Assembly (NCBI GenBank): GCA_021299835.1
Contig: JAJTER010000012.1
Span: 1 to 42,397 of the forward strand
Source: Saprospiraceae bacterium
Lineage (GTDB): Bacteria; Bacteroidota; Bacteroidia; Chitinophagales; Saprospiraceae
Length of the DNA stretch: 42,397 nt
Reading direction: 5' to 3'
Shown here: positions 1 through 42,397 of the stretch, one piece after another
Numbering within the stretch: the stretch's first letter is position 1
Layout: each line of letters begins with the position of its first letter
The notes under the pieces: generated by a model
What the model was told of the DNA's origin: nothing
The model's input: only the letters and a program-made list of their open reading frames with translations
The model's database searches: none
Position numbers and translations under genes: made by a program

Positions 1-63
1 AATAATATAATTATCAGGGTATTGCTCAAAATACTTTTTAAAAATATCCAGACCTACTACCAT
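1..63 (-). CDS. AbiEii-like nucleotidyltransferase toxin, N-terminal fragment (cut by window edge)
   Basis: Only the first 21 codons are in the window. The ATG at 63-61 overlaps the end of the upstream gene (stop 59-57) by 7 nt, which indicates translational coupling. The visible residues are MVVGLDIFKKYFEQYPDNYII. They match the start of a Bacteroidota nucleotidyltransferase family in which the next residues are normally an I-G-G-T-A motif of the AbiEii/AbiGii fold. In type IV toxin-antitoxin systems such an enzyme is the toxin and follows the antitoxin gene, as here. The catalytic part lies outside the window, so the assignment rests on the opening residues and the gene order. Confidence 0.6.
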   Translation of the reverse strand, partial: MVVGLDIFKKYFEQYPDNYII

Positions 64-1049
64 ACATATTTCTTTAACATCTGATCCAATGCCATTTCAA
101 TCCTTTCGTCCTTAATATCCTGCATACTTAAATACAAAGAAAGAGGATCCACTACTGTATTATCGCTAACAATATTTAAAGGCTTGTATTTCCAAATCTC
201 CAATGCATATTTTCCTTCAGTTGTATTTGCATTTAACAACTCATTACTTTTCTGTAATGCATAAAAATCTTCCTTCTCAATGGCACAATACTCTTGATTG
301 CTTGGATTCAAGTTTGTAAAAGTTGACAAGGCACTGTTATTACTTTTAAGCAAGGTCAAACCTTTCGGTTTTTCATCTACGAATACCGTTTTAAGAACTG
401 GATTGACAAATAGGTTATCCTTCTTTGTCTTTTCCCATAAAGCTTTTTTATCGTATCGAAACTGAATGAATTTTTCTTTTTCTCCAAACACATCAATCAA
501 TCCATGGCTTTTTAAATTACCCATGGCTTTGGTAATTGTCATTGGCGTATAACCAAATTTTTGCGCAATGTCCTTAAATGGATGTTCTTCAATTTTCCAA
601 TTCAAGTCACCACTTAGTATCTTATAGATTAAGAGCAACTGTGCTGAAGGCATCAAAAATTCCTTTTTGGTATTGTATCGAGGATAGCTTTCTTGTAAGT
701 CAATCAATAAATCAGGCAAATACATTTGTTTTCCTGGTACAATAAAATTAATATGCTTTTCAATCAATCGTTTGCGATTATAGGCTTGGATGTTTTCTAG
801 CACTACAACTACTATTTTATTTAATTGCTTATTGATTTGCTGAAGTTGCTTCTCTATTTGCAGGATGCTCAGACCTTCTTCGTTCTTTAATTCTGCAAAT
901 ACCACATCCTTATCAATAAGATTTATGTTGTATAGATTGAATTTTTCAATTAGATACATGGGCAACTGACCCTGACTGCTCTTAGCCATTGGATTTGCTG
1001 TGACTGGTATGCCAAGCACTTCATCTAAATATTTCAGGACATTTTTCAT
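57..1049 (-). CDS. AbiEi-like winged-helix antitoxin / transcriptional regulator
   Basis: This 330-residue protein is probably the antitoxin and autorepressor of a type IV (AbiE-like) system whose nucleotidyltransferase starts at 63. No enzymatic motif is visible. A winged-helix segment lies around residues 155-200, with a recognition-helix-like stretch GYTPMTITKAMGNLKSHGL followed by a beta-wing (IDVFGEKEKFIQF). The N-terminal 100 residues resemble a nuclease-like or dimerisation fold without clear catalytic residues. The ATG at 1049 follows a leader of about 50 nt. The promoter and a 23-bp inverted repeat lie just upstream, fitting the autorepression known for AbiEi. It could instead be a MarR-like regulator, but its overlap with the nucleotidyltransferase favours the antitoxin role. 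Confidence 0.65.
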   Translation of the reverse strand: MKNVLKYLDEVLGIPVTANPMAKSSQGQLPMYLIEKFNLYNINLIDKDVVFAELKNEEGLSILQIEKQLQQINKQLNKIVVVVLENIQAYNRKRLIEKHINFIVPGKQMYLPDLLIDLQESYPRYNTKKEFLMPSAQLLLIYKILSGDLNWKIEEHPFKDIAQKFGYTPMTITKAMGNLKSHGLIDVFGEKEKFIQFRYDKKALWEKTKKDNLFVNPVLKTVFVDEKPKGLTLLKSNNSALSTFTNLNPSNQEYCAIEKEDFYALQKSNELLNANTTEGKYALEIWKYKPLNIVSDNTVVDPLSLYLSMQDIKDERIEMALDQMLKKYVW

Positions 1050-1061
1050 TTTACAACATTA

Positions 1062-1120
1062 AATAAACCTATATTTGCACAATATACTTTACTAGTTTAT
1101 TGTGCAAATATAGGTTTATT
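1062..1120. promoter_or_regulatory. 23-bp perfect inverted repeat, putative antitoxin operator
   Basis: Arms 1062-1084 and 1098-1120 are perfect reverse complements (23 bp), separated by 13 nt. The left arm begins AATAAACCTATATTTGCACA. The right arm contains the -7 box of the minus-strand promoter, so a bound protein would block transcription of the antitoxin-toxin pair. AbiEi proteins are known to bind paired 23-bp inverted repeats in their own promoters. The transcript would probably start inside the right arm, so a DNA operator is more likely than an RNA hairpin. Confidence 0.7.
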
Positions 1121-1135
1121 ATATTGATTTACAAA
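1105..1135 (-). promoter_or_regulatory. Bacteroidota-type promoter of the AbiE-like pair
   Basis: On the minus strand there is a TTTG (-33) at 1135-1132, a 19-nt spacer and TATATTTG (-7, consensus TAnnTTTG) at 1112-1105. It reads into the antitoxin gene at 1049. The -33 element falls just upstream of the stop codon of the phosphoesterase gene. Confidence 0.65.
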
Positions 1136-1893
1136 ATCATGACCTTATCCGTTTGGAAAAATTGATTTTCACGATACTGCACATACCCTAATTGATTGGT
1201 TACCATAAGAGTACTTCCGATTAAAAAGTCAGGAGTATTCCAATGGTGATGTCCGTAAGCCCAAAAAGAGATATTCGATGTTTCGATAAAATCATAAAGT
1301 TCCGTAGCGAAGGCTTCATTCAATGCATCCCCTTTGTACTTCGGTGGATAGTTTAAAAATGTAGGGCAATGATGAGAAAACACAACCAACTCATCGACAT
1401 TAGATTGATTCACGGATTGTTTTATAAAATCCAAACAGTCGTGATGAAAAGCATTGTAATGTTCCGAAGTAAAATGCGAGCCATTGTGTTTTATTTGGTG
1501 AAAGTCATTCAAGCTTCTTTCAATCTGCCATTGATTCGCGACACTGATTTGGCTCCACAGGGTTGAAAACAGCATATTGACACCGCTATGAACTACCGAA
1601 GTATTATTCACCAAAGTCACATTATTTTTTATTCGTTCGTTCAATACGCCACTTTTGTCAGCTATATCAAAATGGTAATACTCATGATTACCAGGCAACC
1701 AATAGGTATGTTCAAAATGATCTGCTAGGAAATTAAAAAAATCATCCTGTTGACTCATAATAGCGAAAGGAACTATATCTCCTGCCAAAACCAATATATC
1801 TCCCACCGGTTGTAATGGATTGGCTTTAATGAATTTGCTGTTTTGAGGAAACTCCAAATGCAAATCAGAGGCATATTGAATTTTTAATTTCAT
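1129..1893 (-). CDS. Calcineurin-like metallophosphoesterase
   Basis: A cytosolic metal-dependent phosphoesterase of about 254 residues. All signature blocks of the calcineurin-like fold are present in order: an N-terminal D-x-H (ASDLHLE), LAGDI, GNHEYY, a lone His block (FSHHCP) and a C-terminal GHHHW. Together they bind a dinuclear metal centre. There is no signal peptide. The substrate cannot be told from sequence; candidates are phosphodiesters, nucleotides or phosphoproteins. An in-frame TTG lies nine bases further upstream, but the ATG at 1893 gives the usual short N-terminus (MKLKIQYASD) and is preferred. The gene ends inside the promoter region of the downstream AbiE-like pair and sits in the accessory segment. 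Confidence 0.85.
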   Translation of the reverse strand: MKLKIQYASDLHLEFPQNSKFIKANPLQPVGDILVLAGDIVPFAIMSQQDDFFNFLADHFEHTYWLPGNHEYYHFDIADKSGVLNERIKNNVTLVNNTSVVHSGVNMLFSTLWSQISVANQWQIERSLNDFHQIKHNGSHFTSEHYNAFHHDCLDFIKQSVNQSNVDELVVFSHHCPTFLNYPPKYKGDALNEAFATELYDFIETSNISFWAYGHHHWNTPDFLIGSTLMVTNQLGYVQYRENQFFQTDKVMIL

Positions 1894-2078
1894 ACCGTAC
1901 AAAGATCAACTTTAACTTTCATGAATGCAAAAAACATACCCGATATTTCCTCCTTTTAAGGACATTTAAAATTAAAAGATTGAAATAAAAACCTCTTTCT
2001 AATCCAGTAGATTGAATTAGCATTGCCTAAGGTACTTGATATCCGCTAGCTTTTGTAAAGGCTTACTTTTTATTAAGT

Positions 2079-2109
2079 TTTGAAAATCTCACAACTTGTC
2101 TTATATTTA
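2079..2109 (+). promoter_or_regulatory. Promoter upstream of the dead kinase gene
   Basis: TTTG at 2079-2082, a 19-nt spacer and TATATTTA at 2102-2109 (one mismatch to TAnnTTTG) stand 5 nt before the ATG at 2115. The promoter has survived although the gene behind it is broken. It might now drive the Crp-like gene at 2534. Confidence 0.5.
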
Positions 2110-2114
2110 ACCTA

Positions 2115-2512
2115 ATGTCTAATCAACTAAAAAATGAACTACACAATATCATTTCAGGAAAGCGGCAAGTTAAGTTTGGAACAACTATCCAAGCAATCGC
2201 CTGTTACCTTAGAAATGGCACGTAATCAGGTACAAAAGTTGAAAACTCAAAGCAAATCAGAGAACAAGAAACAAAGAAATTAGAAGATTTCATTTCTAAG
2301 GAATCCTTATTGATTCAGTCTATAGACTTTTCACAGTATGTAAGTGAAGGAGCACAACAAAGAGTCTATTTGAAAGAATCAAATCATGTCCTCAAATTAA
2401 ACGATGCAATTTATTACACTTCATAGGCAGAATATTTTTATAATCTTTTATTTCACCACTTTTCTTTACCAATACAGCTTATGATTTAATAGGCTTCACA
2501 AAGGAAAATAAT
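2115..2512 (+). pseudogene. Remnant of a polyvalent-protein-type kinase gene
   Basis: The reading frame from ATG 2115 (MSNQLKNELHNIISGKRQ...) matches, as I recall it, the N-terminal region of the kinase-like family found in mobile-element polyvalent proteins of Bacteroidota. Recognisable pieces are FGTTIQAIACYLRNG, IDFSQYVSEGAQQRVYLK and HVLKLNDAIYYTS. It is broken by a TAA at 2223-2225 and by a TAG at 2424-2426, where the family has Trp. A probable one-base deletion near 2458-2462 follows, after which the homology continues in another frame as NTAYDLIGFTKENN. Homology then stops near 2512, where the sequence changes into the leader of the Crp-like gene. The C-terminal part, including most of the kinase fold, is missing. 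It signals former mobile-element content. Confidence 0.7.
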
Positions 2513-2533
2513 GTAACATTAACAGACCCTAAG

Positions 2534-3091
2534 ATGATAGAAAATTCAATAGAAAATAACACCCATTTGCCACTGCTTCAATTTGCAACGCCCAAAGTAA
2601 TGGCAGCATCAGAAATTTATATACCGGAAGGCAAGATTTTTAAAAAAATATTCTACATTAAAAAAGGTATCCTGAGAAATTTTTTTGTGACGAAATCTGG
2701 TGAAGAAAAAACGATTTTTTTTCGTTGGGAAGGGCAAATAGTTGCTATACCCGAATGTATTTTTGATAATCAACCAACCCGACAGACCTGGCAAGCTTTG
2801 GAAGATTGCGAATTAATGGAAATTGATTTTGATATGGTAGAAAAATTAAGTGAAAATAATATTTCCTTAATTAAAACGAGATTGGGATTAGCCCAAAAAA
2901 TGTTACTGGAGGCTTTAAAACGGGTAGAAAGTTTTGTACTTGATAAGCCCGAGGAACGATACCAAAAACTGATTAGAGAAAAACCCGAAATAATTAAAAG
3001 AGTTGCAGATAAACATATTGCCTCTTTTATTGGCGTAACGCCTGTTTCACTTAGTCGTATCCGCAAGCGGTTAGCTTCGCAAAAAAAATAG
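2534..3091 (+). CDS. Crp/Fnr-family transcriptional regulator
   Basis: This 185-residue protein has a cyclic-nucleotide-binding-type beta-roll at about residues 20-115 (EGKIFKKIFYIKKGILRNFF...). An alpha helix linker follows, then a C-terminal helix-turn-helix (ADKHIASFIGVTPVSLSRIRKRL). This layout is typical of the short Crp-like regulators common in Bacteroidota, many of which do not bind cAMP. It is the first intact gene before a tight operon of exported proteins (3168-5869) and may control it. It is in frame with the tail of the kinase remnant, so its present leader was formed by a rearrangement. No clear promoter of its own is visible. The effector is unknown. Confidence 0.85.
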   Translation: MIENSIENNTHLPLLQFATPKVMAASEIYIPEGKIFKKIFYIKKGILRNFFVTKSGEEKTIFFRWEGQIVAIPECIFDNQPTRQTWQALEDCELMEIDFDMVEKLSENNISLIKTRLGLAQKMLLEALKRVESFVLDKPEERYQKLIREKPEIIKRVADKHIASFIGVTPVSLSRIRKRLASQKK

Positions 3092-3167
3092 TGAAATTAT
3101 CTTTTGCTAATTTTTGTCTCCTTTATTAATTACATTTTTGCATCATCAATATACTTCAAATAATTTA

Positions 3168-3515
3168 GTGGTGCAAAAATCAATTTTACTTTTAGTTGCC
3201 ATCAGTTTTAATACCATTTTGGTGGCTCAGAAATCCAATGATAATTTTTCAGGTAAGTGGAAAACTGAAGGAGACGTTATTATTGAAATTACTAAATCAG
3301 GATCTTCATTTAATGGAAAGCCATCCAATAAAAATGTTTTTATCCTCAAAGATTTAACCTTTACCAACGGCAAATGGATAGGTATTTTGACTAATCCTCA
3401 AAAAAATATAAGTGCCAATTGCGAGGCCTACCTGGAAGTTAACAGAATTAAATTTGTGGCAAAAAAGGGAATAATAAAAAAAGAAATATACTGGACAAAA
3501 GAAAATAAATCATGA
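3168..3515 (+). CDS. Small exported protein, DUF2147-like
   Basis: About 115 residues. No ATG fits. Two consecutive GTG codons (3168 and 3171) give a good signal peptide (VQKSILLLVAISFNTILVAQ). A longer TTG start at 3114 would place a poorly fitting stretch before the signal peptide and is not preferred. The mature part opens with a G-K-W-K-T-E pattern and ends near EIYWTKEN, resembling the beta-rich DUF2147 family (G-x-W block, repeated short strands, terminal W). It is probably periplasmic or surface-exposed; its function is unknown. Its stop overlaps the ATG of the next gene by 4 nt (ATGA), so the two are co-translated. Confidence 0.6.
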   Translation: MVQKSILLLVAISFNTILVAQKSNDNFSGKWKTEGDVIIEITKSGSSFNGKPSNKNVFILKDLTFTNGKWIGILTNPQKNISANCEAYLEVNRIKFVAKKGIIKKEIYWTKENKS

Positions 3516-4258
3516 AAAAAACGATAGCCTTACTCTGTTTTTGGCTGTTGTGCTTTTCTGTATTTTCTCAGGAAAATTCAACTTCAACAGACAAACCATC
3601 TTATTTTGCCTTATCCACAGGTTCAAGTATTCCCCTACAAAATTTTAAAAGTACGGATATTAAAAATGCTTATGCTGGTTTTGCCAAAAATGGCACAAAA
3701 AAAGACGTATTATGGGGTAAAGACTTTAATAATACTCCTTGGGGCGTTACAGGATTGTTCAGAATGCATAAAAACCCTTTAGATGAAGGAGCATTAGCAT
3801 CAATGGCCAAAACGACCCATCCGTCTTTTGATTATAGCATATCTGCAAAAGAATGGAAATTATATACTTTGATGGCCGGTGCCTATTATCGAATTCCAGT
3901 TTCCAAAAAATTGACTATAATGCCCAAGGCAATGGTTGGTCTAGCCTATATTTATTCCCCTGAAATTAATGCTGATTTCAATAACAATTCCGCCACTGTA
4001 GCTACTTCTTTTATAGAATCTTCAAATAAATTAACTAACAGTTATCTGTTCAGCATAGGGCTGAAAAGTAATTTTTATAAACGAATTATTCTCCTATCCA
4101 ATGTTGATGTACTTGGCGCATTTCCAACATTTAGTGCTGTGAAGACCACTTATGGAAATGGAACAACCACTTATGGAAATGGAACAACCATTTATAGAAC
4201 AAAATCACCAACATTACTCACATTTAATTATGGAATCGGTATCGGTTACAAATTCTAA
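3512..4258 (+). CDS. Outer-membrane beta-barrel protein
   Basis: 248 residues with a Sec signal peptide (MKKTIALLCFWLLCFSVFSQ). The mature part alternates strand-like stretches ending in an aromatic residue (GIGIGYKF), typical of small outer-membrane barrels. No enzymatic motif is visible. A duplicated 7-residue unit, TTYGNGT, is encoded by two perfect 21-bp repeats at 4145-4186 near the C-terminus and would lie in an extracellular loop. It overlaps the upstream gene by 4 nt and is 11 nt from the next, so it sits in the middle of an operon of exported proteins. Confidence 0.7.
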   Translation: MKKTIALLCFWLLCFSVFSQENSTSTDKPSYFALSTGSSIPLQNFKSTDIKNAYAGFAKNGTKKDVLWGKDFNNTPWGVTGLFRMHKNPLDEGALASMAKTTHPSFDYSISAKEWKLYTLMAGAYYRIPVSKKLTIMPKAMVGLAYIYSPEINADFNNNSATVATSFIESSNKLTNSYLFSIGLKSNFYKRIILLSNVDVLGAFPTFSAVKTTYGNGTTTYGNGTTIYRTKSPTLLTFNYGIGIGYKF

Positions 4259-4269
4259 AAAACAAAAAA

Positions 4270-5025
4270 ATGGCTATTAAACATATTTTTTATTTATCAA
4301 CATTTCTAATATTATTTATTTTTCAATCTTGTGGTATAAAAACTGCAAAAGAAGCTGGACTACATTTTTCCACAGAAAAATCAAAATTGCCTGACACACT
4401 GAACTGGAAAAAAATAGGTTTTGCGAAAGAATTAATTAATACATTAGAATTGATAGTTGTAATTAGTGGTGGTACAAAACCAATTCCAATAGACAAGTGG
4501 GAAGATTTTGAACCATCTTTTCCCTACAAAAAAAACATAAATCGTCATTTGCTTTTTCAACAAACCGCATTTTATCGCTCTCCAAATACCGATGTAAATT
4601 GTAAAGGCGCTGAATGTATCAATGAGCGTGAGTATAAAAATTATTCCTGGGTAGAAATAGCAAAACCAATTTGTGTAGATTATGTAGGAGGTAAAACGGA
4701 TATGCTCAAACCGGAAAAAGGACATTTGGTAATAAAGACAATTCAAAAATGTCAAACGGTATTATTTACTGATAGTATTTTTCAATTGTCGGATAATAAA
4801 GGAAATTATTACGTAATGCATGCAACCGAAAATGGAAAAGTTGACACAACGGTAAGCTTACCAAGGGGTTGGACATTAAAAAAAATGATACTGAAAGAGC
4901 CGTTAATTATTTCACCCTTTGGCGGTGGTAATGAATGTTATTACAATATTGTAGGAGATAATTTAGGCCAAGGTTATCATCAATATATTTTTGCAGGCAA
5001 ATATTATCCAACCAATGAAAAATAG
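4270..5025 (+). CDS. Predicted lipoprotein of unknown function
   Basis: 251 residues. The N-terminus is a lipoprotein signal peptide (FLILFIFQSCG) with a lipobox Cys at about residue 22, so it is probably anchored in the outer membrane. No domain is recognised. Cys pairs in the middle (VNCKGAECINE, KPICVDY) and a Cys near the end (NECYYN) could form disulfides after export. The rest is beta-rich. It lies 11 nt after the barrel gene and overlaps the next lipoprotein gene, so the two lipoproteins and the barrel probably work together. Confidence 0.6.
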   Translation: MAIKHIFYLSTFLILFIFQSCGIKTAKEAGLHFSTEKSKLPDTLNWKKIGFAKELINTLELIVVISGGTKPIPIDKWEDFEPSFPYKKNINRHLLFQQTAFYRSPNTDVNCKGAECINEREYKNYSWVEIAKPICVDYVGGKTDMLKPEKGHLVIKTIQKCQTVLFTDSIFQLSDNKGNYYVMHATENGKVDTTVSLPRGWTLKKMILKEPLIISPFGGGNECYYNIVGDNLGQGYHQYIFAGKYYPTNEK

Positions 5026-5869
5026 CTTATCCATACTTCTTTTTTTAACATTGGGTTGCAAACAACTTCCCGATTATACTTTATCAAAAGAAAATCCGGA
5101 AATCAATAAATCAAGAAAAGCAACCATTCTTTCTGCCTTTTTCGGATTGGATAATGCAATGCTCCTAAAATCAATGGGTATTTGGTCTAAAGCACCGGGA
5201 AAAGACGGAATGCCGTTGGTTTTTTCACACGAAATAGACCCTGCTACCTTAAATCAACAGGTATTTAAAATAACTACTCAAAAAGGCAACAAGTTAAATG
5301 TTGCATTTGCCACTTTTAAACCTGCCATTGAAGCGTTTGAATTAAGGACCATTTTACTTGTTGGTAAATTTGGAAATGCACCAGATAATGAACCTAATGA
5401 AGTTGAAATTATTGGTGACTTAAAAACGAGAGATGGTCAAAATTTAAAGGGGCAAAAGATAATGGTAACCCCTTTGAAAGATGGTCCGTTTATTAGTTAT
5501 GCTGAATATTTTTCGTTAGCCAATGATTATCCTTTCATAGAAAAAGGGGCAGGTTGCGATTGCCCAAAAACTGAAACAAAAACAATTGTCAGAACAGTTT
5601 GGGCAGGCGGTGTAAAAGCGCTGAATGGAAAAGAATTAGGTAAAAGTGAACTTACCTCTTTTACCATTTCAATCATACAAAATGCAGACACTATTGAGGT
5701 TCATCCATTTCTTATTGCTGACATTGATGATAATGACAATAACATTGACCTATGCATTAAAGAAGAAGGCACACCCATTTTAGTCGAAGTAAAGGGAAAT
5801 ATTGCTATTGACCCAAGAGGAGACAAAAACTCAAATACAAAATTGAAAATAATTGGACGATGGAAATAA
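5015..5869 (+). CDS. Predicted lipoprotein of unknown function
   Basis: 284 residues from the ATG at 5015, which overlaps the upstream stop by 11 nt. An in-frame TTG at 4991 is an unlikely start because it lies deep in the previous gene and would spoil the signal peptide. The signal peptide MKNSLSILLFLTLGC ends in a lipobox Cys. A CDCP cysteine pair lies in the middle (GAGCDCPKTETK), and an acidic patch IADIDDNDNNIDLC could bind Ca2+. I recognise no family. It is the last gene of the operon that starts with the DUF2147-like gene. Confidence 0.6.
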   Translation: MKNSLSILLFLTLGCKQLPDYTLSKENPEINKSRKATILSAFFGLDNAMLLKSMGIWSKAPGKDGMPLVFSHEIDPATLNQQVFKITTQKGNKLNVAFATFKPAIEAFELRTILLVGKFGNAPDNEPNEVEIIGDLKTRDGQNLKGQKIMVTPLKDGPFISYAEYFSLANDYPFIEKGAGCDCPKTETKTIVRTVWAGGVKALNGKELGKSELTSFTISIIQNADTIEVHPFLIADIDDNDNNIDLCIKEEGTPILVEVKGNIAIDPRGDKNSNTKLKIIGRWK

Positions 5870-6079
5870 AATCGGCAACTACCTGTATACCAGTCGCCAC
5901 TTTGCTCCAGATTACATGGTCAATTTCCCCAGGTTATGAATTAAATAATTTATCTTTATTTTATAACTCAAATGAAACAATCCTTCGCTAGTACATACCA
6001 AAAAGAGTGGCAACGCTAAAAAAAACTTGTTTTGAGTATTATGAATTTATTCGTAAATTCGATTTTATATTTAAGCATA

Positions 6080-6492
6080 ATGCAACAAAGGATATATTTT
6101 GACACCTCAGTTTTCGGTGGTGCATTCGACCTAGAATTTGACGAGCCAACTTTACAGCTTTTCAAACAGAACTTGTGAAAGCTCCAAAAAACGTTAGAGA
6201 TTACTTTAAATCATTACCAATGAAATACTTAGAAAGGGTTGAAGTTGATAATGATATTTTAACTTTAGCGACTAAATACATTGAGGAAAAAGTGGTTGAA
6301 CAAACTAGTTTCGACGATTGTATTCACATTGCAACTGCCACTATTCATAAAGCAGACATTTTAGCAAGTTGGAATTTTAAACACATTGTTAATATTTATA
6401 GAATTCGTGGTTACAACTCCATTAACTTACGAATGAATTATCCATCTCTCGAAATCCGTTCACCAAAGGAAATTACTGAATATGAAGACTAA
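6080..6492 (+). pseudogene. Disrupted PIN-domain toxin gene
   Basis: The first frame, from ATG 6080, encodes MQQRIYFDTSVFGGAFDLEF and ends at a TGA (6176-6178) after 32 codons. It has the PIN-domain N-terminus with its first acidic metal-binding residue (FDTSVFGG). The rest of the domain continues in another frame up to 6492 (FQTELVKAPKNVRDYF, then TSFDDCIHIATATIHKADILASWNFKHIVN). Compared with the family, about 20 residues are missing between the two parts, together with a frame change, so an internal deletion inactivated the gene. The D-D-x-x-H-I and S-W-N-F-K-H motifs remain. A GTG at 6175 could start a C-terminal fragment of 105 residues, but that would lack the first catalytic Asp. PIN toxins of this type are usually RNases. 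Confidence 0.75.
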
Positions 6493-6637
6493 AAAAGAAA
6501 TCAAAGAAAAAGAGTTTGACACAGTTACAACTTTTAGAAAAATTAAAGAACAAATATCAAACGACTTGACAGGTAAATCTTTCGAACAAATTAAAGAATA
6601 TTTACGAGTAAATAGTTTGAAAATTAACTCCAATTAG
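6482..6637 (+). CDS. Small antitoxin-like protein paired with the PIN gene
   Basis: 51 residues from the ATG at 6482, overlapping the end of the PIN gene by 11 nt. The sequence is highly charged (MKTKKEIKEKEFDTVTTF at the start), with helices but no other motif. A small charged protein directly after a PIN gene is the usual partner arrangement in Bacteroidota; I infer that it is the cognate antitoxin. It has stayed intact while the toxin decayed, as expected for a pair losing its toxin first. Confidence 0.55.
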   Translation: MKTKKEIKEKEFDTVTTFRKIKEQISNDLTGKSFEQIKEYLRVNSLKINSN

Positions 6638-7058
6638 CGCAGCTACTAACAGCGTGCAAGATCTATAACTATGTCGGATGATAAGCGTAGTAAATAGCCT
6701 TAAAAAGACCAATTAAGCGTTGGTTTGGAAGCTGGAAATTTATAACTGAAGATTATTGTTAATATTAATTCCGGTTCTTGGTCTTTCCTATTTTTCTTTT
6801 TAAAACCAACTAAGAAATTTCACCAAAATTGACGAAGAACCTCATATTCCCGGAATAGGTGGCATAATGGCGACCGGATTATCCAATAAGATAAATGATG
6901 TTTATTCATACAAAAAAATTAGGTACAAATTAGGTACAAAAGCATGACTAGTAAAGGGTACTTAATGTGAATTTATACAATAAATTACCATATAAACAAT
7001 ATGTAACTAATTGATTTTAAACATTTAATTATCATTAGTGGTATTTTGTTAATCACCA
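6638..7058. other. Gene-free stretch between the PIN pair and mnmE
   Basis: About 420 bp without a credible gene. A stop-to-stop frame at 6804-6946 (contains DEEPHIPGIGGIMATGLSNK, ends TGA) lacks a start in the right place and may be the tail of a lost gene that I do not recognise. It contains a perfect direct repeat of 11 bp, ATTAGGTACAA, at 6918-6928 and 6929-6939. The stretch abuts the 3' end of mnmE, a frequent integration site, so the repeats could be remains of integrase-binding sites. Confidence 0.4.
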
Positions 7059-8453
7059 TCACTTTCCAATACAGAATCTCCCAAATATATTTCCAAGCAA
7101 GTCATCTGTACTAATTTCTCCGGTTATTTCTCCTAACCAATGGATGGCCGCGCGGATATCCATGGCTAAAAAATCACCCGTTATTCCTTCCGAAAGACCA
7201 CTCGATACGGCTTCCATATTTTCCCTGACTTTTATCAGGGATTCATAATGTCGGGCATTTGTTATAACCGTGCCATCCATATTTACCCTCTCCCCTAACG
7301 CCGTTTTCAATATGCTGGTTTTCAAATGACTGATATTCATCTCATTTTTTGCCGATATGGGTATCCAGGATTTTGCCGACAATTTAAATCGCTCCTGGAT
7401 GGCCTCATCTGGAAAATATTGCTCAAAAGTTGTATATGGATTCAAGTCCATTTTATTGGCAATCAAAAGAATGTGTTTTCCGGAAGTCATCCATTTTTCT
7501 AAATCTTCCTGAACCTGCTGTGGCGATGTTTGAATGACATCAAATACATAAAGTAAAATAGCAGCCTGTGCCACTTTTTCCAGCGTTTTTTCAATGCCAA
7601 TAGCCTCTATGCTGTCCTGGGCATCGCGAAGTCCCGCCGTATCAATAAACCGAAATCGAATGCCATCTATGACCATTTCCTCTTCTATGGTATCTCTGGT
7701 AGTTCCCGCAATATCACTTACAATGGCTCTGGATTCATTCAACAGGGCGTTTAACAGCGTCGATTTACCTGCATTTGGCCGTCCGGCAATGACCGTATTG
7801 ATCCCCTGCTTTACTGCATTTCCGAAGGAAAAACTGTCTATTAACTTTTGAACTAAGCCATGTATCTGGTCCACCAGATTACTCAATGCCTTCCTGTCGG
7901 CAAAGGCCACATCTTCCTCCCCAAAATCGAGTTCAAGCTCAATTAAACTGGCAAAATCTAATAATTGTTGACGTAAACCACTGATTTCCTTTGAAATGCC
8001 TCCTCTCATTTGTTGCATAGCAAACTGATGTTCCCCAGCCGATGAAGCGGCGATAAGATCTCCCACTGCTTCAGCCTGACTGAGATCTAATTTACCATTC
8101 AGATAAGCGCGCATAGTAAATTCACCTGGCTTGGCAAATCTGGCACCATTTCTGATCATCAATTGTAAAATCTGATCAATGATATAGGGTGAACCATGAC
8201 AGGAAAATTCTATGATATCCTCCCCGGTGTAGGAATTGGGTCCCTTGAAAATAAAGGCAAGAACCTCATCTAATATTTGTCCGTCCTCCGTCCTTATGGT
8301 TCCAAAGTGAATGGTATGACTCTCCTGATTGGATAAATTTTTCCCCTTAAACACCCGATTCGCTACCTGATAGGTACCTAATCCTGATAATCTGATGACT
8401 CCAATGGCGCCGACACCCGTTGGAGTAGCCAGCGCTACGATGGTTTCCTGCAT
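7059..8453 (-). CDS. mnmE: tRNA modification GTPase MnmE
   Basis: Full-length MnmE (464 residues). With MnmG it forms the carboxymethylaminomethyl (or related) modification on wobble U34 of certain tRNAs. The N-terminal tetrahydrofolate-binding domain (TIVALATPTGVGAIGVIRLSG) is followed by a helical domain with an inserted G domain. The G domain carries G1 GRPNAGKST (224-232), G2 AGTTRD (249-254), G3 DTAG (271-274) and G4 NKMD. The C-terminal FCIGK with its essential Cys is intact. The ATG at 8453 is chosen over an in-frame TTG six codons upstream because MQETIVALAT is the family start. A TACCTTTG box lies upstream at 8495-8488. The last 18 bases (TTCTGTATTGGAAAGTGA) are the segment used as attachment site by islands in other bacteria. 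Confidence 0.97.
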   Translation of the reverse strand: MQETIVALATPTGVGAIGVIRLSGLGTYQVANRVFKGKNLSNQESHTIHFGTIRTEDGQILDEVLAFIFKGPNSYTGEDIIEFSCHGSPYIIDQILQLMIRNGARFAKPGEFTMRAYLNGKLDLSQAEAVGDLIAASSAGEHQFAMQQMRGGISKEISGLRQQLLDFASLIELELDFGEEDVAFADRKALSNLVDQIHGLVQKLIDSFSFGNAVKQGINTVIAGRPNAGKSTLLNALLNESRAIVSDIAGTTRDTIEEEMVIDGIRFRFIDTAGLRDAQDSIEAIGIEKTLEKVAQAAILLYVFDVIQTSPQQVQEDLEKWMTSGKHILLIANKMDLNPYTTFEQYFPDEAIQERFKLSAKSWIPISAKNEMNISHLKTSILKTALGERVNMDGTVITNARHYESLIKVRENMEAVSSGLSEGITGDFLAMDIRAAIHWLGEITGEISTDDLLGNIFGRFCIGK

Positions 8454-8487
8454 TTTATGTTCTGTGGACAAAGCTTAAATTTTAGGT

Positions 8488-8495
8488 CAAAGGTA
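8488..8495 (-). promoter_or_regulatory. -7 box of the mnmE promoter
   Basis: TACCTTTG on the minus strand is a perfect TAnnTTTG match, 34 nt before the mnmE ATG. No good TTTG lies 19-20 nt upstream, so only the -7 element is called. Confidence 0.45.
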
Positions 8496-8553
8496 AAAAA
8501 GTCAATTGGTTTCCGTATTTTGGAACATTATATAAAAGCGTTAATCTTTCATT

Positions 8554-9795
8554 ATGTTCACCTACTTACCCAATGTTAAAGGCATTACCTGTCTTTTTAT
8601 TTTATCTGCTTTTTTTACTGCTGCTTATGCTCAGGAAGATCCATTTCAAGTAAAAGCCGATAAATTAGCCCATAAATATATCCTTACGGATGGTCATGTT
8701 GATTTGCCCTACCGACTAAAAGTTACCAATTTCAGATTGGAAAGAGAATATTTAGGCATCCCTGTTTCAACTGAAAATGGCGATTTTGACTATGAAAGAG
8801 CCAAAAAAGGCGGCCTCGATGCTCCTTTTATGAGTATTTATATTCCTTCAACCTACCAGGAAACAGAGGGGGCAGCTAAGTTATTGGCAGACACGCTAAT
8901 CAATATGATTGAGGGTATTGCGAAAGCTCATCCCGATAAATTTGCCATGGCTTACAGTCCAGAGGATGTGAAAATGCAATTCAAAAAAGGACTCATTTCC
9001 CTTCCTTTAGGTATGGAAAATGGTGCCCCAATTGGTGATGATTTAAAGAATGTTGCTTATTTCAAAAAAAGAGGCATCAGTTATATTACCTTGACTCATG
9101 GAAAGGATAATCTCATTAGCGATTCTTCTTATGACACTACCCGGACCTGGAAGGGTTTAAGCCCTTTTGGAAATGAGGTAGTTGCCGAAATGAATAGGGT
9201 TGGTATCATGATTGATATTTCGCATGTATCAGACCAGACGTTTTATCAGGTGATGAAACTTACTAAAGTTCCTGTCATCGCATCGCATTCCTCCTGCCGG
9301 AAATTCACACCCGGTTTTGAAAGAAATATGGACGATGATATGATAAAAGCATTAGGCAAAAATGGTGGCGTTATACAGATCAATTTTGGCTCTACTTTTT
9401 TGGATGGAAAAGTTCAGGAATACCAGAATAAAAAGAGGGAAGAGTTAATGTTGTTATTAGAAAAACAAGGCTTAAAAAATAGGGACGAAGCGGCTAAACC
9501 GGTCATTGCCGCATTCCAAAAAGCTAATCCGACCTTGTATGCCGATGTAAAAACCGTTGCCGATCATATTGACCATGTCGTGGCTCTTGCCGGCATCAAT
9601 CATGTTGGCCTTGGATCTGACTTTGATGGCGTGGGCGATTCCCTTCCCACTGGTCTGAAAGATGTATCACAATATCCAAATCTTATCGCTGAACTCCTGA
9701 GAAGAGATTATTCCAATGAGGATATTGCCAAAATATGCTACAAAAATGTTTTCCGGGTTTGGAAAGCTGTACAATCTTTTGCTACAAGTAAATAA
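8554..9795 (+). CDS. Membrane dipeptidase, peptidase family M19
   Basis: 413 residues, a zinc dipeptidase that hydrolyses dipeptides, often with a D-residue at the second position. An N-terminal signal peptide (about 1-26, ending AAYAQ) indicates export to the periplasm. The metal ligands of the renal-dipeptidase family are visible: H48-x-D50 in TDGHVDLP, the bridging Glu in PLGMENGAP, His in DISHVSD, His in IASHSSCR and the Asp of GLGSDFDGV. Length matches the family. The gene is divergent from mnmE (about 100 bp apart) and convergent with the beta-barrel gene, overlapping it by 14 nt at the 3' end. Confidence 0.93.
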   Translation: MFTYLPNVKGITCLFILSAFFTAAYAQEDPFQVKADKLAHKYILTDGHVDLPYRLKVTNFRLEREYLGIPVSTENGDFDYERAKKGGLDAPFMSIYIPSTYQETEGAAKLLADTLINMIEGIAKAHPDKFAMAYSPEDVKMQFKKGLISLPLGMENGAPIGDDLKNVAYFKKRGISYITLTHGKDNLISDSSYDTTRTWKGLSPFGNEVVAEMNRVGIMIDISHVSDQTFYQVMKLTKVPVIASHSSCRKFTPGFERNMDDDMIKALGKNGGVIQINFGSTFLDGKVQEYQNKKREELMLLLEKQGLKNRDEAAKPVIAAFQKANPTLYADVKTVADHIDHVVALAGINHVGLGSDFDGVGDSLPTGLKDVSQYPNLIAELLRRDYSNEDIAKICYKNVFRVWKAVQSFATSK

Positions 9796-10363
9796 TAGTC
9801 TGAATACCGATAACCCTACTTCTAAATTTCAAGGTAGGGTTATCGGTTTGTAACGCATTTATCGATTTGCTCCAGGAAAGCATCATTCCCCATCGCTCAT
9901 TAAATTGCACGGTGCAAGCTGCGAGAAAAGAAAGGTGATTATTTCCGAAAGAATAAAATTTAGTTACATCATATCCTGCAATATCTTTTATTGCATAATT
10001 TACTAGCCGCTGGTAAACAAGGCCAGATCCCACCTTAAACTTCCACTCTGTAAATTGCACTAATACAGGCACTTCCACTTGATTCAGTCTTATTTTATGT
10101 ATTACAGCCCCTGGGGAATCAGTCAATTGTCTGCGGCTTCCCGATTGACTGAAAGCCATTTCCATAGCTATGGACCAACGATCATTGATACGACTATCCA
10201 GATGCAACCCTCCTCTTAATCCAGGCTGATTAAATCCACTCAGTAAATCTCCATCAATCTGTGCCAATGTTAAGCCCGACACAATAGCGCCTTTAAATTG
10301 TTGTGCTTCTGATTTTATACAAAAAAGGAAAACACCTAAATAAACAAGAATAATATTTTTCAT
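9782..10363 (-). CDS. Outer-membrane beta-barrel protein (porin-family, PorT-like fold)
   Basis: 193 residues with a signal peptide (MKNIILVYLGVFLFCIKSEAQ). It then shows alternating amphipathic strands of the type in the Bacteroidota outer-membrane beta-barrel family: GAIVSGLTLAQIDGD at the start, a GLRGGLHLDSRINDRWSIAMEM strand pair, and VPVLVQF. It ends in a strand (GIQTIIYL). It probably forms an eight-stranded barrel; its cargo or partner is unknown. A perfect 14-bp inverted repeat lies inside its last coding segment. It is divergent from the gene at 10430. Confidence 0.75.
   Translation of the reverse strand: MKNIILVYLGVFLFCIKSEAQQFKGAIVSGLTLAQIDGDLLSGFNQPGLRGGLHLDSRINDRWSIAMEMAFSQSGSRRQLTDSPGAVIHKIRLNQVEVPVLVQFTEWKFKVGSGLVYQRLVNYAIKDIAGYDVTKFYSFGNNHLSFLAACTVQFNERWGMMLSWSKSINALQTDNPTLKFRSRVIGIQTIIYL
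9806..9847. terminator. Perfect hairpin between convergent genes, inside coding sequence
   Basis: Arms ACCGATAACCCTAC (9806-9819) and GTAGGGTTATCGGT (9834-9847) are perfect complements with a 14-nt loop. The hairpin starts 11 nt after the dipeptidase stop, so it is placed as a terminator for that gene. However, it lies within the last codons of the opposing barrel gene. No long T-run follows on either strand, so termination is inferred from position only. Confidence 0.5.
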
Positions 10364-10429
10364 GCTATATTTTTACGACCTTTATACCATTAAATGAAGT
10401 CTTGACACATTAAGCATATTGGTAAAGGT

Positions 10430-10756
10430 ATGATTAAATTTACTAAACATTTTCTAAAAAAACTGGAGGATTTACTTTCTGAACTTGGCTTTGTCCTGCG
10501 TTACGAAAAGGGGAATTTTCAGTCCGGCTATTGTCTGGTTGAACATCGAAATATCTTAGTGGTTAATAAATTTTTTGATACTGAAAATAGAATTCAGGTA
10601 ATAATCGAAATTATTCAGCAGCAGGATAACCTGAATGATAGTTTGTTAGCGCCTAAAAGCAAAGCGCTATTAAAAAATATAAAAACAGGTAAATTAGAAA
10701 ATTTAACCGCAGAGGAGGAAATTGAAAACAAACAAACTGAAGAAACAAAAAATTGA
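10430..10756 (+). CDS. Conserved hypothetical protein
   Basis: 108 residues, cytosolic, no signal peptide. It has an N-terminal helix (MIKFTKHFLKKLEDLLSELG), two or three beta strands (FVLRYEKGNFQSGYCLVEHRNILVVNKFF) and a charged C-terminal tail rich in Glu and Lys. I recall similar proteins beside phosphodiesterase-like MBL genes in Bacteroidota but know of no function. The end overlaps the TTG start of the MBL-fold gene, so the two are probably translated together. Confidence 0.7.
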   Translation: MIKFTKHFLKKLEDLLSELGFVLRYEKGNFQSGYCLVEHRNILVVNKFFDTENRIQVIIEIIQQQDNLNDSLLAPKSKALLKNIKTGKLENLTAEEEIENKQTEETKN

Positions 10757-11526
10757 AAATCAGGTTATTAGGAACGGGAACAAGTCAGGGTGTACCTATT
10801 TTAGGTTGTGATTGTAAAGTATGCCTTTCATCGGACAGCAATGATAAACGCTTGCGTACCTCCGCACTCGTTTCTGAAAATAACCACCATTTAGTTATAG
10901 ATTGCGGGCCAGATTTCAGGCAACAAATGCTGGCTGCTCAAGTTCATACATTAGATAGCATTCTCCTAACCCATGAGCATAATGATCATATCATTGGCTT
11001 GGATGACATTCGTCCTTATAATTTCAGATCGGGAAAACCGATGGATATTTATGGAAAGGAAGAGGTTTTAACCGAACTATCCATGCGATTTCCTTATGTT
11101 TTTAACACTTTAAATAAATATCCTGGCGCACCTGAGGTAAAGAAAAACATCATCACAAAAAATGTACCTTTCCAATGGGGGGAGAAATACATTTTACCTA
11201 TTGAAGTGATGCACGGAACATTACCTGTTCTCGCATTTAGGTTTGGGAGCCTCGCTTATGTCACCGATGTAAATTATATTTCTCCAGCATCAATGCGTCA
11301 ATTGGAAGATTTAGACTACCTGATTTTAGGTGTCCTACAACCTCATTCCCATTATTCTCATTTCAATGTAGAAGAAGGTTTACAGGTTATCGAAACACTA
11401 AAGCCTAAAAAAGCTATTCTTATACATTGTAATCATAAAATTGGTTTGTCCACCGAATTCAATAAATTACTGCCTGAAAATGTACGGGTGGGATATGATG
11501 GACAAATAATAGAAGCAAATTGGTGA
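10753..11526 (+). CDS. MBL-fold metallohydrolase, PhnP-like phosphodiesterase family
   Basis: 257 residues. The family hydrolyses cyclic or linear phosphodiesters; PhnP itself opens phosphoribosyl cyclic phosphate, but no phn genes are nearby, so the true substrate is open. Motifs: N-terminal LGTGTSQGVP, a Cys cluster (GCDCKVC) that can hold a structural zinc, the MBL motif HEHNDH (about residues 76-81), and later His/Asp ligands (VMHG, VTDVNY, IHCNHK). The start is the TTG at 10753, overlapping the upstream stop; MKIRLLGTGTSQGVP is the normal family N-terminus. No signal peptide. Confidence 0.85.
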   Translation: MKIRLLGTGTSQGVPILGCDCKVCLSSDSNDKRLRTSALVSENNHHLVIDCGPDFRQQMLAAQVHTLDSILLTHEHNDHIIGLDDIRPYNFRSGKPMDIYGKEEVLTELSMRFPYVFNTLNKYPGAPEVKKNIITKNVPFQWGEKYILPIEVMHGTLPVLAFRFGSLAYVTDVNYISPASMRQLEDLDYLILGVLQPHSHYSHFNVEEGLQVIETLKPKKAILIHCNHKIGLSTEFNKLLPENVRVGYDGQIIEANW

Positions 11527-11532
11527 TAATTA

Positions 11533-11564
11533 TTTGACAACGTTTATTTTTTTACCTATATTTG
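11533..11564 (+). promoter_or_regulatory. Promoter of the SPOR-domain gene
   Basis: TTTG at 11533-11536, a 20-nt spacer and TATATTTG at 11557-11564 match the Bacteroidota housekeeping promoter. The ATG follows 22 nt after the -7 box. It shares the TATATTTG hexamer context with the AbiE-like promoter at 1105. Confidence 0.75.
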
Positions 11565-11586
11565 ATTAACTATCAAATTATCCAAT

Positions 11587-12180
11587 ATGTCTAAAATAGA
11601 TTATATTACCATAGCCGTCGTAGTCATTTGTATTTCTCTCCTGGGTTTAGTTTTTTGGAAAGTGGCAGATTTAAACTGGGCGGAAGAAAACATTCAGGAA
11701 ACAGAAGAATCCGTCCAGGTGGCTGATGAGGAAGAAGAAGCCGCGCCATTTTTGGATGAAAACTATGATGTGACCGATTTTGTTGCGGAGGACTCAACGA
11801 CTGATCCTATTGAAACCACTCCAGTTGTTGTTCCAAAGGAAGAAAAAATAAAAGAAAAAGTCATTATAAAGGAGCCTGTCATAGAGACTAAGCCAGTAAA
11901 AGCAGCAGAAAAAGTGGAGACTGTTTCGCCTGTTAATACAATCAAAGAGGAGTATTTAGTCTGGGGAGGCTCATTCTTAACTCGATTAGGGGCTGAGGAG
12001 GAACAAGCGAAATTCAAAAAATTAGGCTACAATAAAGCCGAAATTTCCCTTTTTGACAAAGGTAAATATGCCGTCGTCATAGTAGGAAGGTATCCAACAC
12101 AAGCACAAGCTCAGGCTTTGGTTAATGAATTAAAGTCAAAACATAATATTTCTGCTATTGCCAAGAAGAAAAAATTATAA
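11587..12180 (+). CDS. SPOR-domain membrane protein
   Basis: 197 residues. One transmembrane helix lies at about residues 7-25 (ITIAVVVICISLLGLVFW). A long acidic and then Lys/Pro/Val-rich linker of about 90 residues spans the periplasm. The C-terminal SPOR domain (about 120-195) has VWGGSFLTRLGAEEEQAKF and VVIVGRYPTQAQAQALVN. SPOR domains bind denuded peptidoglycan at division sites. It probably sits in the inner membrane with the SPOR domain outside. It has its own promoter and is convergent with the response regulator gene, only 1 nt away. Confidence 0.85.
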   Translation: MSKIDYITIAVVVICISLLGLVFWKVADLNWAEENIQETEESVQVADEEEEAAPFLDENYDVTDFVAEDSTTDPIETTPVVVPKEEKIKEKVIIKEPVIETKPVKAAEKVETVSPVNTIKEEYLVWGGSFLTRLGAEEEQAKFKKLGYNKAEISLFDKGKYAVVIVGRYPTQAQAQALVNELKSKHNISAIAKKKKL

Positions 12181-12181
12181 A

Positions 12182-13240
12182 TCAGGACGGTAGGTTAGTT
12201 AATTTTTTAATGTCAAGAATGATGATTGTTCCTTCAGTGATATCAATGTAGCCGTCATTTTTAAACTCTGTTAACATTCTGATTACACTCTCTTTTGCCG
12301 TCCCAACAATACGTGCCAAATCCTCCCTCAGTACCTGAAACGATTTATTATCCTCCTTTTGGCTCAATAATATAAGCGCATCTGCTACTCTTTTCCTTAC
12401 CGAGTTATAAGCAAGATTCAATAATTGTTCTTCCTTCTCCGTGATATTATTCGCTAACATTTTAATCATTTGGGAAGAAACATCTCTATTGGCCTGAATA
12501 AGTGCCAAAAAATCATCTTTAGGAATAAGCACAATATCCGTATCTTCCATAGCTGCAGCTGTTTCTGCATGAGCAGTACTTTTTAGTAAATCGACATAAC
12601 CTAAAAAATCACCCTCTTTGAGTAGTTCAATAATATATTCTTTACCTTGATCATGCGTTTTAAAGGTTTTAACCTTGCCTGAACGAATGAAGTATAAAAA
12701 GCGAGGATTATCCCCTTCTTCAAAAATGATATCTCTTTTTTTAAAGTGTTTTACTTTTTTATCATTCGATAAATTTTTTAATGCTTCAAAACCTTTAGCT
12801 TCATTAATAAAGGCTCTCAAGCCATTTTCTGACCTATCAAAATCTTTCCTTAGTAATTTGGTCTTTCTAAGCCTTGTTTCGATGACAGATAATAATTCAT
12901 CTTTATAAAAAGGCTTGGTAACATAATCATCGGCGCCAAGATTCATGCCCCTTCTAAAGTCAGATCTTTCAGCTTTTGCCGTTAAAAAAACAAAAGGAAT
13001 ACCGGAGGTATCAGGCCTTTTACCTAAAATATTAAGTACACCGAACCCGTCTAATTTCGGCATCATGACATCGCATAAAATAAGATCAGGAGCTTGCGTT
13101 TGGGCTATTTCAACGCCTTTTAACCCATCTTCAGCTGCTAAGACACTAAAATTAGATAACTCAAGAATTTCAATCAGATTTTCTCTAACATCTTGGTTAT
13201 CTTCAATGACCAATATTTTAATGGATTGATTCGTTGACAT
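12182..13240 (-). CDS. Response regulator with receiver fused to a CRP/FNR DNA-binding module
   Basis: 352 residues. The receiver domain (about 7-125) is complete: acidic pocket E13/D14, phosphoacceptor D57 (LILCDVMMPK), T87 and K109 (VTKPF). It is followed by a cyclic-nucleotide-binding beta-roll (about 165-275, with IIFEEGDNPRFLYFIRSGKVK) and a CRP-type helix-turn-helix (REDLARIVGTAKESVIRMLTE). The recognition helix keeps the Glu and Arg used by CRP/FNR proteins to read their half-sites. It starts 11 nt after the kinase stop, so the two form an operon. It may act as a FixJ-FixK hybrid: phosphorylation would directly control a CRP-type activator. The beta-roll shows no Fe-S cysteines. Confidence 0.93.
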   Translation of the reverse strand: MSTNQSIKILVIEDNQDVRENLIEILELSNFSVLAAEDGLKGVEIAQTQAPDLILCDVMMPKLDGFGVLNILGKRPDTSGIPFVFLTAKAERSDFRRGMNLGADDYVTKPFYKDELLSVIETRLRKTKLLRKDFDRSENGLRAFINEAKGFEALKNLSNDKKVKHFKKRDIIFEEGDNPRFLYFIRSGKVKTFKTHDQGKEYIIELLKEGDFLGYVDLLKSTAHAETAAAMEDTDIVLIPKDDFLALIQANRDVSSQMIKMLANNITEKEEQLLNLAYNSVRKRVADALILLSQKEDNKSFQVLREDLARIVGTAKESVIRMLTEFKNDGYIDITEGTIIILDIKKLTNLPS

Positions 13241-13251
13241 ATCTTAATTTT

Positions 13252-14922
13252 TTAAATTAGTGAAATACGCGGCAATGAGATTTTAAAAAATGTACCTATA
13301 CCCAATTGACTTTCAAAATGAATGGAACCCTCCATCAGTTCCAAATACCTTTTAACAATGGTTAAACCCAGGCCTGTTCCTTGAATATTCTCCACATTGT
13401 GGGCTCTGAAAAATCGGGTAAACAAGTGTTCCTGCTCTTCCGATGGGATACCAATTCCTTCATCCCGAATAGTAAAATACAGCCATTTTTCATCCATATA
13501 AAAGTCAAAATAGATAGACTTATCTTGTTCTGAATATTTAATGGCATTTGAAAATAAGTTGAGTAAAATATTTTTGAGTAATTTATTATCTAAAAATAAA
13601 ACGGTATGTAGATTATCCTTGGGTGAAATAACTTTTTGTCCTGGCTTAAGAATAGGCAGAATATCCTCTAATAAATCATTACAAAAATCATTGAATATAA
13701 ATTCAACAGGTTGCGATAAAACTTTACCTTCTTCGAGTTTACTCAATGAAAGGAAATCATTAAGAATACTAGTTAAATTATTTACTGCGGAACGGATTCT
13801 AACAATATGTTTCTCTCTTTTTTGATCTTGTCCTCCGTCATTATAAGCTTCTATAAGTTCAGCTGAGGAGAGAATCGTACTTAAAGGTGTTCTGAATTCA
13901 TGAGAAGCCATAGAAACGAATCGAGATTTTAAATGATTCAATTCCTTCTCTCTTTCATACGCTTTCCTAAGGGCCTTTTCCTTTTCACGGAGGGCATCTT
14001 CGGCACTTTTTCTCTCCTGGATTTCAAATTCCAGCTTTTTATTTATATTCAGCAGTTGGTTAATCGCGGCAGCTAATTCCTCTGTACGTCTTGAAACCCG
14101 CTTTTCCAATTCCGTATTCATGCTCAGAATCCTCTGTTCTGCTTCCCTTAGATCGGAAATATCGATACCTGAACAAATCAAACCAATGACGTCACCGTTT
14201 GAGCCTGTCAATAAGCTATTTTTCCAAGCATATTGTTTGACCTCTCCATTTACATTTATAGCTGCAGTTTCAAAAGAATCCAGCAAAAGAATATTTCCCG
14301 ACATCATCTCCACCAGAGCCAATTGAAGTGGTACAGTTTCAGCAGGAGGAAGTATGAGACTAAACCAATACTGGGTAATGACATCCTCGTGTTTTAAACC
14401 CACGAAGGATAAACCCTTTTGATTAAGATTAATGATTTTGGTTTGGCGATCTAAAACCACATTAATCGTATTGGCTACATCGAAATACATTTCGATTTTT
14501 TCTTTAGCGGAAATTAGTTCCTTTTCAATTTGCTTTTGTTCTGTCAAATCGTGAACAATGCCCGTATAAAGTGATCTATCAGGCAAACGAACTTCGCTAA
14601 TACTCAGATAACAAGGGAATACGGTATTATTTTTTCTTTTTCCTTCTACTTCCCTTCCAATACCAATAATCTTTTTTTCCCCTGTTCTATGATAATTCTG
14701 AAGATACCCATCATGCTTTTCACTGTATCTCCCCGGCATTAACATATTGATATTTCTACCAATTAATTCATCTATATGATAACCAAATAGTTCTGACGCA
14801 GCATTATTAACCTTTAGAATTATACCAAGCTGATCAATAATAATGATACCATCTGTTGCGGTTTGAATAACCGCAGCAAGCTGAAGAGAAGCAATATCCT
14901 GATGGTCCATTTTATTTTCCAT
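13252..14922 (-). CDS. PAS histidine kinase with FixL-like first PAS domain
   Basis: 556 residues, no transmembrane helices, so a cytosolic sensor. PAS1 (about 15-130) has the FixL pattern MPGRYSEKHDGY...IIGIGREVEGKRK, including His70 at the haem-ligand position and Arg90 at the O2-gating position. PAS2 spans about 140-260. A coiled coil (about 262-330) leads to HisKA with phosphoacceptor H341 (SHEFRTPLS) and an HATPase with N459, DEGIG (487-491) and GTGLGL (515-520). It is complete and predicted active. The ATG at 14922 follows AAGGAT. Its partner is the REC-CRP gene 11 nt downstream. Haem binding is inferred: the same His occurs in some PAS domains without haem. Signal could be O2 or another diatomic gas. 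Confidence 0.92.
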   Translation of the reverse strand: MENKMDHQDIASLQLAAVIQTATDGIIIIDQLGIILKVNNAASELFGYHIDELIGRNINMLMPGRYSEKHDGYLQNYHRTGEKKIIGIGREVEGKRKNNTVFPCYLSISEVRLPDRSLYTGIVHDLTEQKQIEKELISAKEKIEMYFDVANTINVVLDRQTKIINLNQKGLSFVGLKHEDVITQYWFSLILPPAETVPLQLALVEMMSGNILLLDSFETAAINVNGEVKQYAWKNSLLTGSNGDVIGLICSGIDISDLREAEQRILSMNTELEKRVSRRTEELAAAINQLLNINKKLEFEIQERKSAEDALREKEKALRKAYEREKELNHLKSRFVSMASHEFRTPLSTILSSAELIEAYNDGGQDQKREKHIVRIRSAVNNLTSILNDFLSLSKLEEGKVLSQPVEFIFNDFCNDLLEDILPILKPGQKVISPKDNLHTVLFLDNKLLKNILLNLFSNAIKYSEQDKSIYFDFYMDEKWLYFTIRDEGIGIPSEEQEHLFTRFFRAHNVENIQGTGLGLTIVKRYLELMEGSIHFESQLGIGTFFKISLPRISLI

Positions 14923-14965
14923 AAATCCTTATAAAGAGCTAGATTTTCAAAAATCAGGGAGTCGA

Positions 14966-14979
14966 TTGATAAATATCAT
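14966..14979. promoter_or_regulatory. FNR-box-like palindrome in a divergent promoter region
   Basis: TTGATAAATATCAT matches the FNR consensus TTGAT-N4-ATCAA at nine of ten defined bases. It lies 44 nt before the kinase gene and 93 nt before the divergent thioredoxin-fold gene. The REC-CRP regulator encoded by this operon is the natural candidate to bind it, which would be autoregulation. Confidence 0.45.
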
Positions 14980-15071
14980 TCTTCCGTTAAAAAAAACACA
15001 TCAATTTCACCCTATTATTAAGGCCATAAAGAAACGACTTATTAGAATGAAAAAATCAAATTTTAGATAAA

Positions 15072-15368
15072 ATGCCAGCTATCCATAAAGTAAAGTTATT
15101 AGGTATCGGTGCATCCAAGGACAAAGCTTTGCGGGAGCTTGTTGATCAGGCTATGTCCGTTTTAAACATTCATTGGCCCATTGAGGAAATAAAAGATATA
15201 AATCTTCTTATTCATTATGGCATAACTGGAATTCCTGCTTTAATCATTGATGATAATGTAATATTTCAAGTCAATGTACCCTGCTATTCTGAATTGCTTC
15301 AGGTTTTTAAGGAATTCATCACAAAAGAAAATGAGCAAAAGCTTTACATTAGCAAAATCCCAAAATAG
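15072..15368 (+). CDS. Thioredoxin-fold small protein lacking the active-site cysteines
   Basis: 98 residues. The fold resembles the small redox-disulfide / glutaredoxin-like family: strand VKLLGIGA, helix, strand, and the cis-Pro loop in ITGIPALIIDDNVIF. In that family the first loop carries C-x-x-C; here the same place reads GIGASKDKA, with no Cys. The only Cys is in VNVPCYSEL near the end. So disulfide chemistry is unlikely and a binding or regulatory role is possible. The gene is divergent from the kinase operon, sharing the FNR-like site, and its last 20 nt overlap the convergent Usp gene. Confidence 0.7.
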   Translation: MPAIHKVKLLGIGASKDKALRELVDQAMSVLNIHWPIEEIKDINLLIHYGITGIPALIIDDNVIFQVNVPCYSELLQVFKEFITKENEQKLYISKIPK

Positions 15369-16143
15369 GTCTGTCTATCTGAAAGGTAATCTGTTTGCTA
15401 ACACTTTTATGCAATAAATCACCTATAAATCCTCTTGTTGGCAGATAAAGTGCTAAAATAGCTGGTTCATTGGCCTTCAAAAACTGAAAAATACCATCGA
15501 CAACCTCCTCATTTGAAATCTGATGAATCTGCCCTAATCCTTCAAAACTAGTTTTACTCGAGCTTACCGAATGATTATCATCATTTGGCTTTACTACATG
15601 AATAAACTCAATTTGAGTTCGTAGATAGGTAGAAAAATCTTTTAATTTTACCAAAACGGTATCTTCGCCCTCTTCAAAATTAGTGGCATAAATCATTTTA
15701 AACCATTTGTTGAAAGTAGCTTCCTTTGGAATTACCAAAACGGGACAAGGCGAATGCCTTAACACATGAGTAGTAATACTCCCCAGCCATTTCTCCAATC
15801 TGTTGCGTTCCCCTTGGGTGGCCATGATGATTAAATCATAACTCTCTGCTAATTTATCAATTTCATAACTTATATCTATACCATATTGCAAGCCCGATTG
15901 CCCCAAAAGACCTTGAGGAATATCTTTTACAAAATGCGACATTTGTACTTCCAGACCCTCGCGCTTTTCTTTTATCATCTCCTCCAAATAGATGGGAGGT
16001 AAATTGGCAGCATCTACCGAAGCCAACTGATACACCGTCCAAACGTCAATAACAGCACCAAATTCCTTAGCAAAATCAACAGCATATCGAAGCGCGTGCT
16101 GAGAAACTTCCGAGAAATCGGTAGGGAAAAGTATTTTCTTCAT
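15349..16143 (-). CDS. Universal stress protein with two Usp domains
   Basis: 264 residues with tandem Usp folds. Domain 1 (about 1-140) opens with KKILFPTDFSEVSQHALRYA and keeps the nucleotide-site end GS-ITTHVLRHSPCPVLVIPK, but the first Gly loop reads TQGERNR, so ATP binding is uncertain. Domain 2 (about 148-264) is more diverged and ends DRPILGFC. Usp proteins help survival under starvation or low oxygen. Neighbouring FixL-like kinase and REC-CRP genes suggest it is part of their regulon. It starts at the ATG at 16143; an inverted repeat lies 55 nt upstream. The gene at 15072 overlaps its 3' end. Confidence 0.9.
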   Translation of the reverse strand: MKKILFPTDFSEVSQHALRYAVDFAKEFGAVIDVWTVYQLASVDAANLPPIYLEEMIKEKREGLEVQMSHFVKDIPQGLLGQSGLQYGIDISYEIDKLAESYDLIIMATQGERNRLEKWLGSITTHVLRHSPCPVLVIPKEATFNKWFKMIYATNFEEGEDTVLVKLKDFSTYLRTQIEFIHVVKPNDDNHSVSSSKTSFEGLGQIHQISNEEVVDGIFQFLKANEPAILALYLPTRGFIGDLLHKSVSKQITFQIDRPILGFC

Positions 16144-16197
16144 AGGTAAATTTTAAAAAATGGGTTTCAAAAGTAATGTGAACAAAACTAACCCAGC

Positions 16198-16218
16198 TGT
16201 CATGGAAATTAAATGACA
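16198..16218. promoter_or_regulatory. Inverted repeat TGTCAT-N9-ATGACA upstream of the Usp gene
   Basis: Two perfect 6-bp half-sites (16198-16203 and 16213-16218) separated by 9 nt, 55 nt upstream of the Usp start. The symmetry suits a dimeric regulator. It is short enough to occur by chance and does not match the FNR-like site at 14966. Confidence 0.3.
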
Positions 16219-16262
16219 AAAATCACCCTGAATAAGTAATAAATATTTTATGGATACTATTT

Positions 16263-17108
16263 TCACCAAGACAAAACCACCTGAACAGGTTGATGATCAG
16301 AGGGATATCTCTTTTCAAAAGAATCGGTTAAAACACCATATTTTTCGATATTAAAATACTTTCCCAAAAATATATAATCAATCCGCCTATTCAACTCAGC
16401 ATTCCAATTAAAACTGTTAAAGGTACCTACCGGCCCATAAGGTGCTTGTTTTGAGTGGGTGAAACTGTCTCTGTACCCCACATCGTTTAAAATTTTAACC
16501 GCATCGGATTCAGGCAAAGAATTAAAATCACCCATGATAATAACAGGTAAACCTTTACTAATTTCCGTTGTCTTTTGGTGCATTAACTTGGCTGATTCCA
16601 ATCTGGCAACAACTCCTTCATGATCAAAATGAGCATTAAAAACATAGAATAATTTACCATTTTGCTTATCCTTACATTTTGCCCAGGTACAAATACGTTT
16701 GCAACATTTGGCGTCCCAACCCATCGTTGGTTCGCCTGGTGTGGTACTTAACCAAAAATTACCCGATTGAATAACCTCTACTCTACTCTTCTTATAAAAT
16801 AAGGCTGAAAATTCACCTGCCAGCTTACCATCATCCCGACCTACACCGATCCAGCCATATTCAGACAAGGCTTCCAAATCTTGTATTTGATTATATAAAA
16901 CCTCCTGCGTACCAAATATATCCCAATCATGAAATTGAATTAAGCCTTTGACTAAGTTCACTCTATTGGGCCAGGCGTTTATGCCGTCCTGAGGATTATT
17001 ATAACGTAAATTGTAGGTCGCCACAATAAGTTTATTTGACTTTTGTGCGACCATCATTTCTTGAAAGCCTATAAAAAGAAACAAGGCAATGAAGCATTTA
17101 TTATACAT
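16263..17108 (-). CDS. Exported endonuclease/exonuclease/phosphatase-family hydrolase
   Basis: 281 residues with a signal peptide (residues 1-21, ending MMVAQ). The EEP fold is intact: Asn in VATYNLRYNN, metal-binding Glu in GTQEVL, NAHFDHEG, the GDFNSLP motif and the terminal SDHQPVQVV with the catalytic Asp-His. Such secreted enzymes cleave phosphodiesters in DNA, RNA, sphingomyelin or phosphoinositides; the substrate cannot be decided here. It is the last gene of the minus-strand cluster (19562 to 16263), 31 nt after the TraB-like gene. Confidence 0.9.
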   Translation of the reverse strand: MYNKCFIALFLFIGFQEMMVAQKSNKLIVATYNLRYNNPQDGINAWPNRVNLVKGLIQFHDWDIFGTQEVLYNQIQDLEALSEYGWIGVGRDDGKLAGEFSALFYKKSRVEVIQSGNFWLSTTPGEPTMGWDAKCCKRICTWAKCKDKQNGKLFYVFNAHFDHEGVVARLESAKLMHQKTTEISKGLPVIIMGDFNSLPESDAVKILNDVGYRDSFTHSKQAPYGPVGTFNSFNWNAELNRRIDYIFLGKYFNIEKYGVLTDSFEKRYPSDHQPVQVVLSW

Positions 17109-17139
17109 AGTTTAGGATTTTAATGTAAAATGATTTGAT

Positions 17140-18021
17140 TTAATACATAGGTTCCAGGGTAAAGCCAGCCTGACGAAGCAATGATATTACTCCCATTTCA
17201 CCAGGCAGATGACCAGCCCCGACGGCAAATAAAGTAGGCTTATTCCTCATTAATTCAATGATAGGAGCCACCCATCTTTTATTTCTTCTGAACAATAATA
17301 AATCCTTAAATTGATCCATTCCAGCGTCATCCTGCATCATTCTCTCCATTTCCTGAATATCCTGTTTTTTATAAATACCAGCCAACTCGTCCATCATAGA
17401 AACGCCGGAATCTTTTTGAATTATTTGCTCCAACAACATTTCCGCTTGTACGCGGTAAGGAATACTATCGAAAATACTCATCTGAAAAGCGATGGTTTCC
17501 AGGCCTTTAATCTCCAGATTTTTATTTTGAGCCAAGGTCAAAAATTCCATTTCATAGGACTTCAAATCACCATTACTCATTCCCATTCCATCGGGATCCA
17601 AACTGGAAAGAAGCATGGGTTTTAATTTTTCAAGTATCTGAAAAGGAAGGCCCATATCGTTAAAATGTGAAGACACTTTATTATATTCTTCCTTAGTATA
17701 AAGCATGGAAAGTGTCGTATCGTTCCTCATAAAACCTTGCATCATCAGAGGCATAAGTTGAGAAATATCATCCATGGCAGATAAATCGACTTCAAAAACC
17801 ATAGATTTTACGTTACCTATAGCCTTTTCAACCGATGGAAGAAGAAAATAATCCTTTTTACCTATTAAGTGGATCGTCCCATAGAGATAGGAATCAGCTG
17901 GTAAAGTTCTTCCACTAATCTTCCAAAGCAGTGATTTTTCACTAGGTGCCTGACCCAGTAATTGAAATTGAATGAACAGGAGAGATAAAAGAGGAAAACA
18001 ACGAAGGAACATAGGACTCAT
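17140..18021 (-). CDS. TraB/GumN-family protein
   Basis: 293 residues. A signal peptide (about 1-23) suggests a periplasmic protein. The TraB/GumN family signatures are present: YLYGTIHLIGK near the start, the Glu motif VFEVDLS, and the C-terminal FAVGAGHLPGEMGVISLLRQAGF. The family is predicted to be a metalloprotease-like hydrolase related to Tiki proteins, using the two GxxH motifs and conserved Glu. The substrate is unknown. Eight nt separate it from the DUF3137-like gene upstream. Confidence 0.85.
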   Translation of the reverse strand: MSPMFLRCFPLLSLLFIQFQLLGQAPSEKSLLWKISGRTLPADSYLYGTIHLIGKKDYFLLPSVEKAIGNVKSMVFEVDLSAMDDISQLMPLMMQGFMRNDTTLSMLYTKEEYNKVSSHFNDMGLPFQILEKLKPMLLSSLDPDGMGMSNGDLKSYEMEFLTLAQNKNLEIKGLETIAFQMSIFDSIPYRVQAEMLLEQIIQKDSGVSMMDELAGIYKKQDIQEMERMMQDDAGMDQFKDLLLFRRNKRWVAPIIELMRNKPTLFAVGAGHLPGEMGVISLLRQAGFTLEPMY

Positions 18022-18029
18022 TTTAAGCT

Positions 18030-18962
18030 TTAATGATGAACATCAAATTCTTGTAATATACTAAATAAAACGAGATGAATGTCTAAAAAAGTCAAAATGG
18101 AAATATCTGGTCTGAATTTTTTAAACAAGGGCATGGTTAACAAATTTTCAGGTGCCGCGACAGCTACAAACACATCATTTTCAACAAAAGAAAAAAAGAG
18201 AGCCCTTCCCGTTTTTTTATAAAATCTAATCATAAGGTCTTTAATATCCTCTGATAAAATAGACGACGCAGAGGTATCAGGTGAGGCGTAAGTAGCAAAA
18301 GATTCTCTAAAAAGGGCATTACTTAGCTCGTCGTCTTTATTTTCTGCACCTAACCAGGTGAATTTTCTGATAGCTTTATATACCTCTTGTTTTTCTTTAC
18401 GACTCCAGATAATAGCCGCACCTGAAGTTTTAAAGGGTAATTTACCATGGATAAAAAAACCATTAAATTGCGGTTTTAACTGACCATCGATATTTGAAGT
18501 CACCAATACACGAAGCTTACTTAATGAGAAGGAAACCTCCCCTATATTCCCCGTCATTAATCCGTTTCCTTCATAATTCGTTGCATTTTCAGAAAAAAAA
18601 CCACTTTCCACGTATAATTTACTATCTAAACATTGATCTCCACGAAAAGATAAGTTCATTATTTCAGGCGTCTGCATAAAATATTTCATCATCAATGAAG
18701 TCAAAGAATACTGACAAGCCAGCTTAAAATTTAACCACATAGTAGCAACGTAGTAAAAACCATATAAACTAACACCTATAAACAAAAGGGTGAGAACAAA
18801 AAGACCTAAGAATACTTGGAGAAGAAGCCCCAAAATAAAAACTCCACATAAAATGCCCAGCAGGCGAATGATATGAAAACGATGTTTATTGAGTTGAGAT
18901 AAAACAGGAACCATTTCATCTTGATAAAATATTTGAAATTGAGCGCCTGAAAATGGAATCAT
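18030..18962 (-). CDS. DUF3137-like membrane protein
   Basis: 310 residues with two adjacent transmembrane helices (about 32-52 and 54-75: IIRLLGILCGVFILGLLLQV and a second hydrophobic run). The rest, about 230 residues, is soluble and probably cytosolic. The N-terminal amphipathic stretch, twin helices and the soluble part with YEGNGLMTGNIGEVSFSLSKL resemble the DUF3137 family, which has no assigned role. It is the second gene in the four-gene cluster and 12 nt from the HD gene. Confidence 0.65.
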   Translation of the reverse strand: MIPFSGAQFQIFYQDEMVPVLSQLNKHRFHIIRLLGILCGVFILGLLLQVFLGLFVLTLLFIGVSLYGFYYVATMWLNFKLACQYSLTSLMMKYFMQTPEIMNLSFRGDQCLDSKLYVESGFFSENATNYEGNGLMTGNIGEVSFSLSKLRVLVTSNIDGQLKPQFNGFFIHGKLPFKTSGAAIIWSRKEKQEVYKAIRKFTWLGAENKDDELSNALFRESFATYASPDTSASSILSEDIKDLMIRFYKKTGRALFFSFVENDVFVAVAAPENLLTMPLFKKFRPDISILTFLDIHLVLFSILQEFDVHH

Positions 18963-18974
18963 AATATGGTCAAA

Positions 18975-19562
18975 TTAATAGCCAAAATTCAAATCTGCAA
19001 TGAGAGAAATATCCTTTACCTCCTTTTCAAACCATTTTAATGGCGCACTATTTTTGTCCCCTGTACTGGTATCACATTTAAAAAAAACATAATATAACTG
19101 TAAATCCTCCCCTAACAAAGTAAGCAGCTGGTCTAATCTGGCCTGCCCTTGAATAGGCTGTTGATAAGGATAGGTCATTCTCCAGATATAATATGCCTCG
19201 TCATGCCAGGTAATAATTTTTAACAAAGAAGGATTTGCACCTCTTTCTTCCATAAACTGAGCGGCGAGAATACTATGGTGTTTACTCCAATCACGGGGAG
19301 ATCCCTTTGGTTCAATATATTTAAAAGTGTCATGAATAATAGCTACTACTCTTAGGAGAGCGCGATGCTCAAAAGAGAGGTTAACTTTGTCAATATTATC
19401 GAGAACCTCTCTTACATGTTTATAAACTTCCCCTTCTGGATGACCATAGCGGGGCAAGCCCCAACGGAGACCAGCCTGCACTTCTGGAATAGCCAAAAGG
19501 TCTGCTTCTTCCTTATTTTCAGGTTTTAAAATATCCAGTAAATCAAGATAGAATGATGTCAT
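18975..19562 (-). CDS. HD-domain phosphohydrolase-like protein
   Basis: 195 residues, cytosolic. The HD-superfamily metal ligands are visible: H49 (VYKHVRE), the H77-D78 doublet (AIIHDTF), H95/H96 (SKHHSI) and an H120-D121 later (TWHDEAYY). HD proteins hydrolyse nucleotides or phosphate esters. The specific substrate is unknown. It is the first gene of the minus-strand cluster, divergent from comF by about 120 bp. Confidence 0.8.
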   Translation of the reverse strand: MTSFYLDLLDILKPENKEEADLLAIPEVQAGLRWGLPRYGHPEGEVYKHVREVLDNIDKVNLSFEHRALLRVVAIIHDTFKYIEPKGSPRDWSKHHSILAAQFMEERGANPSLLKIITWHDEAYYIWRMTYPYQQPIQGQARLDQLLTLLGEDLQLYYVFFKCDTSTGDKNSAPLKWFEKEVKDISLIADLNFGY

Positions 19563-19624
19563 AAACAGAGGTAAAGTGTCCCAATATAAACTAAAAAAAA
19601 AGAACTTTAGGAAGATTGAATGGG

Positions 19625-19632
19625 TATGTTTG
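19625..19632 (+). promoter_or_regulatory. -7-like box upstream of comF
   Basis: TATGTTTG matches TAnnTTTG, 49 nt before the preferred comF start. No perfect TTTG sits at the usual distance upstream. Confidence 0.35.
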
Positions 19633-19680
19633 TTTTCACAAACGAAATAAATGTTTATCTGTCATAAATACAAACGGAAC

Positions 19681-20397
19681 ATGAATAAAAAGAGTTTTTT
19701 AAGGACTTTATTTACTACGCTCAAAGATTTACAATCTTTATTCTTCCCACCTATTTGTTTGGCTTGTAAGGGTCCGGTAGCTGGTGAAGATACCTTAATG
19801 TGCGCTACCTGCCAAGCCAATTTACCCTTTACCACCCATCATCTGCAAAAAGATAATCTTATGGAACAGCGATTTTGGGGCAGGATAAATATAGAGAGAG
19901 CCACGGCATTTTTACAATTTCAAAAAGGGGGAAGCGTTCAAAACCTACTTCATTTTTTAAAATATGAACATCGGGAAGATCTTGGGATATACTTGGGTAA
20001 CTGGTATGGAAGGGAATTGAACGAAAGTGACATATATAAAAATATAGATTACGTAATTCCAGTGCCCATACATAGGCAAAGACTAAAAAAGAGAGGTTAC
20101 AATCAGATAGAACAATTTTCCCGTTGCATATCCTTACAAATTGGAAAAGAGTATCGGGGTGATTTATTAAAGAGAGTAAAAAACAGCAGTACTCAAATAA
20201 ACCGGAGTAAGGAACAGCGATTTTCCCACTTAGAGCGGGCATTTTCCTGGAAAACGCCTGGCGTTTTGGAAGGAAAACATATACTTATCATAGATGACAT
20301 TATGACAACAGGCGCTACGTTTGAAGCCTGTTGCTACCCCCTGAAAAACATAAATGGGTTAAAAATAAGTATATGTACCCTTGCCATTGCAGAATAA
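19681..20397 (+). CDS. comF: ComF-family phosphoribosyltransferase-like protein
   Basis: 238 residues from the ATG at 19681. An in-frame ATG at 19651 would add ten residues but leaves the family N-terminus MNKKSFLRTLF less well placed. A zinc-finger-like segment (C26-x2-C29 ... C41-x2-C44, in PPICLACK and CATCQ) precedes a type I phosphoribosyltransferase fold. The fold has VIPVPIHRQRLKKRGYNQ and the PRPP-binding loop ILIIDDIMTTGATFE. ComF helps DNA uptake and transformation in some bacteria, probably interacting with the uptake helicase. It is convergent with pyrH, with no gap. Confidence 0.88.
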   Translation: MNKKSFLRTLFTTLKDLQSLFFPPICLACKGPVAGEDTLMCATCQANLPFTTHHLQKDNLMEQRFWGRINIERATAFLQFQKGGSVQNLLHFLKYEHREDLGIYLGNWYGRELNESDIYKNIDYVIPVPIHRQRLKKRGYNQIEQFSRCISLQIGKEYRGDLLKRVKNSSTQINRSKEQRFSHLERAFSWKTPGVLEGKHILIIDDIMTTGATFEACCYPLKNINGLKISICTLAIAE

Positions 20398-21108
20398 TCA
20401 GGAAACTAAGGTTCCCACCTTTTCTCCGTGAATAATCTTAGTCAAGTTATCAGGATTAATGATATCAAAAACGATAATAGGGAGATTATTTTCCTGACAG
20501 AGCGTAAAAGCCGTCATATCCATCACATTTAAGCCAAGGCTTATGACCTTTTCGAAAGAAATGGCATCATATTTAGTGGCATCGGGAAATTTCTCAGGAT
20601 CAGCAGTGTAGATACCATCCACCCGGGTACCTTTAAGAATGACCTCGGCATTTATTTCATTAGCCCTTAGGGCTGCAGCTGAATCTGTGGTAAAATAGGG
20701 ATTTCCTGTGCCTGCGGAAAAAATGACCACTCTATTCTTCTCAAGATGTCGAATACAACGTCTTCTAATATAAGGTTCAGCAATTTGATTGATCCCTATT
20801 GCAGAAACGAGCCGGGTATAAACGCCTAGTTTTTCGAGGGTACCTTGAATGGCCATACCATTAATTACGGTAGCCAGCATACCCATGTAATCACCTTGCA
20901 CACGTTCGATACCAGAATTTGATGCTTGTAATCCGCGAAAAATATTTCCGCCTCCTATAACGACAGCCACTTGAACATCGAGATCAACCAACGTTTTTAT
21001 TTGTAAGCCATAGTGCATTAATTTCTCAGCATCAATGCCAAATGAATTATCCCCCATCAGAGATTCACCACTTAATTTTAAAAGGACGCGTTTATATTTT
21101 TTTTCCAC
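20398..21108 (-). CDS. pyrH: UMP kinase
   Basis: 236 residues, full length. It phosphorylates UMP to UDP with ATP in pyrimidine nucleotide synthesis. Amino-acid-kinase motifs are visible: [14 protein letters not shown] at the start, [10 protein letters not shown], the UMP region [17 protein letters not shown] and the [16 protein letters not shown] loop. It is downstream of tsf, the common bacterial order (rpsB-tsf-pyrH). A strong terminator in the 63-nt gap suggests that pyrH has its own transcription start or depends on read-through. Confidence 0.97.
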
Positions 21109-21133
21109 TTAGAGGATTTTGGTTAGTGAGCGC

Positions 21134-21169
21134 AAAAAAAAGGCGAACCGTAAAACGATTCGCCTTTTT
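21134..21169 (-). terminator. Rho-independent terminator after tsf
   Basis: On the minus strand a 15-bp stem AAAAAGGCGAATCGT / ACGGTTCGCCTTTTT (one G-U pair) has a 3-nt loop, followed by a run of eight T in all. It begins 3 nt after the tsf stop and sits before pyrH, so it would end or attenuate the ribosomal-protein transcript. Confidence 0.85.
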
Positions 21170-21171
21170 AA

Positions 21172-22008
21172 TTAACCTAAAGCTACGTGCTTGAAAGCGG
21201 TAACGGTGAGGTTTTTATCAATTTTTTGAAGATACTGCTCCACAGTAACAGAATTATCTTTTACGAACTGTTGATTTAACAATGTCATTTCCTTAAAGAA
21301 CTTATTCAACTTACCTAAGGCAATTTTCTCTAACATTTCTTCTGGTTTGCCTTCATTTCTGGCAATTTCCTTCCCTATTTCAATTTCTTTTTCCACTAGA
21401 GAAGAATCCACTGAATCTTTATTAACGGCGATAGGCTTCATAGCAGCAACCTGCATAGCCACATCTCTTCCGGCATCGAAGCAGGCAGGATTATCTATAG
21501 AAAGAGCAACGATAACAGCTGCACGGTTACCCATGTGAATATAAGGGCATACTTGAGCTGCCTCAAGAAACTGGTAATCAGCTACTTCAACTTTTTCACC
21601 AATAACACCAACTTGTTCGATAACTTTTTTCCCGATAGAGATAGAACCATCAAAAGAAAGGTCCAAAAGATCCTCTTTAGAAGCGGGAAGATTAGCTAGA
21701 GCGATATCAGCTATCTTTTTGGCAATAGCTACAAAATCAACATTTTTAGCAACGAAATCAGTTTCGCAACTCAACTTAATAATTACCCCTTTTTTACGAT
21801 CATCGGAAACAGCGGCTACGACGGCACCTTCAGTTGCTTCGCGATCTGCTCTTTTTGCAGAAAGTTTCTCTCCTTTTTTACGGAGACCTTCGATGGCTTT
21901 TTCAAAATCTCCCTCTGCTTCAGTGAGAGCTTGCTTGCAATCCATCATACCTGCACCGGTCATATCTCTTAATTTCTTGACATCGGTGGCTGAAATAGAT
22001 ACGCTCAT
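21172..22008 (-). CDS. tsf: Elongation factor Ts
   Basis: 278 residues. EF-Ts exchanges GDP for GTP on EF-Tu during translation. The N-terminal UBA-like module with TGAGMMDCKQALTEAEGD is diagnostic, followed by the core dimerisation domain (KLSCETDFVAKNVDF). Length is normal for Bacteroidota. It lies 45 nt downstream of rpsB in the same transcript. Confidence 0.98.
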   Translation of the reverse strand: MSVSISATDVKKLRDMTGAGMMDCKQALTEAEGDFEKAIEGLRKKGEKLSAKRADREATEGAVVAAVSDDRKKGVIIKLSCETDFVAKNVDFVAIAKKIADIALANLPASKEDLLDLSFDGSISIGKKVIEQVGVIGEKVEVADYQFLEAAQVCPYIHMGNRAAVIVALSIDNPACFDAGRDVAMQVAAMKPIAVNKDSVDSSLVEKEIEIGKEIARNEGKPEEMLEKIALGKLNKFFKEMTLLNQQFVKDNSVTVEQYLQKIDKNLTVTAFKHVALG

Positions 22009-22053
22009 TTTATATTATGTTTGGTTTGGAAAAAGTAACCTGTTTTTTTAAAA

Positions 22054-22776
22054 TTAAACAGCCGTTGCTTCGCTTTCAGACTTCACCTTATTACGTTCTT
22101 CAAGACCTTCCAAAATAGCATCCACCATATAATTAGTGATGATACGAATAGATTTAGAAGCGTCATCATTTCCCGGAATGGCAAAATCAACTAAATTTGG
22201 GTCTGAATTGGTATCAACGATACCGAAAGTACGAATACCCAAACGTTGCGCCTCTGCAATAGCGATGTGCTCATGAGCAATATCGACAACGAAAAGAGCT
22301 GCTGGAAGGCGACCTAAGTTAGCGATACCGCCAAGAACCTTCTCCAATTTGTCCTTTTCACGGGACATCGTTAAACGTTCCTTTTTGGTAACACTTGAAA
22401 GTGTTCCATCTCCGAGCATTTTCTCGAAAGATTGCATTTTCTTGATAGACTTGCGAATGGTGGTAAAGTTAGTCATCATACCACCTAACCAACGATCACA
22501 AACATAAGGCATACCTGCGCGACGTGCTGCTTCGGTAACGATATCTCTGGCCTGTTTTTTAGTGGCTACGAAAAGTACTTTTTTACCTGATTTTGCTAAG
22601 GCACGCATGGCATTAGCAGCGCGATCTAAACCTTCAGAGGTACGATTTAGGTCGATGATATGGATGCCTTTGCGTTCCATGAAAATGTACGGGGACATTT
22701 TTGGATTCCACTTCTTTTTAAGGTGTCCAAAATGTACACCTGCATCCAGTAATTCTTTATAAGTTGGCTTATTCAT
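22054..22776 (-). CDS. rpsB: 30S ribosomal protein S2
   Basis: About 240 residues from the ATG at 22776 (MNKPTYKELLDAGVHFGHLK). The open frame continues 41 codons upstream, but that stretch overlaps the 3' end of rpsI and is not part of S2. Family hallmarks: HFGHLKKKWNPKM, KQARDIVTEAARRAGMPYV, RWLGGMMTNF and IPGNDDASKSI. It is placed between rpsI and tsf. Confidence 0.97.
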   Translation of the reverse strand: MNKPTYKELLDAGVHFGHLKKKWNPKMSPYIFMERKGIHIIDLNRTSEGLDRAANAMRALAKSGKKVLFVATKKQARDIVTEAARRAGMPYVCDRWLGGMMTNFTTIRKSIKKMQSFEKMLGDGTLSSVTKKERLTMSREKDKLEKVLGGIANLGRLPAALFVVDIAHEHIAIAEAQRLGIRTFGIVDTNSDPNLVDFAIPGNDDASKSIRIITNYMVDAILEGLEERNKVKSESEATAV

Positions 22777-22822
22777 ATCTTTACAAATTTGGGGATAATA
22801 AATGCTACCCTGTTTTAAAGGA

Positions 22823-23209
22823 TTAACGTTTACTGAATTGGAAGCTCTTTCTTGCCTTCGGTTTACCGTATTTCTTACGTTCCACCTCACGTGAATCACG
22901 TGTTAAGAATTTCCTGTCTTTTAGTGGCTTTCTAAAATCTGCATTTAGCTCCACTAAAGCACGGGAAATACCCATGCGAACTGCTTCTGCCTGGCCTTTG
23001 AAACCGCCACCACTGACATTGACAACAACATCATATAATTTAGCTACTTCCACTTCTTCCAGCGGCGCAATTACAGAAAGTTGTACGTGTTCCTGAGGAA
23101 AATAGGCTTTATAATCCTTACCATTCACAAGAATGTTTCCTTCCCCTTTTTTTAGATAGACACGGGCTACCGAACACTTTCTTCTACCCGTTGCATTAAT
23201 CATTTCCAT
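22823..23209 (-). CDS. rpsI: 30S ribosomal protein S9
   Basis: 128 residues. Typical S9 features: N-terminal NATGRRKCSVARVYLKKG, central SGGGFKGQAEAVRMGISRAL and the basic C-terminal tail KYGKPKARKSFQFSKR, which reaches the P-site tRNA. A second in-frame ATG two codons downstream is an alternative start. It follows rplM by 23 nt. Confidence 0.98.
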   Translation of the reverse strand: MEMINATGRRKCSVARVYLKKGEGNILVNGKDYKAYFPQEHVQLSVIAPLEEVEVAKLYDVVVNVSGGGFKGQAEAVRMGISRALVELNADFRKPLKDRKFLTRDSREVERKKYGKPKARKSFQFSKR

Positions 23210-23232
23210 ATACGATGCTTACTATTAGCGAA

Positions 23233-23673
23233 TTACCCGAGAACCTCTGGCTTTTGCGCTTGGTGGGGATGTTCAGCCCCGGTGTAAATAAATAATTTTT
23301 TAATCATACTTCTTCCCAAACGATTTTTAGGAAGCATGCCTTTGACCGCACGTTCCACGATGTCATTTGGCTTGCGAGCCATAAGTTCCTGTGCCGTGTA
23401 GGTCTTCTGACCACCAGGGTAACCTGTGTAATGTCTGTAAACTTTGTCTTGCATTTTCTGACCAGTAAAGCGAACTTTATCTGCATTTAACACAATAACA
23501 AAATCCCCTGCATCTGCATGTGGTGTGTAGGAAGGTTTATTTTTACCCCGAAGGATAGTAGCAATCTTAGTACAAAGGCGACCTACTATCTCTCCTTCTG
23601 CATCAATAACGTACCACTTGTGCTGAACAGTTTGTTTATTGGCGTGTACCGTCTTGTAACTGAGCGTATCCAC
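23233..23673 (-). CDS. rplM: 50S ribosomal protein L13
   Basis: 146 residues, standard length. Motifs: WYVIDAEGEIVGRLCTKIA, HADAGDFVIVLNADK and the C-terminal GAEHPHQAQKPEVL. It is the first gene of the rplM-rpsI-rpsB-tsf transcript and has a good promoter at 23759-23729. L13 is also known as an early assembly protein of the 50S subunit. Confidence 0.98.
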   Translation of the reverse strand: MDTLSYKTVHANKQTVQHKWYVIDAEGEIVGRLCTKIATILRGKNKPSYTPHADAGDFVIVLNADKVRFTGQKMQDKVYRHYTGYPGGQKTYTAQELMARKPNDIVERAVKGMLPKNRLGRSMIKKLFIYTGAEHPHQAQKPEVLG

Positions 23674-23728
23674 TATTTGATTTGTTTAAAATGAAGGAAT
23701 TAAGAAATACTGCTTTAATAAGCGACTG

Positions 23729-23759
23729 CAAAAGTATATTTCTTTTTATTCCAAACAAA
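23729..23759 (-). promoter_or_regulatory. Promoter of the rplM-rpsI-rpsB-tsf operon
   Basis: On the minus strand TTTG (23759-23756), a 19-nt spacer and TACTTTTG (23736-23729) match the Bacteroidota consensus. The leader to the rplM ATG is about 50 nt. Confidence 0.75.
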
Positions 23760-23922
23760 CTTTTACGTCATTTTTTTTTATAAAAATATCATAACTACTT
23801 GAAAAACAATAAAATTTTCGACATCTTTTTTTTATACCTCTACCAACTTTTTACTTTTCCTTTTGTTATTCCTTCCTTCTACTTAAAGAAATGGTTAAAT
23901 TTGCCTTTGAAAATATCATTTA

Positions 23923-24972
23923 ATGTCTGAAAAGAAAATCTTCACCCCTGATAATGACCCTACTGCATCGAGTAGAAAGCAAGATCACATCGAACTTGCC
24001 TTCCGATCTCAGGTTTCATCAGCTGATATGCGGAACGAATTTTACTATGAGCCGCTTCTTTCTGCCCATCCTGCAGATTCCTCTCTCCTTGAAACTCCTT
24101 TTGGTTCAAAGGTGATGCGTGCTCCACTTTGGGTTTCCAGTATGACGGGCGGTACGGCCATGGCTGGTAAAATTAATAAAAATCTGGCGCTTGCCTGTGC
24201 CGAATTTGGCCTGGGTTTAGGCTTGGGATCATGCAGGCCCTTGCTTTTCAGCGATGAAACATTAAGCGATTATGCTGTCAGACCCATTTTAGGCGAAAGT
24301 GTTCCCTTTTATGCCAATTTGGGCATTGCTCAAATCGAAAAATTATGGCTACAGAAAGAATTATTCAGAATCCCGGCGTTAATTGAAAAACTAGCCGCCG
24401 ATGGCCTAATAATACATATTAATCCTTTACAGGAATGGCTACAACCCGAGGGAGATATATTTACTTATCCTCCTATTTTTATAATTCAGGAACTCATTCG
24501 TCATTATCCGGAAATTTCACTTATAGTTAAAGAGGTGGGACAAGGAATGGGGCCGCAAAGTCTTAAAAAACTGTTGATGTTACCGCTCACTGCCGTTGAA
24601 TTTGCCGCGGGGGGGGGAACTAATTTTTCAAAGTTAGAGCTCTTTCGTGCCCACCCCGACCGCGCCGACGCTTTAGATCCATTAACCAAAGTAGGTCATG
24701 ATGCCAATCAAATGGTAGGCTTTTGTAACGATATTTTCCTGAACCACGCGACTGATATTCAATGTAAACTGCTCATCATTTCCGGAGGAATTCAAGACTT
24801 TTTACATGGACATTATTTAGTAAAGAAATCGAAAATACCTGCAGTTTATGGTCAGGCTTCCTTATTTCTGAAATACGCCAGAGATGATTATTCGACCCTA
24901 CAATCGTTTGTCAAACACCAAATTGAAGGACTTGTCGTAGCTAATCATTTCCTAACTTTACCTCCGTCCTAA
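23923..24972 (+). CDS. fni: Type 2 isopentenyl-diphosphate delta-isomerase
   Basis: 349 residues. The FMN- and NADPH-dependent enzyme interconverts isopentenyl and dimethylallyl diphosphate. Motifs: RKQDHIELAF near the N-terminus, VSSMTGGTAMAGKINKNLA, the active-site HINPLQEWLQPEGD, KEVGQGM and the phosphate-binding AAGGGTNFSK. The last motif is encoded over a run of nine G (24609-24617). It is the first gene of the mevalonate operon, with HMG-CoA reductase 12 nt downstream. The reduced flavin it needs could come from the flavin reductase encoded three genes later; that link is inference. Confidence 0.95.
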   Translation: MSEKKIFTPDNDPTASSRKQDHIELAFRSQVSSADMRNEFYYEPLLSAHPADSSLLETPFGSKVMRAPLWVSSMTGGTAMAGKINKNLALACAEFGLGLGLGSCRPLLFSDETLSDYAVRPILGESVPFYANLGIAQIEKLWLQKELFRIPALIEKLAADGLIIHINPLQEWLQPEGDIFTYPPIFIIQELIRHYPEISLIVKEVGQGMGPQSLKKLLMLPLTAVEFAAGGGTNFSKLELFRAHPDRADALDPLTKVGHDANQMVGFCNDIFLNHATDIQCKLLIISGGIQDFLHGHYLVKKSKIPAVYGQASLFLKYARDDYSTLQSFVKHQIEGLVVANHFLTLPPS

Positions 24973-24984
24973 TGCCTATTCCCC

Positions 24985-26316
24985 ATGAATGAAAAATTAA
25001 TTTCCGGATTTTCAAAGTTATCTAAAAAAGAAAAAATAGATTGGGTAAATACACATTATGGTACAGCGGATGTAAAAGCCAATACTGATGATTTCTCCGT
25101 TTTTTTTCATGAAAATACAGCTATTCAGGAAGTAATAGATGGATTTAGTGAAAATACCATAAGTAATTTTATTCTTCCCTACGGCATAGCTCCCAATTTT
25201 TTAATTAATGGTGTGGTATATGCCGTTCCCATGGTCATTGAGGAGAGTTCTGTTGTTGCCGCTGCTTCCAGTGCAGCAAAATTCTGGCTTTCCAGGGGCG
25301 GATTTACATCCACCGTTTTATCTACTGTAAAAATTGGTCAAATCCATTTCAAATGGTTTGGTGATACTTCCCTATTATATCGTTTATTTCCGGACATAAA
25401 AGAGAAGTTTCTATTGGAGAGCAAACATTTAGGAGCTAATATGGTAAAAAGAGGGGGTGGCGTCACAGACATAGAGCTCCTTCATTTCGGTCATTTAGAG
25501 GAAGGTCTTTATCAACTGAGGGTCAAATTTGAGACGGTAAATTCTATGGGGGCCAATTTTATAAACACCCATTTAGAATCGTTTTCCTCGTCTCTCAAAG
25601 AATATTTTAATTCCTCCAGCTTTCTTTCTCCTGAGGACAGAGAGCTCCTCATTATTATGTCCATTTTATCAAATTATACGCCCGAATGTTTGGTAACGGC
25701 CACAGTCAGTTGTCCTGTAAGTGATTTTAATGGAGTTTATAAAGACATGGGTGCCGCTGAATTTGCCAATAAATTTCAACAAGCAGTTCGTATTGCTGAA
25801 ATTGATCCATATAGAGCCACCACACATAATAAGGGCATTTTTAATGGTATTGACGCCGTTATTTTGGCTACTGGTAATGATTTCAGAGCGGTAGAAGCAG
25901 CAGGCCATGCTTATGCAGCAAAAGATGGTTCCTATAAATCTTTGAGTGTTTGTAACATTGAAAATGATATTTTTACATTTTCCCTGACCCTTCCTCTGGC
26001 TATTGGAACCATCGGAGGATTAACACACCTGCATCCTTTAGCAAAAAAAACGCTCTCCATTTTAGGTGAACCCGATGCCAAAATGCTTATGCAAATCGTT
26101 GCATCAGTTGGTCTTGCCCAAAATTTTGCCGCAGTAAAGTCTTTAATTACCTCAGGTATTCAGGACGGTCACATGCGCATGCACCTGATGAATATTCTGG
26201 TCCATCTACAGGCGAATGAGGAGGAAAAAAGCAGCGCTCTACATCATTTTAGCAAAATCCCAGTGTCTTTTTCATCGGTTCGTGAATTCATTGATTCAAT
26301 GCGGTCTGAAAAATGA
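24985..26316 (+). CDS. mvaA: Hydroxymethylglutaryl-CoA reductase, class II
   Basis: 443 residues. It reduces HMG-CoA to mevalonate (or the reverse), the committed step of the mevalonate pathway. The class II catalytic set is complete by comparison with the Pseudomonas mevalonii enzyme: E87 (VIEESSV), K283 (HNKGIFNG), D299 (TGNDFRAVEA) and H396 (DGHMRMH). There are no membrane helices, unlike eukaryotic class I enzymes. Its context with IPP isomerase and a GHMP kinase argues for biosynthesis. It overlaps the next gene by 4 nt (ATGA). Confidence 0.95.
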   Translation: MNEKLISGFSKLSKKEKIDWVNTHYGTADVKANTDDFSVFFHENTAIQEVIDGFSENTISNFILPYGIAPNFLINGVVYAVPMVIEESSVVAAASSAAKFWLSRGGFTSTVLSTVKIGQIHFKWFGDTSLLYRLFPDIKEKFLLESKHLGANMVKRGGGVTDIELLHFGHLEEGLYQLRVKFETVNSMGANFINTHLESFSSSLKEYFNSSSFLSPEDRELLIIMSILSNYTPECLVTATVSCPVSDFNGVYKDMGAAEFANKFQQAVRIAEIDPYRATTHNKGIFNGIDAVILATGNDFRAVEAAGHAYAAKDGSYKSLSVCNIENDIFTFSLTLPLAIGTIGGLTHLHPLAKKTLSILGEPDAKMLMQIVASVGLAQNFAAVKSLITSGIQDGHMRMHLMNILVHLQANEEEKSSALHHFSKIPVSFSSVREFIDSMRSEK

Positions 26317-27251
26317 ATGGGATAACTTATTTTTCACACGGAAAATTATTGATAACAGGAGAATATGCTGTTTTAGACGGTGCAAAAGCATTGGCCCTAC
26401 CCACTAAGTACGGTCAGCGTATGCATTTTCACCCTCAACCTGGCTCTAATTGCCTCCTTTGGGAGAGTTTCACTGATAAAGGACATTTGTGGTTTTCTGC
26501 CTCCTGGGAGCTAAATTCTATGAAGGTTAATGTCGGTCAGGGGTTGCCTGAAACAGATATACTCACCTCACTACTCGCAAGTATGATGTCAGAAAAAGGG
26601 CTTCCCGCTTCTTTTTTAGAAGGCAAAATAGAAACCAGTCTCGATTTTCCAAGAGAATGGGGACTTGGGACCAGTTCCACTCTTATCGCTTTACTTTCAA
26701 AATGGACACAAATTAATCCTTATTATTTGTTGGAAAAATCATTCGGTGGTTCAGGATATGATATTGCCGCTGCCGACGCAAGTGGTCCCATTACTTATAG
26801 AAGAATGAAGGAAAATAACAAGAAACCTGAAGTTAATATAGCGCCGTTTAATCCCTCGTTTTTAAACAAAATATATTTTCTTTACTCCGGTAAAAAGAAA
26901 AACAGTAGAGAAGGAATTTCAGCTTACCGTTCGAAACCATTAAATCCTGCTTATATTTCAGAAATATCACAACTGACAGAAAAAGTTCTGACTGCTGAAC
27001 ATTTTTCAGACTTTTGCACATTGATAAAGACGCATGAAGAAATTACAGGCAATCAGTTGGGCTTAATACCTATTCAAGAAGAATATTTTACGGATTTTCA
27101 AGGGGTGGTAAAATCTCTGGGTGCATGGGGTGGTGATTTTTTGATGATTTTAACCGAACTACCTCAAAGTGACATTATATCCTATTTCAAAAAGAAAGGA
27201 TTTTCAACCCTTTTTGCCTATAATGAATTGATACTTAGCGAAAATAATTAA
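26313..27251 (+). CDS. GYDIA-family GHMP kinase
   Basis: 312 residues, a small-molecule kinase of the GHMP fold. The N-terminal strand (FSHGKLLITGEYAVLDGAKA) is that of mevalonate and phosphomevalonate kinases. The phosphate loop is PREWGLGTSS (113-122), and the family-name motif SGYDIAAADA lies at 147-156. The mevalonate-pathway context predicts mevalonate or phosphomevalonate phosphorylation, but the loop differs from classical enzymes and the substrate is not established from sequence. The 4-nt overlap with the reductase indicates translational coupling. Confidence 0.88.
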   Translation: MNGITYFSHGKLLITGEYAVLDGAKALALPTKYGQRMHFHPQPGSNCLLWESFTDKGHLWFSASWELNSMKVNVGQGLPETDILTSLLASMMSEKGLPASFLEGKIETSLDFPREWGLGTSSTLIALLSKWTQINPYYLLEKSFGGSGYDIAAADASGPITYRRMKENNKKPEVNIAPFNPSFLNKIYFLYSGKKKNSREGISAYRSKPLNPAYISEISQLTEKVLTAEHFSDFCTLIKTHEEITGNQLGLIPIQEEYFTDFQGVVKSLGAWGGDFLMILTELPQSDIISYFKKKGFSTLFAYNELILSENN

Positions 27252-27256
27252 AAATT

Positions 27257-28003
27257 ATGCCAACCAAGTGGAATGAATGCGAACTGGTTTCTTTTAAAGA
27301 AATAGCGCCTCAAACGAGACTTTTCACTTTCAAATTATTGGGTGACGATGTTTTTTCATTTAAAGCAGGTCAATTCATTACTTTCGACCTTCCTGTGCAC
27401 GAAAAAAGACTTTACCGCTGGAAAAGCTATTCATTAGCTAATGCTCCCGATAACACTAACCATTTTGAACTATGCATTGTTAAGAATGAGGGAGGATTAG
27501 GTACCACCTATCTATTTGACCAAATAATAATAGGCGATAAACTGAAATTTAAAGGTCCTGAAGGCAGCTTCATTTTACCTGAAAATAATCCTGAAACCCT
27601 CTGTTTTATTTGTACAGGAACAGGCATTGCACCCTTCAGAAGTATGCTGTGGGATATTTGTCAGAATTCGGTAAAACCTGCAACAATCCGGGTTATATTT
27701 GGAACAAGAAAATTGGAAAATGTTCTTTTTTTAGATGAATGGCGGGAGTTAATCGAATTATTACCTGATTTTCAAGTACATATAGCCCTCTCAAGAGATG
27801 AAAAATTACCACTTATCAAAGAGAAGAATATTTTTTTATATAAAGGGTATGTCCATCAGATATATCAACATCAAAAATTATTTGATGTGAAAGAACCAAT
27901 CTTTTATCTTTGCGGTTGGCGAAATATGATTGATGAGGCGCAAAAAAACCTTTTGAACCTTGGTTTTCCATCTTCCCATATTCAAACTGAACTATATGGC
28001 TGA
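27257..28003 (+). CDS. FAD-dependent ferredoxin/flavodoxin-NADP reductase-like oxidoreductase
   Basis: 248 residues. The FAD-binding barrel (about 1-105) has the RWKSYSLAN motif. The NAD(P)-binding domain has CTGTGIAPFRSML and ends with FYLCGWRNMIDEA and QTELYG. No 2Fe-2S domain is fused, so it needs an external electron carrier such as ferredoxin or flavodoxin. It lies 5 nt after the GHMP kinase and just before the NfuA-like gene, which may reflect electron supply to Fe-S and flavin enzymes of isoprenoid metabolism (inference). Confidence 0.88.
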   Translation: MPTKWNECELVSFKEIAPQTRLFTFKLLGDDVFSFKAGQFITFDLPVHEKRLYRWKSYSLANAPDNTNHFELCIVKNEGGLGTTYLFDQIIIGDKLKFKGPEGSFILPENNPETLCFICTGTGIAPFRSMLWDICQNSVKPATIRVIFGTRKLENVLFLDEWRELIELLPDFQVHIALSRDEKLPLIKEKNIFLYKGYVHQIYQHQKLFDVKEPIFYLCGWRNMIDEAQKNLLNLGFPSSHIQTELYG

Positions 28004-28065
28004 AGGGGAGATAAAACTATTTTATTAAGAACTTGTTTTTACCTAAAACCAACCATTTTATCAAC

Positions 28066-28680
28066 ATGGAAAATACTACACCACAGAGTCCGGTTCTGAT
28101 ATATACGGAGCAAACGCCGAATCCGGAAACTTTAAAATTCGTTACTAACAGAATGCTTTATAAAGGGACAGCTGACTTTAAAGAAGTGAATGCGGCTAAA
28201 GAATGGTCCCCAATAGCTACCGAATTATTTCAATTTCCTTACGTTAAGGGAGTTTATGTTTGCAATAATTTTGTGACTGTTTCAAAGGAGTTTAATTACG
28301 CCTGGGAAACTATTCTGCTTCCTCTTAAAGAGTTTATAAAGGAATATGTTGCTAACGGATCTGAAATTATAAGGGAAGGTTATGCCGAAGCTATGTTAGC
28401 TTTTGAAGCTGAAAATAGTAAACATGAGGTTCATACAGGCGAGCAAAGTGAGACGGTAAAAAAGATAAAGGAACTCATTGATACTTATGTTAAGCCTGCC
28501 GTTGAAATGGACGGTGGAAACATTGAGTTCAAAAGTTTTTCAGAAGGAATCGTCACCGTAACCTTGCAAGGTAGCTGTAGCGGTTGTCCAAGTAGCACCG
28601 TTACCCTAAAATCAGGGATAGAAGGCATGTTAAAACGCATGGTTCCCGAAGTGACCGAAGTGGTTTCAGAAATGGGATAA
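28066..28680 (+). CDS. NfuA-like iron-sulfur cluster carrier
   Basis: 204 residues from ATG 28066; the longer TTG start at 28033 is not supported by the domain border. The N-terminal Nfu_N-type domain (about 10-95: IYTEQTPNPETLKFVTNRML) is joined to a C-terminal NifU domain. The NifU domain has the cluster-binding C171-S-G-C174 (LQGSCSGCPSSTVTLK) and MDGGNIEF upstream. Such proteins carry 4Fe-4S clusters to target enzymes. It is the last gene of the mevalonate/redox transcript, ahead of a terminator. Confidence 0.92.
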   Translation: MENTTPQSPVLIYTEQTPNPETLKFVTNRMLYKGTADFKEVNAAKEWSPIATELFQFPYVKGVYVCNNFVTVSKEFNYAWETILLPLKEFIKEYVANGSEIIREGYAEAMLAFEAENSKHEVHTGEQSETVKKIKELIDTYVKPAVEMDGGNIEFKSFSEGIVTVTLQGSCSGCPSSTVTLKSGIEGMLKRMVPEVTEVVSEMG

Positions 28681-28688
28681 AATCAATG

Positions 28689-28722
28689 AAAGGGGCTATC
28701 TAAAAAGATAGCCTCTTTTTTT
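28689..28722 (+). terminator. Rho-independent terminator of the mevalonate operon
   Basis: A 13-bp stem AAAGGGGCTATCT / AGATAGCCTCTTT (one G-U) with a 4-nt A loop is followed by T residues to 28722. It starts 9 nt after the NfuA-like stop codon. Confidence 0.88.
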
Positions 28723-28795
28723 ATGCTACATTATACATATACATTGGGCTAATCAGTCTGAACATGCGACTCCTCCGGGGTCGATTTTCACAATA

Positions 28796-29093
28796 TCCTG
28801 ACCCCGGAGGGGTCACATGTCTCTTGCTATTTTCCCTGGCGGCACAAAATGTTTCAATGTACCCTTTGGCCCCTGGCGGGATAAAATGTTTCATTGTACC
28901 ATTGTGCGCCTTGCGGAACAAATGTTTTCATTGTACCATTGTGCGCCTTGCGGCCTAAAATGCTAGAAACGTGTGACCCCGAGGGGGTCAGGTGTGGGAT
29001 TTTGGGGAAATTTTTGCCGCCAGGAGCATGAGCCTCTGGGATCGGTTTTTTTTGTTTCCTGACCCCGGAGGGGTCACATGTCTCTTGCTATTT
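28796..29093. repeat. Dispersed 37-nt GC-rich repeat, two identical copies
   Basis: Copies at 28796-28832 and 29057-29093 are identical, beginning TCCTGACCCCGGAGGGGTCA and ending TCTTGCTATTT. Each includes the palindrome GACCCC-GGA-GGGGTC. Each copy is followed within a few bases by a 37-bp tandem unit, so the two modules were copied together. A related variant (GACCCCGAGGGGGTC) lies at about 28976-28990. Confidence 0.8.
28834..28970. repeat. Tandem repeats with exact 37-bp period
   Basis: The motif CCYTKGCGG starts at 28834, 28871, 28908 and 28945, each exactly 37 bp apart. Units share the body ACAAAATGTTTCATTGTACC with small changes; the last unit is degraded after about 25 bp. The period is not a multiple of three and there are no unrelated spacers, so it is neither coding nor CRISPR. 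Confidence 0.8.
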
Positions 29094-29096
29094 GGT

Positions 29097-29150
29097 CCCT
29101 GGCGGCACAAAATGTTTCATTGTATCTTTTGGTCCCTTGCGGCAAAAATT
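29097..29150. repeat. Second cluster of the 37-bp tandem repeat
   Basis: Units start at 29097 and 29134 (37 bp apart); the second is cut short after about 15 bp. The first is nearly identical to the unit at 28834, showing that the block was duplicated with its preceding 37-nt element. Confidence 0.75.
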
Positions 29151-29387
29151 CCCCAATAATAAATGTGTGAATGGTTTGTGCCGTGAATTGGAAAATCTAT
29201 CTGTATTGTAAAAGGGCGAATTCAATTCGCCCCTACCATCGGGGTATTACGATATACTATCCACTAATTAATTAAATGTCACATAGATATATATTTTATA
29301 AATTACGTTAAAAACTTTTTTTTTAACTAAATATGTATTTATATTTACCATTCTTTTAGAAAGTTAACCTCTCCAAAATCACCCGTA

Positions 29388-29405
29388 GTGTATTTATAAA
29401 TACAC
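29388..29405. promoter_or_regulatory. 18-bp perfect palindrome before the metalloprotease gene
   Basis: GTGTATTTATAAATACAC is fully symmetrical and ends 22 nt before the ATG at 29428. It could be an operator or a leader hairpin; the gene has a GGAG ribosome site just downstream of it (TTGGAGAT). Confidence 0.5.
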
Positions 29406-29427
29406 TCTTAATTTCTGTATTGGAGAT

Positions 29428-32073
29428 ATGAGAATACTTATCACTTTTATTTTTTTGTCCCTTGTCATTTTAGGTAATAGTCAAGAAGTAAGTCCGCAAA
29501 GTTTAGTTGAATCTGCCAGGAAAGAGGGTAAAACCTTTGGTTCTTATGCTTTATTCACTGAAGAGAATGGTTCGCTTCGACAGTATAAAGTGGCGAATGA
29601 AGCTTTTTCCGAAAAGAAATTTTTCTCTACCTCTCCTGCTCGAATAAGACGCTTATTGGATGACGCGCCAAAACAATTCATTCTCATTCTTCCTGGGCTT
29701 AAAGAAAGTCTCTCCATTGAACTGGTTTCCGTTGATATATTAAGCACTGATTTTCAAATGATGCACGCTTCGGGTGTGACTATTGAGGAAAATTCAGATA
29801 TTCAGCATTTCCGGGGGATAGTTGGAAAAACACCAGGCTCTTTTGCCGCTGTAACCGTTAGTGAATCAGGTATTCAAGGATCCATTTTCACAAAAGAAAC
29901 AGGAATGCAGGTATTCGGACCAATGGAAGAAACAGAAGGAAATCCAAATATTCCCCATATTTTATATCCTGCAGACGCATTTCCCACGAAAGAAAAATTA
30001 ACCTGTTTAACTCCAGATGAAAAAAGACCCTATAGCCCACAGGAATTAAGTAGCAATGCTACCTTAAGAACTGGCACTAAATGTGTTAACGTTTATTTAG
30101 AGGTTGATAACGATATATTTACAGACAAAGGAGGTACTACCAACACGACGGCATTTATGACCGGATGGTTCAATCAGGTAGCTACTTTGTATGCCAATGA
30201 AAACATAAATCTAAGGCTAAGTGGATTATTCCTTTGGGATGTACCAAGCCCATATACAGGAAGTGATTACAATATGCTTACCCAGTTTGGTGCGCAAAGG
30301 CAGACGATTAAAGGTGATATTGGACAATTGGTTTCTTACAAAGGCCGTGGAGGTATAGCCTGGTTAAATGGGGTTTGCGCATCATCAACTCGATTTAAAT
30401 TAAGTTTCGGCAGTGCCCTGAAATCATTTCAAAATGTACCCGCATTTTCATGGAATGTGATGGTTATGGCTCATGAATTGGGGCATATTCTAGGTTCTCA
30501 ACATACGCATGCCTGTGTGTGGAACGGAAATAGTACCGCATTAGATGGCTGTGCAGGAGTCACCGAAGGCGGTTGTGCGCTCCCTCCCCTACCCCCAAAT
30601 GGAGGAACTATCATGTCTTACTGCCATAATACTTCTATTGGTACAAAATTTGGAAATGGATTTGGTGAACAACCCGGAAATGTGATTAGAAATCGTATTG
30701 CTTCGGCAACTTGTCTACAAACCTGTCCCCCTATTGATAATTCCGGAACAGGAACAGGAACAGGAACAGGGACAGGAGGTGGGTCCTCCAGCGGAAGTGG
30801 AACGGGTTCTGGAACAGGCGGTGGATCGGGTTCGGGAAGTGGAACGGGTTCGGGGACGGTAGTCTCTTGCCGGACAATAGAATTAGAGCTGACACTCGAT
30901 TTATTTGGTACTGAAACCACCTGGCAATTAAAAGATAGTGCTCAAGTAGTCAGACTTTCGGGCGGTCCCTATTTAAATAAAAGAAATGGGCAAAAGGTAA
31001 ATGCTCAAATTTGCCTTATGCCAGGTTGTTATACGCTACAAATTGCAGATAATGGCGGCGATGGATTATGTTGCAGCTATGGTAATGGTGGATTTGTCAT
31101 TTCTAATATTAAAGATTCTGTTCTTTCGAGATCCGGAACGTTTACAAATAATACCATCCTTAATTTTTGTGTCCCTAAATCAGTTTCAGGTGGTAGTGGA
31201 TCGGGAAGCGGATCGGGTTCTGGAAGTGGATCGGGTTCAGGTTCTGGAAGTGGATCGGGTTCAGGTTCAGGTTCTGGTTCTGGTTCTGGCTCTGGGAGCG
31301 GATCAGGTACCCCTGATTCAACTTGTTTATTTTTAGATCTGATAAAAAATAAAGTTTTAACCTTTGCAGGGACACAAGATTTAGGTACCGTTGAGATCAT
31401 AGAAAATGGAAAAGGAGCACATCTGAAAGCTAATGCCTGGAAAAAAATCATTGGAAATTATGTAGTTACCGCCAATACCGTTGTCGATTTTGAGTATAAG
31501 AGTAATCTGGCTCCAGAAATCATTGGCATTGGCTTTGATAATGACGAAGAAATTAGTGCAAATTTAAGTTTTCAAGTAGGCGGTTACCAACGATGGGGAA
31601 TCCAAAATCATAGATCTTTTAACAGCCTTTCTAATTGGCAGAAAGCATCTATTCCTGTTGGAAAATTTTATACGGGTACCTTTTCAAAATTCATCTTTAT
31701 TTGTGATGAGGATAAATTTAATCCGCCCGGAGATGCAATATTCAGAAATATACGCATTCATCAGGGCAATTGCACTGCTGCCTTACCAAACAAACCAACC
31801 TCGGAAGAAGAAACAGGTCCGAAGGAAATTAAGGTGTTTCCCAATCCAGGAAACGGAAATTTTACCCTTCAGTTAAATGGAAGTTTCGAACAAGAAATCT
31901 TCCTAAGTCTTTATTCTGCCCAAGGAAATAAAGTAATGGATCAGGTTATTTCAAAAAGTGACCAGCAACTAGTGCCACTTATTTCGCCAAATCTAACAAC
32001 TGGAATTTATTTCTACCAATGGAGATCGGGTCAAAAAACAGGCAAAGGAAAGCTGGATGTCATCTCAAATTAA
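29428..32073 (+). CDS. Secreted T9SS zinc metalloprotease (reprolysin-like) with Gly-Ser linkers
   Basis: 881 residues. A signal peptide (1-18) is followed by a propeptide-like region. The metallopeptidase domain has H349-E-L-G-H353-x5-H359 in [15 protein letters not shown] and a downstream Met-turn (IMSYCH), typical of M12B-like metzincins. A Gly/Ser/Thr linker (about 437-478) leads to a Cys-containing beta domain with [18 protein letters not shown] second, almost pure Gly-Ser linker (about 587-627) leads to a jelly-roll domain ([21 protein letters not shown]). The C-terminal T9SS type A sorting signal ([15 protein letters not shown]) sends it across the outer membrane. It is probably a cell-surface or secreted protease. 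An 18-bp palindrome precedes it. Confidence 0.92.
30737..30860 (+). repeat. Low-complexity Gly/Thr/Ser linker DNA
   Basis: Short in-frame repeats of GGAACA and GGATCG/GGTTCG-type hexamers encode the first linker of the metalloprotease. The unit is six bases, so length changes keep the frame. Confidence 0.75.
31186..31310 (+). repeat. Low-complexity Gly-Ser linker DNA
   Basis: Hexamer repeats (GGTTCA, GGTTCT, GGATCG and variants) encode about 20 consecutive Gly-Ser pairs. Synonymous Ser codons vary, which reduces but does not remove slippage. Confidence 0.8.
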
Positions 32074-32090
32074 TATATTTGGAAAAAGCT

Positions 32091-32420
32091 ATGTATGTTT
32101 CAATAACCGGACTAAAACCCAAGGGACTTTGGGGACTTATTAAATTCTGGACTTTAGCTGTTCCGACTTTTCGTGAGGCTCAGGTAGCAAAAGGAAATAG
32201 GCATTGCGCTGTAAAACGGATACAAGGATATCAATGTACGGTTACAGCATGGGAAAACAGGGATTTGATGTTAAATTTTATGAGAAATGGAACTCATCTA
32301 ACAGCCATGAAATCATTTCATAAAATAGCCACAGGAAAAACGTTTGGCTTTGAAGCTGATAAAATTCCTTCCTGGAGCGAAGCATTTGAACTTCTGGAGA
32401 CAAAAGGCATCACCTATTAA
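32091..32420 (+). CDS. Small dimeric alpha-beta barrel-like protein
   Basis: 109 residues from the ATG at 32091, 17 nt after the metalloprotease stop. An in-frame ATG at 32019 lies inside the metalloprotease gene and is rejected. The pattern strand (MYVSITGLKPKG), helix with Trp/Phe (LWGLIKFWTLAVPTFREAQ), strand (CTVTAWENRDLMLNF) and helix resembles monooxygenase-like ferredoxin-fold proteins such as DUF3291-type. It keeps TATGKT-like AIAT/KIATGKTFGFE. No cofactor motif is visible; its function is unknown. No signal peptide, so cytosolic despite its neighbour. Confidence 0.7.
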   Translation: MYVSITGLKPKGLWGLIKFWTLAVPTFREAQVAKGNRHCAVKRIQGYQCTVTAWENRDLMLNFMRNGTHLTAMKSFHKIATGKTFGFEADKIPSWSEAFELLETKGITY

Positions 32421-32474
32421 AATACCACCCTTTCAGGATTAAAAATGGATATTTTTAAGCGTTTTGGTAGCATA

Positions 32475-32517
32475 AAAAATAAAATGGTCACCCAGAAGAG
32501 GCGACCATTTTATTTTT
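32475..32517. terminator. Bidirectional terminator between convergent genes
   Basis: A perfect 15-bp stem AAAAATAAAATGGTC / GACCATTTTATTTTT with a 13-nt loop has A-run and T-run at its base, so it works as an intrinsic terminator on both strands. It separates the alpha-beta barrel gene from the subtilase gene. Confidence 0.88.
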
Positions 32518-32540
32518 AAATAATATAAAAAGAAGCTGGA

Positions 32541-34211
32541 CTAAGGAACCACCACTGTTTTTGCAGGCAAATCCTTAAGCATAATCGTTCTTTTTGAAGT
32601 TGTCTTTTTACCCGGAGTGATAAGTGCTTTCTCGAAAGCCTTCTCAATATTTAAAATACCTCCGGAAACAGAAAGGGAAGAGAACGGAATTTTTTCATCG
32701 TCGGTACCAGGCTTTACAACTTTTTGATTTTGCTTAATGGCTGACTCCATCAATATAGATTTAATCTGGACCACGGTCAAGTCAGGAAAATAGGAACGTA
32801 AAAGAGCTGCTGCCCCAGCTACCATAGGAGCTGCCATACTAGTACCTGGATAGCTATCGTATTTGGAACCTACTACGGTGGAATAAATATCTACACCCGG
32901 AGAAAATAAATCGACCCTTTTGCCACTATAGTTAGAAAAATCGGCAGCCAGATTTTCATCACCCTCCCAATTTAAAGCCCCTACTTCCAGCCAATTTGGG
33001 GCAAATTTAGGGCCGAATAATCCTTTCTTACTAAATTCATCATTTGGATAATTATTCGTACCATTATTTTCACTTCCGTCATTTCCCGCAGCATGCACTA
33101 ATAAAACATCCTTTTTTACTGCATATCGAATAGCTTCATCTACTGCCTTTTTATAGGGGGAATATCCTTTACCAAAACTCATATTAATTACCTTTGCCCC
33201 ATTATCCACAGCATACCTGATAGCATTAGCCACGTCCTTATCCCTTTCATCCCCATCTGGAACTGTTCTGACTGACATTATACGAACATTATCTGCTACG
33301 CCGTCAATACCTATATTATTCCCTCTTACAGCGCCGATAATGCCGGCGACATGCGTTCCATGATTAGCATCAGGACCTCTAACATCGTTATTTCCATAGT
33401 GTTTTTCGGTTACATCAGCGTAATTATCACCCACTAAAATTCGCGGATCATAATCTGGATTATAATTATAGTTATATCTACCATCAAAATAATCATAAGC
33501 TTCATTTAATTGATCTATAAAACCTTCAAATGAAGCGCCTTGACCCATTTGTGCTTTTAATATTTGTACAAGTCTTGCCAACATCTGGTCAGGGCCTGGT
33601 TGCACTTTATCCAAATCATCCAGAGTAATTCCTGTTTCTTTTCCTAATTGTTTTGTCAATTTTGCCACAGATTCCTTTAAAGCCTTATAAGTAGGCCAGG
33701 TTTCACCTAAAGATTTCCTTTCACCTAAAACTTTCTCCTCTATTTCCTTGAATTCTGTAAATCTTTTTTTATCTTTTGCAGATAAAGAATTAGGATCTGC
33801 TTTGTCGAACTCTTTTTTGTATGAAGCGTATAGCCTGGTAATTTCCAAATTATCATGATAAACATTTTCACCTTTAGCATTACCAATAAAATTCCAACCA
33901 TGGATATCGTCGATATAACCATTTTTGTCATTATCAATGCCGTCACCTGCTATTTCACCAGAATTAATCCACATAACTGATTTTAAATCTTCGTGTTCAT
34001 AATCCACGCCTGAATCAATGACGGCAACTACTACAGTTTCCCCCTTTTTAACAGCCATGCTACGCAATCTGCTATATAAGGATTCTGTGCTTAGACCTGG
34101 AAAACCATCTTGTTTAGGGTCAAGATTAAACCAATTTTTAGGAGCTTGTTCCTGTGCTGTGAGGAATGTAAAACCAAGACCCAAAAGAATTAGAAAAAAA
34201 CGTGCTGGCAT
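32541..34211 (-). CDS. Exported subtilisin-family (S8) serine protease
   Basis: 556 residues with a signal peptide (about 1-19). The S8 catalytic triad is complete: D66 (VAVIDSGVD), H284 (ANHGTHVAG) and S458 (GTSMAAPMVAG), plus oxyanion Asn377 (HAAGND). Between D66 and H284 lie about 215 residues, roughly 170 more than in subtilisin. They contain a Ca2+-like Asp loop (GDGIDNDKNGYIDD) and a long helical insert. There is no recognisable T9SS sorting signal at the C-terminus (ends KDLPAKTVVVP), so it is probably periplasmic or otherwise anchored. It faces the alpha-beta barrel gene across a terminator and is divergent from the T9SS type B gene. Confidence 0.92.
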   Translation of the reverse strand: MPARFFLILLGLGFTFLTAQEQAPKNWFNLDPKQDGFPGLSTESLYSRLRSMAVKKGETVVVAVIDSGVDYEHEDLKSVMWINSGEIAGDGIDNDKNGYIDDIHGWNFIGNAKGENVYHDNLEITRLYASYKKEFDKADPNSLSAKDKKRFTEFKEIEEKVLGERKSLGETWPTYKALKESVAKLTKQLGKETGITLDDLDKVQPGPDQMLARLVQILKAQMGQGASFEGFIDQLNEAYDYFDGRYNYNYNPDYDPRILVGDNYADVTEKHYGNNDVRGPDANHGTHVAGIIGAVRGNNIGIDGVADNVRIMSVRTVPDGDERDKDVANAIRYAVDNGAKVINMSFGKGYSPYKKAVDEAIRYAVKKDVLLVHAAGNDGSENNGTNNYPNDEFSKKGLFGPKFAPNWLEVGALNWEGDENLAADFSNYSGKRVDLFSPGVDIYSTVVGSKYDSYPGTSMAAPMVAGAAALLRSYFPDLTVVQIKSILMESAIKQNQKVVKPGTDDEKIPFSSLSVSGGILNIEKAFEKALITPGKKTTSKRTIMLKDLPAKTVVVP

Positions 34212-34365
34212 ATTTTACTTATTTTGTATCTAAAAACGTTTACAAGATAATAGTTTAGTAGAAATAACGCATAAAAATTAAAAAGTATGATGAAATATAA
34301 ATTTTTTTAAAATATTTCTTTAAACTTTTCCTATTTTGGAGTATCTAAAACTTTAAACAAAAAGA

Positions 34366-36642
34366 TTGAAAATTAATTACCTATTTATATTCATGATGGC
34401 AATAAGCAGTATTGCCTTTACTCAATCTAATGAAGGAACCAGATTTCACCTTGCATTTTTAGAACATATCGATATTGGTAGAAATAATATGGTGGTTATG
34501 ATTACCTCCAAATATAATACCTCAGGCACTGTTGAAATGCCTCTTTTAGGCTGGAAACAATCTTTTTCGGTTATTGCTAATCAGGTTACTATTATTACCC
34601 TACCTAAAACGGCTGAAACCGTAGGCTCTGAAATCGTGTCTTCCAACGGAATTTCGATAAGTAGCGAAAAGAATATTAGTGTTTATATGCATCAATATTA
34701 TAATGCCCGATCTGAAGCGTCCGTCGTTTTACCTGATGATGCTTTAGGTAATGATTACTATGCCATTGCATATAAAGCTTTTCAGCAAGGTAATAATGTT
34801 TACCCTAGTGAACTTCTGATTGTTGCTGTAAAGGATGATACGGAGATTGAAATTATTTTAAGTGACCAAACTAAGGGAGGCAGAAAAAAAGGTGAATCCA
34901 TTAAGATTACCTTATCTCCTGGACAGACCTATCAGGTTCAAACCTCCATAGGTAGCAGTGATATTACTGGAACCCGTGTTTTGGGAAATAAACCTTTTGC
35001 TTTATTTGCAGGAAATTCCTGGACGCCCATGATATGTGATGCCAGAGATAATTTATTGGAACAAATGTATCCAATCTCAACTTGGGGCAAAGAATTTATT
35101 TCCGTTTTAAGTGCTCAAGTTACCCTTGATGTTTTCAGAATATTAGCGTCGGAAGATGAAACGATAATAAATATTCAAAGTAGCACAATAGACACTTACA
35201 AGTTAAATAAAGGACAATTTATTGAATATCAAAAGGGGGAATCCACCTATATTTCTTCCAATAAACCCATTGCTGTAGCTCAATATAATGTGGGAGGCCA
35301 ATGCGGCGGAAATCCTAGCCGTCTCGGCGACCCCTCCATGGTTTTATTAAATAGTATTGAACAAATAAGGGATACAGTTACTCTTTACAATTCTAATTTC
35401 CAACAAATTACTGAGAATTATCTCAATGTAGTAGCTCTTTCCACTGACATTGCAAAGGTTACGCTCGACGGTACACCCTTAGGCAATATTCCAGGAGTTA
35501 TAGGCACTATTACTGGAAATTCAAAATATTCTTTTGCAAGGATAAAGGTGAATGCCGGTTCACACACCCTTATTTCTAACGGTTGTGGAATGTCCGTAAC
35601 AGCTTATGGATATGGAAATGCTGAATCGTATGCCTATAATGGTGGAGCAAGTTTCAAACCCATCAATGCTAGTCCATTACCCGAGGGTGGCTGTCTGAAT
35701 GACTCCATTTTATTTGATGTAGGATTATCTCTACCCCGATTTTCCCTTTTCTGGCATTTTGGAAATGCTGACAGCACCAGAATGAATATTGTCAAACGTT
35801 CCTTCAATACTTTAGGACCTCAACCCGTTCTGTTAGCTATTAACGATCAATGTTTAAAGAAACTGGATACCATAAGAGGTAATATAAATATTACCATTCC
35901 AGGTACACTATCTGTTCCAGGGTCGATATTGATTTGTGAAAATGAAACGCTGTCACTCATAGTGGACGATAAAAAATCTGAAAATTATCAATGGACTGGT
36001 CCGAACAATTTTTTCAGCACCGATAAAAATCCCTCTCTTTTAAAGGCAAACCCTACTTTTTCGGGCAATTATTCTGTCGTTGGTATCTTAGATGGTTGCC
36101 CTACTCTTCCCGGCATAACCATGGCGTCTGTAAAAGCTAATCCAAAACCCAATCTGGGAGCTGACGCATTAATATGTCCCGATGAACCTACTTTTAATTT
36201 AAAACTTCAAGCAGGATTTTTTTCAAAATATTTGTGGCAGGATAATAGTTCATTGCCTTATTTTCAAGTTCAGGAGGAAGATACTTATACCGTAGGTGTT
36301 TGGGATGAATGGGGCTGTTTTGGCGTTGACACCATTATTTTAGAACGTAAATGTCCCACAAAAATCTATGCACCTACCGCTTTCAGCCCTAATAAGGATG
36401 GTATAAATGATTTATTTTTTCTTTATGGCGATGATATCCTATCCTTTGATTTAAAAATTGCAGACCGGTGGGGGAACATAGTTTTCAAAACCACCAATTT
36501 TCAAGAGGGCTGGAACGGTCAGCATCGGGGTGTTGATTTAGATCCAGGAATATATGTATGGATGGCAACCATTGAAGGTTATCGGAGAAATGGGAAAACA
36601 TTTATCGAAACAAAGAGTGGTACTGTAGCCTTAATTAGGTAA
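34366..36642 (+). CDS. Large T9SS type B cargo protein with IgGFc-binding-like domain
   Basis: 758 residues. The start is a TTG at 34366, giving a good signal peptide (MKINYLFIFMMAISSIAFTQ); no ATG lies before it in frame. The N-terminal half (about 20-430) resembles the IgGFc-binding N-terminal domain (GTRFHLAFLEH, VVLPDDALGNDYYAIAY, FALFAGNSWTPM). Ig-like or PKD-like segments follow (about 430-650). The C-terminal gliding-motility-associated domain (IYAPTAFSPNKDGINDLFF) is a type B T9SS sorting signal. It is probably a secreted or surface adhesin. The methyltransferase gene follows after 10 nt. Confidence 0.88.
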   Translation: MKINYLFIFMMAISSIAFTQSNEGTRFHLAFLEHIDIGRNNMVVMITSKYNTSGTVEMPLLGWKQSFSVIANQVTIITLPKTAETVGSEIVSSNGISISSEKNISVYMHQYYNARSEASVVLPDDALGNDYYAIAYKAFQQGNNVYPSELLIVAVKDDTEIEIILSDQTKGGRKKGESIKITLSPGQTYQVQTSIGSSDITGTRVLGNKPFALFAGNSWTPMICDARDNLLEQMYPISTWGKEFISVLSAQVTLDVFRILASEDETIINIQSSTIDTYKLNKGQFIEYQKGESTYISSNKPIAVAQYNVGGQCGGNPSRLGDPSMVLLNSIEQIRDTVTLYNSNFQQITENYLNVVALSTDIAKVTLDGTPLGNIPGVIGTITGNSKYSFARIKVNAGSHTLISNGCGMSVTAYGYGNAESYAYNGGASFKPINASPLPEGGCLNDSILFDVGLSLPRFSLFWHFGNADSTRMNIVKRSFNTLGPQPVLLAINDQCLKKLDTIRGNINITIPGTLSVPGSILICENETLSLIVDDKKSENYQWTGPNNFFSTDKNPSLLKANPTFSGNYSVVGILDGCPTLPGITMASVKANPKPNLGADALICPDEPTFNLKLQAGFFSKYLWQDNSSLPYFQVQEEDTYTVGVWDEWGCFGVDTIILERKCPTKIYAPTAFSPNKDGINDLFFLYGDDILSFDLKIADRWGNIVFKTTNFQEGWNGQHRGVDLDPGIYVWMATIEGYRRNGKTFIETKSGTVALIR

Positions 36643-36652
36643 GTTTATTTTC

Positions 36653-37474
36653 ATGTTTTTATTTAAAAAAATCATTTATTTTCTAAGATTCTATCAGCGT
36701 GCGGTCACCATTTATGATTTGCACTCCCCGTTGTTGGCAAAATATCTTTTACCCCTTTTTTATGGTAAGAAACCAAAACTAGCTGCTGTTGAAACAAGAA
36801 GAAAATCCTTATTAAAGGACAAAAGACAACTGAAGAAGACAGAATTTGGCGCTGGATCTAATTTTCAAACGAGTAGCACTCTATTTATTAATAAAATGGC
36901 TGCCATCAGTCCAGTGTCATCTAAAGAAGGAATTTGGTTAGCATTACTTGCCAATCAATCTGGCACTAAAACCATATTAGAATTAGGCACTCATTTTGGT
37001 CTTTCTACCTCTTATCTGGCTTCTTTAAATAAAAAAGTGCAAGTATATACTATTGAAGGTTGCCCGGAAACAGCAGCGATAGCTACTGAAACCTTTGAAT
37101 TATTAGGCTTAACTGACCGTGTTCACCAACAAGTTGGATCATTTGACGAGCTGCTTCCTTCTTTTTTACCTCAATGTCCACCTATAGATTTACTTTTTAT
37201 AGATGGAAATCACAGGGGGCAGCCCTTACTTCATTATCTGAATGTATGTTCCCCTTATCTCTCCAAGGAAGGAATTATAATTCTTTCAGACATCTATTGG
37301 TCTGAAGATATGGCACAAACATGGGTTAATATTTACGAAAAAAATACCCAGTTTCATGCCATTGACCTTTTTCACTTTGGATTATTGATACCCCGACAAA
37401 ATGAAAATTGGGGAAGACATAAGATAACTATGCTTGAATTACATTGGAAACCTTGGCTAATTGGGATAAAATAG
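36653..37474 (+). CDS. Class I SAM-dependent methyltransferase
   Basis: 273 residues. A helical N-terminal part of about 85 residues (FLRFYQRAVTIYDLHSPLL) precedes a Rossmann methyltransferase fold. SAM motif I is TILELGTHFGLSTSYLAS; a later acidic strand has PIDLLFIDGNHRGQPLLHYL, as in O-methyltransferases. The N-terminal extension is seen in Bacteroidota homologues. The substrate is unknown. It is 10 nt after the T9SS type B gene and may be transcribed with it. Confidence 0.82.
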   Translation: MFLFKKIIYFLRFYQRAVTIYDLHSPLLAKYLLPLFYGKKPKLAAVETRRKSLLKDKRQLKKTEFGAGSNFQTSSTLFINKMAAISPVSSKEGIWLALLANQSGTKTILELGTHFGLSTSYLASLNKKVQVYTIEGCPETAAIATETFELLGLTDRVHQQVGSFDELLPSFLPQCPPIDLLFIDGNHRGQPLLHYLNVCSPYLSKEGIIILSDIYWSEDMAQTWVNIYEKNTQFHAIDLFHFGLLIPRQNENWGRHKITMLELHWKPWLIGIK

Positions 37475-37646
37475 AGTAAAACAGAAGGATTGATAAAAAA
37501 TATACTCGATTTTCATACATAATCAAGCCCAATTTTAAGGACAAAAAACATAAAATTATTTTTGACATAAAATCGACACTTTCCAGGTTTTGGTTTATCC
37601 CATGATAATGGTGACTTTTAATGTATATCTTTGAAAAAAAAGAACA

Positions 37647-38498
37647 ATGAAATTTGCCAATGTAACAGATGATATTGCTTTTAGAATAATTTTTGGGGAC
37701 GAAAATAAGAAAGTGGTACTCATTTCCTTTTTAAATGCGGTACTCTGTCTTGAGGGTGAACATAAGATTACGGATTTGTATTTTCCAAATACCTTCCAAC
37801 TACCTAAATTCAGAGATGGAAAATCTACCATTCTTGACGTAAAAGCAACGGATGAAAGTGGGAGATCCTTTTTAGTAGAAATGCAGGTAGCAGATATACA
37901 CGGGTTCAGCAAACGTGTTCTTTATTATACTTCCCTTGGATATGTCTCCCAAATAGACCGTGGGGTATTTTATGATAAGCTCCGGCCTACCATTTTTATT
38001 GGAATTCTTCAATTTAACATGTCAAATAATGACAAATATATCCATAGACATCAAATTTTGAATGTGGAGACTGGCGAAAGACTATTAATGGATATGGAAT
38101 TCAATTTTATCGAATTGCCTAAATTTAAGTTGGAGTTAAAAGACTTAAATACAGTTTTGGAAAAATGGATTTACTTTATAAAAGAAGCTGAACATTTGAA
38201 TATTATTCCTGACAAAATGGATGATAAAGGATTACAAACTGCGTTTGAATCAGCAAATATCCAAACATGGACCAAAGAAGAACTTCTAGCCTACGATTAT
38301 TCTGGCATGAGAGAAACAGATGAACGACTAAGAATGGAAAAAGGAATGGAAAAAGGAATGGAAAAAGGAATGGAAAAAGGAATGGAAAAAGGAATGGAGG
38401 TAGGATTAGAAAAAGGCAAATTGGAGATTGCTCAAAAAATGAAACTAAATGGCATGTCGTCGTCTCTTATCCTGGAACTAACAGGCTTGAATCTTTAA
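37647..38498 (+). CDS. PD-(D/E)XK nuclease-family (Rpn/transposase-like) protein
   Basis: 283 residues. The N-terminal DDIAFRIIFGDENKKVVLISFLNAVL and the catalytic pair D...ExQ (TILDVKATDESGRSFLVEMQ) are typical of the Rpn / PD-(D/E)XK putative-transposase family. It is a recombination-promoting DNA endonuclease, probably metal-dependent. The C-terminus holds five perfect copies of E-K-G-M (12-bp units, 38337-38396), a feature that varies in copy number in this family. A TATCTTTG box at 37626-37633 lies 13 nt before the ATG. It is not flanked by terminal inverted repeats, so it is not an insertion sequence. Confidence 0.88.
   Translation: MKFANVTDDIAFRIIFGDENKKVVLISFLNAVLCLEGEHKITDLYFPNTFQLPKFRDGKSTILDVKATDESGRSFLVEMQVADIHGFSKRVLYYTSLGYVSQIDRGVFYDKLRPTIFIGILQFNMSNNDKYIHRHQILNVETGERLLMDMEFNFIELPKFKLELKDLNTVLEKWIYFIKEAEHLNIIPDKMDDKGLQTAFESANIQTWTKEELLAYDYSGMRETDERLRMEKGMEKGMEKGMEKGMEKGMEVGLEKGKLEIAQKMKLNGMSSSLILELTGLNL
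38337..38396 (+). repeat. Five 12-bp tandem repeats in the nuclease gene
   Basis: The unit GAAAAAGGAATG is repeated exactly five times, encoding E-K-G-M. The period is a multiple of three, so copy-number changes keep the protein in frame. Confidence 0.85.
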
Positions 38499-38517
38499 TA
38501 ATCCAATCATAAAGGTA

Positions 38518-38547
38518 GAAGTTGGGTGTATTATTACACCCAACTTC
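38518..38547. terminator. Hairpin between convergent nuclease and peptidase genes
   Basis: A perfect 13-bp stem GAAGTTGGGTGTA / TACACCCAACTTC has a 4-nt loop. A T-run follows after about 9 nt on the plus strand only. It sits 20 nt after the nuclease stop and 15 nt before the opposing stop. Confidence 0.65.
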
Positions 38548-38561
38548 AATATTTGCGTTTT

Positions 38562-40703
38562 TTACTTCTTCAAGTACTTCACTGGCACATTCATATTATA
38601 AAAGGTGAATGCCCATTTATCAGCTTGTTCGTCAATTATTTTTGCCGTAGGTTTTCCAGCACCATGACCAGCATTTGTCTCAATGCGGATCAAAACGGGT
38701 GAATCACCTTTGTGTGCTTTTTGTAAACGAGCGGCAAATTTGAATGAGTGTGCAGGTACAACCCGATCGTCATGGTCTGCCGTTGTAACTAATGTAGCAG
38801 GATAAGTTACGCCCTCTCTCAAATTATGGTATGGAGAATAACCTTTCAAATAGTTAAACATCTCAGGGCTATCCTGTGCCGTTCCATAATCAAAAGCCCA
38901 TCCGGCACCCGCTGTAAACTGATGGTAGCGCAACATATCTAAAACACCCACTGCTGGGAGTGCAACCTTAAATAATTCAGGTCGTTGTGTCATGGCGGCG
39001 CCTACCAATAAGCCTCCATTGGAACCTCCACTAATAGCAAGGTATTCCTTTGCCGTGTATTTTTCTTTTATTAAATATTCAGCAGCAGCAATAAAATCAT
39101 CAAAAACATTCTGTTTTTTGAGCTTTGTACCCTGTACATGCCAATCTTCACCATATTCACCTCCACCTCGCAAATTTGCCACCGCATAAACACCACCATT
39201 TTCCATCCAAACGATATTTGATGTACTGAATCCTGGCGTTAAACTTATATTAAATCCACCGTATCCATAAAGTAAGGTAGGATTTTTTCCATTTAAAACT
39301 AATCCCTTTTTATAAGTAATGATTAGAGGTACTTTAGTACCATCCTTTGATTGATAAAAAACCTGTTTTGATTCAAAATCGGCAGGATTGAAATCGACCT
39401 TACTTTCTTTATAAATGGATGACTTTCCAGTTTTAACATCTAAAGAATAAATAGTAGCTGGTTGAGTATAGGAAGTAAAGGTAAAGTAAAGCACAGGATC
39501 CTTCCATTTTCCTGAAAATCCTGATGCTGTGCCCTTTCCTGGCAAAGAAATAGTGCGGACTACCTTACCATTTAAGTCAACTTGTTCTATTAAAGAGATG
39601 GCATCTTTAAGATAAGAAGCAAAGAAATAGCCACCTCCAGTGGAGATACTCAAAGGTTCCTTTCGTTCAGCAATGACGTCAGTCCAGTTTTCGGGCGCAG
39701 GATTAGACGCTTTTACTTTGACTAAGCGCCCGTTTGGTGCATTCAAAGTCGTATAAATAAATATCCAATCCCCATCTGAATGAACTACCTGATGCTCTTT
39801 CTCAAAATTATCAATAACATTAACAATAGGCGCATTACTATCCTTTAAACTTATGATATACAGCTCATTACCAGAGGTGGAAACCGCTGCAGTAATGATT
39901 AAATACTGTTGATCTTCAGTAACAAACGCCCCTATGTATCTTCTTGGCGTTTTTTCCCCACCAAAAACAAGCTGATCTGCCGACTGAGCAGTACCTAATT
40001 TATGATAAAACAATTTATGGTACTGCGTTTTTCCTGAAAGAGCGCTTCCCTCCTTTGGCTTATCATAAGAACTGTAGTAAAAGCCCTCTGAACCCTTCCA
40101 GGCCAGGCCAGAGAATTTTACATCAAGTAAGGTATCCTCCATCATATTTTTAGACATAGCGTCCAAAACAATAACCTTTCTCCAATCGGAACCACCTTCC
40201 GAGATTTGATAAGCAGCACGGGTTCCGTCCAATGAAAAATCGATACCTGCTAGAGAAGTTGTTCCATCTGTTGAAAAATCATTTGGATTTAAGAAAACCT
40301 CAGGCGTATTTTCCCCTTTTTGCCTGTAAAGGACATATTGATTTTGCAGTCCATCATTTTTATAAAAATAGGTGTAATCACCTTCTTTAAATGGAGCAGA
40401 ATATTTTTCATAATCCCATAATTTGGCAAGCCTTTCTCTGATAGCGCCACGGAAGGGTATTTTATTAAGATAATCGAAAGACACATCATTTTGACTTTTC
40501 ACCCACTCCCCTGTTTCCGTTGAACGGTCATCTTCTAACCAACGATAAGGATCTGGGACGATACTATCAAAATAATTATCTGTGTGATCAATAGTTTTTG
40601 TTTCCGGATAATTTACTTTCATCAAAGGTAAAGGCTTTTTGTCGGTCTTATTGCAAGAGAGAGCGACAAGACCTAAGGTAACGAAAAACAATAAATGTTT
40701 CAT
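38562..40703 (-). CDS. Prolyl oligopeptidase family (S9A) lipoprotein
   Basis: 713 residues. The lipobox (LGLVALSC, Cys17) predicts a membrane-anchored enzyme outside the cytoplasm. The N-terminal seven-bladed propeller (about 80-420) limits substrates to peptides. The C-terminal alpha/beta hydrolase has S561 (SGGSNGG), D645 (DHDDRVVPAHS) and H680 (NAGHGAG), the family triad, aligning with S554/D641/H680 of the porcine enzyme. It cleaves after Pro in short peptides. It follows the Gfo/Idh/MocA gene by 15 nt. Confidence 0.95.
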   Translation of the reverse strand: MKHLLFFVTLGLVALSCNKTDKKPLPLMKVNYPETKTIDHTDNYFDSIVPDPYRWLEDDRSTETGEWVKSQNDVSFDYLNKIPFRGAIRERLAKLWDYEKYSAPFKEGDYTYFYKNDGLQNQYVLYRQKGENTPEVFLNPNDFSTDGTTSLAGIDFSLDGTRAAYQISEGGSDWRKVIVLDAMSKNMMEDTLLDVKFSGLAWKGSEGFYYSSYDKPKEGSALSGKTQYHKLFYHKLGTAQSADQLVFGGEKTPRRYIGAFVTEDQQYLIITAAVSTSGNELYIISLKDSNAPIVNVIDNFEKEHQVVHSDGDWIFIYTTLNAPNGRLVKVKASNPAPENWTDVIAERKEPLSISTGGGYFFASYLKDAISLIEQVDLNGKVVRTISLPGKGTASGFSGKWKDPVLYFTFTSYTQPATIYSLDVKTGKSSIYKESKVDFNPADFESKQVFYQSKDGTKVPLIITYKKGLVLNGKNPTLLYGYGGFNISLTPGFSTSNIVWMENGGVYAVANLRGGGEYGEDWHVQGTKLKKQNVFDDFIAAAEYLIKEKYTAKEYLAISGGSNGGLLVGAAMTQRPELFKVALPAVGVLDMLRYHQFTAGAGWAFDYGTAQDSPEMFNYLKGYSPYHNLREGVTYPATLVTTADHDDRVVPAHSFKFAARLQKAHKGDSPVLIRIETNAGHGAGKPTAKIIDEQADKWAFTFYNMNVPVKYLKK

Positions 40704-40718
40704 AATTAATAATTTAGC

Positions 40719-41864
40719 TTACATTTTAATCCATTCACCTTTTGAAGCGACCACCTTTTCAACAAAATTCATACCTCTCAAACCGTCCTCAATGGAAGGA
40801 AAATCAGTATAAAGTGGATCAACTTCTTCGCCAGACAACCTGGCCTGTATACAAAAAGCAAAATTTCTGTAAATATTGGCAAAAGCCTCAAGATAACCTT
40901 CTGGATGACCTGCCGGAATGCGGGTATGTGCTATAGCTTCACGTTCTAAACCTGCCCATCCTGTTCTGAAAATAGTTGATGGCTTATCTTGATACATAAC
41001 CGTAAGTGTATTAGGTTCCATTTGTCGCCAGGCAATTCCACCCTTTTCACCATACACTCTGATATTTAGATTATTCTCTTCACCATTACAGATTTGGCTG
41101 GCATGGAGAACGCCTTTTGCACCATTTTCGAAGCGAAGAAGGACATTTCCATCATCATCTAATTTTCTTCCTGGAACAAAAATGCTAAGATCTGCACACA
41201 TTTCGCTGATTTTCAAACCAGTGATATACTCTGCCAGATTTTCTGCATGGGTACCAATATCGCCCATTGAACCTGCTGCCCCCGACTGATTTGGGTCAGT
41301 GCGCCAGATGGCCTGTTTTGCATTAGCATCGGCTTCAAGCAGGGTAGATAACCAACCTTGAGGGTATTCCACTACCACTTTACGAATGTGTCCCAATGCT
41401 CCTTTGCGAACCATGGCTTTGGCCTGTTTCACCATTGGGTAACCTGTATAATTATGGGTCAGAGCAAAAATGAGACCTGTTTTATTGACTAAATCGACCA
41501 ACTCTTCCGCCTCTTTTATAGACAAACACAAAGGTTTATCACAAACCACATGAAAACCATTTTCGAGAGCCATTTTTGCTGGACCAAAATGCATGTGATT
41601 CGGAGTAACAATAGAAACGAAGTCCATACGAACACCCAAGGGAAGTTCCTTTTCAGTTAAAATCATTTGACTATAGGAATCATATACCCTATCCTCAGGC
41701 AAATAAAGGTCCTGACCCGAAAGTCGAGATTTTTCGGAATCACTGCTAAAAGCACCACAAACTAAATCAATATGACCATCTAAGGCAGCTGCCATTCTAT
41801 GAACACCGCCTATAAAAGCACCTCGACCACCGCCGACCATGCCCATTCTTATTTTTCTGCGCAT
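40719..41864 (-). CDS. Gfo/Idh/MocA-family oxidoreductase
   Basis: About 381 residues from the ATG at 41864; an in-frame TTG six bases upstream is less likely. The N-terminal Rossmann motif (MVGGGRGAFIGGVHRMAA) binds NAD(P). The CDKPLCLS block corresponds to the family E-K-P motif, with its catalytic Lys. GDIGTHAENLAEYI carries the D-x3-H motif. It oxidises or reduces a sugar or inositol derivative. It is between the DUF1080 gene and the prolyl oligopeptidase gene in one transcript. The DUF1080 pairing is typical of 3-keto-sugar metabolism. Confidence 0.93.
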   Translation of the reverse strand: MRRKIRMGMVGGGRGAFIGGVHRMAAALDGHIDLVCGAFSSDSEKSRLSGQDLYLPEDRVYDSYSQMILTEKELPLGVRMDFVSIVTPNHMHFGPAKMALENGFHVVCDKPLCLSIKEAEELVDLVNKTGLIFALTHNYTGYPMVKQAKAMVRKGALGHIRKVVVEYPQGWLSTLLEADANAKQAIWRTDPNQSGAAGSMGDIGTHAENLAEYITGLKISEMCADLSIFVPGRKLDDDGNVLLRFENGAKGVLHASQICNGEENNLNIRVYGEKGGIAWRQMEPNTLTVMYQDKPSTIFRTGWAGLEREAIAHTRIPAGHPEGYLEAFANIYRNFAFCIQARLSGEEVDPLYTDFPSIEDGLRGMNFVEKVVASKGEWIKM

Positions 41865-41889
41865 ACGCAAATTATTTTAAAGGAAAAAA

Positions 41890-42397
41890 TTATAAACTGC
41901 GAATTTTAATATTTCGGAACCAAACGGCATCGCCATGATCTTGAAGGCCAATTTTACCAATAAGCGCCTTTCCCCAATCTTTTTGGTTTTTCCATTTACT
42001 TTTTTCTACAATAGCATTTATTTCATCAGAACCCAGCGTCAATTTAATCTGTCTTACGCCATTTTGCCACTGTTCCAGTTTATACCCTTTCATAATAATT
42101 CTAACTGAATTCCACTCACCGGCAGGTTTCACATTTTCCGTTTTACTAGCCATTACGTCATAAAAATCACCTGAACGGTGGGTAATAATTTTGGCGTCCG
42201 GGTGGCATTTATTATCAAGTACCTGCATTTCAGGACCTGTTAAATAAGGTTGTTTATATTTCGGATCCTCTACAATACGGTACATGATACCACTATTACC
42301 ACAATCTGAAATTTTCCATTCTACGGAAAACTCAAAGTCATCATAGTCTTCTAAAGTTACTAAATCTCCTTTAGCAATGTCACTCCTTCCCTTTTTG
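41890..42397 (-). CDS. DUF1080 (3-keto-disaccharide hydrolase) domain protein, 5' end cut
   Basis: The frame is open to the window edge, so at least 168 residues are visible and the N-terminus is outside. Family motifs are clear: FEFSVEWKISDCGNSGIMYR, LTGPEMQVLDN, KPAGEWNSVRII, WQNGV and the C-terminal IGLQDHGDAVWFRNIKIRSL. DUF1080 is a jelly-roll fold of the concanavalin type linked to 3-keto-glycoside hydrolysis. The start Met at 42285 used by shorter frames is internal. It is the upstream neighbour of the Gfo/Idh/MocA gene (25 nt). Confidence 0.92.
   Translation of the reverse strand, partial: KKGRSDIAKGDLVTLEDYDDFEFSVEWKISDCGNSGIMYRIVEDPKYKQPYLTGPEMQVLDNKCHPDAKIITHRSGDFYDVMASKTENVKPAGEWNSVRIIMKGYKLEQWQNGVRQIKLTLGSDEINAIVEKSKWKNQKDWGKALIGKIGLQDHGDAVWFRNIKIRSL

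Follow-up and report, generated by a model that had tools for sequence, protein, structure and literature searches.

The kinase and REC-CRP gene pair

The window (the whole stretch of Saprospiraceae DNA analysed here, 42,397 nucleotides) carries two tandem genes on the minus strand, separated by a gap of 11 nt. The upstream gene (13,252–14,922) encodes a sensor kinase of 556 residues with Pfam matches to PAS, PAS_4, HisKA and HATPase_c. PAS1 (aa 14–136; 14,515–14,883, minus strand) resembles the FixL haem domain, while PAS2 (aa 154–259; 14,146–14,463, minus strand) is an extra domain present in only part of the orthologs, and the H-box histidine is His341. The kinase is probably cytoplasmic, since none of its 19-residue stretches is strongly hydrophobic (Kyte-Doolittle maximum 1.52). 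The downstream gene (12,182–13,240, minus strand) encodes a regulator of 352 residues, REC-CRP, in which a receiver domain (aa 9–120; 12,881–13,216; Pfam Response_reg, 4e-28) is followed by a cNMP fold (aa 164–251; cNMP_binding, 3e-23) and a Crp-type helix-turn-helix (aa 283–349; HTH_Crp_2, 6e-14), the last two encoded at 12,194–12,751 on the same strand. The pair thus has the traits of a two-component system, namely a HisKA/HATPase kinase and an adjacent receiver with the Asp and Lys catalytic residues.

Conservation was followed in 89 REC-CRP loci. These come from 79 family regions, 13 further loci (L038–L049 and L052) and the window, 93 in all, from which the duplicates L040, L041, L045 and L048 were dropped; a 2-base dummy region (L195) was left out. 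REC-CRP is matched in 112 of the 150 sampled Saprospiraceae genomes (E ≤ 1e-60). In 73/89 loci the gene directly upstream, in the same orientation, encodes a kinase; the other 16 have none in that position. The first-pass annotation was right in placing a FixL-like kinase next to a receiver-CRP fusion. In the phylum sample a kinase core is found on the same strand in 24 of 28 REC-CRP loci, with PAS1 likeness at 48–50% in only 5 of the 28, at 27–35% in 16 and unmatched in the rest. The sensor domains vary between families, whereas the receiver and output stay. Judged from these comparisons, the kinase and REC-CRP appear to make up a two-gene switch that is conserved among Saprospiraceae and their relatives.

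PAS1 as a candidate haem domain

PAS1 aligns without gaps to the haem domain of BjFixL (residues 14–135, E 8e-28), and its His70 and Arg90 fall on FixL His200 and Arg220, the proximal histidine and the O2-contacting arginine. This FixL pattern, already pointed out in the first-pass annotation, extends to the orthologs, where the histidine is kept in 73/74 PAS copies and the arginine in 70/74; the pocket Ile/Leu of FixL are mostly kept as well, as is the O2-contacting arginine. The best PDB relatives of PAS1 are FixL haem domains, followed by the haem sensor DosP, and in a fold search FixL fills ranks 1–20 with TM-scores of up to 0.89 (by query length). Against the curated rhizobial FixL model NF041777 the kinase scores 150.6 bits, the cut-off being 850. 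We rejected the His/Arg pair as a stand-alone haem signature: more divergent PAS domains, from kinases of other families, also show it when aligned (histidine in 16/16, arginine in 12/16), which makes the pattern alone weak evidence. For one divergent PAS domain that was examined (from locus L331), all 14 PDB matches are haem PAS chains. Taken as a whole, the resemblance suggests that PAS1 probably carries haem and binds O2.

The REC-CRP regulator

In the receiver, Asp14, Asp57 and Lys109 are invariant and position 87 is Thr or Ser (n = 89 sequences). The recognition helix of the window protein reads KESVIR. Its single cysteine, residue 56, lies within the receiver, leaving the CRP part cysteine-free; among the 89 orthologs the CRP part has no cysteine in 51 and one to four in the remainder. 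REC-CRP lacks the cAMP-contact residues of a cAMP-responsive CRP: Glu72 and Arg82 are replaced by Tyr and His in the window protein and by Tyr in 61/89 and 74/89 orthologs, respectively. FixJ combines a receiver with a LuxR/GerE-type output, and FixK/FixK2 has no receiver domain. REC-CRP differs from FixJ in that its output is of CRP type (Pfam finds no GerE match, only the cNMP fold and HTH_Crp_2), and from FixK/FixK2 in that its N-terminal part is a receiver in which Asp57 and Lys109 are conserved. What it does share with FixK/FixK2, from the Pfam assignment of the window protein, is a CRP/FNR fold and helix-turn-helix without the FNR-type cysteine cluster.

A predicted operator and its tandem spacing

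The palindrome at 14,966–14,979 (matrix score 14.7; TTGATAAATATCAT on the plus strand, ATGATATTTATCAA on the minus strand) lies 43 nt from the kinase start codon, and not 44 nt as had been annotated; its position upstream of the operon is as described. Its reading as an FNR-like box had to be amended. The plain box TTGATN4ATCAA (at most one mismatch) occurs 7 times in the window against 4.48 expected, and 17 of 100 shuffles reach 7, so that as an FNR box the palindrome is within chance. It is significant as a member of the footprint found at ortholog operon promoters, RTGAYN4RTCAY. In a set of 85 promoters, from which the near-identical L038, L118 and L194 and the truncated locus L046 had been removed as well, 61 score at least 10 on the matrix, against 1.8% of first-order shuffles, and 24 score below 10. 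Among dyads in these promoters, ATGAC-N4-GTCAT, TGAC and TGAT rank at the top and TTGAT-N4-ATCAA much lower. The plain FNR box was accordingly rejected as the operator, as was the TTGA-type box characteristic of FixK/FixK2. The first base of the footprint is A at a frequency of 0.58, G at 0.23 and T at 0.10; the window's own operator has T as first base on one side. In the window's own genome TTGATN4ATCAA occurs at 23 sites against 3 for the reversed control, so a factor recognising the FNR box may also act there.

The predicted operators often come in pairs. Across 240 loci, none of them fetched by the tandem pattern, we counted 93 exact pairs with a spacing of 22 bp and 15 with one of 23 bp, whereas no other spacing between 13 and 80 occurs more than twice. 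Upstream of the kinase gene a degenerate second operator is predicted 22 bp from the first, at 14,945–14,956 (TGATTTTTGAAA on the minus strand; 6/8 defined positions), seen through the tandem pattern with 2 mismatches (14,945–14,978). The tandem pattern yields 442 sites in the 150 Saprospiraceae genomes against 3 for the reversed-pattern control, and 133 against 1 in the phylum sample. Exact tandem sites track the regulator: they are found in 95/112 family genomes with REC-CRP and 9/38 without (p = 9e-12), and outside the family in 32/50 with and 13/339 without (p = 9e-24), although these p values overstate independence because the genomes are related. Four of the nine tandem-bearing family genomes lacking a REC-CRP match were rechecked; G047 has an interrupted REC-CRP, G038 and G128 have fragments of the CRP part and G027 has none. 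Conversely, 17 of the 112 genomes with REC-CRP have no exact tandem site, and none of 3 genomes from the window's own genus has one. When as many as 2 mismatches are allowed, the window's own genome has 16 tandem sites against 5 for the control, and of the 13 looked at only 4 are intergenic.

No fixed spacing emerged between the sites and the Bacteroidota −7 element TAnnTTTG near the class II activator place (3/123; shuffled mean 0.7, largest 6). As a separate observation, and only a lead, −7 elements cluster at +51 relative to the centre of the primary site in 6/64 ccoS/N promoters.

Candidate targets

A second operator, with a matrix score of 18.8, is predicted in the window at 16,213–16,226 (GTGATTTTTGTCAT on the minus strand), 69 nt before a universal stress protein gene (15,349–16,143, minus strand; Pfam Usp, 1e-22), which is a probable target. 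A thioredoxin-fold gene without CxxC (15,072–15,368, plus strand; Pfam Thioredoxin_3) diverges from the kinase gene with a common upstream region and is a possible one.

The first-pass annotation had proposed scanning for the site upstream of terminal oxidase genes, and such sites were found. A matrix trained on operon promoters only detects them at ccoS/ccoN in 63/72 genomes with REC-CRP (shuffles 4%) and at 23/38 ccoI promoters in such genomes (shuffles 2.5%). In the window's own genome, GTGACTTTTGTCAC lies ahead of a ccoI-like gene and ATGATAAATATCAT ahead of ccoS-ccoN. The ccoN regions come from 80 of the 88 genomes in which ccoN is matched (G008, G022, G024, G041, G122, G129, G132 and G142 were left out), and several are short because of contig ends (G138 has 182 bases only); ccoI was located in 38 of the 72 regions with REC-CRP and in 2 of the 8 others. 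Over the 150 genomes, REC-CRP and ccoN occur together in 80, REC-CRP alone in 32, ccoN alone in 8 and neither in 30 (Fisher p = 6e-8), and in 20 of the 80 with both they lie within 20 kb. Genes flanking tandem sites, surveyed at 30 tandem loci (23 with a tandem site not already in other loci; 30 of 32 listed proteins scanned), include those for universal stress proteins, HSP20, MBL-fold proteins, hydrogenase and cytochromes. The candidate targets thus look like low-oxygen genes.

Proposed mechanism and alternatives

The explanation that we favour, and consider likely, is a probably cytoplasmic low-oxygen two-component switch in which a FixL-type kinase acts through REC-CRP on RTGAYN4RTCAY. The gene pair, the conserved residues, the operator, the tandem spacing, the candidate targets and the tracking of operator with regulator are supported by the comparisons above. 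We infer that haem and O2 provide the signal and that the kinase responds to loss of O2: deoxygenation would lead to autophosphorylation at His341, from where the phosphate would pass to Asp57 of the receiver. Phosphorylated REC-CRP would then bind RTGAYN4RTCAY palindromes as CRP-type dimers, often at two sites per promoter with centres 22 bp, or two helical turns, apart, where two dimers probably cooperate. It would regulate, presumably by activation rather than repression, its own operon and a range of micro-oxic or anoxic genes, among them those for cbb3 (ccoI, ccoS-ccoN) and for universal stress proteins. The direct autoregulation suggested earlier is consistent with the candidate operator at the operon's own promoter in 61/85.

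The pair might control cbb3 and universal stress protein genes via these sites while the kinase senses a signal other than O2, such as NO, CO or redox state, or binds no haem at all. Haem PAS domains are able to bind various gases, the His/Arg pattern is also found in more divergent PAS domains, and the sensor domains differ between families as the receiver and output stay. We nevertheless regard this as unlikely, since the closest solved relatives of PAS1 are FixL O2 sensors, the O2-contacting arginine and pocket Ile/Leu are mostly kept, even the divergent L331 domain matches haem PAS chains only, and the candidate targets are low-oxygen genes. The operators could instead belong to a separate FNR/CRP regulator of cbb3 and the kinase operon, with REC-CRP binding elsewhere. 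Other CRP-like proteins are present in Saprospiraceae genomes, the inner spacing of the palindrome is common to the whole CRP/FNR superfamily (FixK and FNR-type boxes included), and some genomes have tandem sites with no REC-CRP match. However, tandem sites track REC-CRP in both family and phylum (which does not prove binding), the enrichment of single sites peaks in the 41 genomes whose orthologs are closest, and sites precede the REC-CRP operon itself in most promoters, which makes a separate owner more improbable still. Least of all do we expect the pair to be an ordinary conserved two-component system that resembles FixL, and has the palindrome, by coincidence: the chance-level FNR-like palindrome of the window and the low score on the NCBIfam rhizobial FixL model would fit it, but the conservation, operator and co-occurrence tests make it very improbable.

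Comparison with known oxygen-control systems

DosS/DosT-DosR of mycobacteria, which we set beside the proposed low-oxygen switch by description alone, also pairs a haem kinase with a single response regulator, whose direct targets are Usp, HSP20 and CBS-type genes, but has a GAF haem domain and a LuxR-type output. The first-pass annotation had read the locus as a condensed FixLJ-FixK pathway. FixL-type wiring in two proteins is supported, whereas the operator, the receiver output and the tandem layout differ; the likeness is one of wiring, from which descent from FixJ or FixK does not follow. FixLJ-FixK2 of Bradyrhizobium diazoefficiens has in common with the proposed switch a FixL-type kinase at the head and a CRP-family protein at the promoters, and its cbb3 target corresponds to the candidate cbb3 targets here. 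There, in the partial accounts available, fixK2 is induced by FixJ in its phosphorylated form, and its product recognises TTGA/C-N6-T/GCAA; here the receiver and CRP part are fused and the operator is RTGAYN4RTCAY, often as a 22-bp tandem pair. Hsp20, universal stress protein and MBL-fold genes, the same classes that flank tandem sites here, are among the FixK2-dependent genes in excerpts of that study (PMC9104804).

Comparable to the proposed switch, the hFixL-FxkR-FixK system of Rhizobium leguminosarum has an oxygen-sensing kinase, a receiver protein separate from it, FixK, fixNOQP as the target and a clustering of its oxygen genes. As excerpted, it differs in having three steps, with FxkR binding the K-box and FixK the TTGAT-N4-ATCAA anaerobox (PMC7888657). 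The fnrN promoter has two anaeroboxes at −34 and −2 in the same excerpts (PMC7888657), which are therefore not 22 bp apart. In Myxococcus xanthus, NmpRSTU leads, as is proposed here, from a haem-dependent sensor kinase to cbb3 and an associated P-type ATPase, but the sensor is a protoglobin, according to the abridged text (PMC11841059). An abstract on the system describes a multi-component relay and an NtrC-like regulator. CRP/FNR homologs near MalR in Saprospiraceae and other MAGs were predicted to sense carbon, and the part of that paper available names no receiver fusion in them (PMC8510549). Among the matches listed in our literature search, which reached few of the subscription journals, there was no account of the present switch.

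Implications

For a group of environmental Bacteroidota, the proposed switch amounts to a low-oxygen control circuit that can be put to the test, with a predicted operator and a set of candidate targets. FixL-to-cbb3 logic would here be built from two proteins and not three, with a CRP-family regulator that takes a receiver domain as its input, and the strictness of the 22-bp spacing leads to a sharp prediction of how such a protein assembles on DNA. More tentatively, with chances somewhat below even, REC-CRP may be a master low-oxygen regulator of many Bacteroidota, switched by phosphorylation and not by a ligand or iron-sulphur cluster, with two dimers loading exactly two turns apart as the phosphorylated receivers of neighbouring dimers touch, and the 22-bp tandem may define a phylum-wide hypoxia regulon. 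If true, that regulon could be read from genomes across the phylum via the tandem operator.

A FixL-like kinase paired with a receiver–CRP regulator

In the window the gene for a sensor kinase with two PAS domains (13252-14922, minus strand; Pfam PAS, PAS_4, HisKA and HATPase_c) is separated by 11 nt from that for REC-CRP on the same strand (12182-13240, minus strand; Response_reg, cNMP_binding and HTH_Crp_2), and neither protein contains a strongly hydrophobic stretch (19-residue mean at most 1.52 in the kinase and 1.31 in REC-CRP). The closest named record to REC-CRP is from a Bacteroidota MAG (L038, 96% identical), and the next mostly carry a Saprospiraceae label. Matches occur in 112 of 150 genomes of the family (E≤1e-60) and in 56 of 395 genomes sampled across the phylum, from nine families (E 1e-45, with only five candidates scored per genome). 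Of 89 REC-CRP loci, 73 have a kinase gene immediately upstream in the same orientation, and six of the remaining 16 have a similar kinase core elsewhere within the fetched stretch; in the phylum sample the core is on the same strand in 24 of 28 loci. A short Crp/Fnr-like regulator gene, recognised by eye from the translation, is found near the window's left end (2534-3091, plus strand).

The histidine and arginine pattern of FixL, noticed in PAS1 by the first-pass annotation, is borne out when PAS1 is aligned, with no gaps, to the haem domain of FixL (E 8e-28): His70 and Arg90 fall on FixL His200 and Arg220. Among 74 PAS1 copies from family loci the histidine is kept in 73, the arginine in 70, Ile215 in 66 and Leu236 in 68. 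The next PDB relative after FixL is the haem sensor DosP (5e-13), with LOV photoreceptors appearing only from 9e-9, and a fold search with an AlphaFold2 model of PAS1 (12 sequences, mean pLDDT 81.8) returned FixL chains at ranks 1–20, followed by E. coli DOS. The next match to PAS1 in the window's own genome is at E 6e-4, and many orthologs lack PAS2. PAS1 likeness in the 28 phylum loci is 48–50% in five (all from one family, f3) and 27–35% in 16, with seven unmatched. The histidine is aligned in all 16 divergent domains and the arginine in 12; PDB matches of one of these (L331) are exclusively haem PAS chains (14/14), and an f3 domain (L339) matches FixL at 1e-36. The kinase, which scores below the cut-off of the rhizobial FixL model, is best called FixL-like.

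Likely input and operator of REC-CRP

Asp14, Asp57 and Lys109 of the receiver are invariant in 89 sequences, with Thr or Ser at position 87, as are Glu317 and Arg321 of the recognition helix, where Lys316 is found in 83 and Ile320 in 82. CRP contacts cAMP through Glu72 and Arg82. In the window's REC-CRP these positions are Tyr and His (Tyr in 61 and 74 of the 89 sequences, respectively), and the CRP part has no Cys. With the cAMP contacts replaced and no cysteine in the CRP part, it is unlikely that cAMP or an FNR-type iron-sulphur cluster provides the signal, which is likely to come from the receiver domain. In the best 60 of 335 PDB matches, each best stretch spans only one half of the protein.

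The palindrome previously placed 44 nt upstream of the operon is present at 14966-14979 (TTGATAAATATCAT), 43 nt before the kinase start. In 85 operon promoters (69 before the kinase and 16 before REC-CRP alone) the top-ranking dyads are ATGAC-N4-GTCAT, TGAC-N4-GTCA and TGAT-N4-ATCA, and the refined matrix has the consensus RTGAYWWWWRTCAY; the window palindrome scores 14.7. A score of at least 10 is reached by 61 of the 85 promoters and by 1.8% of shuffles, a figure optimistic on its own because the matrix was trained on the same promoters. Across genomes, RTGAYWWWWRTCAY outnumbers its reversed pattern 1486:951 where REC-CRP is present and 379:342 where it is not (Mann-Whitney p 0.004), and the closest orthologs go with the greatest excess (596:268, 41 genomes). 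TTGATN4ATCAA palindromes are also enriched in the window's own genome (23, with 3 for the reversed pattern), which hints at a classical FNR-type site there as well.

Sites in tandem

Promoters whose best site scores 11 or more often carry a further site (score at least 4): the distance is 22 bp in 34 and 23 bp in five of 61 operon promoters, and likewise in 38 and 10 of 65 ccoS/N promoters, against a chance expectation of about 0.003 per promoter for 21–23 bp. The same spacing stands out in 240 loci retrieved without use of the tandem pattern: exact palindrome pairs number 93 at 22 bp and 15 at 23 bp, and no other spacing between 13 and 80 bp has more than two, with one pair overall for the reversed pattern. 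In the 150 family genomes the exact tandem occurs 442 times (reversed pattern, 3): 95 of the 112 genomes that have REC-CRP contain it, as do 9 of the 38 that lack the regulator. In the phylum sample it occurs 133 times (control, 1), in 37 of 56 genomes where REC-CRP is present versus 13 of 339 where it is absent; outside the family the former figure is 32 of 50, versus the same 13 of 339. By a simple ORF call, 116 of 118 distinct tandem sites in the loci examined are intergenic.

Several observations cut the other way. The exact tandem is absent from the three sampled genomes of the window's genus and was not found in 17 genomes with REC-CRP, and its second half is degenerate at the window's own promoter. 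Tandem sites also occur in genomes without a REC-CRP match, partly explained by interrupted or fragment genes. A test for spacing to a -7 element was negative, and the sampled genomes are related, hence not independent in the statistics.

Candidate targets

The first-pass annotation had suggested looking for the site upstream of terminal oxidase genes, and a scan of 20 own-genome stretches around operator sites led to such genes on one contig (C34). Here GTGACTTTTGTCAC lies 48 nt before a heavy-metal P-type ATPase gene, ccoI-like by position and spread across several reading frames (L229:2563-4844), from either assembly error or real decay, and ATGATAAATATCAT precedes ccoS (named by NCBIfam, over cut-off) and ccoN, a piece ending at the contig end (3e-115, under the whole-protein cut-off). 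Many other own-genome sites lie inside genes and are probably due to chance. With the matrix trained on operon promoters, cbb3 promoters offer an independent test: among genomes that have REC-CRP, 63 of 72 carry a site scoring at least 10 before ccoS/ccoN (shuffles, 4%) and 23 of 38 before ccoI (2.5%). REC-CRP and ccoN occur together in 80 of the 150 genomes, REC-CRP alone in 32, ccoN alone in eight and neither in 30 (p 6e-8), and in 20 of the 80 the two share a contig within 20 kb.

The eight genomes with ccoN and no REC-CRP match at 1e-60 include four with a site. One of these has an interrupted REC-CRP (G047), two have CRP-part fragments (G128, G038), and G027 showed just receivers and weak CRP-like matches. 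No full-length REC-CRP match was found in the other four genomes (G011, G053, G077, G084), which have no site. On contig C25 of G084 a CRP-only protein, sharing 36% identity with the CRP part of REC-CRP, is encoded some 3 kb ahead of ccoN; it may be a replacement regulator in this genome, which lacks both REC-CRP and the ccoN operator.

A strong site in the window (score 18.8) precedes the gene for a universal stress protein (Usp). Convergent with the Usp gene, overlapping it by 20 nt, is a thioredoxin-fold gene without a CxxC motif (15072-15368, plus strand; Pfam Thioredoxin_3), whose product scores 50.2 bits with the NCBIfam MTH895/ArsE model, below the cut-off of 62; similar sequences occur in 33 of 86 REC-CRP loci, in some of them (L042-L044) inside a longer Usp gene. 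The genes that flank tandem sites at 23 pattern-fetched loci include those for Usp (6), CBS-domain proteins (2) and multihaem cytochromes c (2), and in single cases those for HSP20, a NiFe hydrogenase small subunit with HypA, a di-haem peroxidase, a P-type ATPase, a CMD family protein and an MBL-fold protein. For several of the neighbouring proteins there was no family match. A near-tandem site (one mismatch) on own-genome contig C16 (L228/L388) lies 57 nt before a secreted-protein gene, YceI-like by eye.

Comparison with FixL-FixJ-FixK

By membership tests REC-CRP is neither FixJ nor FixK, and the condensed FixLJ-FixK pathway proposed in the first-pass annotation is partly supported. FixK2-dependent genes described in PMC9104804 overlap in kind with the candidate targets here. 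As predicted from sequence, the two-protein wiring would follow the logic of FixL-FixJ-FixK, a single protein taking over the last two steps.
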